NCBI GenBank assembly: GCA_019240115.1
Contig: JAFAYV010000074.1
Coordinates: 1-44,426 of the forward strand
From: Solirubrobacterales bacterium
GTDB taxonomy: Bacteria; Actinomycetota; Thermoleophilia; Solirubrobacterales; Solirubrobacteraceae
DNA length: 44,426 bases
Reading direction: 5' to 3'
Part shown: positions 1-44,426 of the stretch, one piece after another
Position numbering within the stretch: the first letter of the stretch is position 1
Layout: every line of letters starts with the position of its first letter
Made by a program: the position numbers and the translations under genes
The notes under the pieces: generated by a model
Database searches by the model: none
Seen by the model: the letters and a program-made list of their open reading frames with translations, nothing else
Told to the model about the DNA's origin: nothing

Positions 1-257
1 TCGCGTTTGGACTTGCCCTCGCGGGTGCGGCGTTCGGCGTAGCTGCGGGTGCGCTGGCAGTAGCGCAGCCGCACGACGGGGATGAGATGCAGCGCGCGGT
101 TGGCGTCGCGGTCTCCGCCGGGGTTCAGACGGTGTCGGCTGGTCTTGCCCGAGGACACCGGAATCGAGCTGGCCCCGCAGAGGGCGGCGAAGGCAGCCTC
201 ACCGGTGAGCCGGTCGAGATTCTGCCCGACGGTCGTGAGCAGCTGGCCGGCGTGGCC
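1..257 (-). pseudogene. IS110-family transposase, C-terminal fragment (runs off left edge)
   Basis: Reading the minus strand with codons on positions divisible by 3 gives an open frame through the IS110 Transposase_20 region. In order it shows AGQLLTTVGQNLDRL, then EAAFAALCG, SSGKTSRHRLN, GGDRDANRALH and RLRYCQRTRSYAERR, ending in EGKSKR at the window edge. IS110 enzymes use an N-terminal DEDD domain plus this serine-containing C-terminal domain. The N-terminal half is absent: homology stops near 250, where opposite-strand permease-like sequence begins. No ATG or GTG start suits the fragment, so it is a truncated copy. Recognition is from memory of the family and was not searched. The rest of the element may lie to the left, but the missing 5' part makes it inactive. 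Confidence 0.82.
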
Positions 258-497
258 GGCTTCGATCTCAACACCGCCGGATTCATGGTCGTCGGACTGT
301 TTGTCGTGATCTGGGGCGTCGCGCTGGCCGTCTGGCGCTTCGGCGACGTCGAAGCGCGCTGGAGGCCGCCGCCCGTCGGGGCCTCGACACCGCCCAAGTC
401 GAGCAGACGAGCCCGAACTCATGATCGACCAGACGCACTCGAGCAGCCCCTGCCGATCGGTCGCGCGCATCTCGAACTGCTGACCCGCGGCGGCTGA
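252..497 (+). pseudogene. Nickel/cobalt permease (NiCoT/NhlF-like) C-terminal remnant
   Basis: The plus frame starting at 252 reads VAGFDLNTAGFMVVGLF and later ALAVWRFGDVEARW. This resembles the last membrane segment and the R-x-x-E-x-x-W tail of HoxN/NixA/NhlF-type nickel-cobalt permeases. About 40 residues look homologous (to about 365); the rest of the frame to the stop at 495-497 looks random. Everything upstream of about 250 is replaced by an opposite-strand IS110 fragment. NhlF-type cobalt importers sit in cobalt-type nitrile hydratase clusters (known from Rhodococcus nhl loci), and such a cluster begins just to the right, which supports the call. The similarity is short, so a chance reading frame cannot be excluded. 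Confidence 0.55.
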
Positions 498-545
498 GAG
501 CGGTCAGGGACTGACGAGCGGAGAGCGGTCAGGCACTGACGAGCG
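496..545. repeat. 25-bp tandem duplication at the amidase 3' end
   Basis: Two adjacent 25-bp copies (496-520 and 521-545) begin GAGAGCGGTCAGG and end ACTGACGAGCG, with one mismatch. The right copy contains the amidase stop codon and its last five codons; the left copy repeats them outside the gene. Confidence 0.9.
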
Positions 546-2082
546 CCCGCGCCGGCGGCGGCTCGAGCTCGCCGCGCGCCTGCTCATAGGCGTGGGCCGC
601 GCGCAGGATCGTCGCCTCGTCGAGGTGCCGTCCGACGAGCATCATGCCGACCGGCAGACCGCCCGAGAGCCCGCACGGAACGCTGAGGGCCGGATGACCG
701 GTGGCGTCGAACACCGCGGTGTTGTGCAGGTTGCCCAGTGCCGCGGCGACGATCTCGATCGCCGACGCGTCCGGCCCCGGGCGCCGCATCGCCTTCATCT
801 CCGTCGTGGGCATCACGAGCAGGTCGCAGCCGGCCAACGCCGCGTCGTACTCCGCGCGAGCCCCGCGGCTGAGGTTCTGGGCCTTGGCGTAGTAGTGACG
901 GTCGTACCGCTGGGCCATGTACTCGCCGACGAGCATCGTGACCTTGACCGTGGCCGCGTAGTCGCGCGAGCGCGCCGTGCGTGCCTTGCCGTAGAAGTCA
1001 GACAGGTCGGTCGTGTAGTGCCCGCGCCAGTTGGTCCCCATGCCATTGCCCTTGATCATCAGCTCGGTGGCGCCCTCGGCGGCGATCGCCGTCCAGATCG
1101 CGAGGCCGTCGCGGTGGATCGGCACCGACACCTCGCTCACCGTCGCTCCCAAGCCCTCGAACGTGCCCGCCGCGGAGCGCACGGCATCGTCGACGTCGGC
1201 CTCGGACGCATCGGGCCATCCGAATCCCTCGGTCAGGATCCCGATGCGCAGGCCCTCGGCGCCGCGTTCGAGCTCTCGGACGTATGGCTGGGCCTCGGCG
1301 CCGCCCTGGCGAGGGTCGAGGCCGTCGGGTCCGGCGATGACCTCGAGCATGCGGGCGCAGTCGCGCGCGGTGCGGCACATCGGGCCCAGGTGGTCGAGCG
1401 TCAGCTCGATCGGGAACGCCCCCGTGTACGGCACCAGTCCCCAGGTGGGCTTGATCCCGACGATGCCGCTCCACGACGCCGGGAGCCGGACCGATCCGCC
1501 CTGGTCGCCGCCCAGGGCCATGTCGGCTTCGCCGAGCGCGACGACGACGGCGCTGCCGCTCGAGGACGCTCCCGGCAGATGCGCGGGGTCATACGGATTC
1601 TCCGGCTCGGGCTTGGGATAGCCGGTCACCGAACCGCCGTCGAAGCAGTAGGCCGGGACCGCCGACTTGCCCACGATCTCCGCGCCGGCGTCGAGGAGCC
1701 GCGTGACGACCGTCGCGTCCTCGCGCGGCACGTAGCCCTCGAGCATCTCGGTGCCGTTGAGCATCGGGATGCCGGCCAGGCAGATGTTGTCCTTGATCGC
1801 GACGCGGACGCCCGAGAGCGGGCCGTCGGGGGCGCCTGGGATCGAGCACTTCCATACCCAGCCGTTGCCGGGGTTCTCCTCGCCGAGGGGCCGGTGTCCG
1901 GGATCGACGCGGGGATAGCGAACCGGTCGCGGCGGCGCGTCGAGCTCGTCGAGCCGCTCGTAGCTGGCCATCATGCCCGCGGCGAGCGCGGTCAGCTGTT
2001 CAAGCTCTGCGCCCTCGAGGTCGAGCCCGAACTGGGCGCCGAGCCGGACGAGCTCGGTGGCCGAAGGGGGTTGCACCGGCAT
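529..2082 (-). CDS. Amidase of the amidase-signature family (nitrile pathway)
   Basis: This 517-residue enzyme should hydrolyse the amide made by the neighbouring nitrile hydratase to carboxylate and ammonia in the cytosol. The amidase-signature core is complete: AIKDN with catalytic Lys97, the GASSSGSA loop giving the cis-Ser (about Ser173), and GGDQGGSVRLPAS giving the nucleophile Ser197. These positions lie within two residues of the triad reported for the Rhodococcus amidase. The start ATG at 2082 follows a GAGGAG ribosome-binding site. The gene is transcribed away from the hydratase genes and lies downstream of the ArsR-type regulator on the same strand, so it may share that promoter. 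Its 3' end is tandemly duplicated. Substrate range cannot be read from sequence. Confidence 0.93.
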   Translation of the reverse strand: MPVQPPSATELVRLGAQFGLDLEGAELEQLTALAAGMMASYERLDELDAPPRPVRYPRVDPGHRPLGEENPGNGWVWKCSIPGAPDGPLSGVRVAIKDNICLAGIPMLNGTEMLEGYVPREDATVVTRLLDAGAEIVGKSAVPAYCFDGGSVTGYPKPEPENPYDPAHLPGASSSGSAVVVALGEADMALGGDQGGSVRLPASWSGIVGIKPTWGLVPYTGAFPIELTLDHLGPMCRTARDCARMLEVIAGPDGLDPRQGGAEAQPYVRELERGAEGLRIGILTEGFGWPDASEADVDDAVRSAAGTFEGLGATVSEVSVPIHRDGLAIWTAIAAEGATELMIKGNGMGTNWRGHYTTDLSDFYGKARTARSRDYAATVKVTMLVGEYMAQRYDRHYYAKAQNLSRGARAEYDAALAGCDLLVMPTTEMKAMRRPGPDASAIEIVAAALGNLHNTAVFDATGHPALSVPCGLSGGLPVGMMLVGRHLDEATILRAAHAYEQARGELEPPPARALVSA

Positions 2083-2216
2083 GGTCTCACTCCTCGGTCG
2101 GGGCCGTCATCCTTTCACCCGCCGTCGGACGAGTCAACGGGTGCCGACATTCCGACTGGTGCGCCAGCCGGGCTCGCCGCCGTTGCCCCCGGCTTGCTTC
2201 TGGCGCTCGATTCGCT

Positions 2217-2498
2217 TCAGGGGGCGCGGTACAGGCCGTCGAGGAACCGCACGACGCCGTGGACCGAGTCCCCGTCGACGGAATACATCCGGAACCGGCC
2301 GTCGCGCCGCTCGTTGATGAGTCCGGCGGACCGCAGGATCCTCAGGTGGCTCGAGATCGAGGTCCGTCCGACATGGGCGACCTCGGCGGCGATGGCGCCC
2401 GCCGGTAGTTCCCCGCGCGTGGCGAGCACGCTGAGGATCGTCCGGCGCGTCGAGTCGGCGAGCGCCTCGAAGGCCGGGCCGCTGTCGAGCGCGGACAT
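2217..2498 (-). CDS. ArsR-family transcriptional regulator (NhlD-like)
   Basis: A 93-residue winged-helix protein. The recognition region IAAEVAHVGRTSISSHLRIL is followed by the wing NERRDGRFRMYSV, as in ArsR/SmtB repressors. It has no cysteine, so the classical metal sites are absent and the effector is unknown. ATG at 2498 is chosen because AAAGG lies 8 nt upstream; an upstream ATG in frame (2573) would cover the promoter. It is divergent from the nitrile hydratase operon and lies before the amidase gene. Rhodococcus nhl clusters carry an ArsR-like gene (nhlD) in a comparable position, so control of this island is the likely role. The half site GCTACGACC at 2500-2508, next to its own start, suggests autoregulation. 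Confidence 0.85.
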   Translation of the reverse strand: MSALDSGPAFEALADSTRRTILSVLATRGELPAGAIAAEVAHVGRTSISSHLRILRSAGLINERRDGRFRMYSVDGDSVHGVVRFLDGLYRAP

Positions 2499-2572
2499 GG
2501 CTACGACCTTTCCCCGGGGACCGACACCTCCGCGAATGGTCCCATCCCCGGCCGCGAGAGGCGCTGGGCACA

Positions 2573-2621
2573 TGTCAATCCCTGTCCACCCGTTGACATC
2601 TTCATAGCCACCTGAAACGCT
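2573..2621. promoter_or_regulatory. Divergent promoter region with facing TTGACA boxes
   Basis: TTGACA occurs on the plus strand at 2593-2598 (a perfect -35), and its inverse TGTCAA lies at 2573-2578, serving the minus strand. For the plus strand a weak -10 (AACGCT, 2616-2621) sits 17 nt downstream, overlapping the palindrome that follows. No good minus-strand -10 was recognised. Confidence 0.5.
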
Positions 2622-2634
2622 ACGACCGTAGCGT
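2617..2634. promoter_or_regulatory. Palindromic operator upstream of nitrile hydratase genes
   Basis: ACGCTACG-AC-CGTAGCGT is a perfect 8-bp inverted repeat with a 2-nt spacer, 20 nt before the GTG start at 2654 and overlapping the presumed -10. Nine bases of it (GCTACGACC) recur at 2500-2508 beside the ArsR start. It is the obvious candidate site for the ArsR-type regulator. Confidence 0.6.
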
Positions 2635-2653
2635 CCTCGGCAAAGGAGCTTCG

Positions 2654-3331
2654 GTGAACGGCGTTCATGATCTCGGTGGGATGGAGGGCCTCGGAGCGGT
2701 CGATCCGCCCGCCCAGGAGCCGGTGTTCTACAACGACTGGGAGCGGCGAACGTTCGCCATGTTCATCCCCTTCGTGCTGTCGGGCGCCAACCTCGACATG
2801 TTCCGGCACGGGATCGAGAGACTGCACCCGGTGCAGTACCTGACCGGTCGTTACTACGAGCACTGGCTGCACACCTTCGAGTCCAACCTGGTCGCGAAGG
2901 GCGTCATCTCCGAGGAGGAGCTCGAGCAGCGCACCCAGCACTATCTCGAGCACCCCGACGAGGCCATGCCCGACGGCGGAGATGCCGACCAGGCCGAGCA
3001 CTATCTGAAGATCTACGAGGCGGGCGCGTCGACCCGGCGCGAAACGTCGAACGAGACGCCGGCGTTCGGAGTGGGCGACCGCGTCCGCGTCAAGAACATC
3101 CACCCGTCCGGTCACACGCGCTGCGCGCGCTACGTGCGCGGCAAGGAGGGCGTGGTGACCGAGGTCTACGACGCCTTCGTGTTCCCGGACACGAACTCCA
3201 AGGAGCAGGGCGAGGACCCGGCGCGCGTCTACAACGTCGAGTTTGACTCGACCGAGCTGTGGGGCTCGGGCAACGCCGAACGCCACAAGGTGCTCTTTGA
3301 CCTGTGGGAACCGTACCTCGAGGCTGCATAG
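2654..3331 (+). CDS. nthB: Nitrile hydratase beta subunit (cobalt type)
   Basis: A 225-residue protein with the family's MNGVHDLGGMEG start, the YYEHWLHTFE helix and the C-terminal SH3-like barrel (FGVGDRVRVKNIHPSGHTR to RHKVLFDLWEPYLE). It pairs with the alpha subunit to form the cytosolic enzyme that hydrates nitriles to amides. The GTG start is fixed by AAAGGAG ending a few nt upstream and by alignment to the conserved N-terminus. It is the first gene of a tight operon with alpha (22 nt later) and the accessory protein. The beta-before-alpha order is typical of cobalt-type hydratases such as nhlBA; iron-type operons usually have alpha first. Confidence 0.96.
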   Translation: MNGVHDLGGMEGLGAVDPPAQEPVFYNDWERRTFAMFIPFVLSGANLDMFRHGIERLHPVQYLTGRYYEHWLHTFESNLVAKGVISEEELEQRTQHYLEHPDEAMPDGGDADQAEHYLKIYEAGASTRRETSNETPAFGVGDRVRVKNIHPSGHTRCARYVRGKEGVVTEVYDAFVFPDTNSKEQGEDPARVYNVEFDSTELWGSGNAERHKVLFDLWEPYLEAA

Positions 3332-3353
3332 ACCCCGTCAGGAGGCATGAGAC

Positions 3354-3989
3354 ATGACGACGACCGAGTCGGGTTCCCCCGCCCCCGTATCTGGAACCTT
3401 CCCCGTCACGGATGAGGAGATCGCCGCGCGCGTCAAGGCGCTCGAGTCGCTGCTGATCGACAAGGGGGTCACCAGCGAGCTGGCCGTCGACAAGATCGCC
3501 GAGATGTACGAGCGCGAGGTCGGGCCCCACCTCGGCGCTGCGGTCGTGGCGCGTGCCTGGACCGACCCCGAGTTCAAGCAGCGCCTCCTTGACGACGCGA
3601 CCGAGGCCTGCCGCGAGATGGGCATCGGCGGCATGCAGGGCGAGGACATGGTGGTCATCGAGAACACCGGTGACGTCCACAACGCGATCGTGTGCACGCT
3701 GTGCTCGTGCTACCCATGGCCGACCCTCGGCCTCCCGCCCAACTGGTACAAGGCCCCCGCCTACCGGGCGCGGATGGTCAAGGAGCCGCGGACCGTGCTC
3801 CGCGAGGAGTTCGGAGTCGACCTGCCCGAGCAGACCGAGATCCGGATCTGGGACACCAGCGCTGAGGTGCGCTACTGGGTGCTGCCGCAGCGTCCGCCGG
3901 GCACCGAGGACATGACCGAGGAGCAGCTGCGCGAGCTCGTCAGTCGCGACTCGATGATCGGCGTCGGTCTCGTCGCCGCGCCCGCCTGA
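3354..3989 (+). CDS. nthA: Nitrile hydratase alpha subunit (cobalt type)
   Basis: A 211-residue catalytic subunit. The metal claw [10 protein letters not shown] carries Cys114, Cys117, Ser118 and Cys119. In this family Thr between the first two cysteines marks cobalt enzymes (iron enzymes have Ser), and two of the cysteines are normally oxidised to sulfinate and sulfenate. The segment [20 protein letters not shown] and the C-terminal tail are standard. ATG at 3354 has AGGAGGCATGAG upstream. The stop is 2 nt before the accessory gene, so the three genes should be co-translated. Metal supply would need a cobalt importer, and only a remnant of one is visible at the left edge. Confidence 0.97.
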
Positions 3990-3991
3990 CG

Positions 3992-4495
3992 GTGTCGCGC
4001 GGCGGGCGCAGCGGTCCCGACCACCCGCCGGGCACCGAGGGCCGGCGGGAGGTCGAGCGCCTCATGCGGCAGCTGCCCCAGTCCGAGGCGATCCCGCGCC
4101 GGGACGGCGAGCTGTCCTTCCGCGAGCCCTGGGAGGTCCGCACGCTGGGCCTTGTCGTGCAGCTTCACCAGGACGGACACTTCGACTGGCCCGAGTTCCA
4201 GTCGACGCTGATCGAGACCATCGCCGAGTGGGAGGCGATGCCCGAGCCCGAGCGACGGCCGTGGTCCTACTACGCCTGCTGGCAGCAGGCCGCCGAGCGG
4301 CTGCTGACGCGCAAGCACATGCTGTCCACCGACGAGTTCGACGAGCGCGCCTACGAGTTTCGCAGCGGCCGGCGCACGCCCCCCCATACCCACGGCGGGG
4401 GATTGCTCTCGCGCGACGCCGGCGCCGGAGGGCCCATGGGCGAGCCCCCCTCCTTCGAGCACGTCCACGCGCGTCACTCCGGCGACCACCAGTAG
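3992..4495 (+). CDS. Nitrile hydratase accessory protein (metallochaperone/activator)
   Basis: A 167-residue protein resembling the N-terminal half of the beta subunit. The segment WEVRTLGLVVQLHQDGHFDW and the helix EWEAMPEPERRPWSYY are typical of NhlE/P14K-like activators, which exchange apo- for cobalt-loaded alpha subunits by subunit swapping. The GTG start lies 2 nt after the alpha stop. Residues beyond about 125 are a low-complexity Gly/Pro/His tail (TPPHTHGGG onward) longer than I expect for the family. It ends 15 nt before the next gene on the same strand. The exact chaperone function is inferred from family and position. Confidence 0.9.
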   Translation: MSRGGRSGPDHPPGTEGRREVERLMRQLPQSEAIPRRDGELSFREPWEVRTLGLVVQLHQDGHFDWPEFQSTLIETIAEWEAMPEPERRPWSYYACWQQAAERLLTRKHMLSTDEFDERAYEFRSGRRTPPHTHGGGLLSRDAGAGGPMGEPPSFEHVHARHSGDHQ

Positions 4496-4510
4496 GTCGC
4501 GGCGCCGCGG

Positions 4511-5143
4511 ATGTCCGTCCGCGCGTCGAGGATCGGAGGCGTCGTCCTCGTGCGCCAGGCGAGCACCCCGGCTACGCGCCAGGCGTGCTTCGGAGCGCAG
4601 GACGCCCTCGACGCCCGCGGTCGCGAGGCTGCCGCGGCGCTGAAGGGCCGGCTGCCGGAGGCCCGCGAGGCCCTGGCCAGCCCTTGCCTGAGCGCATTTC
4701 AGACCGCGTCCCTGGCCGGCTTCGCGCCGGTGCGCACCGACCCCGCGCTGGCGGACGCCGACTACGGGGCGTGGAGCGGTCGTCCGCTCACCGCGATCGA
4801 GCGGGACGATCCAGACGGGCTCGCGGCCTGGCTGACCGATGCGGACGCCGCGCCTCACGGAGGCGAGCCCCTGCGCGCGCTGCTCGCGCGTGTGGCCACG
4901 TGGCTGGACGATGACGCCCGAGGCAACGCGCCGGTGGTCGCCGTTGTCCCGGCCGTCATCGTCAAGGCTGCCGTGGTCCACGCACTCGAGGCGCCGCCCG
5001 TGGCGGTCCGGCGCCTGAAGATCGACCCGGCCAGCGTGACCGAGCTGCACGGCGGCCCTGGCCGGTGGACGGTCGCCCGACTCAACCAGGCGATGGATCC
5101 CGCTGTGGCCGCCAGGCCCGCACCTCGCCGCACCCCGAGCTGA
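4511..5143 (+). CDS. Histidine-phosphatase-fold protein lacking catalytic histidines
   Basis: A 210-residue protein with the layout of the histidine phosphatase (phosphoglycerate mutase-like) superfamily: an N-terminal strand LVRQ, then LDARGREAAAALKGRL, the substrate loop DADYGAWSGR, and GGEPLRALLARVATWLD. The hallmark RHG is RQA (Arg15-Gln16-Ala17). The second catalytic His, normally in a THGG-like turn, is replaced by Pro in VVPAVIVK. It therefore looks like a pseudoenzyme kept for binding or assembly. It lies 15 nt after the nitrile hydratase accessory gene in the same direction, so it is probably in that operon. Its job in the pathway (cobalt or cobalamin handling, enzyme assembly) is unknown. 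Confidence 0.75.
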   Translation: MSVRASRIGGVVLVRQASTPATRQACFGAQDALDARGREAAAALKGRLPEAREALASPCLSAFQTASLAGFAPVRTDPALADADYGAWSGRPLTAIERDDPDGLAAWLTDADAAPHGGEPLRALLARVATWLDDDARGNAPVVAVVPAVIVKAAVVHALEAPPVAVRRLKIDPASVTELHGGPGRWTVARLNQAMDPAVAARPAPRRTPS

Positions 5144-5221
5144 CCGTGCCTGACTCGCGGCGCGCAATGCCGGTGTCAGCCAGCTGAGCTTCCGCCACGT
5201 CGCGCCGAGCGCCCTGGCCAA

Positions 5222-5249
5222 TTGCTTGTCTGCGTCAGTCAGGTATTAT
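5222..5249 (+). promoter_or_regulatory. Promoter of the marR-MFS operon
   Basis: TTGCTT (5222-5227) and TATTAT (5244-5249) are separated by 16 nt. This AT-rich -10 stands out in the G+C-rich context. The start codon begins 11 nt after the -10, so the mRNA has almost no leader. Confidence 0.6.
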
Positions 5250-5259
5250 TGCGACCAGG

Positions 5260-5787
5260 ATGGCTCGGCTGGAGAATCTGCTTGGGGCACAGGCGCTGGC
5301 GCTGAGCGACCGGCTCTGGGCGGCTCGGGGCGGCGGGCCGATCGTGGGGTCCGCGTCGGAGCGGGCGGCGCTTGTGACGTTGCTGGCGCATCCTGATCGT
5401 TCGGTGTCGTGGCTCGGCGGGGTGCTGGGGCTGACCAGTTCGGGGGTCACGCGGTTGGTCGAGCGGCTCGTCGCCGCGGGGTGGGTGACGCGCACCGCGG
5501 GGAGCGATGCGCGTCGACGGCAGCTGAGCTTGACCGCGGCGGGCCGTGACCGGGGGCAGGCGATGTTGGACGCGCGTCGCGCGGCGATGACCGATGCGCT
5601 GGGCGGGCTGTCGGCGCGCGACCGCGCCGAGCTCGAGCGATTGCTGGAGGTGATCGTCGGCCGCCTCGCCGAGACGCGGCTGCCGGCGCTGCAGGTGTGT
5701 CGGCTATGTGATCGGGCGGCGTGCGGATCAGGCGGGAGCGAATGTCCGCTCCAGCACACCGTGGCCAGCGACGACACGAATGGCTGA
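5260..5787 (+). CDS. MarR-family transcriptional regulator with C-terminal cysteine cluster
   Basis: A 175-residue MarR winged-helix protein: the recognition helix lies in GLTSSGVTRLVERLVAAGWV and the wing around RTAGSDARRRQLSLTAAG, with a C-terminal dimerisation helix. It ends in C-x2-C-x4-C-x6-C (VCRLCD to ECPL), a tail that could bind a metal or sense oxidants; this tail recurs in a MarR subgroup, from memory. ATG at 5260 follows a clear -10 element directly. The gene overlaps the following MFS transporter by 8 nt (ATGGCTGA), so the regulator and exporter form one operon and the regulator probably represses it. Confidence 0.88.
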   Translation: MARLENLLGAQALALSDRLWAARGGGPIVGSASERAALVTLLAHPDRSVSWLGGVLGLTSSGVTRLVERLVAAGWVTRTAGSDARRRQLSLTAAGRDRGQAMLDARRAAMTDALGGLSARDRAELERLLEVIVGRLAETRLPALQVCRLCDRAACGSGGSECPLQHTVASDDTNG

Positions 5788-6997
5788 GACCGCGCGCTGG
5801 GCACCGTCCTCGGTGCGGCCGGTGGGCCGCACGGTGCTGCCCGGGACGGCGATGATCGCGGTCAGCTTCGGGCTCGCCCGCTACGGCTACGGGCTGCTGT
5901 TGCCCGACATGCAGGCCGATCTGTCGATCAGCCCCGGCGCGGCGGGCTTGATCGCCTCGGGCACCTACGTGTCCTACCTGGTCGCCAACGTGGGCGTGGT
6001 CTGGCTGACCCGTCGGGGGGGACCACGAGCCGCGATCGCTCTGGCCACGCTGTTGGCGGCCGGCGGCATGATGGTGATCGCGGTCGCGGGGAGCGCGGCC
6101 GGGATGGCCGCCGGCGTGGTGACCGCGGGCGCCGCGGCGGGGCTGGTCTTTCCACCCTATGCCGACCTGGTCGCCTCCGACATCGACTCCCGGCGACGAG
6201 ACCTGGCGTGGTCGACGATCAGCTCGGGCACCGGCTGGGGTGTGGCCATCGCGGGACCGATCGCGATCATCGCCGGTGGTGACTGGCGTGTCGCCTGGAT
6301 GGTGTTCGTCGCCCTTGCCGCGAGTGCCGGCATCGTCGCGGTGCGGCTCGCCCCCGGGCGTCGCGCCAGCCAGCGCCTGCGACGCCCGCAGCTGAGCCCG
6401 TCCTGGTTCTTGTGTCCCAAGTCGCGGCCCTTGCTCATCTCCGCGCTGCTGATCGGGACCGGCAGCGCGGTGTGGTGGGCTTTCAGCGTCGACGCCCTGC
6501 GCCACGCGGGCCTTGGCGCGACGACCGCCAGCGTCGTCTACGCGGTGTGTGGTGCCGCAGGCATCCTCGCGTCGGTCAGCGGAGTCGCCTTCACCCGGCT
6601 CGGCCTGCGCCCCGGCTACCTCGCCGCGTGCATCCTGCTCGCCGCATCACTGGTGCTGCTGAGCATCACCGGGGGCCATGTGCTGACCGCCCTGCTGGCG
6701 GCGGTTCTGTTCGGCGTCTTCTATAACAGCGTCGTCGCCGCGCAGGGCATCTGGAGCTCGCGCGTCTTCGCCGATCACCCATCGGCCGGCCTCGCGGCCG
6801 TCAGCACCGCGCTGACGATCGGCACGCTTCTCGGACCGAGCATCGCCGGCACAGCCATCTCCCGCTTCGGGTTCCCGATGACGCTTCTCGCGGCGGCCGC
6901 CGTCATCCTCGCCGCGCTCGTGTTCTGCCCACCCGGCGCGCACCGCCGACAGCGCCTCGCCGCCCACCGATGCCGCGCCACGCCGGTCAGGACGTGA
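5780..6997 (+). CDS. MFS transporter (YbfB/YjiJ-like)
   Basis: A 405-residue integral membrane protein with about 12 hydrophobic segments. The opening FGLARYGYGLLLPDMQADL and the following IASGTYVSYLVAN segment are characteristic of the YbfB/YjiJ-type MFS subgroup. The start is placed at ATG 5780, which overlaps the stop of the upstream MarR gene; an earlier in-frame start at 5708 would add a non-hydrophobic stretch inside marR. The substrate is unknown. Translational coupling to a MarR regulator suggests inducible efflux of a small, possibly toxic, compound. It ends 30 nt before a convergent gene and no strong terminator was seen. Confidence 0.88.
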   Translation: MAETARWAPSSVRPVGRTVLPGTAMIAVSFGLARYGYGLLLPDMQADLSISPGAAGLIASGTYVSYLVANVGVVWLTRRGGPRAAIALATLLAAGGMMVIAVAGSAAGMAAGVVTAGAAAGLVFPPYADLVASDIDSRRRDLAWSTISSGTGWGVAIAGPIAIIAGGDWRVAWMVFVALAASAGIVAVRLAPGRRASQRLRRPQLSPSWFLCPKSRPLLISALLIGTGSAVWWAFSVDALRHAGLGATTASVVYAVCGAAGILASVSGVAFTRLGLRPGYLAACILLAASLVLLSITGGHVLTALLAAVLFGVFYNSVVAAQGIWSSRVFADHPSAGLAAVSTALTIGTLLGPSIAGTAISRFGFPMTLLAAAAVILAALVFCPPGAHRRQRLAAHRCRATPVRT

Positions 6998-7027
6998 CCG
7001 CGCCAGAGACACGGTCGATGGAGCGGC

Positions 7028-7390
7028 TCAGGACGCGTAGCGCCGGTGGAGCATCAGCGAGTTACCCTCGCTGTCGCGAAAGAACGCCATATTGCACACG
7101 CCGGTGTCGTGCTCGCCGGTGAACGTCACGCCGCGCTCCTCGAGCTCGCGCCGCGCCGCGGCGACGTCGCGCACGCGCAGCGCGATATGGGCGGTGTGCG
7201 GAGCGAACTCCATCCCCATGGCGGTCGGGTCGACGAGATACAGCGATATGTTGCCCGTCTCGATCTCGGGGAAGCCGGCCTCCCAGTTGGGGCTCTGCAT
7301 GCCGAGGGTGTCCCGGTAGAAGGCCCTGGCTCGCTCCATGTTCTGAACGGGGACCGAGACGAAGTCAGCGCGCTCGACGAGATTCTCCAT
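7028..7390 (-). CDS. VOC-family (glyoxalase/bleomycin-resistance fold) protein
   Basis: A 120-residue single-domain VOC protein: VPVQNMERARAFYRDTLGM opens the first beta-alpha-beta-beta-beta module, and HIALRVRDVAAARRELEERG opens the second, ending FFRDSEGNSLMLHRR. Candidate metal ligands are the His in AHIALRV and the Glu in SEGNSLML. Such proteins bind divalent metal and act as lyases, dioxygenases or drug binders; the reaction here cannot be assigned. The ATG at 7390 is preceded by CATACT and exactly 6 nt, with no Shine-Dalgarno, so it is probably translated from a leaderless mRNA. Upstream in-frame sequence is unlike the family. Confidence 0.85.
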   Translation of the reverse strand: MENLVERADFVSVPVQNMERARAFYRDTLGMQSPNWEAGFPEIETGNISLYLVDPTAMGMEFAPHTAHIALRVRDVAAARRELEERGVTFTGEHDTGVCNMAFFRDSEGNSLMLHRRYAS

Positions 7391-7396
7391 CGGAGA

Positions 7397-7402
7397 AGTA
7401 TG
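7397..7402 (-). promoter_or_regulatory. -10 element of a leaderless VOC transcript
   Basis: CATACT on the minus strand lies 6 nt before ATG 7390, placing the transcription start at or next to the start codon. No convincing -35 was seen. Confidence 0.5.
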
Positions 7403-7458
7403 ACCGGACGACTGATCAATCGCTCGGCCGGAGCAGAGCCTGTGTCCGGAAGGTCGGT

Positions 7459-8043
7459 TCACCGGGCAGGCCGGTCCAGGCGGCGTCTGCGGGTCTTGGC
7501 CAGATTGCCGCATCCGGCCATCGAGCACCAGCGGCGGCTCGCGTTCTTGCTCGTGTCCAGGACATACCAGCCGCAGTCCGGGTTGGCGCAGCGGTGGATC
7601 CGTGAGCTCATCGGGCCGCTGAGCAGGTCCAGCGCCGTGACGGCGACGGTGTGGCGCACCGTCGCCAGGTGCGAGGGATCCCATGACCAGCCGAGGACTC
7701 CATCCGCCGCCGGGACGAGGCGGCCGTTGGCGTAGGCGTTCGCGGCGGCGTCGGCGAGCGCGTCGGTGTCACGGAGGGCGAGGGGCCGGTCCTCGGTCAG
7801 GGCAGCGAGGAGCTCGAGCAGGTGAGCCCGGAGCGCGAGCGCCCTGGCGAGCTCCTGCGGCGCGGCGGTGGCGGTGTCGTCGAGAGCCGCGACGCGGACG
7901 CCCCAACGTCGGAGGTCGTCGGTGCTGCGCAGAGTGTCCTCGGGATGGTCGCCGGTGCGGTCCTCGATGGTGTTGGCGAAGTCCAGCGCGAGATGGCCGC
8001 CGAGCAGCGAGATCGTGGCGACGTCAGCGCGCCCACCAGTCAA
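7459..8043 (-). CDS. CGNR zinc-finger protein with ABATE domain (putative regulator)
   Basis: A 194-residue protein. The N-terminal ABATE-type domain begins with LLGGHLALDFANTIEDR. The C-terminal CGNR zinc finger reads RCANPDCGWYVLDTSKN, then RWCSMAGCGNLAKTRR, giving the four cysteine ligands and the basic tail. Such proteins are abundant in actinomycetes and are presumed DNA-binding regulators. The predicted start is TTG at 8043; no ATG or GTG fits upstream of the conserved GGHLALDFANT. It is divergent from an EamA exporter only 39 nt away, with a short palindrome between, so it probably controls that exporter and itself. Confidence 0.85.
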   Translation of the reverse strand: MTGGRADVATISLLGGHLALDFANTIEDRTGDHPEDTLRSTDDLRRWGVRVAALDDTATAAPQELARALALRAHLLELLAALTEDRPLALRDTDALADAAANAYANGRLVPAADGVLGWSWDPSHLATVRHTVAVTALDLLSGPMSSRIHRCANPDCGWYVLDTSKNASRRWCSMAGCGNLAKTRRRRLDRPAR

Positions 8044-8075
8044 ACGCGTTTTGCTGGGGTCGACGGCGCTACCAT
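8042..8075. promoter_or_regulatory. Divergent CGNR/EamA control region
   Basis: AAACGCGTTT (8042-8051) is a perfect 10-bp palindrome at the CGNR start. TACCAT (8070-8075) is a -10 for the plus strand, 7 nt before the EamA ATG at 8083, with a poor -35 (TTTTGC, 8049-8054). The palindrome would overlap that -35. Confidence 0.45.
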
Positions 8076-8082
8076 CGAAACG

Positions 8083-9009
8083 ATGTTAGGCGGTGTTCAG
8101 CATCTCCCCGACCGGACTCGCGGATCGGTGCAGCTGCTGTCCAGGCCGGTGCCGTTAGCGGTGTTCGGCGCCTCGTGCATCGCGTTCTCCGCCCCGTTGG
8201 TCGCGTTGTCGCACGCGAATGCGGCGACGGCGTCGGTCTTTCGCTGCCTGCTCGCGGTGCCGCTGCTCAGCGGACTCGCGGCCCGCGAGGCGCGTGGCGG
8301 CCGGCCCCGCTGCCGACGCACGCGGCTGCTGGCGTTCGCGGCGGGGGCGTTGCTGGGGGGTGACCTGCTGTTGTGGAGCCAGGCGATCGGCGAGGTGGGC
8401 GCGGGCGTCTCGACGGTGGTGGTCAACGTCCAGGTGCTGCTCGTCCCGTTGCTCGCGCTGGCTATCGACCGGGAGCCGCTGACACGCCGCTTCGGCGTGG
8501 CCGTGGTGCCGATGCTCGTGGGGGTGGCCATGGCCGCCGGCGTGGGCGTGCAGGCGCTGGGGTCCGATCCGCCGCTCGGGACCGCCCACGCCGTGCTCGC
8601 GGCGGGCTGCTACGCGGGCTACCTGTCCCTCCTGCGGCGCGGCGCGACGGTGGGGCGCCCGCTCGCGGCGCTGCGTGACATCACGCTCACCGCCGGCGCG
8701 GTCAGCCTGGTTGCCGGTGCCCTGTGGCAGGGCATCGACCTGGCGCCGTCATGGGCGGCGTTCGGGTGGCTGCTGGCGCTCGCGATCAGCGGTCAGGTGC
8801 TCGGCTGGCTGGCGCTCGCGACCGCGCTACCGCGTCTCTCGGCCCGCGTCGGCTCGTCGCTGCTGCTCCTGCAGCCCGTCGGGGCCGTGCTGCTGGGCAT
8901 CCTGCTGCTCTCCCAGACGCCCGCCGCGATCCAGCTCGGCGGGTGCGTGCTCGTGCTGATCGCGGTCGCCGTGGCCACCATGCATGACCGAGACGCCGAG
9001 ACGCCGTGA
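8083..9009 (+). CDS. EamA/DMT-superfamily transporter
   Basis: A 308-residue inner-membrane protein with about ten transmembrane segments arranged as two EamA repeats. The first covers VFGASCIAFSAPLVALSHAN to LLVPLLALAIDREPLTRR, and the second GTAHAVLAAGCYAGYLSLLRR to LLLQPVGAVLLGILLLSQTP. Length and the second-repeat signature (a Gln-Pro turn followed by a glycine-rich helix) match the family. ATG 8083 is chosen because a -10 element lies 7 nt upstream and the longer frame from 7822 overlaps the divergent CGNR gene. Substrate unknown; EamA proteins typically export amino acids or metabolites. Probably regulated by the adjacent CGNR protein. Confidence 0.88.
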   Translation: MLGGVQHLPDRTRGSVQLLSRPVPLAVFGASCIAFSAPLVALSHANAATASVFRCLLAVPLLSGLAAREARGGRPRCRRTRLLAFAAGALLGGDLLLWSQAIGEVGAGVSTVVVNVQVLLVPLLALAIDREPLTRRFGVAVVPMLVGVAMAAGVGVQALGSDPPLGTAHAVLAAGCYAGYLSLLRRGATVGRPLAALRDITLTAGAVSLVAGALWQGIDLAPSWAAFGWLLALAISGQVLGWLALATALPRLSARVGSSLLLLQPVGAVLLGILLLSQTPAAIQLGGCVLVLIAVAVATMHDRDAETP

Positions 9010-9048
9010 CCGGGATCGACGCCGACGCGCTGCGCCTGCTGACGGCGG

Positions 9049-9068
9049 GATGCGGCCGCGGGCGCATC
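9049..9068. terminator. Hairpin between convergent genes
   Basis: GATGCG and CGCATC form a 6-bp stem around an 8-nt G+C-rich loop, 40 nt after the EamA stop and 70 nt from the convergent aldo/keto reductase stop. There is no U tract, so intrinsic termination is uncertain. Confidence 0.35.
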
Positions 9069-9138
9069 TCAACGACCGACATTGTGGACTGCTCGAGGTC
9101 ACCCGCTCGCGCCCCTCTGAGGCGGCTGCCGGCGCTCG

Positions 9139-10032
9139 TCAGTCGTGGGCGGATGCCATCGGGTCGCCGAGCTGAGTCGCGTTCTGGAGGTCGGCGAGGT
9201 CGCGCTCGTCGAGTTCGATGTCCGCCGCGGCCATGTTCTCTTCGAGGTGCGCCACCGACGTGGTGCCGGGAATCAGGAGCATCCGCTCGTAGCGGGACAG
9301 CAGCCAGGCGAGCGCAACCTGCGTCACGGTGATCCGGTTGCGCTGCGCGACCCCGGCGATGACCGGATCCCGGGCCAGCTGCGCAGGGCCGCCCGTGAAC
9401 GCCGAGCCGAGCGGGAAGTAGGGCACGAACGCGATCTCCCGCTGCATGCACAGCTCGAGCACGTCCTCGCCGGAGCGGTTGACGACGCTGTAGGAGTTCT
9501 GCACCTCGGCGATGTCGACCAGCTCGAGCGCACGGCGGACGGCGTCGGCACCGGCCTCGCTGATGCCGATCAGGTCGAGCTTGCCCTCCCGGCGCAGGTC
9601 CTCGAGCATGCCGAGCTGCTCGGCCAGCAGGTCGCCGGAGGCTGCGGAGTCCATCAGACGGAGGTTGACGAGGTCCATTCGCTCCACCTGGAGGGAGCGG
9701 AGGTTGTCCTCGACGCCGGTCCGCAGCTCGGCGGGACTCTGGGCGGGTAGCCACCCGCCCTGCTCGTCGCGGCGACCACCGACCTTGGTGACGAGCCTCA
9801 GGTGCTCCGGATACGGATACAGCGTCTCGTGGATCAGGTCGTTGACGACATCCGGGCCGTAGTACTGAGCGGTATCGATGTGGTCGACGCCGAGCTCGAT
9901 CGCCCGGCGCAGTACGGCGCGCGCGGCATCCGAATCCCGCGGCGGGCCGAAGACGCCGGGGCCGGCGAGCTGCATCGCGCCGAAGCCGATGCGGTTGACG
10001 GGCTTGTCGCCCAGGAGAGATGTCGTGTTCAT
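9139..10032 (-). CDS. Aldo/keto reductase family oxidoreductase
   Basis: A 297-residue (alpha/beta)8 NADPH-dependent oxidoreductase, from the N-terminal strand VNRIGFGAMQLAG to the cofactor region LLIPGTTSVAHLEENMAA. Three of the four tetrad residues are visible: Asp53 and Tyr58 in HIDTAQYYG, and Lys83 in LVTKVGG. The usual His on the next strand is Asn123 (DLVNLRL), a substitution I recall in an actinobacterial subgroup. ATG at 10032 is preferred over longer starts because it aligns with family N-termini. Substrate unknown. It lies downstream of, and in the same direction as, the hemerythrin gene, with a 61-nt gap. Confidence 0.9.
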   Translation of the reverse strand: MNTTSLLGDKPVNRIGFGAMQLAGPGVFGPPRDSDAARAVLRRAIELGVDHIDTAQYYGPDVVNDLIHETLYPYPEHLRLVTKVGGRRDEQGGWLPAQSPAELRTGVEDNLRSLQVERMDLVNLRLMDSAASGDLLAEQLGMLEDLRREGKLDLIGISEAGADAVRRALELVDIAEVQNSYSVVNRSGEDVLELCMQREIAFVPYFPLGSAFTGGPAQLARDPVIAGVAQRNRITVTQVALAWLLSRYERMLLIPGTTSVAHLEENMAAADIELDERDLADLQNATQLGDPMASAHD

Positions 10033-10093
10033 GCCGACAGCTTGCCCCTCTGAGCTCGGCCGGACAAGTCGTCTGACGAATCGGGGTGCGGCG

Positions 10094-10534
10094 TCACGAC
10101 TCCTGCGCCGCCCGGCGTTGCAGCGCCTCGGCCACGGCGGCCAGCTCGTCTGCACCGAGAGCGGCCTCGATCAGCGCAAACAGCTGGCGCTCCTCCAGAC
10201 GCACGTGCATCTCGATCAGCTCGCCGAGCTCGGCCAGCAGCGACGTGGAGGGTGCGGCATGGTCGAGCGCGTGCACACGCTGGCGAATCGCGACGTGATC
10301 GCAGAGTGCCTGCGCCAGAAGCGGATGGTGTGGGTCGCCGTGCGCGGCGTACGCGGGAAAGAGGATCTCCTCCTCGGCCCGGAAGTGCGCCCGCCCCTCG
10401 TGGACCCAGTACGAGGTCAGGGCCGCCAGCGCCTCGGCGATCGTGTCCTCCGACGCGCGGGTCAGCGTGCGCGCGACGACGAGCGCGTGGTGGTGATCGT
10501 GCGACAGCGAGATGAGGGCCGGGTCGCGCTTCAC
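10094..10534 (-). CDS. Hemerythrin HHE-domain protein
   Basis: A 146-residue four-helix protein with the diiron ligand set of HHE hemerythrins: His residues in SLSHDHHHAL, H-x3-E in HFRAEEEILFP, a His in ALCDHVAIRQ, and HVRLEERQLF near the C-terminus. Related proteins bind O2 or NO, or repair iron-sulfur clusters (YtfE/Ric type). It starts with GTG overlapping the stop of the upstream regulator (GTGA), so the two are translationally coupled. That regulator has a cysteine triad typical of iron-sulfur sensing, and together they suggest a nitric-oxide or redox response pair. The functional reading is inference; the fold is well supported. Confidence 0.9.
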   Translation of the reverse strand: MKRDPALISLSHDHHHALVVARTLTRASEDTIAEALAALTSYWVHEGRAHFRAEEEILFPAYAAHGDPHHPLLAQALCDHVAIRQRVHALDHAAPSTSLLAELGELIEMHVRLEERQLFALIEAALGADELAAVAEALQRRAAQES

Positions 10535-11229
10535 GACGTGCCGACGTCCTGAAGCCGCTCGAGTCCCTCCGTCGCGAGCCGCCCCTCGAGCTCGATCAGG
10601 CAGCCGGCGGTCGCTGGATCGTCCGGCGCGAACCCCGTGAGGGTGCCGGTCGGATCGAGCTCATCGAGCAGACCCCGGGTCATGCCGCGATGCAGGCCGC
10701 AGACGACCTGGGGGTTCTCGCGCACCGCGTCGCGATACGGGCAGTTGCCCAGCCGATAGGTCAGCCGGCCCGGCACGCGCGATTCGCGTCGCGGCGCGAA
10801 GCCCAGGGCGGCGAGCGTCGCGTGCAGCCTGCGCTCGGGGCGCGTGGCGGCTCTGGGAGCGAGCTCGCGGCCGATCTGGCGCCCGATCGACTCGACGTTG
10901 CGCATGCTCGTCGGTCCCGGCGTGATCGCTCGGGCGAGCCATCGCCCGAGCTGCGCATACGCGGTCGGTGGCTCGCCCCCCGGTCGCGCGCCGGGGGAGA
11001 TCAGCCACAGGTCGCGCGGTCGGCCCCGCGAGGCGCGTTCCCGCTCGCGAGTGACCAGCTCCTCGTCTCGGAGCCGGTCGAGATGCAGGCGCACGCCGTT
11101 GGGGTGCAGTCCCAAGCGCTCGGCCAGCTCGTCGGTCGAGGCGGGACGGCGCAGCTCGCGCAACAACTCGAACACGCGCGCGCGGGTGGGCTGGGCGAGC
11201 GGATCCTCGGGTCGGGCGGGAACGTCCAT
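10531..11229 (-). CDS. SufR-like winged-helix regulator with cysteine triad
   Basis: A 232-residue protein. The N-terminal ArsR/DeoR-like winged helix contains TDELAERLGLHPNGVRLHLDR and a basic wing ERERASRGRPRDLW. The C-terminal domain carries NCPYRDAV (Cys163), QVVCGLHRG (Cys177) and TAGC (Cys210), spaced C-x13-C-x32-C, like the iron-sulfur ligands of SufR-type repressors. It probably senses iron-sulfur status, NO or oxidants. ATG 11229 is chosen because a -10 (TAAAAA) sits just upstream; GTG at 11253 would add 8 residues but lies inside the inverted repeat. It is coupled to the hemerythrin gene by a 4-nt overlap. Confidence 0.82.
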   Translation of the reverse strand: MDVPARPEDPLAQPTRARVFELLRELRRPASTDELAERLGLHPNGVRLHLDRLRDEELVTRERERASRGRPRDLWLISPGARPGGEPPTAYAQLGRWLARAITPGPTSMRNVESIGRQIGRELAPRAATRPERRLHATLAALGFAPRRESRVPGRLTYRLGNCPYRDAVRENPQVVCGLHRGMTRGLLDELDPTGTLTGFAPDDPATAGCLIELEGRLATEGLERLQDVGTS

Positions 11230-11242
11230 CCGGGTCAGCCAA

Positions 11243-11268
11243 TTTTTACACACTCAGGCTGTGAAAAG
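11243..11268. promoter_or_regulatory. Promoter and inverted repeat before the SufR-like gene
   Basis: TTTTACACA (11244-11252) and TGTGAAAAG (11260-11268) form an imperfect 9-bp inverted repeat around CTCAGGC. The minus-strand -10 TAAAAA (11248-11243) lies inside the left arm. This is a plausible autoregulatory operator. Confidence 0.5.
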
Positions 11269-11360
11269 TTGGTCGAACTCCGGTATTTTTCCAGGCGCCG
11301 ACTACTACTGTCAGCCCGTGGCGTGACCGGTGCGGACTGAAATCCGGGGCCACACCCTCG

Positions 11361-11831
11361 GTGAACGATGACACCGCAGCGCTGTTCCTCCATCTCCTCG
11401 GCGTGCTCCTGTTCGTCGGAGGGATCATCCTGGCCGGGGCGGCGTTTGAGTTCGCCCGGAGACGGCAGACGCCCGCCGAGATCCACCTGCTTCTCACCAT
11501 GACGCGCGCGGGGGTGGCGCTCGTCGCCGTCGGGAGCCTCCTTCTGGGCCTCTTCGGGCTGTGGCTCGTCCACCTCGGCGGCTTCGGCTACGCCAGCGGC
11601 TGGGTCGACGCGTCGATCGCCCTGTACGTGGTCGCGCTCGCCCTGGGCGCGCTCGGCGGACAACGCCCCAAGCAGGCCCGACGCCTCGCGTCGCAGCTGA
11701 CCGCCGCCCGCGCCCCCGCCAGCGAGGAGCTGCGGGCCCTGCTGAACGATCGCCTCTCCCGCACGGCGAACTACGCCTCCCTCGTCGCGATCCTGGCAGT
11801 CCTCGTCCTCATGGTCTTCAGACCGGGATGA
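11361..11831 (+). CDS. DUF2269-like small integral membrane protein
   Basis: A 156-residue protein with four predicted membrane helices: LFLHLLGVLLFVGGIILAGA, AGVALVAVGSLLLGLFGLWL, WVDASIALYVVALALGALGG and a C-terminal NYASLVAILAVLVLMVFRPG. A His in the first helix and the RTANYAS segment before the last fit the DUF2269 family, for which no function is established. It starts at GTG 11361 and ends 12 nt before the convergent sugar symporter gene. It is divergent from the SufR-like regulator, so the inverted repeat at 11244-11268 could also affect it; the distance (about 95 nt) makes this uncertain. Confidence 0.7.
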   Translation: MNDDTAALFLHLLGVLLFVGGIILAGAAFEFARRRQTPAEIHLLLTMTRAGVALVAVGSLLLGLFGLWLVHLGGFGYASGWVDASIALYVVALALGALGGQRPKQARRLASQLTAARAPASEELRALLNDRLSRTANYASLVAILAVLVLMVFRPG

Positions 11832-11843
11832 CGTGCCGACTAC

Positions 11844-13313
11844 TCAGCCCGGCGACGCCACCTGCTCGGCGGAGGCCGACGTCGCGCCGTCGCCTCGATC
11901 GGGCCAGCGTCGCCCCGACGTCCAGTACTCGTCGATGTCCTCGAGCGCGTGGCCCTTGGTCTCGGGGACGAGCAGGCGGACGAATCCGATGCCCAGCACG
12001 GCGAACCCCGCATAGATCCAGAACACCACGTCCTTGCCCAGGGCGTTGACCAACGACAGGAAGGTCAGCGTCACGAGCAGGTTGGCCGACCAGTTGGCGA
12101 CGGTGGCGGCGCTTGCGCCCGAGGCGCGCAGGCGATTAGGGAACAGCTCGGCGGTCATCAGCCAGAACAGCGGCGAGATGCTGAGCGAGTAGCAGCCGAT
12201 GTAGACGACGAGGATCGCCAGCACGCCCAGCCCCCAGCTCGCCGCCCCGAAGTGGAAGGCGAGCCCGAGCAGGACGAGCATGCTCCCCATGCCGGTCAGG
12301 CCGAAGTAGAACAGCGCCCGGCGGCCGACGACGTCGACGAGCACGATCGTGGGCAGGACGAAGACGAACAGCACCACGCCGATGACCATCTCCGCGATGA
12401 GCCCGCCCGAGCCGGCCGAGATCCCGGCGTAGCCGAAGATCGTCGGACCGTAGAAGAGCACCGTGTTGGGCCCGACGAACTGCTGGAGGATGGCGAGCCC
12501 GACGCCGGCGATGAGCGCCCCGCGCAGACCCGGGCGCAGCAGCTCGCGGAACGACGCTCGCTTGGTCTGCTCGAGGTCCTCGCGCAGCAGCTCCATCTCC
12601 GCGTCCTTGGAGCGGGGATTGACGCGCGCCATGACCTCGTCGGCCTCATCCCAGCGATCCTGCATGGCCAGCCAACGCGGGGTGTGGGACATGTAGAGCA
12701 TGCCGACCGCGAGCCCGATTCCCGGCACGACCGCGGCGGCGAACATCGGGCGCCAGCCCCAACCGGCGGTGAAGAAGATGTAGTCGAGCACGTAGGAGAT
12801 GAAGATCCCGAGCGAGATCGCGAGCTGCTGGAGAATGACCAGGCCGCCGCGGATCTCGACCGGCGCGAGCTCGGCGATGTAGGTCGGGACGATCATCGAC
12901 GACGCTCCGACCGCAAAGCCGACGATGATGCGGAAGATGTCGAAGAGCAGCAGGCTCGGCGCGAGCGCGGTGAGGATCGCGCCGATGGAATAGACGACCG
13001 CAAGGCCGAGCAGCGCGAACCGTCGACTGACACGGTCGGCAAGCCGGCCGCCGACGATGCCGCCGAGGATCGCCCCGATGAGGACCGCCGAGACCGCCAG
13101 CTCCTCGCTGCCCGCGCTGAGGTGCCAATGGGCCTTGAGCAGGTTCTCGGCGCCGGAGATGACGCCGATGTCGTAACCGAACAGCATGCCGCCGAGGGCG
13201 GCCACTGCGGCCACCAGGTAGGCGTATCTCGGCGTCGAGCGGATTACGTCCCAGCGCAGCTGGTCGCGAAGCCCTCCGGTCTTCCGGTTCTCGGTGCCGT
13301 CGTTGGTCATCAC
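11844..13313 (-). CDS. Sugar porter MFS symporter (sugar/H+)
   Basis: A 489-residue, 12-helix sugar transporter. Family signatures in order: GGMLFGYDIGVISGAENLL (helix 1), RLADRVSRR (loop 2-3), PTYIAELAPVEIRGGLV (the PESPR-like loop), GVGLAILQQFVGPNTVLFYGP (helix 7, with the sugar-binding QQ-x4-N motif), DVVGRRALF (loop 8-9) and VPETKGHALEDID at the C-terminal end. Similar proteins import glucose, galactose, xylose or myo-inositol with a proton. The upstream region carries a perfect LacI-family palindrome about 100 nt before the start, so expression is probably sugar-induced. The repressor is not encoded in this window. Confidence 0.93.
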   Translation of the reverse strand: MMTNDGTENRKTGGLRDQLRWDVIRSTPRYAYLVAAVAALGGMLFGYDIGVISGAENLLKAHWHLSAGSEELAVSAVLIGAILGGIVGGRLADRVSRRFALLGLAVVYSIGAILTALAPSLLLFDIFRIIVGFAVGASSMIVPTYIAELAPVEIRGGLVILQQLAISLGIFISYVLDYIFFTAGWGWRPMFAAAVVPGIGLAVGMLYMSHTPRWLAMQDRWDEADEVMARVNPRSKDAEMELLREDLEQTKRASFRELLRPGLRGALIAGVGLAILQQFVGPNTVLFYGPTIFGYAGISAGSGGLIAEMVIGVVLFVFVLPTIVLVDVVGRRALFYFGLTGMGSMLVLLGLAFHFGAASWGLGVLAILVVYIGCYSLSISPLFWLMTAELFPNRLRASGASAATVANWSANLLVTLTFLSLVNALGKDVVFWIYAGFAVLGIGFVRLLVPETKGHALEDIDEYWTSGRRWPDRGDGATSASAEQVASPG

Positions 13314-13411
13314 CGCTCCTCTCTGCGAAGCCGCGCCATCGCGGCGGCGTCGCGGTCAACCGATCTCTCCTCTTTCCTTGGCTTCCCCCGGACGACGACC
13401 TCAACCATAAA

Positions 13412-13427
13412 TTGTGAGCGCTCACAA
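13412..13427. promoter_or_regulatory. LacI-family operator, perfect palindrome
   Basis: TTGTGAGCGCTCACAA is a 16-bp perfect palindrome with the central CG of LacI/GalR operators; it matches the core of the idealised symmetric lac operator. It lies 99 nt upstream of the sugar symporter ATG. Confidence 0.8.
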
Positions 13428-13502
13428 CCGAGGCCGGACGGCGGGTGCGACGCTGCGCCGGCGGCGATCCGCGCACGGCCTGTCAGCGGTGAGCGGCGCG
13501 GG

Positions 13503-13862
13503 TCAGTGCTCGCCCGAGACGAGATCCCAGGCCCGCCGGAGCTTGGCGGTCAGGCCGTGGTCGGGAGGGTTGGCCGGGTCGGCGCGGATCACCGCCGGAT
13601 TGGCCGTCGGCCGCGGCAGGCGCTCACACTCCTCGGTCGTGCGCCGCAGGACGACGCCGCGCTCGTGGATCTCGGCGACGTCGTCGGCGTCGGCGAAGCG
13701 ATGCCCGTCGCCGCGGTGCTCGACGACGACGATCCCGTCGAAGACGTCCTCGGCCTCGTCGGCGAGCACGTGCACCACGGTGCCGATCCGTTCCTGCTCA
13801 GAGCTGAGCACCGGCGTGCCGCGCTCCAGGGCCTCGTAGGAGATCGGCGAACCCAGCTCCAT
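13503..13862 (-). CDS. PRC-barrel-like conserved hypothetical protein
   Basis: A 119-residue soluble protein. Residues 1 to about 75 look like a small PRC-barrel-type beta domain: it begins MELGSPISYEALERGTPVL, then QERIGTVVHVLADEAEDVFDGIVV and FADADDVAEIHERGVVL. The C-terminal part (LPRPTANPAVIRADPANPP) is proline-rich with no recognised domain. I know of no established function; PRC-barrel proteins often sit on membranes or ribosomes. ATG 13862 is preceded by TATGCT and 8 nt, consistent with a leaderless transcript. It lies downstream of the sugar symporter's control region but is transcribed toward it, so it is probably an independent unit. Confidence 0.65.
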   Translation of the reverse strand: MELGSPISYEALERGTPVLSSEQERIGTVVHVLADEAEDVFDGIVVVEHRGDGHRFADADDVAEIHERGVVLRRTTEECERLPRPTANPAVIRADPANPPDHGLTAKLRRAWDLVSGEH

Positions 13863-13870
13863 TGCGGCGG

Positions 13871-13876
13871 AGCATA
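13871..13876 (-). promoter_or_regulatory. -10 element before the PRC-barrel-like gene
   Basis: TATGCT on the minus strand, 8 nt before ATG 13862, implies a near-leaderless mRNA. The -35 is unclear. Confidence 0.45.
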
Positions 13877-13977
13877 GGGGTGTTTGACTATGGGCGGCGA
13901 GCTCGACCTCCCTGGGCGCCAGTGCGTGGCGCGATCAGCCGTGGCGCTCGAGATGTCGTTCTCCGCTTTGGCCCGGC

Positions 13978-13983
13978 GATACT
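13978..13983 (+). promoter_or_regulatory. -10 element of the leaderless ltrA transcript
   Basis: GATACT lies exactly 6 nt before GTG 13990; no Shine-Dalgarno is present. This is the same geometry as at 7390, 31225 and 43267. Confidence 0.5.
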
Positions 13984-13989
13984 TGAGCG

Positions 13990-15183
13990 GTGACCGAGCC
14001 CGCGGCGGCCGCGCCCGAGGACGACGAGACGCCCAACGAGCGCGAGACGGGCTCGGTCGAGCTGCTCTGGGATCTCGTGTTCGTCTTCGCGGTCACCCAG
14101 GTCACGACGCTCTTCGCCGCGGACCCGTCGTGGAAGCGGTTCGGGCAGTCGATGATCGTGCTCGCGCTCATCTGGTGGGCATGGTCGGCGTTCGTCTGGG
14201 CGACCGACGCGCTCGAGCCCGAGTCGCTGTCGCTGCGCCGCCAGCTGCTGATCGCCACCGTGCTCATCTTCGTCGCCGGACTGTCGCTGCCGCACGCCTT
14301 CGGGGACGAGGTGTGGCCGTTCGCGATCGCCTATGTGCTCGTGCGCTTCATCCATCTGTGGATGTACGCCGACGCGAGCCGCGGCGGGACCGCCGCGCGA
14401 CCGGCGATCCTCGGCTTCGCGATCTCGGTCGGCGCCGGCATGCTGCTGCTGCTCGTCGGCGCGGCGCTCGGGGGGGTCGGCCAGGTCGTGCTCTGGCTCG
14501 CCGCGCTGGCGATCGACTACGGGGGCCCGGGGTGGCTGACCCGGGCGCGGTTGCGGGGGCTGCAGCGGGTCGCCGTTGCGCACTTCGCCGACCGCTACGG
14601 CGACTTCATCATCATCTGCCTCGGAGAGTCGATCGTCGCCATCGGGGTGGGCGTCTCCGAGCGCGGGCACGCGCTGAGCGCCGCGCTCGTCGTCATCGCC
14701 ACCCTCGGCGTCCTGATCGCGCTGGCGATGTGGTGGACCTACTTCGACGCGATCGCGGCACGGGCCCAAGAGCGTCTGCGCGGGCACGTCGATCCGGTGC
14801 TGGCCGCCTCGGACGCCTACAGCTACCTGCACCTGATCATCGTCGCCGGGATCATCATCTTCGCCGGCGCAATCAAGGTCGTCGTCCACAACCGGCTCGG
14901 TCAGCCGATGCCCGCGGCCGGTCGGCTCGCCTTCGACGGCGGCATCGCGACCTACCTCATCGGCGTCGCCGTCTTCCGCCTGCGCCTCCTCGGCGAGCAC
15001 AGCCCCGCGCGGCTGACCACCGCGGCGGTGCTGGCCGCGAGCGCGATCCTCGGCGGCGACCTGCCGGCGTGGCTGATCACGGCGAGCGCGACCGCCGTGA
15101 TGCTCGCGCTGTGTGCGGTGGAGTTCTCGGCGCGGCGCCGCCAGACGGCCTCGGCCGTCCGCGGCGCGCCCGCTCAGACCTGA
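13990..15183 (+). CDS. LtrA family (low-temperature requirement A) membrane protein
   Basis: A 397-residue polytopic membrane protein with about 11-12 hydrophobic segments. LtrA hallmarks are the opening SVELLWDLVFVFAVTQVT, the R-F-I-H segment VLVRFIHLWMYADASR, and HFADRYGDFIIICLGESIVA, which carries the conserved Glu-Ser near the middle, followed by AMWWTYFD. The family was named from a Listeria cold-sensitive mutant; its transport or enzymatic activity is unknown. The GTG start lies 6 nt after GATACT and fits the family N-terminus after a short acidic stretch. It ends next to a strong hairpin that separates it from the convergent oxidoreductase gene. Confidence 0.9.
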   Translation: MTEPAAAAPEDDETPNERETGSVELLWDLVFVFAVTQVTTLFAADPSWKRFGQSMIVLALIWWAWSAFVWATDALEPESLSLRRQLLIATVLIFVAGLSLPHAFGDEVWPFAIAYVLVRFIHLWMYADASRGGTAARPAILGFAISVGAGMLLLLVGAALGGVGQVVLWLAALAIDYGGPGWLTRARLRGLQRVAVAHFADRYGDFIIICLGESIVAIGVGVSERGHALSAALVVIATLGVLIALAMWWTYFDAIAARAQERLRGHVDPVLAASDAYSYLHLIIVAGIIIFAGAIKVVVHNRLGQPMPAAGRLAFDGGIATYLIGVAVFRLRLLGEHSPARLTTAAVLAASAILGGDLPAWLITASATAVMLALCAVEFSARRRQTASAVRGAPAQT

Positions 15184-15198
15184 GCGAGCTCGCCCGCC

Positions 15199-15220
15199 TC
15201 GGCCGTCGGCTGACGGCCGA
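15199..15220. terminator. Bidirectional hairpin between ltrA and an oxidoreductase gene
   Basis: TCGGCCGTC-GGCT-GACGGCCGA is a perfect 9-bp stem with a 4-nt loop, 16 nt after the ltrA stop in a convergent gap. There is no U tract, as is common for actinobacterial terminators. Confidence 0.55.
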
Positions 15221-15295
15221 CGAGGGCCTGGAGCACCGTCGTGACCGTTGGCATCGGCGCGCGCGGCGAATGCGCAGGCGCCGGGGCCGATCGGG

Positions 15296-16222
15296 TCAGA
15301 ACGTGACCGCGCGCTCGATCGTCTCCTGCGCGCGGATCGCATCCGCCAGCTGCTCGCCGCCGAGCCGGCGGTTGCGAAAGCGCTCGGCGAAGGCGCGCAG
15401 CGCCTCGCCGGCGTCGGGCGGCGCCCCGACCCAGCGCTCGCGGGTGTCGCCGTCGCCGACGAGCTCGAGCGCGCCCCCGCGGAGCGTCGCGGTCGCGCGG
15501 GCGCCCGTGATCGTCAGCTCGAGGCCCGCGGGGCGCGTCACCCAGCTGGCGCGCATGCCGAACGGCACGTCGGCCCAGCGCCCGACCGCGGTCCCGCCGA
15601 GATCGGGGCTCCCCGACGGGCCCCGGTCGAGGCTGATCGCGTCGAGCCGGGGCAGCCCGCCGAGGACGGCGAAGGCGTCGAGGAGATGGATGCCGAGGTC
15701 GGCGAGGCCGCCGACCCCCGCGCGCCGCGCGTCCTGCATCCAGGACCGGGGTCCCGACAGCGCGCCGTTGAGCGCGCCCGCGTGCACGAAGCTCGCGTTC
15801 GCCGACGAGATTCGACCGAGCATCCCGGCGCGCAGGACGCTGCGCAGGCGGTGCAGCGCCGGGAGCTCGCGGAGGTGCAGCGCCGCCACCGCCGGAGTGC
15901 GGCTGCGGGCGATCTCGCGCGCGGCTTCGCGCGCCTGCACCGCCGTCAGGGCGAGCGGCTTCTCGACGAGGATCGGGCGCCCGGCGCGCGCCGCGCGGAC
16001 GCACACGCCGGGCCGCTCGTCGGTCGGGACCGACACGACGACCGCGTCAGCCCGCCCGATCGCGACGTCGAGGTCGGCGACCGCGTGGCTGGCGATCTGT
16101 CCGGGGACCGCGGACGGGTCCCAGGCCGCGGCGAGACGCAGGTCGGGCTCGGAGGCGATGACGCCGAGAGCGTCGACGATGTGCGGGTGCGAGCACCCCA
16201 GCAGCGAGATCTCGATCGGCAT
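15296..16222 (-). CDS. Gfo/Idh/MocA-family oxidoreductase
   Basis: A 308-residue NAD(P)-dependent oxidoreductase. The N-terminal Rossmann part has LGCSHPHIVDALGVIAS and VVVSVPTDERPGVCVRAA, then RPILVEKPLAL with the conserved E-K-P whose Lys is the usual catalytic or binding residue. The C-terminal domain includes AGVGGLADLGIHLLDAF, matching the G-x3-D-x-G-x-H-x-x-D motif. Such enzymes oxidise or epimerise sugars, inositols or related alcohols; no substrate is evident. ATG 16222 lies 6 nt after TAGGCT, pointing to a leaderless mRNA. The 62-nt gap to the SDR gene upstream and this internal promoter suggest independent transcription. Confidence 0.88.
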   Translation of the reverse strand: MPIEISLLGCSHPHIVDALGVIASEPDLRLAAAWDPSAVPGQIASHAVADLDVAIGRADAVVVSVPTDERPGVCVRAARAGRPILVEKPLALTAVQAREAAREIARSRTPAVAALHLRELPALHRLRSVLRAGMLGRISSANASFVHAGALNGALSGPRSWMQDARRAGVGGLADLGIHLLDAFAVLGGLPRLDAISLDRGPSGSPDLGGTAVGRWADVPFGMRASWVTRPAGLELTITGARATATLRGGALELVGDGDTRERWVGAPPDAGEALRAFAERFRNRRLGGEQLADAIRAQETIERAVTF

Positions 16223-16228
16223 CCCTGA

Positions 16229-16234
16229 AGCCTA
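16229..16234 (-). promoter_or_regulatory. -10 element before the Gfo/Idh/MocA gene
   Basis: TAGGCT on the minus strand, 6 nt upstream of ATG 16222, with no Shine-Dalgarno between. Confidence 0.45.
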
Positions 16235-16284
16235 GGGACGGCGGTCGCTCAGAGCCTGCGCAAGCCGCCGTCAGGGCGCGCGGC

Positions 16285-17052
16285 TCAGTCCTGGGGACCA
16301 CCCGCCACGTAGAGGACCTGCCCGGAGACGAACCCCGAGCGCTCGTCGCAGAAGAACGAGATCGCGTTGGCGATGTCCTCGGGCTGGCCCATCCGCCCGA
16401 TCGGGATGTCCTCGATCCAGCGGGTCGCCATCTCCTCGAACGGGACTCCGGCGCGCGCGGCGGTCTGCCGGGTCATCTCGGTGACCGTGAACCCGGGCGC
16501 CACCGCGTTGACGGTGATGTTGAAGCGGCCGAGCTCGATCGCGAGCGTCTTCGTGAACCCCTGCAGCCCCGCCTTGGCCGAGGCGTAGTTGGCCTGCCCG
16601 AAAAGGCCGAGCGCCGACGTGCTCGACAGGCTGACGATCCGCCCCCAGCTCGCCTCGCGCATGTGCGGCGTGACCGCGCGGCTCATGAGAAAGGCGCCGC
16701 GGAGGTGCACGCCGAGCACCGCGTCCCATTCCTCGAGGCTCATCCGCATGATCGTCCGGTCGCGGACGATGCCGGCGTTGTTGACCAGCGCGATCGGGGG
16801 CCCCAGCTCGGTGGCGACCCGGTCGACGGCGGCCGCGACGGCGGCCTCGTCGGCGACGTCGGCGCCGACCGCGAGGCCGCGGCGGCCTGCCGCCTCGATC
16901 CCGGCGACGGTGTCGTCGCACGCGGTCTCGTCGAGGTCGAGCGCGGCGACGTCGTAGCCGTCGGCCGCGAGCCGCCACGCGGTGGCGGCGCCGATCCCGC
17001 GCGCGGCGCCGGTGACGACCGCGACCCGCGGCCCCGGGGTGTCGGCGCTCAT
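16285..17052 (-). CDS. SDR-family oxidoreductase (FabG-like ketoacyl/hydroxyacyl dehydrogenase)
   Basis: A 255-residue classical short-chain dehydrogenase: cofactor motif VTGAARGIGAA, LVNNAG, catalytic Ser in IVSLSST, Y-x3-K in YASAKAG, PGFTVTEM, and a C-terminal FVSGQVLYVAGG typical of 3-ketoacyl-CoA/ACP reductases. The Asp after the second strand (LDLDE) would favour NAD(H). ATG 17052 has GGAGG 6 nt upstream. A possible 26-codon ORF ends on the same ATGA, and a palindrome lies 120-140 nt upstream. With the TetR regulator gene immediately upstream on the same strand, a fatty-acid, steroid or alcohol catabolic role under TetR control is plausible but unproven. Confidence 0.9.
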   Translation of the reverse strand: MSADTPGPRVAVVTGAARGIGAATAWRLAADGYDVAALDLDETACDDTVAGIEAAGRRGLAVGADVADEAAVAAAVDRVATELGPPIALVNNAGIVRDRTIMRMSLEEWDAVLGVHLRGAFLMSRAVTPHMREASWGRIVSLSSTSALGLFGQANYASAKAGLQGFTKTLAIELGRFNITVNAVAPGFTVTEMTRQTAARAGVPFEEMATRWIEDIPIGRMGQPEDIANAISFFCDERSGFVSGQVLYVAGGPQD

Positions 17053-17129
17053 CGGCCGCCTCCGCGCGAGGACTCGTACGCCGTCGCGCTCCGGTCGGCC
17101 TGGTCGTACATGAGAATCTGCAGCTCCAC
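17049..17129 (-). CDS. Possible 26-codon small ORF coupled to the SDR gene
   Basis: A GTG at 17129 with GAGG about 8 nt upstream opens a 26-codon frame ending ESSRGGGR, whose TGA overlaps the SDR start as ATGA. The peptide contains LQILMYDQADRS and no recognisable domain. It may be a translated leader that couples ribosomes into the SDR gene, the tail of a lost gene, or chance. I do not recognise it; the overlap geometry is the only positive evidence. Confidence 0.3.
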   Translation of the reverse strand: MELQILMYDQADRSATAYESSRGGGR

Positions 17130-17173
17130 GGATGAGCCTCGCTTGTCGGGGTCGGGACCGCGCGCGGACTCTA

Positions 17174-17189
17174 TCAACGCCGTTGTTGA
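17174..17189. promoter_or_regulatory. Candidate TetR operator upstream of the SDR gene
   Basis: TCAACGCCGTTGTTGA contains CAACG-C-CGTTG (perfect 5-bp arms) and outer TCAAC/GTTGA arms. It sits between the TetR gene stop and the SDR start, where a repressor of the SDR gene would bind. Confidence 0.4.
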
Positions 17190-17251
17190 AGCCGGCCGTC
17201 GCGAGCGCACGTGAGTGATAGCGAGTGCGCGCGCGTCGTCGGGGTCCGCCG

Positions 17252-17917
17252 TCAGGCGCGCACGCCGTCGAGCAGGAGGTCGGCGAAGGCGCGGCCAACC
17301 TCGTCGGCGGTCAGCGGCGACCGGTTGGGATTGAACCAGCGGTTCGTCCAGCCGAACATCCCCATCACCCCGTGGGCGATCAGCCACGCCGGAGCACGGT
17401 CGCGCAGGATGCCCGCGGCCTGCCCGGAGGCGATGACGTCGGTCAGCACCGTCTCGTACTCGAGGTTGAGCTCGCGCATCTCGCGCGCCCACTCGCCCCG
17501 CTCGGGATCGACGTGGCTGAAGTTCTCCTGGATGAGCACGTAGAGCACCGGATAGAACTCGGCATAGGAGCGCATGAGCGACTCCATGAGGCGGCGGAGC
17601 TTGTCGGCGTCGTCCCCGCCGCCGTCGCGGATCGCGGTCGCGGTCGCGAGGTTGACGCGCACGGCGTCGGAGACGATCTCCCTGAACAGCTCCTGCTTGG
17701 AGGCCACGTAGTAGTACAGCGAGGCGCGATCGGCGCCCATGGCATCCGCGATGTGGGCGAGCGTCGTGCCCCGGAAGCCGCGCTCCTTGAACACGGTCGC
17801 CGCGGCGCACACGATCTCGCGGCGGCGCTCGACGTAGCTCGCGCGCGGATCGATGCGCGCAGCCGCTCGCCGGCGGGCGATGTTGCTCTCCGCGGCCACC
17901 GGGCGATCGTAGGCCAT
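17252..17917 (-). CDS. TetR/AcrR-family transcriptional regulator
   Basis: A 221-residue TetR protein. After a short basic N-terminus, residues around 30-75 form the DNA-binding domain: EIVCAAATVFKERGFRGTTL, then IADAMGADRASLYYYVASKQ with the recognition helix, and ELFREIV. The remainder is the helical ligand-binding and dimer domain (YAEFYPVLYVLIQENFSH, AHGVMGMFGWTNRWF). The aromatic-rich WTNRWFNP segment recalls regulators of fatty-acid or steroid degradation, but the ligand cannot be assigned. It lies 200 nt upstream of, and in the same direction as, the SDR gene, with an inverted repeat in between. Confidence 0.88.
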   Translation of the reverse strand: MAYDRPVAAESNIARRRAAARIDPRASYVERRREIVCAAATVFKERGFRGTTLAHIADAMGADRASLYYYVASKQELFREIVSDAVRVNLATATAIRDGGGDDADKLRRLMESLMRSYAEFYPVLYVLIQENFSHVDPERGEWAREMRELNLEYETVLTDVIASGQAAGILRDRAPAWLIAHGVMGMFGWTNRWFNPNRSPLTADEVGRAFADLLLDGVRA

Positions 17918-17974
17918 GCCGGTCGGCCTGCCGCTCGCGCGCCACCGGCGCGCGGGACCGCCGGCGAGCTCGGG

Positions 17975-19630
17975 TCAGAGCACGGTCAGCTTGACGACCC
18001 GGCTGTGGATCGTCTCGCCCTCGAGGCTGGTGGCGAGGAACGGGTCGCGCCTGGGGTACTGGTAGGTGAGGCGGACGTTGCCGCTGGCGGGGAAGCGCAG
18101 CCGCAGGTCGAAGTACCCGTCGCGCGCCCCGACCGTCACCGTCTGCAATGTCCGGAACGGCCCGCGGCCGCCGGCCTGGAAGCCGATCCGGACACGTTGG
18201 GGCCCGTCGGCGTCGCGGGCCATGAAGGGCGCCGGGCGGGCGTTGCCCCACACCTCGGCGCTGCGCCCGGCGGCGACCGTCGTCTGGGGCAGAAACAGCG
18301 GCAGGCGGTAGGCGTACAAGGTCGCCTTCGGACGGCCCTGCAGGGTCTCGAGGCCGCTGGCGAAGCCGACGTGGCGGCCCGGCGGCGGGTCGGTCAGCAG
18401 GTACTGGGCGTAGCTGGCGACCCGCGCGCTGCGCCAGCTGAGGTACTCGCTCCAGTTCAGGTACAGGGCGGCGGTCGTCGGGCTGAGGTACGGCCCCGGA
18501 TGCGGCGGGCGGGTGATGTAGCCGTACTCGTCGTCGTAGATCGGGTAGCGGCGGCGAGAGCCGTACACCCGCTGGGCGAGATCGAGCGTGTGCTCGAACC
18601 CGCCGAGCTGGGAGAACAGCGCGAAGTCGCCGTCGAGGTCGGACGCGTCGATCGGGGAGCGCTCGCCCGAATAGGGATGATCGGCGACGCCGCTGGCTCC
18701 GAACAGCCCCGGATGCGCCGTCCGGAACGCCCGCGTGCCGGCGGCGGTCGTCGGACAGCCGACGGCGGCGGCGGCCGCCGCGCGCAGCGGGTGGCTGTTG
18801 ACGTCGAGGCAGTACAGCGTGCGGACGAACTGCCGCGGCTTGGTCTGGGCGTAGTCGCCGGGGAGGCCGAGGGGATGCGCGCGGTCCACCCTGCCGGTCA
18901 GCCCCATCGCCGCGAAGCCGCCGATGACGATCGTGTCGCCGCCGTGCCCGGTCTGGTGCAGCGCGCGCCAGCCCGCGTCGACGAGCCCGCGGTACATCAT
19001 CGGCGCCACCGACACGGTCGAGCCGTCGATCGCCTGCGGCCCGAGGTCCTGGCCGAAGTTGGGCTCGTTCCACAGCGTCCACCAGTGCACCCGGGGCAGC
19101 GGCGGCGCGCCCCGGCTCGGGACGTAACGCCCGCTGTAGCGCTCGGCCACCGCGTGGACGAAGTCTCCGTACAGACGCGGGTTCGGCTTCCAGGCGAAGC
19201 TGCGATCGGCGCGTCCCTGGGGCGGGATGCCGGCCCCCTGGGCCCACACTGGCGCGCCCCCGGCAATCGTCAAGTCAATCGTCAGCCCGTCGGCCTGGGC
19301 GTCGCGAACGACCGCGTCGTAGGGCGCCCAGTGGGCCGCGGGATAGTCGGCGGGGTCGGCGTCGTCAAAGCGGGCGGGCGCGTGCTTGGCTCCGTCCTGC
19401 GGCGCGACGAGATCCCAGTGCAGGACGACCCGGATCGTGCTGGCGCCGAGCGCCCGCATCTGCGCCAGCGTCGTGCCCGGATGGGCGAGCAGCGCCGGAT
19501 CCTCCTCGATGATCTGCGCCTGATCGGTCCGAGCACGCGCTCCCGCGGGCAGGATCGCGAGCGTCGGCGCCGCCAGCAGCGAGGCGAGGAGGAGCGCAAC
19601 GATCGGGGAGGGCAAGCGCGGGACGGCCAC
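17975..19630 (-). CDS. Secreted glycoside-hydrolase-like protein (clan GH-A, GH39/GH5 type)
   Basis: A 551-residue exported protein. Residues 1-34 form a signal peptide (SPIVALLLASLLAAPTLAIL, then AGARA). The body looks like a (beta/alpha)8 clan GH-A hydrolase: STIRVVLHWDLVAP on an early strand, WTLWNEPNFG with the general acid/base Glu189 after an Asn, and RYPIYDDEYGY with Glu368 as candidate nucleophile. The C-terminal ~130 residues look like a beta domain. The substrate is likely a polysaccharide or glycoside but is not identifiable. Candidate start GTG at 19630 has no obvious Shine-Dalgarno. It is divergent from a lipoprotein gene. Confidence 0.75.
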   Translation of the reverse strand: MAVPRLPSPIVALLLASLLAAPTLAILPAGARARTDQAQIIEEDPALLAHPGTTLAQMRALGASTIRVVLHWDLVAPQDGAKHAPARFDDADPADYPAAHWAPYDAVVRDAQADGLTIDLTIAGGAPVWAQGAGIPPQGRADRSFAWKPNPRLYGDFVHAVAERYSGRYVPSRGAPPLPRVHWWTLWNEPNFGQDLGPQAIDGSTVSVAPMMYRGLVDAGWRALHQTGHGGDTIVIGGFAAMGLTGRVDRAHPLGLPGDYAQTKPRQFVRTLYCLDVNSHPLRAAAAAAVGCPTTAAGTRAFRTAHPGLFGASGVADHPYSGERSPIDASDLDGDFALFSQLGGFEHTLDLAQRVYGSRRRYPIYDDEYGYITRPPHPGPYLSPTTAALYLNWSEYLSWRSARVASYAQYLLTDPPPGRHVGFASGLETLQGRPKATLYAYRLPLFLPQTTVAAGRSAEVWGNARPAPFMARDADGPQRVRIGFQAGGRGPFRTLQTVTVGARDGYFDLRLRFPASGNVRLTYQYPRRDPFLATSLEGETIHSRVVKLTVL

Positions 19631-19705
19631 GGGGTCAGAACAGCCGCGAGCGGCCGGAAGTTGCGCAGCGTAGCGGGCTCCGGTGCGGCGCCCCCGTGCA
19701 TTGGT

Positions 19706-19711
19706 TAGCCT
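19706..19711 (+). promoter_or_regulatory. -10 element of the lipoprotein gene
   Basis: TAGCCT, 7 nt before GTG 19719, supports this start over the upstream in-frame GTG at 19683. No convincing -35. Confidence 0.45.
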
Positions 19712-19718
19712 TGCCGGC

Positions 19719-20480
19719 GTGGGGCCCCGTCATCTCTCACGCGCCGTGGCCGTCCTGCTGGCCGCGGCCGCGATCGCCGGCTGCGGGTCGAGCTCGAAGT
19801 CCTCGTCGAGCGCCAGCACGCGCGCCTCGGCCTCGTCGTCGTCGGCCTCGAGCGCGGCCGTCGGCGACAACGGCCTGGCGTCCAGGTCCGCCGACGAGAT
19901 CCTCGACGCCACCAGCCAGGCGATCAACGGCGCCACGAGCGTGCACGTCAGCGGAGCCCTCGACGACGCCGGCAACCAGATCACGCTGAACCTCCACATC
20001 CTCTCGGGCCAGGGCGCCACCGGCACGCTGTCCGAGAACGGGCTGAGCTTCAAGCTCATCGCAGTCGGCCAGTACGTCTACATCAACGGGTCGAGCGGGT
20101 TCTGGCAGCACTTCGGGGGCCAGGCCGCCGCCCGGCGGTTCGAGGGCAAATGGCTGCAGGCGCCCGCGACGAGCGGGGACTTCGGCTCCCTGAGCGATCT
20201 CACCGACCTGCACAAGCTGTCCCGGTCGCTGCTTGCGCATCAGGGTCCCCTCACCAAGGGCTCGACGAGCACCGTCAACGGACACCCGGTGATCGCGATC
20301 GTCGACCCGGCCAAGCACAGCCGGCTGTACGTGGCGACGACCGGGAAGCCGTACCCGGTGCAGATCTCCAAGGGCACCACCCAGCACGTCGACTTCGATC
20401 ACTTCGACGCTGCGGTGCATCTCGCGCCGCCGCGCAGCGCGATCGACATCGGCAAGCTCCAGCACTCCACCACCGAGTAG
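19719..20480 (+). CDS. Lipoprotein of LppX/LprG-like type
   Basis: A 253-residue predicted lipoprotein. The signal segment RAVAVLLAAAAIAGC gives a lipobox with acylated Cys22, followed by a Ser-rich linker. The mature part starts ADEILDATSQAINGATSVHVSG, then TLNLHILSGQGATGTLSENG and DIGKLQ near the end. This pattern of an amphipathic helix followed by many beta strands with Gly/Ser turns resembles LppX/LprG/LolA-type lipid-binding folds. It would sit on the outer face of the membrane. The partner or lipid is unknown. It is followed 59 nt later by an MFS transporter in the same direction, reminiscent of LprG with its transporter partner, though the MFS type differs. Confidence 0.7.
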   Translation: MGPRHLSRAVAVLLAAAAIAGCGSSSKSSSSASTRASASSSSASSAAVGDNGLASRSADEILDATSQAINGATSVHVSGALDDAGNQITLNLHILSGQGATGTLSENGLSFKLIAVGQYVYINGSSGFWQHFGGQAAARRFEGKWLQAPATSGDFGSLSDLTDLHKLSRSLLAHQGPLTKGSTSTVNGHPVIAIVDPAKHSRLYVATTGKPYPVQISKGTTQHVDFDHFDAAVHLAPPRSAIDIGKLQHSTTE

Positions 20481-20539
20481 CGCCCCGGCGCGGCAGGGCG
20501 CGGCCCGGCCGCGGGCCGCGGCTCCCGCGGGCTGCGAGA

Positions 20540-22195
20540 GTGTCTGTCGTGGACGTTCTCGGCCCGACTCGGCGAGCCGCCGGCGCGGCGGCGGGCGGCA
20601 GCCGCTGGCTCGGGCGGCGCGCGCGCGGCCGCGTCGTCGACTTCGTCGGCGGTCCCGCCCGTGCTCGCGTCGTCTTCCTCTTCGGCTGCGTGCTCGCGCT
20701 CTCAAGCGCCCAGATCTCGACCGTGGGGGCGGTCGCCCCCCAGCTCGAGCACGGCCTGCACATCGACAACACCCAGATCGGGCTGCTCAATTCGGTCGCG
20801 TTGATCGTTGGCGCGGTGACGGTCATCCCGGTCGGCCTGTTCGTCGACCGGGCGCGCCGGATCCCGATGCTCGCGATCAGCATCCTGCTGTGGAGCATGA
20901 CGACGCTGCTGGGAGCGTTCGCCGGGTCCTATTCGACGCTGCTGTTGACCCGGCTCGGGCTCGGCGCGGTCGCCGCGACCGCCGGGCCGGCGATCGCGTC
21001 GCTGACCGGTGACTACTTCCCCTCGCGCGAGCGCGGGCGCGTCTACGGCTACATCCTCAGCGGCGAGATCGCCGGCACCGCGGTCGGCTTCGTGTTCAGC
21101 GGAGCACTCGCCTCGGCGATCTCCTGGCGCGCGGCGTTCGCGTCCCTGGCACTGCCGGGCTTCTTACTCGCGCGCTCGCTGTGGCGCACCGTCCCCGAGC
21201 CGCTGCGCGGGGGCTACAGCCGGCTTGAGCCGGGGACCCTCGATCTCAGCGGCGTGCACCCGCACGACGGGAAGCCGCCCGGCCCGGCAGACGGCCCGAC
21301 CGCGGCGCCGCTCGTCGACGAGAAGCCCCACGAGCAGGATCTCGCGTTCTCGATCGCGCAGGCGCAGGGCTACACGCCCGACCCCGGCCACGTCCTCGAT
21401 CGCGACCCCGAGGGTCTGACGCTTGGCGAAGCGGTCCGCTTCCTGCTGCGGATCCCGACCAACACGCTGCTGATCATCAGCTCGGCGCTCGGCTACTACT
21501 TCCTCGCCGGGCTGCAGACGTTCGCGATCGTGTTCGTGCGCGGTCATTACCATGGCAGCCAGGCGACCGCGACGCTCGTCCTCGGGCTGCTCGTCATCGG
21601 CTCGCTCGTCGGTACTCTGATCAGCGGGCCGCTGACCGACGTGCTCGTCCGCCGCGGACGGCTCCAGGCGCGCGTCTGGGTGCCCGCGGTCTGCTACCTC
21701 GGCGCCGGCGTGGCGCTCGTGCCGGGACTGCTGAGCAGGGGGCTGGGGACCGCGGTCTGGTTTGACTTCATCGGGGCCGCGCTGCTCTCGGCCGCCAATC
21801 CGCCGCTCGACGCGGCCCGCCTGGACATCATGCCGTCGGGGCTGTGGGGCCGCGCGGAGAGCACGCGGACGTTCCTGCGCTCGATCGCCCAGGCGATCGC
21901 GCCGCTGCTCTTCGGCGCCGTCGCCGATCTCGTCGCCGGCTTCCAGCCTCAGCAGGCGCCGGTCGGCACCAACACGGGGCGGATCGTCTCCTCCGCCACC
22001 GGCACCGGGCTCCAGGTCAGCTTCCTCGTGATGGCGACCTCGGTGTTCGCCGCCGGTTACTTCCTCGTGCGCGCGCGGGCGGTATACCCGACCGACGTGG
22101 CCACCGCCGGAGCCGCGTGGCAGCCGCCGGCTCCGCCCGAGGACCATCCGGTCGCCGAGATCGCCTCGGACGACCAGGTGACGGGTGGCGCTTGA
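20540..22195 (+). CDS. MFS transporter (Spinster-like)
   Basis: A 551-residue membrane protein with 12 predicted helices and an unusually long central cytoplasmic loop (roughly residues 225-305, from RTVPEPLRGGYSRLEPGTLD to GEAVRFLLRIPTN). MFS motifs: GLFVDRARRIPMLA in loop 2-3, GLGAVAATAGPAIASLTGDYF around helices 4-5, and SGPLTDVLVRRGR in loop 8-9. The acidic pattern and DYF-P-RERGRVYG segment fit the Spinster-like branch (lysolipid or small-molecule exporters). The start is GTG 20540 or 20549; no ribosome-binding site decides it. A lipoprotein gene lies directly upstream. The substrate is unassigned; lipid export is a guess from this pairing. Confidence 0.82.
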   Translation: MSVVDVLGPTRRAAGAAAGGSRWLGRRARGRVVDFVGGPARARVVFLFGCVLALSSAQISTVGAVAPQLEHGLHIDNTQIGLLNSVALIVGAVTVIPVGLFVDRARRIPMLAISILLWSMTTLLGAFAGSYSTLLLTRLGLGAVAATAGPAIASLTGDYFPSRERGRVYGYILSGEIAGTAVGFVFSGALASAISWRAAFASLALPGFLLARSLWRTVPEPLRGGYSRLEPGTLDLSGVHPHDGKPPGPADGPTAAPLVDEKPHEQDLAFSIAQAQGYTPDPGHVLDRDPEGLTLGEAVRFLLRIPTNTLLIISSALGYYFLAGLQTFAIVFVRGHYHGSQATATLVLGLLVIGSLVGTLISGPLTDVLVRRGRLQARVWVPAVCYLGAGVALVPGLLSRGLGTAVWFDFIGAALLSAANPPLDAARLDIMPSGLWGRAESTRTFLRSIAQAIAPLLFGAVADLVAGFQPQQAPVGTNTGRIVSSATGTGLQVSFLVMATSVFAAGYFLVRARAVYPTDVATAGAAWQPPAPPEDHPVAEIASDDQVTGGA

Positions 22196-22307
22196 CCCGT
22201 GGGCAGGAGATGATCGGAGGCTCGGCGCGGCAATCCACGCCGGCCTCGCGCCGGAGGACGAGGCCGACGCGCCGACCCAACCCGGGTGAGCCCGTCGGCA
22301 CCCGATG

Positions 22308-22321
22308 CGAACATGTGTTCG
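22308..22321. promoter_or_regulatory. LexA (SOS) box at dinB
   Basis: CGAACATGTGTTCG matches the actinobacterial/Bacillus LexA consensus CGAAC-N4-GTTCG, with perfect 6-bp arms. It ends 2 nt before the dinB ATG at 22324, so LexA would block initiation directly. Confidence 0.9.
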
Positions 22322-22323
22322 TC

Positions 22324-23505
22324 ATGTCCGGCCCGACGATCATCCACGCCGACCTCGACGCCTTCTATGCGTCGGTCGAGCAGCGCGACGATCCGTCGCT
22401 GCGCGGGCGCCCGGTCATCGTCGGCGGCGGTGTCGTGCTCGCCGCCAGCTACGAGGCCAAGGCGGCGGGGGTCCGCACCGCGATGGGAGGCCGGCGGGCC
22501 CGCGCGCTGTGTCCGCAGGCGGCCATCGTCGCCCCGCGGTTCGCGGCCTACGCGCAGGCGAGCCGCGCCGTGTTTGCGATCTTCGAGCGCCTGGCGCCGG
22601 TCGTCGAGGCGCTCTCGATCGACGAGGCGTTCCTCGACGTCCGCGGCCTGGCCCACATCACCGGCACCCCGGTGCAGATCGCCCGGCGGCTGCGCGCCGA
22701 GGTCCGCGAGGAGGTCGGGCTCGCGATCACCGTCGGGCTCGCGTCGACGAAGTTCCTGGCCAAGGTGGCCAGTGGGGTGGCCAAGCCCGACGGGCTGCTC
22801 GTCATTCCCCCGGGGGCGGAGCTGACCTTCCTGCATCCGCTGCCGGTGACGCGGCTGTGGGGCGTCGGGGCGGTGACCGCCGAGCGGCTGCGCGCCGCGG
22901 GCCTGAGCACCGTGGGACAGGTGGCCCGCCTCGACGAGCGCGTGCTGACCGATCTCATCGGCCGCGCGTCGGGGCGCAAGCTGCACGCGCTCGCGCGCAA
23001 CCGCGACCCTCGCCGCGTCCGCCGCCGCCCGCGGCGCCGCTCGATCGGCGCTCAGCGCGCCCTCGGCCGTGGGCCCCACACGCCGCGCGCGCTGCAGTCG
23101 GCCCTGATGACGCTCGTCGACCGCGTCGCGCGGCGGATGCGCGCCGCTCATCGCGCCTGCCGGACCGTCGTGCTGCGCCTGCGCTTCGCCGACTACGCGC
23201 GCGCGACCCGCTCGCACACGATCGCCGAGGCGACCGCGCGGACCGCGACCCTGCTGGCGGTCGCTCGCGGCCTGCTGCGGGACGCGGGCGAGCTGATCGC
23301 GCGCCGCGGCCTGACGCTGATCGGCATCTCGCTGACCAACCTGTGCGATCGCGACGCGATCCAGCTCGCGCTGCCCTTCGACCGGGCCTCGGGCCTGGAC
23401 TCCGCGCTCGACGAGCTGCGCGACCGCTTCGGCACGGGCGCGATCACCCGCGGGGCGCACGTCGGCCGCGAGCCCGAGGACTGGGTCCCGCTCCTGCCCG
23501 ATTGA
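22324..23505 (+). CDS. dinB: DNA polymerase IV (Y-family translesion polymerase)
   Basis: A 393-residue Y-family polymerase. Palm motifs: IIHADLDAFYASVE, with the first catalytic Asp pair, and ALSIDEAFLD, with the second acidic pair. ASYEAKAAGVRTAMG is the fingers segment; STKFLAKVAS and the helix-hairpin-helix-like LWGVGAVTAERLRAAG lie in the thumb, followed by the little finger. The end IQLALPFD is like a beta-clamp binding motif (Q-L-x-L-P-F). It copies past lesions in DNA at the cost of fidelity. The ATG is chosen for the family start and lies directly after a perfect LexA box, so expression should be SOS-induced. Confidence 0.95.
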   Translation: MSGPTIIHADLDAFYASVEQRDDPSLRGRPVIVGGGVVLAASYEAKAAGVRTAMGGRRARALCPQAAIVAPRFAAYAQASRAVFAIFERLAPVVEALSIDEAFLDVRGLAHITGTPVQIARRLRAEVREEVGLAITVGLASTKFLAKVASGVAKPDGLLVIPPGAELTFLHPLPVTRLWGVGAVTAERLRAAGLSTVGQVARLDERVLTDLIGRASGRKLHALARNRDPRRVRRRPRRRSIGAQRALGRGPHTPRALQSALMTLVDRVARRMRAAHRACRTVVLRLRFADYARATRSHTIAEATARTATLLAVARGLLRDAGELIARRGLTLIGISLTNLCDRDAIQLALPFDRASGLDSALDELRDRFGTGAITRGAHVGREPEDWVPLLPD

Positions 23506-23510
23506 CCGTC

Positions 23511-23526
23511 GGCGACGACCGTCGCC
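23511..23526. terminator. Hairpin after dinB
   Basis: GGCGAC-GACC-GTCGCC forms a 6-bp stem with a 4-nt loop 5 nt after the dinB stop. There is no U tract. Confidence 0.4.
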
Positions 23527-23635
23527 CCCGCGTCGCGCGCCGTCGAGGATCTCGCGGCCGGGCGCCGTGCCGGCAGCTCGGCGCGACCGTCCAGGGTCGA
23601 GGTCCTCCGGTTCAAGGAAAGCAGCCACCGGACCG

Positions 23636-26600
23636 ATGCAACTCGCGTCATTTTCGACCGGGGAAAACGTGCCCACTCTTAACACCACCCCCGCGGACGG
23701 CGTCACCGTCGCCGCTCGCTCATCAGCTGCGGACGCGGCCTCCTCGAGGCACCCGCGCGCGCTCGGATGGCTGGGGACGACGGCGCTGGCCATGGGCGGC
23801 TCCAACCAGAGCCTGTTCGTCGTCGGCGCGCTGATCGCCACCCAGGGCACCGGCGCGGTGCCGCTGCTCATCGTCGGGCTGCTGCTCGCGTGGGCGGCGG
23901 CGCCCGGGTGGACCGAGCTGATCCTCATGTGGCCCAACCGGGTCGGGGGCATCGCCGCGAGCTGCGCCGAGGCGTTTCGCCCCTACAGCCCGGTGCTCGC
24001 CAACCTCACCGGCGTCTGCTACTGGTGGGGCTGGGTCCCGACCTGTGGGCTGACCGCGATCCTCTCGTCGACCGCGCTGCACGACTGGTACCTGCCGGGC
24101 GTGCCGGTTGCGCTGCTGGCCACCGTGCTCGTGTCGCTGTTCTGCGCGCTGAACCTGTGCGGGATCAAATGGGTCGTGCGGCTCGCGATCCCGGTCGCGT
24201 GCTGCTCGGCGACGCTCGCGCTGCTGTCGGTGCTCGTCCCGCTCATCGCCGGGCACGTCGACTGGCATCGCGCCGCCTCGTGGTCACTGAAGCTGCCGTT
24301 CCACGGAACCTTCGGATGGGTGACGAGCGCGATGGCCGGCCTGTACCTCGTCGGATTCGCCGCGCCCGCGTTCGAGGCGGCCGCCTGCCACGTCGGCGAG
24401 ACCCGCGACCCCGGCCGCAACGTCAAGCGCGCGATGTTCGCCTCGGCGGGCATGTCCTCGATCTATTTCATCGTCATCCCGGTCGTGTGGCTCGGGGTGA
24501 TCGGCGGCGCCGGCCTCGGCGGCAAGCTGACGACGACCCTCGGGCCGACCTACGCACCGCTCCTCGGCGGGGCCGCCAAGGCCGCCGCCGTGTGGTTCAT
24601 GGTCATGAACATGTTCCACGGCACGATGCAGCCGCTCGCCGGCCCCGCGCGCGCTCTCTCCCAGCTGTCCGAGGACGGGCTGCTGCCGCGGGTGCTCAGC
24701 CGCCGCAACCGCAACGACGTGCCGTGGGTGGCGACCGTCCTGACCGCCGCGGTGTCGATCGTCTTCCTGCAGTCGGGCGACCCGCCGTGGGTCATCGCCG
24801 CCGCCAACCTCACCTACCTGATCGCGATCGGGCTGCCGAGCGTCGCCGTCTACCTGCTGCGCCGCAACGCGCCCGACCGGCCTCGCCTCTATCGCGCCCC
24901 CCGCGGCACGATCGTGCTCGGCCTGGGCGCGGCGGGCGCGTGGGGCGTGGCCACCGCGCTCGGGTTCGAGCAGTTCGGGCTGCCGACGGTCCTCGCTGGG
25001 CTCGCGCTCGCCTACGCCGGCTCGACCCTGTACGCCTGGCGCGCATGGCGCGACCGCCGCGCATCCGGGGCGCCCCGGATCGAGCGCTCGCTGCACTTCA
25101 AGCTGACCGGAGCGATGCTCGCGGTCATGGTGCTCGACGGCGTCGGCTACCTGCTCGCGGTCAGCCACGTGTCGAGGACCGATCCGGCGCTGACGACGCT
25201 GCTCGCCGACATCTTCGTCGCCGTCGCGGTCCTGACCATCGTCGTCGGGCTCGTCCTGCCGGGGATGATCGCCCACGCCAGCCGCGAGGTCTCCTCCACC
25301 GTGACCTCGCTCGCCCGCGGCACCGTCGCCGACCTCACCCGGGCGATGGAGGCGCTGAGCTGCGGCAACCTCGACGCCGCTCACGCCCGCATCGACGATC
25401 ATCCGCTGCCGGTGCGCAGCCGCGACGAGGTCGGCCGGATCGCCGAGACCGTGCAGCTGATGCAGAAGGAGATCGCGCGCGCGGTGGCGGCGCTCGACGG
25501 CGCCCGCGAGGGCCTGCGCCGCTCCGAGGCGCGGCTCGAGCGCAACCTGCGCCAGCAGTCGGCGCTCGCCGAGCTCGGCGCTCGGGCGCTCGAGAGCTTG
25601 TCGATCGACACCGTGCTCAAGCAGGCGGTCAGCGCGGTGCACCGCGTGATCGAGGTCGAGGTCGCCGGCATCTTCCAGCGCGAGCCCGAGCGGCCGGTGT
25701 TCCGCCTCCGGGTCCAACAGGGGATGGGACCCGAGTTCGACGGCGCGATTGCGGCCGACAGCGACGCGCTCGAGCGCGCGCTCGACGCGCGCGCGCCGCT
25801 GGCCAGCATCGTCAACCGCCCACTGCTGCCGCGGCGGCTCGATCGCCACCCCCGCAGCCGGCTGATCATGCCGATCCGGGCCGGCGACCGCCCCTGGGGG
25901 GTGATCTCGATGCGCGCGAGGTCCTCGCGCGAGTTCGCCCAGGACGAGCGCGACTTCCTGCACAACGTCGCCAACATCCTGTCGGAGTCGATCCAGCGGA
26001 TCGGCAGCGTCGAGGAGATCCGCTATCAGGCGCTCCATGATCCGCTGACCGGCCTGCCCAACCGGTCGCTGTTCGTCGATCATCTCACGCTCGCAATCGG
26101 CGACACGGCGCGCCACCCGCGCTCGCTCGCGGTGCTCTTTCTCGACGTCGACAACTTCAAGCTGATCAACGACAGCCTCGGGCACAGCATCGGCGACGAC
26201 GTGCTGCGCCAGATCGCGCGGCGGATCGACGGCTGCCTGCGCCCCGGGGACACAGTGGCGCGCTTCGGCGGCGACGAGTTCGTGGTCCTCTGCACCGATC
26301 TGGACTCGCCGGCGGCCGCCGACACGATCGCCGGCCGGCTCGCCGACGCGCTCAGTGAGCCCTTCCGGGTCGGCGACGCCGAGCACCGCGTGGCGGCGAG
26401 CATCGGGATCGCGACGGCGACCGGACCCGAGCGCATCGCCGAGGATCTCATCCGCGAGGCCGACGCGGCGATGTACCAGGCCAAGGCGCGCGGGCGCAAC
26501 CGCCACGAGACCTACGACGCGACGATGCGCGCGAAGGCGAGCAGCCGCCTGCAGATCGCCTCCGACCTCGTCCAGGCGCTCGCCCGCGACGAGCTGCGCG

Positions 26601-27334
26601 TCGAGTATCAGCCGATCGTCGCGCTCGACACCGCGGTCATGCTCGGCACCGAGGCGCTCGTGCGCTGGCGCCATCCGACCCGCGGCGAGATCGGCCCGGC
26701 CGAGTTCATCCCGATCGCCGAGGACACCGGAACGATCGTCGCCATCGGCGAGTTCGTCCTGCGCCACGCCTGCGAGTCCTCGGTCGCCTGGAGCGCCGCG
26801 CATCCCGAGCTCCCGGGGCTGCCGGTCTCGGTCAACGTGTCTCTGCGCCAGGTGCGCCATCCAGGCCTGCCCGAGCTCGTCGCCGACGTGCTCGCGAGCA
26901 CCGGACTCGAGCCCGAGCGGCTGCACCTCGAGATCACCGAGTCGGTGCTCATGGAGGAGACCGAAACCTCGATGCACTGCCTGCACGCGCTCAAGGACCT
27001 CGGCATCACCCTCGTGCTCGACGACTTCGGCACCGGCTACTCGTCGCTGGCCTACGTCCGTCGCTTCCCGATCGACGTGATCAAGATCGACCGCAGCTTC
27101 GTCGCCGACCTCGAGTCCGACGGCGAGGGCGTGACGATCATCCAGGCGATCCTCAACATGGCCCGCGGCCTGCGCCTCGACGTCATCGCCGAGGGCGTCG
27201 AGAACGCCGCCCAGGCCGAGTTGCTACAGGACCTCGGCTGCCGCATGGCCCAGGGGTGGCACTACGCCGCGGGCATGGACGGCGCCGCGGTGCAGGAGCT
27301 CCAGGGACGGGCGCTCGTCTCGGTCGCGGCGTAA
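23636..27334 (+). CDS. APC-type permease fused to HAMP-GAF-GGDEF-EAL (cyclic-di-GMP transceptor)
   Basis: A single frame of about 1,232 residues. Residues ~41-480 form an APC-superfamily amino-acid permease (about 12 helices; WPNRVGGIAASCAEAF, FAAPAFEAAACHVGETRDP, MNMFHGTMQPLAGPARALSQ). Two further helices (~485-560) lead to a HAMP-like segment ending RSRDEVGRIAETVQLMQKEI, a coiled coil, a GAF domain (~635-790), GGDEF (~796-960) and EAL (~965-1220). GGDEF 878-882 is intact, with inhibitory site RPGD at 869-872. EAL 1006-1008, NVS, EITES, DDFGTGYSS (1129 on), VIKIDRSF and AEGVEN are all present, so both cyclase and phosphodiesterase look active. GTG at 23669 is an alternative start. Predicted role: a membrane transporter or receptor for an amine or amino acid that tunes cyclic-di-GMP. 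Confidence 0.93.
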   Translation: MQLASFSTGENVPTLNTTPADGVTVAARSSAADAASSRHPRALGWLGTTALAMGGSNQSLFVVGALIATQGTGAVPLLIVGLLLAWAAAPGWTELILMWPNRVGGIAASCAEAFRPYSPVLANLTGVCYWWGWVPTCGLTAILSSTALHDWYLPGVPVALLATVLVSLFCALNLCGIKWVVRLAIPVACCSATLALLSVLVPLIAGHVDWHRAASWSLKLPFHGTFGWVTSAMAGLYLVGFAAPAFEAAACHVGETRDPGRNVKRAMFASAGMSSIYFIVIPVVWLGVIGGAGLGGKLTTTLGPTYAPLLGGAAKAAAVWFMVMNMFHGTMQPLAGPARALSQLSEDGLLPRVLSRRNRNDVPWVATVLTAAVSIVFLQSGDPPWVIAAANLTYLIAIGLPSVAVYLLRRNAPDRPRLYRAPRGTIVLGLGAAGAWGVATALGFEQFGLPTVLAGLALAYAGSTLYAWRAWRDRRASGAPRIERSLHFKLTGAMLAVMVLDGVGYLLAVSHVSRTDPALTTLLADIFVAVAVLTIVVGLVLPGMIAHASREVSSTVTSLARGTVADLTRAMEALSCGNLDAAHARIDDHPLPVRSRDEVGRIAETVQLMQKEIARAVAALDGAREGLRRSEARLERNLRQQSALAELGARALESLSIDTVLKQAVSAVHRVIEVEVAGIFQREPERPVFRLRVQQGMGPEFDGAIAADSDALERALDARAPLASIVNRPLLPRRLDRHPRSRLIMPIRAGDRPWGVISMRARSSREFAQDERDFLHNVANILSESIQRIGSVEEIRYQALHDPLTGLPNRSLFVDHLTLAIGDTARHPRSLAVLFLDVDNFKLINDSLGHSIGDDVLRQIARRIDGCLRPGDTVARFGGDEFVVLCTDLDSPAAADTIAGRLADALSEPFRVGDAEHRVAASIGIATATGPERIAEDLIREADAAMYQAKARGRNRHETYDATMRAKASSRLQIASDLVQALARDELRVEYQPIVALDTAVMLGTEALVRWRHPTRGEIGPAEFIPIAEDTGTIVAIGEFVLRHACESSVAWSAAHPELPGLPVSVNVSLRQVRHPGLPELVADVLASTGLEPERLHLEITESVLMEETETSMHCLHALKDLGITLVLDDFGTGYSSLAYVRRFPIDVIKIDRSFVADLESDGEGVTIIQAILNMARGLRLDVIAEGVENAAQAELLQDLGCRMAQGWHYAAGMDGAAVQELQGRALVSVAA

Positions 27335-27356
27335 CCGCCAGAGGCGCGGCCGTCGC

Positions 27357-28157
27357 TCAGGGGGCGCCGACCCGTGTCATCGTCCGCGCGCCGCACCGCG
27401 CTCCGAGCTCGGCGGCTGCGGCGGGGTGCGATCCGCGCGCGAGCCCGAAGGTGAATCCCGCCGCGAACGCGTCTCCGGCGCCGTAGCTGTCGCGTGCCGG
27501 GCCTGGGAGCGGCGCCGCGCGCCATCGCCCCGACCCCGCCGCGCCGGACCAGTGCCCGCCCTCGCCGCCCTCGGTCACGACCGTCAGCGCCGCGTGGTCG
27601 TGCCACGCCGCGGCGAGCCCGCGCTCGTCGGCGTCGCCGGCGGAGAGAATGAGCGCGTCGACGACGAGATCGGCCGCGGGGGCGCCCGCGCGGGGGGTGA
27701 CGGTCAGCGTGCGCGTCCGTCGCGCCCGCCGCTGGGCCTCGGGGTCGCCGGCGGTCAGGTAGACGCCGTCGGCGTCGGCGAGGACCTCCCACGGCAGTGG
27801 GTCCACGCCGGCGGGAGCGAGCCGCTCGCCGACGGTGACGATCGTGCGCTCGTTGGAGTCGTCGAGCAGCGTGAAGACGTGACGGGTGGGGGCGTGTGGC
27901 CTGACGGCGGGGTGGACGGTGATGCCGCGCTCGCCCAGCTCCCCGAGCGCGCGCCGGCCGCGCTCGTCGTCGCCGAGCGCGCACAGGAAGTCGACCTCGG
28001 CGCCGAGCTCGGCGAGCACCGCGGCGGCGACGACCGCGCCGCCGCCGGCGTGCTCGAACACCGGCGCGCCCTCGACGAGGCCGCCGGGCGGGGGCAGGCT
28101 CTGCACGCGCACGAACTCCACCCACTCGACATGGCCGACGACGGCGACGCGGATCAT
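27357..28157 (-). CDS. PfkB-family carbohydrate kinase
   Basis: A 266-residue ribokinase-fold sugar kinase. The N-terminal strand IRVAVVGHVEWVEFV leads to VFEHAGGGAVVAAAVLAELGAEV with the substrate-loop glycines, then FLCALGDDERG. The C-terminal signature DSYGAGDAFAAGFTFGLAR carries the anion-hole GAGD and the catalytic Asp. It phosphorylates a sugar or nucleoside with ATP; the subfamily is unclear, and at 266 residues it is shorter than the usual ~300. TAGGTT lies 7 nt before the ATG, indicating a leaderless mRNA. It is convergent with the cyclic-di-GMP transceptor gene, 22 nt apart. Confidence 0.87.
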   Translation of the reverse strand: MIRVAVVGHVEWVEFVRVQSLPPPGGLVEGAPVFEHAGGGAVVAAAVLAELGAEVDFLCALGDDERGRRALGELGERGITVHPAVRPHAPTRHVFTLLDDSNERTIVTVGERLAPAGVDPLPWEVLADADGVYLTAGDPEAQRRARRTRTLTVTPRAGAPAADLVVDALILSAGDADERGLAAAWHDHAALTVVTEGGEGGHWSGAAGSGRWRAAPLPGPARDSYGAGDAFAAGFTFGLARGSHPAAAAELGARCGARTMTRVGAP

Positions 28158-28164
28158 GGCGGGG

Positions 28165-28170
28165 AACCTA
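28165..28170 (-). promoter_or_regulatory. -10 element of the pfkB-family gene
   Basis: TAGGTT on the minus strand, 7 nt before ATG 28157; no Shine-Dalgarno intervenes. Confidence 0.45.
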
Positions 28171-28189
28171 GCGGGGGTGCACCGCAGCG

Positions 28190-28340
28190 GTGAGACGTGG
28201 CGGGTGCATCGCCTCCCGCCAATCCGGTCATGTCACGCGCGCGCAGCTGCGCGCCGCCGAGCTGAGCCTCAGCGCCATCCACCGCCGCGTCCAGCGCGGC
28301 AGAAGGGTCCACGTGGTCGTCGCCGGCGGCGTCTCGACGA
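28190..28340 (+). pseudogene. Remnant of AbiEi-antitoxin-like/DUF559-type gene (N-terminal HTH)
   Basis: The frame from GTG 28190 reads CIASRQSGHVTRAQLRAAEL, then SLSAIHRRVQRGRRVHVVV. This matches the N-terminal helix-turn-helix of AbiEi_4/DUF559 proteins (A-R-Q-x-G-x-V-T-R-x-Q-L, then S-x-x-A-I-x-R-R-V-x-x-G-R). After about 50 residues the similarity ends where a R-G-V-Y-A-V strand is expected, and the frame runs antisense into the neighbouring MpaB-like gene. It is a decayed or truncated copy; intact relatives have about 200-300 residues. Recognition is by motif memory only. Confidence 0.5.
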
Positions 28341-28415
28341 GGGCTGATCGTCGAGGGCTTTCGCTTCACTCGCCGCGCTCCTCGCCGCCGCGCTCGCCCG
28401 TCGCGCGCCCCGCGC

Positions 28416-29252
28416 TCAGGCGGCCGCGCGGGCGGCGGGGACCTCGCGCAGCTGGGCGGGCAGCAGCGGCATGAGCCCACGCCGCACCGGAATTGCGCCG
28501 GCGCGGACCATCGCCTTGCGCAGCACCGCCGGCGGCACCGGCAGGAAGCCGTACTGCGCGCGGATCTGGTCGGGCAGCAGCGCGATCGTGATGAAGTTGA
28601 CCGTCTCGAGCAGGGGGCGGCGCCGGCCGGGGACCGGGGGCGCGAGCACGATCTCCTTGGCTCGCCGCCGCGCCCAGTCGCCGACGTGCAGCCGGCCGCT
28701 GTCGAGCATCGTCTCGCCGTACTCGCGCAGTCCGGCGGCCGAGTCGGGCATCTCGCCGGCCCGCAGCCCGAACAGCGTGCCGACGAGCTTGTAGTCCTCC
28801 CACAGCGCCGCTCGCTCGGGTGAGCGCAGGGCGCCGACGTAGGTCGTGTAGACGACGATCGCCGAGTCGACGAGCGTGTAGAGGATCCACATCAGCAGCT
28901 CGGGATCGTCGGCGCGATACGGCGTCCCCGCCGGGAAGACGCCGACGTCCCGCGGCAGGCGTCCCCTGACCCGCGTGTGCATCGCGCGCACGCGGCGGGT
29001 GAGCCGGTCGGCCTCGCTGCGCGGGCCGAAGCTGATCGCGCTCATCACCTCGGCGGTCCGCGCCAGGCGCACGTACGGATCGTCAAGCGCATCGGAATGG
29101 GCGAGCAGCCCCGAGACCGCGAGCGGATGAGCGGCCTGCATGAGCAGCGCGCGCGGCCCCGACAGGGCGACGGCGCGCTCGCGCATGACCCGGCGGATCA
29201 TCGAGCGGTCGGTGAAGTAGCCGTGTGGCGACGAGGTGACGAGCGCGGTCAT
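28416..29252 (-). CDS. MpaB/rubber-oxygenase-like (DUF2236) protein
   Basis: A 278-residue protein of the DUF2236 family, whose characterised members are the haem-dependent latex-clearing protein Lcp and the fungal oxygenase MpaB. Visible hallmarks: MIRRVMRERAVALSGPRALL, QAAHPLAVSGLLAHSDA with the conserved His and Ser, LARTAEVMSAISFG, and AMHTRVRG followed by YRADDPELLMWILYTLVDS. Haem binding and an oxidative C-C cleavage role are therefore possible but untested. It has no signal peptide. It lies 10 nt downstream of, and in the same direction as, an EntS-like MFS exporter gene, so the two form an operon. Confidence 0.85.
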   Translation of the reverse strand: MTALVTSSPHGYFTDRSMIRRVMRERAVALSGPRALLMQAAHPLAVSGLLAHSDALDDPYVRLARTAEVMSAISFGPRSEADRLTRRVRAMHTRVRGRLPRDVGVFPAGTPYRADDPELLMWILYTLVDSAIVVYTTYVGALRSPERAALWEDYKLVGTLFGLRAGEMPDSAAGLREYGETMLDSGRLHVGDWARRRAKEIVLAPPVPGRRRPLLETVNFITIALLPDQIRAQYGFLPVPPAVLRKAMVRAGAIPVRRGLMPLLPAQLREVPAARAAA

Positions 29253-29262
29253 GACGCCTTGT

Positions 29263-30534
29263 TCAGCTTACCGACACGGCCTGTTCGGCCTCGGTCAGCC
29301 AGTCCTCGGTGTCGTAGCGCCCGAGCTCGGGGAACGCGGCGACGATCGCCGCCACGCCGGCGAGGCACAGCAGCCCGCCCGAGACGACCGACAGGCGAGC
29401 CCCGCTGGCCCCGGCGACCGACCCGGATTCGATGTCGCCGATTCGCGGGCCGCCCGAGACCACGAGCGAGTACACCGCCGACATCCGGCCGCGCATGCGG
29501 TCGGGGGTCACCGACTGGTTGATCGTGGTGCGGCACACCGCGCTGACCGAATCGGCGGCTCCGGCGACCGCGAGCAGCAGCGCCGCCGCCACGATCGAGC
29601 CGGTGAGGCCCGCCGCGGCCACCGCGGCGCCCCACACGATCACCGCCCAGATGACGATCAGCCCGAGCCGGCGCGCGTGGCGGATCCACCCCGTCAGCAG
29701 CGCCGAGACGGTGGCGCCGGCCGCGACCGACGCGTACAGCGCGCCCGTTCCACCGGCCCCGGCATGAAAGACGCTGACCGCGAGCACCGCGAACAACGCG
29801 CGGGGCATGCCGAAGATCATCGCCGCCAGGTCGATCGCGAACGAGCCGACGAGCGCCCGGTTGCCCCGCACGTAGCGCAGCCCTTCGCCGATCGAGCGCA
29901 CGACGCCCTGGACCTCGCCGCCGGCCGCCGCCGGCGGCTGCGGCGCGATCAGCAGCGAGGTGCCGACGACGGCCAGGCAGCCGATCGCGTTGATCGCGTA
30001 CGCGGCCTGGACCCCGAGAAGGCCGATGAGCACGCCCCCGAGTCCCGGTCCGACGACCATCGCCAGCGTCGACAGCCCGTAGCCGACCGCGAGCGCCGGG
30101 GCGAGCGAGGCGCGGGGAACGAGGTTCGGGATCATCGCCGACTGGGCGACGCTCTGCAGCGCGTTGAAGCCCGCCAGCAACCCTCCGAGCGCGTACAGCA
30201 GGACCACCGGCGGGTGCCCCGCGAGCGCCGCGACGGCCAGTCCGCCGGCCATCGCGAAGACGCCGATCTGGTCGAGGACGAGCAGGCGCCGGCGGTCCAC
30301 GCGGTCGGCGATGGCGCCGCCGACGAGCGCCATCGCGATCAGCGGCCCGAGCTCGACCGCACCGAGCAGCCCGACGAGGAACGCCGAGTGCGTCGTGACG
30401 TAGAGCTGGTAGGGCAGCGCGACGAGCGTCGCCTGGGTGCCGAGGCCCGAGACGAAGTCGCCGCCGACCACGAGGCGCAGGTCCCGGCTGTCGCGAAACG
30501 GCGACAGGTCGGGGAGCAGGCGCGGGCGGATCAC
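29263..30534 (-). CDS. MFS transporter (EntS/MFS_3-like exporter)
   Basis: A 423-residue, 12-helix MFS protein. The start PFRDSRDLRLVVGGDFVSGLG, the loop GGAIADRVDRRRLLVL and the second-half signature TTINQSVTPDRMRGRMSAVY are typical of the MFS_3/EntS branch (enterobactin exporter, macrolide efflux and related). The export substrate is unknown. GTG 30534 is preceded by TAACCT and exactly 6 nt, indicating a leaderless transcript for this operon, which continues into the MpaB-like gene. A linked oxygenase and exporter could modify and expel a hydrophobic compound; this is conjecture from adjacency. Confidence 0.87.
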   Translation of the reverse strand: MIRPRLLPDLSPFRDSRDLRLVVGGDFVSGLGTQATLVALPYQLYVTTHSAFLVGLLGAVELGPLIAMALVGGAIADRVDRRRLLVLDQIGVFAMAGGLAVAALAGHPPVVLLYALGGLLAGFNALQSVAQSAMIPNLVPRASLAPALAVGYGLSTLAMVVGPGLGGVLIGLLGVQAAYAINAIGCLAVVGTSLLIAPQPPAAAGGEVQGVVRSIGEGLRYVRGNRALVGSFAIDLAAMIFGMPRALFAVLAVSVFHAGAGGTGALYASVAAGATVSALLTGWIRHARRLGLIVIWAVIVWGAAVAAAGLTGSIVAAALLLAVAGAADSVSAVCRTTINQSVTPDRMRGRMSAVYSLVVSGGPRIGDIESGSVAGASGARLSVVSGGLLCLAGVAAIVAAFPELGRYDTEDWLTEAEQAVSVS

Positions 30535-30540
30535 GTCCCG

Positions 30541-30546
30541 AGGTTA
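30541..30546 (-). promoter_or_regulatory. -10 element of the MFS-MpaB operon
   Basis: TAACCT on the minus strand lies 6 nt before GTG 30534. Confidence 0.45.
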
Positions 30547-30593
30547 GTGGCGCTCCCGTGACCGGCGGCTGCGACGGCGGCCGATGAGCGCCG

Positions 30594-30677
30594 GGCCGCC
30601 GATGCCCCGACGTCAGCCTCGGCAGTCAAGCCGAGGTGAGGGCGGCCGCCGATGCCCCGAGGTCAGCCTCGGCAGTC
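30594..30677. repeat. 34-bp direct repeat at the mazF 3' end
   Basis: Copies at 30594-30627 and 30644-30677 (period 50 bp) begin GGCCGCCGATGCCCCGA and end CAGCCTCGGCAGTC, with one mismatch. The right copy includes the mazF stop codon; the left copy lies beyond the gene. Confidence 0.9.
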
Positions 30678-30992
30678 GACGGCGATAGCCAAGGCGTCGC
30701 AGATCTCGCGCAGCCGCGCGTCGGCGAGCCGGCCGAGCCGCTCGACGAGGACCGCGAGCGAGACGCTCTCGACCGAGTCCAGGTTGACCGCGCATCGCCG
30801 GGGAATCGGATCGTCGCCGGGTTCGAGCACGACCTCGCTGGGCAGCGATCGGATCCGCGTGGTGCACGGCGCGACGAGTGCTCGACGAAGCCGCGGGATC
30901 GCCGCGTCGCGAGACAGCACGACGACCGGACGTCGGCCGATCTCGGCCAGCTCGGACCACCACACCTCGCCTCGGGCCGGCGACCAGGTCAA
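30663..30992 (-). CDS. mazF: MazF/PemK-family mRNA interferase toxin
   Basis: A 109-residue type II toxin. MazF hallmarks: RGEVWWSEL at the N-terminus, [11 protein letters not shown], the strand [16 protein letters not shown] with the catalytic-region Thr and Arg, and [20 protein letters not shown]. It would cleave mRNA at short sequence motifs when freed from its antitoxin. The start is TTG 30992, overlapping the antitoxin stop as TTGA; the longer frame from 31034 would lie inside the antitoxin gene. The antitoxin precedes it in the same operon. Its 3' end is part of a 34-bp direct repeat. It appears intact. Confidence 0.88.
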
Positions 30993-31225
30993 GAGGCGCC
31001 AGCCGCTTCTCGAAACGACGCCAGATCGCCCCACGCATCCGGCTCTGAGAGGGGATGCTCGTCATAGGCGGCGTAGCTCGCGTCCACCTCGGCGGCGCGC
31101 TCGCGCGCGAGCAGCGCGCTCAGCGCCTCATCGATGAGCGCGGCGTCCGTGACGGTGGAGCGGGCTCGCCGGGCGCTCGCGAGAAGGTCCGCATCGACGG
31201 TCGTGCTCAGGCGTGTGCGAGCCAT
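30989..31225 (-). CDS. MazE-like antitoxin (ribbon-helix-helix type)
   Basis: A 78-residue antitoxin. The N-terminus [20 protein letters not shown] is a short beta strand followed by helices, as in ribbon-helix-helix DNA-binding domains. The acidic C-terminal half ([20 protein letters not shown]) would wrap the toxin. It overlaps mazF by 4 nt (TTGA), and the pair should be autoregulated. The ATG is preceded by CATACT and exactly 6 nt, so the mRNA is probably leaderless. Confidence 0.85.
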
Positions 31226-31231
31226 GCCACA

Positions 31232-31237
31232 AGTATG
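31232..31237 (-). promoter_or_regulatory. -10 element of the toxin-antitoxin operon
   Basis: CATACT on the minus strand, 6 nt before antitoxin ATG 31225, identical in sequence and spacing to the element before the VOC gene at 7390. Confidence 0.55.
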
Positions 31238-31268
31238 CCACGACGAACGCACCCTCCCTCCCTGCGGC

Positions 31269-31287
31269 GATGGCGCAAGCCGCCATC
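31269..31287. repeat. Inverted repeat upstream of the antitoxin promoter
   Basis: GATGGCG-CAAGC-CGCCATC has perfect 7-bp arms and a 5-nt loop, about 32 bp upstream of the antitoxin -10. It could be a hairpin or a binding site; the role is unknown. Confidence 0.4.
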
Positions 31288-31350
31288 CGACGCCCATGGA
31301 TATCTCGACGACAGCACCACCGAGGAGATGACCGACGAGGTCGATGAGCA

Positions 31351-31420
31351 CGACTTTGCTGCGGGCGCCGGCCAGAACCTCCATCACGACCGGCTCGGTG
31401 ACGCTCGCGCGGGCGACCGT
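31351..31420 (-). pseudogene. VapC-like PIN-domain fragment
   Basis: On the minus strand a short frame reads [21 protein letters not shown], which matches the [14 protein letters not shown] segment carrying the second acidic residue of VapC PIN-domain toxins. The flanking residues show neither the N-terminal D-T-S-x-W motif nor the later PIN acidic motifs. It looks like about 20 codons left over from a VapC gene between the MazF operon and the sigma factor. The match is short. Confidence 0.4.
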
Positions 31421-31475
31421 CCTCGATCTCGGGCGATCGCCCGCCACCACGGCGTCAGACGTCCATCGGGGGGCT

Positions 31476-31501
31476 GATTCCGGCGTGACCAGATGGGGTA
31501 T
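31476..31501 (+). promoter_or_regulatory. SigB-type promoter of the first sigma gene
   Basis: GATT (31476-31479), a 16-nt spacer and GGGTAT (31496-31501) match the general-stress promoter pattern G-N-T-T/GGGTA(T/C) used by SigB-like factors. ATG 31511 follows 9 nt later. Autoactivation of the sigma gene is implied. Confidence 0.6.
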
Positions 31502-31510
31502 GGCGAACCC

Positions 31511-32317
31511 ATGACTGCTACCGCCTCCCGCCCCTCGCGACCGGGCCGGCGCGCCGACGCCGCGCCGGCGCGCATCGACACCGACGAGCTCTTCCATCGG
31601 TGGCAGCGCCATCGCGATCAGGCGGCGCGCGACGAGCTCGTCCAACGCTTCCTGCCGCTGGCGCGCAAGCTCGCCCGGCGCTACACCGGTGCCCGGGAGC
31701 CGTTCGACGATCTGATGCAGGTCGCGAGCCTCGGACTGATCAAGGCCGTGGATCGCTACGACACCGGGCGCGGTACCGCGTTCTCCTCCTTCGCCGTGCC
31801 GACCATCCTCGGCGAGCTCAAACGCTATTTTCGCGACCTCGGCTGGGCCGTCCACGTCCCCCGGGGGGCTCAGGAGCTCGCGGTCCGCGTCGAGGAGGCC
31901 CAGCATCGGCTCAGCGCCCGCGGCGGACGGCCGCCGAGCATCCAGCAGCTCGCCCAATATCTCGAGCTCGACGTCGCCGATGTGCTCGACGCGCTCGAGA
32001 CCGCGCGCGCCCATCACGCCTCGTCGCTGGACGCGCCGAACGATGACGGCGAGGGTGACAGCGGCAGCGTCGTCGACAGCTTCGGCCACGAGGACCCCGA
32101 CCTCCGCCTCGCCGACGACCGGGTCACCGTGTCGGCGGCGGCGCGCCATCTGTCGAGACGGGAGCGCAGCGTGCTGAAGCTGCGCTTCGTCGACGACCGC
32201 ACCCAGACCCAGATCGCCAAGCAGATCGGCGTCTCGCAGATGCAGGTCTCCCGGATCCTGCGCCGCGCGATCGTCCGGCTGAGCGAGCTGACCGTCGACG
32301 GCGCGACGGAGGGCTGA
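31511..32317 (+). CDS. SigB/SigF-family RNA polymerase sigma factor
   Basis: A 268-residue group 3 sigma factor. Region 2 reads [39 protein letters not shown], then [19 protein letters not shown] (shown in parts); region 3 contains [22 protein letters not shown]; region 4 has [14 protein letters not shown] and [20 protein letters not shown], the -35 helix-turn-helix. It should direct a general-stress or developmental regulon and be held by an RsbW-type anti-sigma factor, probably the product of the next gene. ATG 31511 is preferred over ATG 31493 because the -10 of a SigB-type promoter overlaps the latter. It is paralogous to the factor at 35896-36675. Confidence 0.92.
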
Positions 32318-32366
32318 TCGCAGCGGCCGTCGGTCGGGCCGGCCCGCGCGGACGAGAGGAGGCGCA

Positions 32367-33215
32367 CTGAACGCTCCGGTCATAGAGCAAGCCGCCACGG
32401 TCGGGCTGCATCTGGAGAGCAGGCCGCAGACCCTGACGATCGTGCGCGGCATGCTCGGCGGCCTCGCCGAGGTCCTGTCGATCGATCCCGAGCTGCTCGA
32501 CGATCTCAAGACCTCGATCAGCGAGGCCTGCAACAACGTCGTGCTCCACGCCTACGAGGGCGCTCCGGGACCGATGCGGATCCGGATCGTCGCCGGCGCG
32601 CAGCGGCTGTCGGTCGCCGTCAGCGACGACGGCGTGGGCCTGCCCCACCCGCCTCCGGAGCCCGACGAGACGACCGGGATCGGCGTCCCGATCATGCGGG
32701 CGCTCGCCGACGAGGTGCGCTTCGGGGCCGGGCCCGACGGCGGCACCGAGGTGCAGATGGACTTCAGCTGCGAGCGCGACGGGCGGCGGCTGTACGTCGT
32801 CCCCGAGGCCCCGGCGCCCGACGAGCTGACCGGACCGCTCGAGCCCGAGGAGGTCCTCGTCACCCTCTCGCCGGTGTCGCTGCTGATGCCGGTGCTCGGC
32901 CGCCTCGCCCGCACGCTGGCCGCGACCGCGCACTTCTCGCTCGACCGCTTCTCCGACGTCTACCTGATCACCGACACGATCGCCGCGCACGCCGTGGCCG
33001 CCGCCGCGGGACCGCGCATCGCGGTGCGGCTCACCGCCGCCGACCGGCGCCTGGTGCTCCACGTCGGCCCGTTCGTGACCGGCTCCAGCGAGCCCCTGCG
33101 CGCCTTGCGCAACGCACCGCCCGCTCCGCTGGCGCGGCTCACCGACGAGGTGTCGGTGGAGCCCGACGGCGTCGGCGAGCTCGTACGCGTCGTCATGGTC
33201 GACCACCGTCGCTGA
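32367..33215 (+). CDS. RsbW-like anti-sigma factor with two ATPase-type halves; CTG start
   Basis: A predicted 282-residue protein. The first half is a GHKL ATPase of the RsbW/SpoIIAB type: [21 protein letters not shown]-box [16 protein letters not shown] (Glu53, Asn56, Asn57), G1 box SDDGVGLP and G2 box [11 protein letters not shown]. The second half (from about residue 160, [18 protein letters not shown] to ELVRVVMVD) resembles a second, degenerate ATPase domain without N or G boxes. No ATG, GTG or TTG precedes the conserved N-terminus. CTG at 32367 sits 4 nt after AGGAGG and is the best start; GTG 32430 would delete the first strand. It should bind and inactivate the sigma factor encoded just upstream. 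Confidence 0.82.
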
Positions 33216-33273
33216 GCTCCGCGGGCGCCAGCGCCAGGGCACCGGCGGGCGCTCGGGGGTGGAGGGTCGACCC

Positions 33274-33618
33274 CTACTGCCCGTCGAGCAGCTCTTCCGG
33301 GCGGGCGGCGAGGGGAATCCGCTCGGCGACCCCGGTCAGGTCGAGCAGTCGCTGCACCTGCGGCGAGCCGCGGACGAGCACGAGCCGACAGCCCTCGCCG
33401 GCGAAGCGCTGGTGGGCGCGGACGATGATGCTCAGGCCGGTCGAGTCCATGAACTCGAGCTCGCGCAGGTCGACGACGACGAGCTCGGTGCTCGTGGGAG
33501 AGATCCCGCCGAGCTGCGCTTCCAGCTCGGGTCCGGTGGCGAGATCGAGCTCGCCGGCGACCGCGATCACCGCCGCCTGACCCTGCCGTCGCACCCGCAC
33601 GTGAAAGGGACTCTGCAC
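33274..33618 (-). CDS. STAS-domain anti-sigma factor antagonist (RsbV/SpoIIAA-like)
   Basis: A 114-residue single STAS domain: AAVIAVAGELDLATGPELEAQ, VVVDLRELEFMDSTGLSIIV and CRLVLVRGSPQVQRLLDLTGV. Ser59 in the MDSTG motif is the residue that RsbW-type kinases phosphorylate. Unphosphorylated, it would sequester the anti-sigma factor and free the sigma factor. The likely partners are the RsbW-like protein (convergent, 58 nt away) and the MEDS-ATPase protein (divergent). The start is GTG 33618; TAGGCT lies 10 nt upstream, so the leader is very short. Confidence 0.92.
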   Translation of the reverse strand: MQSPFHVRVRRQGQAAVIAVAGELDLATGPELEAQLGGISPTSTELVVVDLRELEFMDSTGLSIIVRAHQRFAGEGCRLVLVRGSPQVQRLLDLTGVAERIPLAARPEELLDGQ

Positions 33619-33668
33619 GCTGGGCTCGAGCCTACTTCAAACGGTCCTGATCGCAGGTCTCAAGCAGG

Positions 33669-33701
33669 CGTGTTTGACGTGGCGCCAAACGCGGAAAACG
33701 T
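33669..33701. promoter_or_regulatory. Promoter and inverted repeat before the MEDS gene
   Basis: CGTGTTTG (33669-33676) and CAAACGCG (33686-33693) form a near-perfect inverted repeat overlapping a plus-strand promoter TTTGAC (33673-33678)-17 nt-AAACGT (33696-33701), 10 nt before ATG 33712. It could bind a regulator. Confidence 0.45.
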
Positions 33702-33711
33702 CACACCGGGC

Positions 33712-34638
33712 ATGTGCAGCGAAGCCACCGATGTCACCGGTCGCCACGAGGCGCTGTTGTACCGAGATCTGGACGAGTTGCGCGACGCCGTGCGCGCGTT
33801 CGTCGGCGCCCGCTCGCGAGCGGGCGAGCCGACGCTCGCCGTCGTGTCGCGGAACACCCGCCGCCGGCTCGGGGGCGCGCTCGAGGAGCAGGCCGCCGTG
33901 CACGAGCTCGAGCGCATCGCTCCGAACCCCGCCCGCCTGCTCCCGTTCCTCCAGGACTGGCTGTCCGAGCACGACGGGCACGGGCGAATCGTCGCCGAGC
34001 CCGTCTGGGCCGGACAGGGTCGCGCCGAGACGGCCGAGGCGCTGCGCCACGAGGCGATGCTCAACGTCGTGCTCGGTGCCGGCGCCGCGATGCTGTGCGC
34101 CTACGACGCCGCGGGCCTGGACGACGACGCGCTCGCCGGCGCCGAGGTCACCCATCCCCACGTGCGCGACGTGTCGGGCTCGCACCCGAGCCCGCGGTTC
34201 GAGGATCCGCTCGTCGCGTCGGGCGGCAGGCACTGGCCGATGCGCGAGCCCGCCGATCCGGATTCGGTGTCGGTGCTGCACTTCGACGGCGATCTCGGCA
34301 CGCTGCGCCGCGCGGTCGTCGACCACCCGTCGGTGCGCGCGTTGAGCCGTATTCGCCGCGACGAGCTGGTGCTCGCCTTCAACGAGGCCGCGACCAATGC
34401 GGTGCGCCACGGCGACGGGCTCGCGCGGGCTCGGCTGTGGCAGGACGGCGACCGGGTCGTCTCCGAGATCAGCTCTCCGGCGCCGCTCGCCGACCCGCTC
34501 GCGGGCGGCCGCCGGCCCGATCCCGAGGCGACCTCGGGCCGCGGGCTGTGGCTGATCAACGAGCTCTGCGACCTCGTCGAGATGCGCGCCGCCGGCGCGG
34601 GCGTGACATTGCGGATGCACGTGCGCGTCGCGGGGTAG
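33712..34638 (+). CDS. MEDS-domain protein with RsbW-like ATPase domain
   Basis: A 308-residue soluble sensor-regulator. Residues ~10-175 form a MEDS (DcmR-like sensory) domain: RHEALLYRDLDELRDAVRAF, NPARLLPFLQDW, IVAEPVWAGQGRAETAEALR and MLCAYDAAGL. Residues ~205-305 are a GHKL ATPase: N-box LAFNEAATNAVRHG and G2 box TSGRGLWLINELCD; the G1 box is altered (SEISSPAPL in place of D-x-G-x-G). It probably senses a signal and acts as a serine kinase or anti-sigma factor toward STAS proteins. It is divergent from the STAS gene, completing a partner-switching module with the sigma factors. ATG 33712 lies 10 nt after a -10. Confidence 0.85.
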   Translation: MCSEATDVTGRHEALLYRDLDELRDAVRAFVGARSRAGEPTLAVVSRNTRRRLGGALEEQAAVHELERIAPNPARLLPFLQDWLSEHDGHGRIVAEPVWAGQGRAETAEALRHEAMLNVVLGAGAAMLCAYDAAGLDDDALAGAEVTHPHVRDVSGSHPSPRFEDPLVASGGRHWPMREPADPDSVSVLHFDGDLGTLRRAVVDHPSVRALSRIRRDELVLAFNEAATNAVRHGDGLARARLWQDGDRVVSEISSPAPLADPLAGGRRPDPEATSGRGLWLINELCDLVEMRAAGAGVTLRMHVRVAG

Positions 34639-34648
34639 TCCTGGCTCC

Positions 34649-35518
34649 ATGACCGATCTCGTCTTCCTCGGCACCGGCACGATGGGCCTGCCCATGGCTC
34701 GCAACCTGCTGGAGGCCGGCTTCAACGTCCATGCCTACAACCGGACTCCCGATCGCGCCCGTCCGCTGCAGGACGACGGCGCCCAGCTGTACGCCGACGC
34801 CGCCGCGGCCGCCGACGGCTGCCCGCTGATGGTGACGATGCTCAGCGACGGCGACAGCGTGCTCGAGGTCGCCACCGCGGCGCTCGCCGCGTCCACCCCG
34901 CCCGACGTGTGGATCCAGATGAGCACGATCGGGGTGCAGGACACCGAGCGGTGCGCCGAGCTCGCCGACGACCGCGAGGTGACCCTCGTCGACGCCCCCG
35001 TGCTCGGCACGCGCGACCCCGCGCAGGAGGGCAAGCTCGTCATCCTCGCCTCGGGCCCCGAGTCCGCCCGCCCCGCCGTCGACCCCGTCTTCGAAGCGGT
35101 CGGCGCCCGCACCGAGTGGCTCGGCGAAGCCGGCGCCGCCACCGCGGCCAAGGTCGTCATCAACGGCTGGGTCGTCGGCGTCGTCGGCGTCCTCGCCGAG
35201 GTCATCACCCTCGCCGAGGGTCTGGGCGTCGATCCTCAGGTCTTCTTCGACGCCGTCCGCGGCGGCCCTCTCGACCTCCCCTACGCCCAGCTCAAGGGCG
35301 GCGCGATGATCAAGCACGCCTTCGACGACGTCTCCTTCCGCCTCGCCCTCGCCCGCAAGGACACCGAGCTCCTGCTCACCGCCGCGGGTCAGGCCGGCCT
35401 CGAGCTCCCGATCATGGAAGGCGCTCTGACGCGTCTGCGCGCCGCGCAGGACGCCGGGCACGGCGACGAGGACATGGCCGCGACCTACTGGGCAAGCGCC
35501 CCCGACGGGGCTGGCTAA
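34649..35518 (+). CDS. NAD(P)-dependent beta-hydroxyacid dehydrogenase (3-hydroxyisobutyrate dehydrogenase family)
   Basis: A 289-residue dehydrogenase. The N-terminal Rossmann motif VFLGTGTMGLPMARNLLEAG leads to YNRTPDRARPL, where Arg suggests NADP(H) preference. The middle part VTLVDAPVLGTRDPAQEGKL is the substrate loop (usually D-A-P-V-S-G-G). GEAGAATAAKVVINGWV contains the catalytic Lys (usual K-x-x-x-N). The C-terminal helical domain has FRLALARKDTELLL. It belongs to the 3-hydroxyisobutyrate/glyoxylate-succinic-semialdehyde reductase group; substrate not assigned. It starts 10 nt after the MEDS gene stop without a clear ribosome-binding site, so it may be read from the same transcript. 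Confidence 0.88.
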   Translation: MTDLVFLGTGTMGLPMARNLLEAGFNVHAYNRTPDRARPLQDDGAQLYADAAAAADGCPLMVTMLSDGDSVLEVATAALAASTPPDVWIQMSTIGVQDTERCAELADDREVTLVDAPVLGTRDPAQEGKLVILASGPESARPAVDPVFEAVGARTEWLGEAGAATAAKVVINGWVVGVVGVLAEVITLAEGLGVDPQVFFDAVRGGPLDLPYAQLKGGAMIKHAFDDVSFRLALARKDTELLLTAAGQAGLELPIMEGALTRLRAAQDAGHGDEDMAATYWASAPDGAG

Positions 35519-35554
35519 CGTCTCTCCCGCGATCCCACGACCCCGAGGTGAGCG

Positions 35555-35878
35555 ATGCCTGAGTCCGACCCGTCCGACTTCGAGCTCGAGCAGGAGCAGG
35601 AAGCCGCCGCCGAAGCCGCCGCGATCGGCGGCCACGTCAGCGACGAGCCCGATTTCCTCGACGATCCCGAGGCAGATCCCGCCCAGCGTCCCCTGATCGA
35701 GGCCGGCGAGGGCGAGGCCGAGGGCTTCGAGCTCGCCGAGCAGGAGCTGATCGAGCACGCCAGCCACGGCGACGAGCACGCCGCCGGACGCATCCTCGAG
35801 GACGCCCCCGACCTCGAGGAGGACCCGCGGGTCGCGATCGACGGCGAGCCCGACGAGGCGAGCCCCGAAGACGAGTGA
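35555..35878 (+). CDS. Small acidic conserved hypothetical protein
   Basis: A 107-residue, very acidic soluble protein (many Asp and Glu, few basic residues), probably intrinsically disordered outside a short helical stretch EAEGFELAEQELIEHASHGD. That central segment with its two His residues is reminiscent of a small family found beside stress genes in actinomycetes; I know of no function. ATG 35555 has GAGGTGAG upstream. It follows the dehydrogenase gene by 36 nt and is convergent with the second sigma factor, a hairpin separating them. A general-stress regulon member is possible from context only. Confidence 0.65.
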   Translation: MPESDPSDFELEQEQEAAAEAAAIGGHVSDEPDFLDDPEADPAQRPLIEAGEGEAEGFELAEQELIEHASHGDEHAAGRILEDAPDLEEDPRVAIDGEPDEASPEDE

Positions 35879-35893
35879 GCCGGCGGCGCCGGC
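35879..35893. terminator. Hairpin between convergent acidic-protein and sigma genes
   Basis: GCCGGC-GGC-GCCGGC: a 6-bp all-G/C stem with a 3-nt loop, filling the 17-nt gap between the two stop codons. Confidence 0.45.
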
Positions 35894-35895
35894 GG

Positions 35896-36675
35896 TCAGC
35901 GCTCGGAGGGCGAGGAGCGGTGCGGGCGCTCGTGGACGAGCTCCTGCAGCCGCCGCACCGACTTGCGCAGCAGGCGGGAGACCTGCATCTGTGAGACGCC
36001 GACGTGATCGGCGATCTCGGCCTGGGTGAGATCCTCGCCGAAGCGCAACCAGAGGATCTTCCGCTCGCGCTCGGGGAGCGCCTGCGCGGCGGCGAAGACC
36101 GTCGTCTGCTCGTCGACCCGCTCGAGGCGGTCGTCCTCGCCGCCGAGGGTGTCGAGGTGCGCGGCGGCGTCGCCGTCGCTGGAGCGGGGCGCGTCGAGCG
36201 AGACCGTGTCGTAGGCCTCGCCGGTCTGCAGGCCGTCGAGCACCTCCTCCTCGCTGCACTCGAGGTACTCGGCGAGCTCGGCCACGGTCGGCGAGCGGCC
36301 CTGGCGCGAGCTGATCTCGCGGCGCGCCTCGGCGATGCGCCGGGCCCGCTCCTGAGCGGAGCGATCGACGTGCAGGGCCCAGCTGGCGTCGCGGAAGTAG
36401 CGCTTGAGCTCACCGACGATGGTCGGCACCGCGAACGAGCTGAACGCGAAGCCCCGTTTCGGGTCGTAGCGCTCGACCGCCTTGACCAGGCCGAGGCTCG
36501 CGACCTGGACGAGGTCGTCGTAGGGCTCGTTGGCGCCCGCGTACCGGCGAGCGAGCTTGCGCGCCAGGGGCAGGAACCTCTCGATCAGCGTGTCTCGAGC
36601 GCCGACGTCGCGGTACTCGTCCCACCTGAGAAACAGTGCATCGGAATCGACGGTCGCAAGCAGGCTTGCCGGCAA
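35896..36675 (-). CDS. SigB/SigF-family RNA polymerase sigma factor (second paralogue)
   Basis: A 259-residue group 3 sigma factor, clearly paralogous to the one at 31511-32317. Region 2 shares [32 protein letters not shown] and [20 protein letters not shown] almost word for word; region 3 has SPTVAELAEYLECSEEEVLD; region 4 has LPERERKILWLRFGEDLTQ and [18 protein letters not shown]. It probably reads a similar -35/-10 class. The start is TTG 36675, with GGAGG 6 nt upstream, aligning with the paralogue's D-x-D-x-L-F start. No anti-sigma gene is directly adjacent, so it may share the partner-switching proteins at 32367-34638. Confidence 0.92.
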   Translation of the reverse strand: MPASLLATVDSDALFLRWDEYRDVGARDTLIERFLPLARKLARRYAGANEPYDDLVQVASLGLVKAVERYDPKRGFAFSSFAVPTIVGELKRYFRDASWALHVDRSAQERARRIAEARREISSRQGRSPTVAELAEYLECSEEEVLDGLQTGEAYDTVSLDAPRSSDGDAAAHLDTLGGEDDRLERVDEQTTVFAAAQALPERERKILWLRFGEDLTQAEIADHVGVSQMQVSRLLRKSVRRLQELVHERPHRSSPSER

Positions 36676-36768
36676 CGCGCACCTCCGTGAGTCGCAGACC
36701 CGGAGGGTTCTAGCACAGCCCGTCGCGGGAACACGGAGCCTGGCGCAATACGGTCCGTTTTAGGTCCG

Positions 36769-39244
<2,476 letters not shown>

Positions 39245-39256
39245 TGACCTACGGAC

Positions 39257-39282
39257 GGGGGCCTGGCTATAGCTAGCTCCCC
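39257..39282. terminator. Hairpin between purA and the acyltransferase gene
   Basis: GGGGGCCTGGCTA faces TAGCTAGCTCCCC: 13-nt arms with 10 pairs, centred on TA|TA, spanning the 28-nt convergent gap and overlapping the acyltransferase stop. Confidence 0.5.
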
Positions 39283-40037
39283 GGCTCGAGCAGGTCCGGG
39301 TCGCCGACCCGGCGCACGACGCGCGCGGGGACCCCCATCACGACGTCGCGGGGCGCCACGTCGCGGGTGACGACCGCGCCGGCGGCAACGAACGCCTCCT
39401 CGCCGATCTCGACGCCCGGGGTCAGCGTCACCCCGCCGCCGACCCGGCAGGCGCGGCGGAGCACGGGCCCGCGCAGCGGCTCGCCGGCGGGACGCCGTCC
39501 CATGGCGTCGTCGTTGGTCGTCATCACGCCGGGGCCGAGGAACACGTCGTCCTCGACGACGGCTCCGCCGGTGACGTAGACGAGCGTCTGGATCGAGACG
39601 CGCGCTCCGACTCGAGCGTCGAAGTCGACCGTCGAGCCGCGGCCCACGACGGTCCGCTCGCCGACACTGGCCCGCTCTCGCACGTGCGCCTGGTCGCCGA
39701 CGATGACCCGGGCAGCGAGGCGAGCGCCGGCGTAGACGACGGCGCCGCAGCAGATCGTCGCGCCGTCGGCGATCTCGAGCGCCCCGACGGCGCCCACGGC
39801 GCTCGATCCCGGTCGCAGCCGGGGGCGTTTGCCGAGCACGGCGTGGTCCTCGACGAGGCAGTCGGCGCCGAGCGTGACCCCCGGATGCACGATCGCGCCG
39901 GCGCCGATCGCGGTGCCGTCTCCGATTCTCACGTCGGCGTGGACGACCGCGCCGGGACCGAGCGTCACCCCGGCGCCGAGCGAGGCCTCCGCAGAGACGA
40001 ACGCGCCGTCGGCGCGCGGGACGGCCGGCTCAGCCAT
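39273..40037 (-). CDS. Hexapeptide-repeat (LbetaH) acyltransferase
   Basis: A 254-residue left-handed beta-helix protein built of hexapeptide repeats (I/V/L-G-x4): SLGAGVTLGPGAVVHADVRI, then many turns to VGGGVTLTPGVEIGEEAFVA and ending VAPRDVVMGVPARVVRRVG, the usual cap of WbbJ/WbpD-type sugar N- or O-acetyltransferases. Trimer formation and acetyl-CoA use are expected. It starts 6 nt after the UDP-GlcNAc 2-epimerase stop, so a role in nucleotide-sugar modification for a surface glycan is likely. Its residues do not identify the acceptor. Confidence 0.87.
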   Translation of the reverse strand: MAEPAVPRADGAFVSAEASLGAGVTLGPGAVVHADVRIGDGTAIGAGAIVHPGVTLGADCLVEDHAVLGKRPRLRPGSSAVGAVGALEIADGATICCGAVVYAGARLAARVIVGDQAHVRERASVGERTVVGRGSTVDFDARVGARVSIQTLVYVTGGAVVEDDVFLGPGVMTTNDDAMGRRPAGEPLRGPVLRRACRVGGGVTLTPGVEIGEEAFVAAGAVVTRDVAPRDVVMGVPARVVRRVGDPDLLEPGS

Positions 40038-40043
40038 TCGCGA

Positions 40044-41114
40044 TCATCGGGGCAGCAGTCCCAGCGCGTCGACGACGCGTCCCGCGGCGTGGCCGTCGCC
40101 GTAGAGCGGCGGCCGGCTCGCCGGCGGCGTCGCTCGGAGCGCCGCCAACGTGGCCTCGACGTCGAGGTCGACGAGCGTGTTCCAGCCCTGCGCCACCGTC
40201 TCGGTCCATTCCGTGCGGTCGCGCAACGTGACGCACGGGACGCCGGCGAGGTAGGCCTCCTTCTGCAGGCCGCCCGAGTCGGTCAGCGCCGCGCGGGCCT
40301 GGCAGAGCAGCGCGGTCAGCTCGAAGTAGCCGAGCGGCTCGGTCAGGGTGACGCGCGGGGCGCGACGCAGTTCTTCGGTCAGCTCGAACTCGTGCAGCCG
40401 GGCTCGGGTCCGGGGATGCAGCGGAAGCACGACCGGCATCGGCACCTGCGCGAGGAGGTGGACGAGGCGATGCAGGCGGGCACGGTCGTCGACGTTGCCG
40501 GCCCGGTGCGCGGTCGCCAGCACGTACTCGCCCGGCTCGAGTCCCCGGGCGCGCACGAGATCGTCGCGCTTGCGCGCATGCGGCTGGGTGCTCAGCGCGA
40601 CGTCGACCATGACGTCGCCGACGAGCTCCGCGTGACCCGGGACCGACTCGTCGCGCAGGTTCGTCATCGCGGTTTCGCTCGAGCACAGAAGGAGCGAGCT
40701 CGCGTGGTCGACGAGGACGCGGTTGAGCTCCTCGGGCATCGCGCGGTCAAACGAGCGCATGCCCGCCTCGACGTGCGCCACCGGCACGTGCGCCTGGGCG
40801 CCGGCGAGGGCGCCGGCGAGCGTCGAGTTCGTGTCGCCGTAGACGAGCACGATGTCGGGGGTGAGGTCGGCGATGAGCGGCGCGAGCGCCTCGAGCATCC
40901 TGCCGGTCTGCGAGCTCGCGCTGCCTCCCCCGATCCCGAGCTCGCGATCGGGATCGGGGAGCTCGAGCTCGGAGAAGAAGATCGCCGACAGCCGGTCGTC
41001 GTAGTGCTGGCCGGTGTGGACGAGCGTCTCGGAGTGCTCGCCGCGCAGCGGCCGCGACACCGCCGCCGCCTTGATGAACTGCGGGCGGTTCCCGATGACG
41101 GTGAGGACGTTCAG
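40044..41114 (-). CDS. wecB: UDP-N-acetylglucosamine 2-epimerase (non-hydrolysing); CTG start
   Basis: A 356-residue enzyme interconverting UDP-GlcNAc and UDP-ManNAc for surface glycans. Landmarks: NVLTVIGNRPQFIKAA, VHTGQHYDD, VLVYGDTNSTLAGALAG, VAHVEAGMRSFD, PEELNRVLVDHAS, TAHRAGNVDD and LTDSGGLQKEA, all conserved in WecB/MnaA. The frame has no ATG, GTG or TTG near the conserved first strand. CTG at 41114 aligns exactly with the usual initiator Met, overlaps the upstream aminotransferase stop as CTGA, and has GGAG 8 nt upstream. It is the middle gene of an aminotransferase-epimerase-acyltransferase operon. Confidence 0.93.
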   Translation of the reverse strand: MNVLTVIGNRPQFIKAAAVSRPLRGEHSETLVHTGQHYDDRLSAIFFSELELPDPDRELGIGGGSASSQTGRMLEALAPLIADLTPDIVLVYGDTNSTLAGALAGAQAHVPVAHVEAGMRSFDRAMPEELNRVLVDHASSLLLCSSETAMTNLRDESVPGHAELVGDVMVDVALSTQPHARKRDDLVRARGLEPGEYVLATAHRAGNVDDRARLHRLVHLLAQVPMPVVLPLHPRTRARLHEFELTEELRRAPRVTLTEPLGYFELTALLCQARAALTDSGGLQKEAYLAGVPCVTLRDRTEWTETVAQGWNTLVDLDVEATLAALRATPPASRPPLYGDGHAAGRVVDALGLLPR

Positions 41115-41911
41115 GAATCCAGCTCCGAGCGGATTCGCTGCGCGGCGGCGGCCGCCGCCCGCTCGGTCACCGGCCCGGGCGCGGCGTACGGGTGCTCGTC
41201 GACGGCGCTCACCGGCTGCACCTCGCGCACCGTCGAGGCGAGGAACACCTCCTCGGCGGCGGTCAGGTCCTGCAGCGTGCACGGGCGCTCCATCGCGCCG
41301 GTGAGCTCGATGATCATCGCGCGGGTGATCGAGGCCAGGATGTGATCCTCCAGCGACGGCGTGAACAGCTCGCCGTCGCGGACCCAGAACACCGAGTTCG
41401 TCTGGCCCTCCAGGACCCGGCCGTGCGGCGTGACGAGCAGGGCCTCGTCGAACCCCTGCTCCTGCGCGAGCCGCCGGGCGAGCATGTTCGACGCGTAGGA
41501 GAGCGACTTGATCCCGTCCAGGATGCGGGTGGGGGCGTAGGTGATCGTCTTGCACCGCGCTTGATCGCAGACCGGCGGCAGCGGCTCGGTGAGCAGGATC
41601 CGCCGGCCGCCGCGGGTGATCATGATCCGCAGGCACTCGTGATCCTGACCGGGGCCGGCCCGCGCGAGCAGCCGGTTGGCGTCAGCGCGCACGGCCTCCA
41701 GATCGATCGCCAAGCGCAGGTTGCGCCCGCTGCGTTGCAGCCGCGCCAGGTGCTCGTCCATCGCGAAGGCAAGCCCGTCGTAGACGCGGATGACCTCGAA
41801 GGCGCCGTCGCCGCGGACCAGGCCGTCGTCGGTGACCGAGATCGTCGCCGCCGACGCCGGCATGATCTCGCCGTCGAGCGAGGCGAGCGAGGTGGCGCCG
41901 GAGAGGCTCAT
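41111..41911 (-). CDS. Class IV PLP aminotransferase (BCAT/aminodeoxychorismate lyase family)
   Basis: A 266-residue fold-type IV PLP enzyme. It begins with DGEIMPASAATISVTDDGLVRG (shown only to mark the strand), then GAFEVIRVYDG and EHLARLQRS. The PLP Lys135 is in GIKSLSYASNMLARR. ARRLAQEQGFDEALLV, GRVLEGQTNSVFWV and VFLASTVREVQPV are the conserved cofactor and substrate segments. It could be a branched-chain or D-amino-acid transaminase or PabC (4-amino-4-deoxychorismate lyase); the motifs do not decide. It heads the operon with wecB (CTGA overlap). A TAGGCT -10 lies 9 nt before ATG 41911. Confidence 0.88.
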   Translation of the reverse strand: MSLSGATSLASLDGEIMPASAATISVTDDGLVRGDGAFEVIRVYDGLAFAMDEHLARLQRSGRNLRLAIDLEAVRADANRLLARAGPGQDHECLRIMITRGGRRILLTEPLPPVCDQARCKTITYAPTRILDGIKSLSYASNMLARRLAQEQGFDEALLVTPHGRVLEGQTNSVFWVRDGELFTPSLEDHILASITRAMIIELTGAMERPCTLQDLTAAEEVFLASTVREVQPVSAVDEHPYAAPGPVTERAAAAAAQRIRSELDS

Positions 41912-41936
41912 CGGGGACGGAGCCTAGCCGCCCGGC

Positions 41937-42023
41937 GCGGCGTGGGCGCTCAGGTCCCGCTGGTCGCGTCGCCCAGACCGCGGCGTGGGCGCTCAGGCCC
42001 CGTCGGTCCGGGTCGCCCAGACC
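41937..42023. repeat. 43/44-bp imperfect tandem duplication of the pepT 3' end
   Basis: Copies at 41937-41979 and 41980-42023 both begin GCGGCGTGGGCGCTCAGG and end TCGCCCAGACC, differing in the middle. The right copy holds the pepT stop (41993-41995) and the last ten or so codons; the left copy repeats them outside the gene. Confidence 0.85.
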
Positions 42024-43267
42024 GCGGCGAGGCGCACGATCGTCGCCGCCGCGGCCGCCATGTCCTGCAACGAGGCCCACTCCCGGACCGAGTGATACTC
42101 GTGCCCGCCGGTGAAGATGTTCGGCGTCGGCAGGCCCATCTCGCTCAGCCGCGACCCGTCGGTGCCACCCCGGATGGGCCGCCGCGCCGGCTCGAGGCCC
42201 TCGGCCCGGATCGCCTCCTCGGCGGCCGCGACGACCTCGGGGACCGGCGCCAGGTGCTCGTGCATGTTGCGGTACTGGCGGCGGACCTCGAGCTCGAGCG
42301 TCGCTCCGGGGTGGGCCCGGACAACCGACCGCGCGGTCTGCTCGAACAGCTCGCGGTGCTCGCGGAGCGTGTTCTCGTCGAAGTCGCGCAGGATCGCACG
42401 GATCTCGGCCGTCGCCGCCGAGCCGATCAGCTCGTACGGGTGGATGAAGCCCTCCCGCCCCGACGTCGTGTCGGGGGTCAGCCGGTCGGTGGGCAGCGCG
42501 GCAACGATCTCGGCCGCCACGCGCAGGGCGCTGACGAGCTTGCCCGTCGCGTATCCGGGATGGATGTCCACGCCCCGGATCGTCGCGACGACCTCGTCGG
42601 CCGAGAAGGTCTCGTCGTTGACCCCGCCCACGCCCGATCCGTCGAGCGTGTACGCGCACCGCGCGCCGAATCCCTCGATGTCGAACAGCGTCGCGCCCTC
42701 CCCGATCTCCTCGTCGGGCGTGAAGCACACCCGGAGCGTCGGCCGCGGCAGCTCCGGATGGGCCGCCAGATAGGCGACGGCGGTCACGATCTCGGCCACC
42801 CCCGCCTTGTCGTCGGCGCCGAGCAGCGTGTCCCCGCTCGAGGTCACGATATCGTGCCCTTCGCGCGCGCCGAGCTCTGGCATCGACGCCGGGTCCAGCC
42901 GCGTGCCGTTGCGCGGGAGGGAGATGACGTCCCCGTCGTAGTCGCGGTGCACGACGGGCTCGACGCCGCCGGCCGGGGCGTCGGGGCTGACGTCGACGTG
43001 GGCGATGAGGCCGATGACGGGCGCATGGTCGCGGTTGGCCGCCAGCGTCGCGGTGACGTAGCCGTTGGGATCGAGAGCGGCGTCGGTCAGCCCGGCCTCG
43101 CGGAGCTCGTCGGTCAGCAGCCGGCCGAGCTCGAGCTGGCCGGGGGTGCTCGGTGACCGAGTGCGGTCGCGCACCGACTGGGTGTCAACCCGGACGTACC
43201 GATCGAACCTCGACAGGAGGTCCGGTGCGATCTCTGCTGCGAGGGCGGAGGCGTAGCGCCCGGACAC
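41993..43267 (-). CDS. pepT: Peptidase T (tripeptide aminopeptidase, M20 family)
   Basis: A 424-residue dizinc M20B peptidase that removes N-terminal residues from tripeptides. Metal-site motifs: LIAHVDVSPDAP (H-x-D), LLGADDKAGVAEI (bridging Asp), FTPDEEIGEG (catalytic Glu pair), YTLDGSGVGG (Asp) and GGHEYHS near the C-terminus (His). RPIRGGTDGSRLSEMGLPTPN is the usual substrate segment. GTG 43267 is chosen because GATACT lies exactly 6 nt upstream and family N-termini begin here; the longer frame to 43420 adds low-complexity sequence. The 3' end is duplicated downstream. It is an independent gene. Confidence 0.93.
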   Translation of the reverse strand: MSGRYASALAAEIAPDLLSRFDRYVRVDTQSVRDRTRSPSTPGQLELGRLLTDELREAGLTDAALDPNGYVTATLAANRDHAPVIGLIAHVDVSPDAPAGGVEPVVHRDYDGDVISLPRNGTRLDPASMPELGAREGHDIVTSSGDTLLGADDKAGVAEIVTAVAYLAAHPELPRPTLRVCFTPDEEIGEGATLFDIEGFGARCAYTLDGSGVGGVNDETFSADEVVATIRGVDIHPGYATGKLVSALRVAAEIVAALPTDRLTPDTTSGREGFIHPYELIGSAATAEIRAILRDFDENTLREHRELFEQTARSVVRAHPGATLELEVRRQYRNMHEHLAPVPEVVAAAEEAIRAEGLEPARRPIRGGTDGSRLSEMGLPTPNIFTGGHEYHSVREWASLQDMAAAAATIVRLAAVWATRTDGA

Positions 43268-43273
43268 CGGTGC

Positions 43274-43279
43274 AGTATC
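43274..43279 (-). promoter_or_regulatory. -10 element of leaderless pepT
   Basis: GATACT on the minus strand, 6 nt before GTG 43267; same layout as the ltrA and toxin-antitoxin promoters. Confidence 0.5.
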
Positions 43280-43316
43280 CCAGCCCGGGCGAGCGCCGGC
43301 GGGTCGAGCCCGGCGC

Positions 43317-43544
43317 TCAGACGACGGCGACGTCGCGCGCGGGCTCGGCGAGCGGATCGGGGCGCACGCCGAGCCCGGCCAGCGGAACGGGTGCGGGCGG
43401 GCCGGAGGCGATGGCGCCATCGACGTCGGCGGGCACCGCCGCCTCGCGTTCGCGCCGAGCCTCGCGCGAGATCATCACGCAGACGAAGAGTGTCAGCAGG
43501 GGGACGAGGACCACCCAGCCGACGAGCAGGATCACCATCGTCAT
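43317..43544 (-). CDS. Small single-pass membrane protein
   Basis: A 75-residue protein starting MTMVILLVGWVVLVPLLTLF, with one transmembrane helix at residues ~3-24, followed by a basic-acidic segment SREARREREAAVP and a Pro/Ala-rich tail. No family was recognised. ATG 43544 has GGAG about 9 nt upstream; the longer frame from 43625 would add a basic non-helical extension and seems less likely. It lies between the helicase loader gene (121 nt upstream) and pepT (49 nt downstream), all in the same direction. The function is unknown; it may be a local helper or unrelated. Confidence 0.55.
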   Translation of the reverse strand: MTMVILLVGWVVLVPLLTLFVCVMISREARREREAAVPADVDGAIASGPPAPVPLAGLGVRPDPLAEPARDVAVV

Positions 43545-43665
43545 CGTCGGTCGTCTCCGGGCCGCGGCGTGATCATGCGTCCGGGATCGGCGGGACCGGC
43601 TCCCGGCTTCGTCGGTCGGCGGCAAAACGGACGAACGTCCGAGTCCGATGCCCCGTCCGCGAACG

Positions 43666-44352
43666 TCAGGCGGTGCGCAGGTCCATCCGGTGATCGTGCC
43701 CGACGAGCGGCAGCTCGTCGCACATCTCGGTCAGCCGCGACACGGTCCGGGCGGTGATCTGCGCGCAGAGCTCGTCGCGGTCGAGGATGTTCGTGGTGAT
43801 GACGACCGAGCGCTGGTCCTCGTAGCGGCCGTTGACGATCGAGTAGAGCTCCTCGAGGACCCAGTCGGTGGTGCGTTGCGCGCCGACGTCGTCGATGTGG
43901 AGGAGATCGACGGCGGTGAGGCGGTCGAGCAGGTCGACGTGGGAGCGCTCGGCGCGGTGGGTGTCGCGGATCTCGTTGAGCAGGCGGGGGAGGGAGTAGA
44001 TGGCGACCGAGCGGCCGGCGTCGGAGGCGGCCTTGGAGACGAGCATCGCCAGCGTCGTCTTGCCGGTGCCGACGGGGCCCATGAACCACAGGCCGCGGCC
44101 GTGGTCGAGCTGGTCGTCGATCGCGGAGGCGAAGCGGCGGGTCGCGGTCACGATGCGCGGCTCGATGTCGGTGACCGGGGGCCGGTCGAAGGAGACGTCG
44201 CGGTAGCGGCGGGGGATGACCGCCGAGAGGTTGCGAGCCTTGGCGTGCGCGACGCGCTGGGCGCGGCAGCGGCAGTCGAAGGCGGTGTTGGACGCGAGGT
44301 CGTAGCGAAAGCCCGAGCCGTCGCAGAGATCAAAGGCGCAGCCGTCGCTCAT
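43666..44352 (-). CDS. DnaC/DnaI-like AAA+ helicase loader
   Basis: A 228-residue ATPase. The N-terminal ~30 residues hold Cys5, Cys10, Cys27 and Cys29 (a possible zinc finger, as in DnaI). The AAA+ core has Walker A GPVGTGKTT (92-100), the helix VAIYSLPRLLNEIRDTHRAE, Walker B DLLHIDDVG, sensor 1 VVITTN and a C-terminal Arg-containing helix TARTVSRLTEMCDEL. It resembles DnaC/DnaI/IstB-type loaders. The ATG overlaps the stop of the upstream gene, whose visible end looks like replicative helicase DnaB, so this is the likely loader for that helicase. A transposon-borne IstB is less likely in that context. Confidence 0.88.
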   Translation of the reverse strand: MSDGCAFDLCDGSGFRYDLASNTAFDCRCRAQRVAHAKARNLSAVIPRRYRDVSFDRPPVTDIEPRIVTATRRFASAIDDQLDHGRGLWFMGPVGTGKTTLAMLVSKAASDAGRSVAIYSLPRLLNEIRDTHRAERSHVDLLDRLTAVDLLHIDDVGAQRTTDWVLEELYSIVNGRYEDQRSVVITTNILDRDELCAQITARTVSRLTEMCDELPLVGHDHRMDLRTA

Positions 44353-44426
44353 GGCCCGAAGCGCTCGCCGGCGTAGTTCATGAACTTCGGGTACTCCTTC
44401 TGGAAGGTGAGCACGACGTCGCCGAC
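44349..44426 (-). CDS. dnaB: Replicative DNA helicase, C-terminal end (partial)
   Basis: Only the last 25 codons lie in the window, reading VGDVVLTFQKEYPKF and ending in GERFGP. This fits the C-terminal beta strand of DnaB helicases (normally H-R-N-G-P-x-G-x-V-x-L-x-F). The TGA overlaps the helicase-loader ATG as ATGA, so the two are translationally coupled. The call rests on this short tail plus the loader next door. Confidence 0.6.
   Translation of the reverse strand, partial: VGDVVLTFQKEYPKFMNYAGERFGP

What the first reader, a model, noticed from the sequence alone, without database searches (positions are those of the whole stretch)
23636..27334. Amino-acid permease fused to HAMP-GAF-GGDEF-EAL: a transporter-shaped cyclic-di-GMP receptor
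Seen: one unbroken 3.7-kb frame joins a full-length APC-type permease (about 12 helices, with conserved loops), two more helices with a HAMP-like linker, a GAF domain, and GGDEF and EAL domains. GGDEF, the RxxD inhibitory site and the EAL catalytic residues are all intact. Known: permease-like domains fused to signalling outputs exist (SLC5-like CbrA histidine kinases), while GGDEF-EAL proteins usually carry small sensors. Inference: the permease senses or co-transports an amino acid or amine and sets cyclic-di-GMP directly, a transceptor. No separate ligand-binding protein or partner gene adjoins it, so it should be self-contained. I cannot tell whether this architecture has been described before.
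Basis: partly seen in the sequence, partly recalled or inferred. Interest (0 to 1): 0.9.

Follow-up and report, generated by a model that had tools for sequence, protein, structure and literature searches.

The report
Amino-acid-permease-shaped receptor controlling c-di-GMP
This gene encodes one protein in which a complete amino-acid-transporter-shaped membrane part is built onto enzymes that make and break the bacterial messenger cyclic-di-GMP, and it belongs to a widespread, apparently undescribed family in which the same membrane part is plugged into many different signalling outputs, so it looks like a transporter turned into a sensor.

Summary
One ORF (about 23636-27334, +) encodes an APC/LeuT-fold permease, two extra helices, HAMP, GAF, GGDEF and EAL; the I-site and catalytic signatures are intact. 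It is not an assembly artefact: the fusion recurs in the order, including the single-contig genome of Paraconexibacter antarcticus. The permease+2TM+HAMP input module (~600 aa, 56-69% identical to the window) occurs in at least 80 loci across eight phyla. All 74 loci with complete frames are fused to a signalling output: histidine kinase in 49, GGDEF in the rest, with at least 8 output switches on the module's tree. Kinase versions often adjoin REC-HD-GYP, REC-EAL or OmpR-type regulators. Conservation concentrates in helices 1, 3, 6, 8 and 10, which line the substrate site in LeuT folds, so ligand binding is probably retained. Best reading: a prokaryotic transceptor family whose ligand-driven alternating-access motion drives HAMP and swappable outputs. 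Ligand and transport are unproven; the nearest stand-alone relative recovered is a trimethylamine-N-oxide permease. No paper found describes it. New variant of a known kind (CbrA, Ks-Amt5).

The parts
23636..27334 (+). Whole gene: APC-fold permease + TM13-14 + HAMP + GAF + GGDEF + EAL, one ORF (alternative start GTG 23669; frame open from 23567)
23750..25078 (+). APC/LeuT-fold permease domain, 12 TM helices with broken TM1 and TM6
   Evidence: AA_permease; AA_permease_2 in own genome; model; VIA-align Z 38.8 over 426 residues to y+LAT1
25091..25270 (+). TM13 (25091-25165) and TM14 (25184-25270), the hairpin joining the permease to HAMP
   Evidence: model; conserved in 81 rows
25328..25474 (+). 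HAMP domain
   Evidence: 22.0 bits in the window, 28-34 bits in six relatives (cut-off 25)
25601..25999 (+). GAF domain
   Evidence: GAF_3 E 3.8e-11
26030..26503 (+). GGDEF domain; RPGD I-site 26240-26251, GGDEF motif 26267-26281
   Evidence: E 8.3e-49; residues
26564..27268 (+). EAL phosphodiesterase domain with catalytic signatures intact
   Evidence: E 3.2e-71; aligned to solved GGDEF-EAL proteins 5m3c and 4rnh; residues

Best explanation
It is a membrane receptor made from an APC-family transporter (a prokaryotic transceptor). Shown by sequence and model: a complete LeuT-fold permease, two extra helices (TM13-14), HAMP, GAF, then GGDEF-EAL with intact signatures; the permease+TM13-14+HAMP block is a conserved, interchangeable input module. 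Inferred: an extracellular small ligand binds the central site formed by TM1/3/6/8/10; the change of permease conformation moves TM13-14; TM14 runs straight into the first HAMP helix, which passes the change through the coil and GAF to the dimeric GGDEF-EAL, shifting the balance of c-di-GMP synthesis (I-site feedback-limited) and breakdown. Whether the ligand is also transported is open; it may be a small zwitterion or methylated amine.
For: Fusion in 7 genomes of the order and in 80 loci of a species-level collection. All 74 complete frames end in HATPase_c (49) or GGDEF (25, plus the window). The output switches at least 8 times between HK and GGDEF-EAL on the module tree. G075, of the window's genus, carries the same module on HisKA-HATPase-REC with a divergent REC-HD-GYP gene. 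The module is 56-69% identical to the window across phyla, and conservation is highest in TM1, IL1, TM3, TM6, TM8 and TM10 (0.50-0.77 bits) against 1.1-1.6 bits in TM4, 5, 7, 9, 11 and 12; TM13-14 about 0.9. Model and fold matches to APC transporters. The patterns that found the loci lie in the permease, not in the output, so unfused copies were findable.
Against: No experiment: ligand, transport and enzyme activity untested. HAMP in the window alone is below Pfam's cut-off. No conserved metabolic neighbour points to a ligand. 41 weaker relatives were not kept, so unfused members are not excluded. A GAF domain lies between HAMP and GGDEF and could be the main regulator. In CbrA the kinase can work without its transporter domain (PMC7096432), so coupling cannot be assumed.
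Confidence: 0.72

Rival explanations
1. A working transporter whose attached domains only regulate it from inside: c-di-GMP or the GAF ligand gates uptake, and the permease is the output rather than the sensor.
For: The permease is complete, with its core conserved, as expected of a working carrier; KimA, an APC-fold transporter solved with bound c-di-AMP, is among the fold matches.
Against: Outputs include histidine kinases, receivers and Hpt, and kinase versions sit beside response regulators; such outputs signal outwards to other proteins. The TM-HAMP-coil-effector order is the usual sensor-to-output layout.
Confidence: 0.13
2. Genetic fusion without functional coupling: the permease only anchors and dimerises the c-di-GMP enzyme, which is controlled by its GAF domain.
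For: Some versions have GAF or PAS between HAMP and output; CbrA's kinase works without its SLC5 domain (PMC7096432).
Against: An anchor would not need a conserved substrate site: core helices are the most conserved part of the module across phyla, and many members have HisKA or GGDEF directly after HAMP with no room for GAF/PAS.
Confidence: 0.1
3. Assembly error or recent accidental fusion.
For: The window is from a 99-contig draft genome.
Against: The same fusion in independent genomes, including a single-contig complete genome, and in many phyla.
Confidence: 0.01

Closest known systems
CbrA / CrbS / RpuS, SLC5-STAC histidine kinases (PMC13022988, PMC7096432, PMC9100948)
   Same: Transporter domain fused to a signalling output; CbrA binds and transports its ligand, L-histidine
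   Different: SLC5/SSS family with a STAC linker and HK output; here APC family, TM13-14 plus HAMP linker, and outputs that include GGDEF-EAL and GGDEF-HD-GYP
Ks-Amt5 ammonium sensor histidine kinase (PMC5764959)
   Same: Transporter fold used as sensor, in one polypeptide with its output
   Different: Amt/Rh fold, described as lacking HAMP; output is a histidine kinase
Yeast Ssy1 and Gap1 (PMC12958826, PMC3166329)
   Same: APC-type amino-acid receptor or transceptor
   Different: Eukaryotic, acting through separate partner proteins, no fused enzyme
APC transporters y+LAT1, AdiC, LAT1, GkApcT; TMAO permease NF053774
   Same: Same fold over all 12 helices; the TMAO permease is the nearest stand-alone relative recovered, 137 bits against more than 840 for family members with an unbroken module
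   Different: Stand-alone carriers without TM13-14, HAMP or output; the TM1 sequence of the new family (GGSNQS) is its own
GGDEF-EAL enzymes MorA (4rnh, 'motility regulator') and the protein of 5m3c
   Same: Closest solved relatives of the output half, signatures intact
   Different: No permease-type input in those solved chains

Membership tests
APC superfamily (AA_permease / AA_permease_2) | Profile match over the domain | tested here: met
   AA_permease 53 bits, cut-off 24.6; AA_permease_2 114 bits, cut-off 27
APC superfamily (AA_permease / AA_permease_2) | 12-TM LeuT fold with broken TM1 and TM6 | tested here: met
   Model; Z up to 38.8, rmsd 3.5, 426 aligned
APC superfamily (AA_permease / AA_permease_2) | Transports its ligand | not testable with these tools
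   Needs uptake or binding assays
GGDEF-EAL c-di-GMP enzymes | GGDEF motif, RxxD I-site and EAL catalytic signatures | tested here: met
GGDEF-EAL c-di-GMP enzymes | Cyclase or phosphodiesterase activity | not testable with these tools
   Needs an assay
SLC5-STAC sensor kinases (CbrA type) | SSF (SLC5) permease profile and STAC domain | tested here: not met
   No such match up to E 0.1 in the Pfam scan of the window protein
Amt-type sensor kinases (Ks-Amt5 type) | Ammonium_transp profile | tested here: not met
   No such match up to E 0.1
HAMP-linked membrane receptors | HAMP directly after the last TM helix | tested here: met
   Above cut-off in six relatives, 22.0 of 25 bits in the window; TM14 continues into HAMP helix 1 in the model
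TMAO permease (NF053774) | Curated score of 690 bits | tested here: not met
   126 bits for the window permease domain; a stand-alone relative, L117, scores 803

The most novel reading that the evidence does not exclude
An undescribed, horizontally spread family of APC-fold transceptors in bacteria: a fixed 600-residue ligand-sensing module, probably reading one conserved extracellular small molecule (perhaps a methylated amine such as TMAO or a similar zwitterion), is plugged into swappable outputs and reports to c-di-GMP or two-component control.
Probability: 0.4. Interest if true: 0.85.

Novelty: new variant of a known kind. Interest (0 to 1): 0.74.

Why it matters
Transceptors are described as rare: a 2024 study (PMC11109136) says reported cases were extremely few and only in eukaryotes, and a 2026 preprint (PMC13022988) calls CbrA a rare example. 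Here is a bacterial family spanning at least eight phyla in which an APC transporter fold is the apparent sensor and the output has been exchanged many times. It gives a natural set of variants for asking how alternating-access movement becomes a signal, and a possible direct route from a nutrient to c-di-GMP. A relative in a named strain with a complete genome (Paraconexibacter antarcticus) makes it testable.

Tried and rejected
Assembly error: rejected. Upstream c-di-GMP riboswitch or other known RNA: no Rfam match in the window or just upstream. Ligand from conserved neighbours: clustering of flanking ORFs gave response regulators and hybrid kinases, plus small groups (by eye an ABC-type ATPase, 7 loci; a dehydrogenase-like frame, 5 loci) at varying distance and on either strand; no catabolic genes. 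Literature: ten full-text searches found SLC5-STAC, Amt and S-component cases but no APC-HAMP-output protein; a survey of alphaproteobacterial c-di-GMP genes does not mention permeases. Absence from an open-access library is weak evidence. The GxG substrate motif of TM1 was examined by alignment only; without coordinates the substrate contacts could not be mapped.

Full report
What is there. A single stop-free frame runs from 23567 to 27334 on the + strand. Pfam finds AA_permease, GAF, GGDEF and EAL above their cut-offs and HAMP just below; AA_permease_2 matches the same place at 114 bits. The GGDEF half has the RxxD I-site (RPGD) and GGDEF; the EAL half has ExL, N, E, DD, K, E and Q at the expected places and aligns almost end to end with solved GGDEF-EAL proteins. 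The start codon is not settled: ATG 23636, or GTG 23669, which has a better-placed purine-rich stretch. The gene stands alone: a DinB-type polymerase ends at 23505 and a PfkB-type kinase gene converges from 28157 to 27357.

It is not an artefact. The permease part is present, 62-71% identical, in six more genomes of the family; four of these have GGDEF-EAL, one has a histidine kinase and one runs off its contig. One is a single contig of 5.1 Mb (the record is Paraconexibacter antarcticus, locus L054). In the order sample it is patchy: 7 of 232 genomes; in the phylum sample only the window's own genome had it, 1 of 396.

The input module. An alignment of the permease, two extra helices and HAMP (A1) was used to scan one genome for each of 84,980 species. 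121 stretches encode a relative; the best 80 match over essentially the whole 578 residues. They come from Actinomycetota, Verrucomicrobiota, Pseudomonadota (including methylotrophs such as Methylocapsa, Methylotenera, Methyloceanibacter and Hansschlegelia), Myxococcota, Dormiibacterota, Armatimonadota, Chloroflexota and Omnitrophota. A copy sits on a 1.09-Mb Paraburkholderia plasmid. Identity to the window is 56-69%.

Outputs. All 74 loci with a complete frame carry a signalling output: HATPase_c in 49 and GGDEF in 26 of 75 sequences with the window included; 24 have EAL, 2 have HD domains, 28 have receivers, 3 have Hpt. Two more loci (L073, L096) are interrupted by a frameshift, with PAS or kinase sequence continuing in another frame. 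Four run off their contig, and two of these already show the beginning of HisKA or GGDEF. On a tree of the module the HK/GGDEF-EAL state changes at least 8 times (quick tree, some long branches). Even within the window's genus one genome (G075) has the same module on a hybrid histidine kinase, with a REC-HD-GYP gene starting next to it in the opposite direction. Other kinase versions adjoin REC-HD-GYP, REC-EAL, OmpR-type or hybrid-kinase regulator genes. So c-di-GMP recurs as the end point, in cis or in trans, though not always.

Structure. AlphaFold with 81 family rows gives pLDDT 86 and pTM 0.83: broken TM1 (break at 19-20) and TM6 (break at 202-204), 12 permease helices, then TM13 (448-472), TM14 running into HAMP helix 1 (479-537) and HAMP helix 2. 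VIA-align matches residues 1-444 to y+LAT1, LAT1, AdiC and other APC transporters at Z 30-39 (Foldseek). An even number of helices leaves HAMP in the cytoplasm if the N-terminus is cytoplasmic as in other APC proteins (inference).

Function. Column entropies are lowest in IL1, TM6, TM3, TM10, TM1 and TM8; TM1, 3, 6, 8 and 10 are the helices that line the substrate site in LeuT-fold transporters (general knowledge). TM4, 5, 7, 9, 11 and 12 are roughly two to three times more variable than the most conserved helices, and TM13-14 are intermediate. A mere anchor would not show this; a working binding site would. A constant module next to exchangeable outputs is the signature of a sensor. I therefore conclude, with about 0.72 confidence, that the protein is a transceptor or transporter-derived receptor. 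Steps inferred and not shown: ligand binding, movement of TM13-14, HAMP relay, and direction of the c-di-GMP change.

Ligand. The nearest stand-alone relative by profile, L117 at 137 bits, is a TMAO permease by NCBIfam's own cut-off (803 against 690), and NF053774 is by far the best NCBIfam match of the permease domain (126 bits; next 60). This and the methylotroph members are a lead to methylated amines, no more: the window's own score is far below the cut-off, and no amine-catabolic neighbour is conserved.

Known or new. Fusions of transporter folds to outputs are known: SLC5-STAC kinases (PMC13022988, PMC7096432, PMC9100948) and Ks-Amt5 (PMC5764959). APC-type receptors are known in yeast (PMC12958826). 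The window protein has no SSF, STAC or Amt match. No paper found joins an APC permease to HAMP and GGDEF-EAL or HK (ten searches). I rate it a new variant of a known kind.

Noticed in passing
G000 (own genome): About 25 GGDEF domains over the cut-off but no PilZ match: the c-di-GMP effectors of this organism are unknown.
   Followed up: partly
L028 3222-7355 (-), residues 1-150 of P0004: The frame upstream of the permease start holds the C-terminal end of an HD-GYP-type domain (PF13487), perhaps the remnant of a REC-HD-GYP gene like the one beside the G075 homologue.
   Followed up: no
L034, L041, L049-L053, L073 and related Verrucomicrobiota loci: Kinase outputs lack the H-[ED]-[LIM]-RTPL box that was searched for; in L073 the corresponding stretch reads VLHNVGNVLNS, a different H-box type.
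   Followed up: no
L014, L016, L019: Stand-alone APC permeases in relatives of the window's organism have a divergent neighbour whose protein starts ME-LDTFLAR-PPFD and looks like a cyclic-nucleotide-binding regulator; read by eye only.
   Followed up: no
L119 6001-7746 (Paraburkholderia sp. PREW-6R plasmid NZ_CP155075.1): A copy of the module (61% identical) lies on a 1.09-Mb plasmid, a possible route of transfer.
   Followed up: partly
G315:C1:368497-370255: A copy of the module split in two by a frameshift with one in-frame TGA, a decaying gene or a sequencing error.
   Followed up: no
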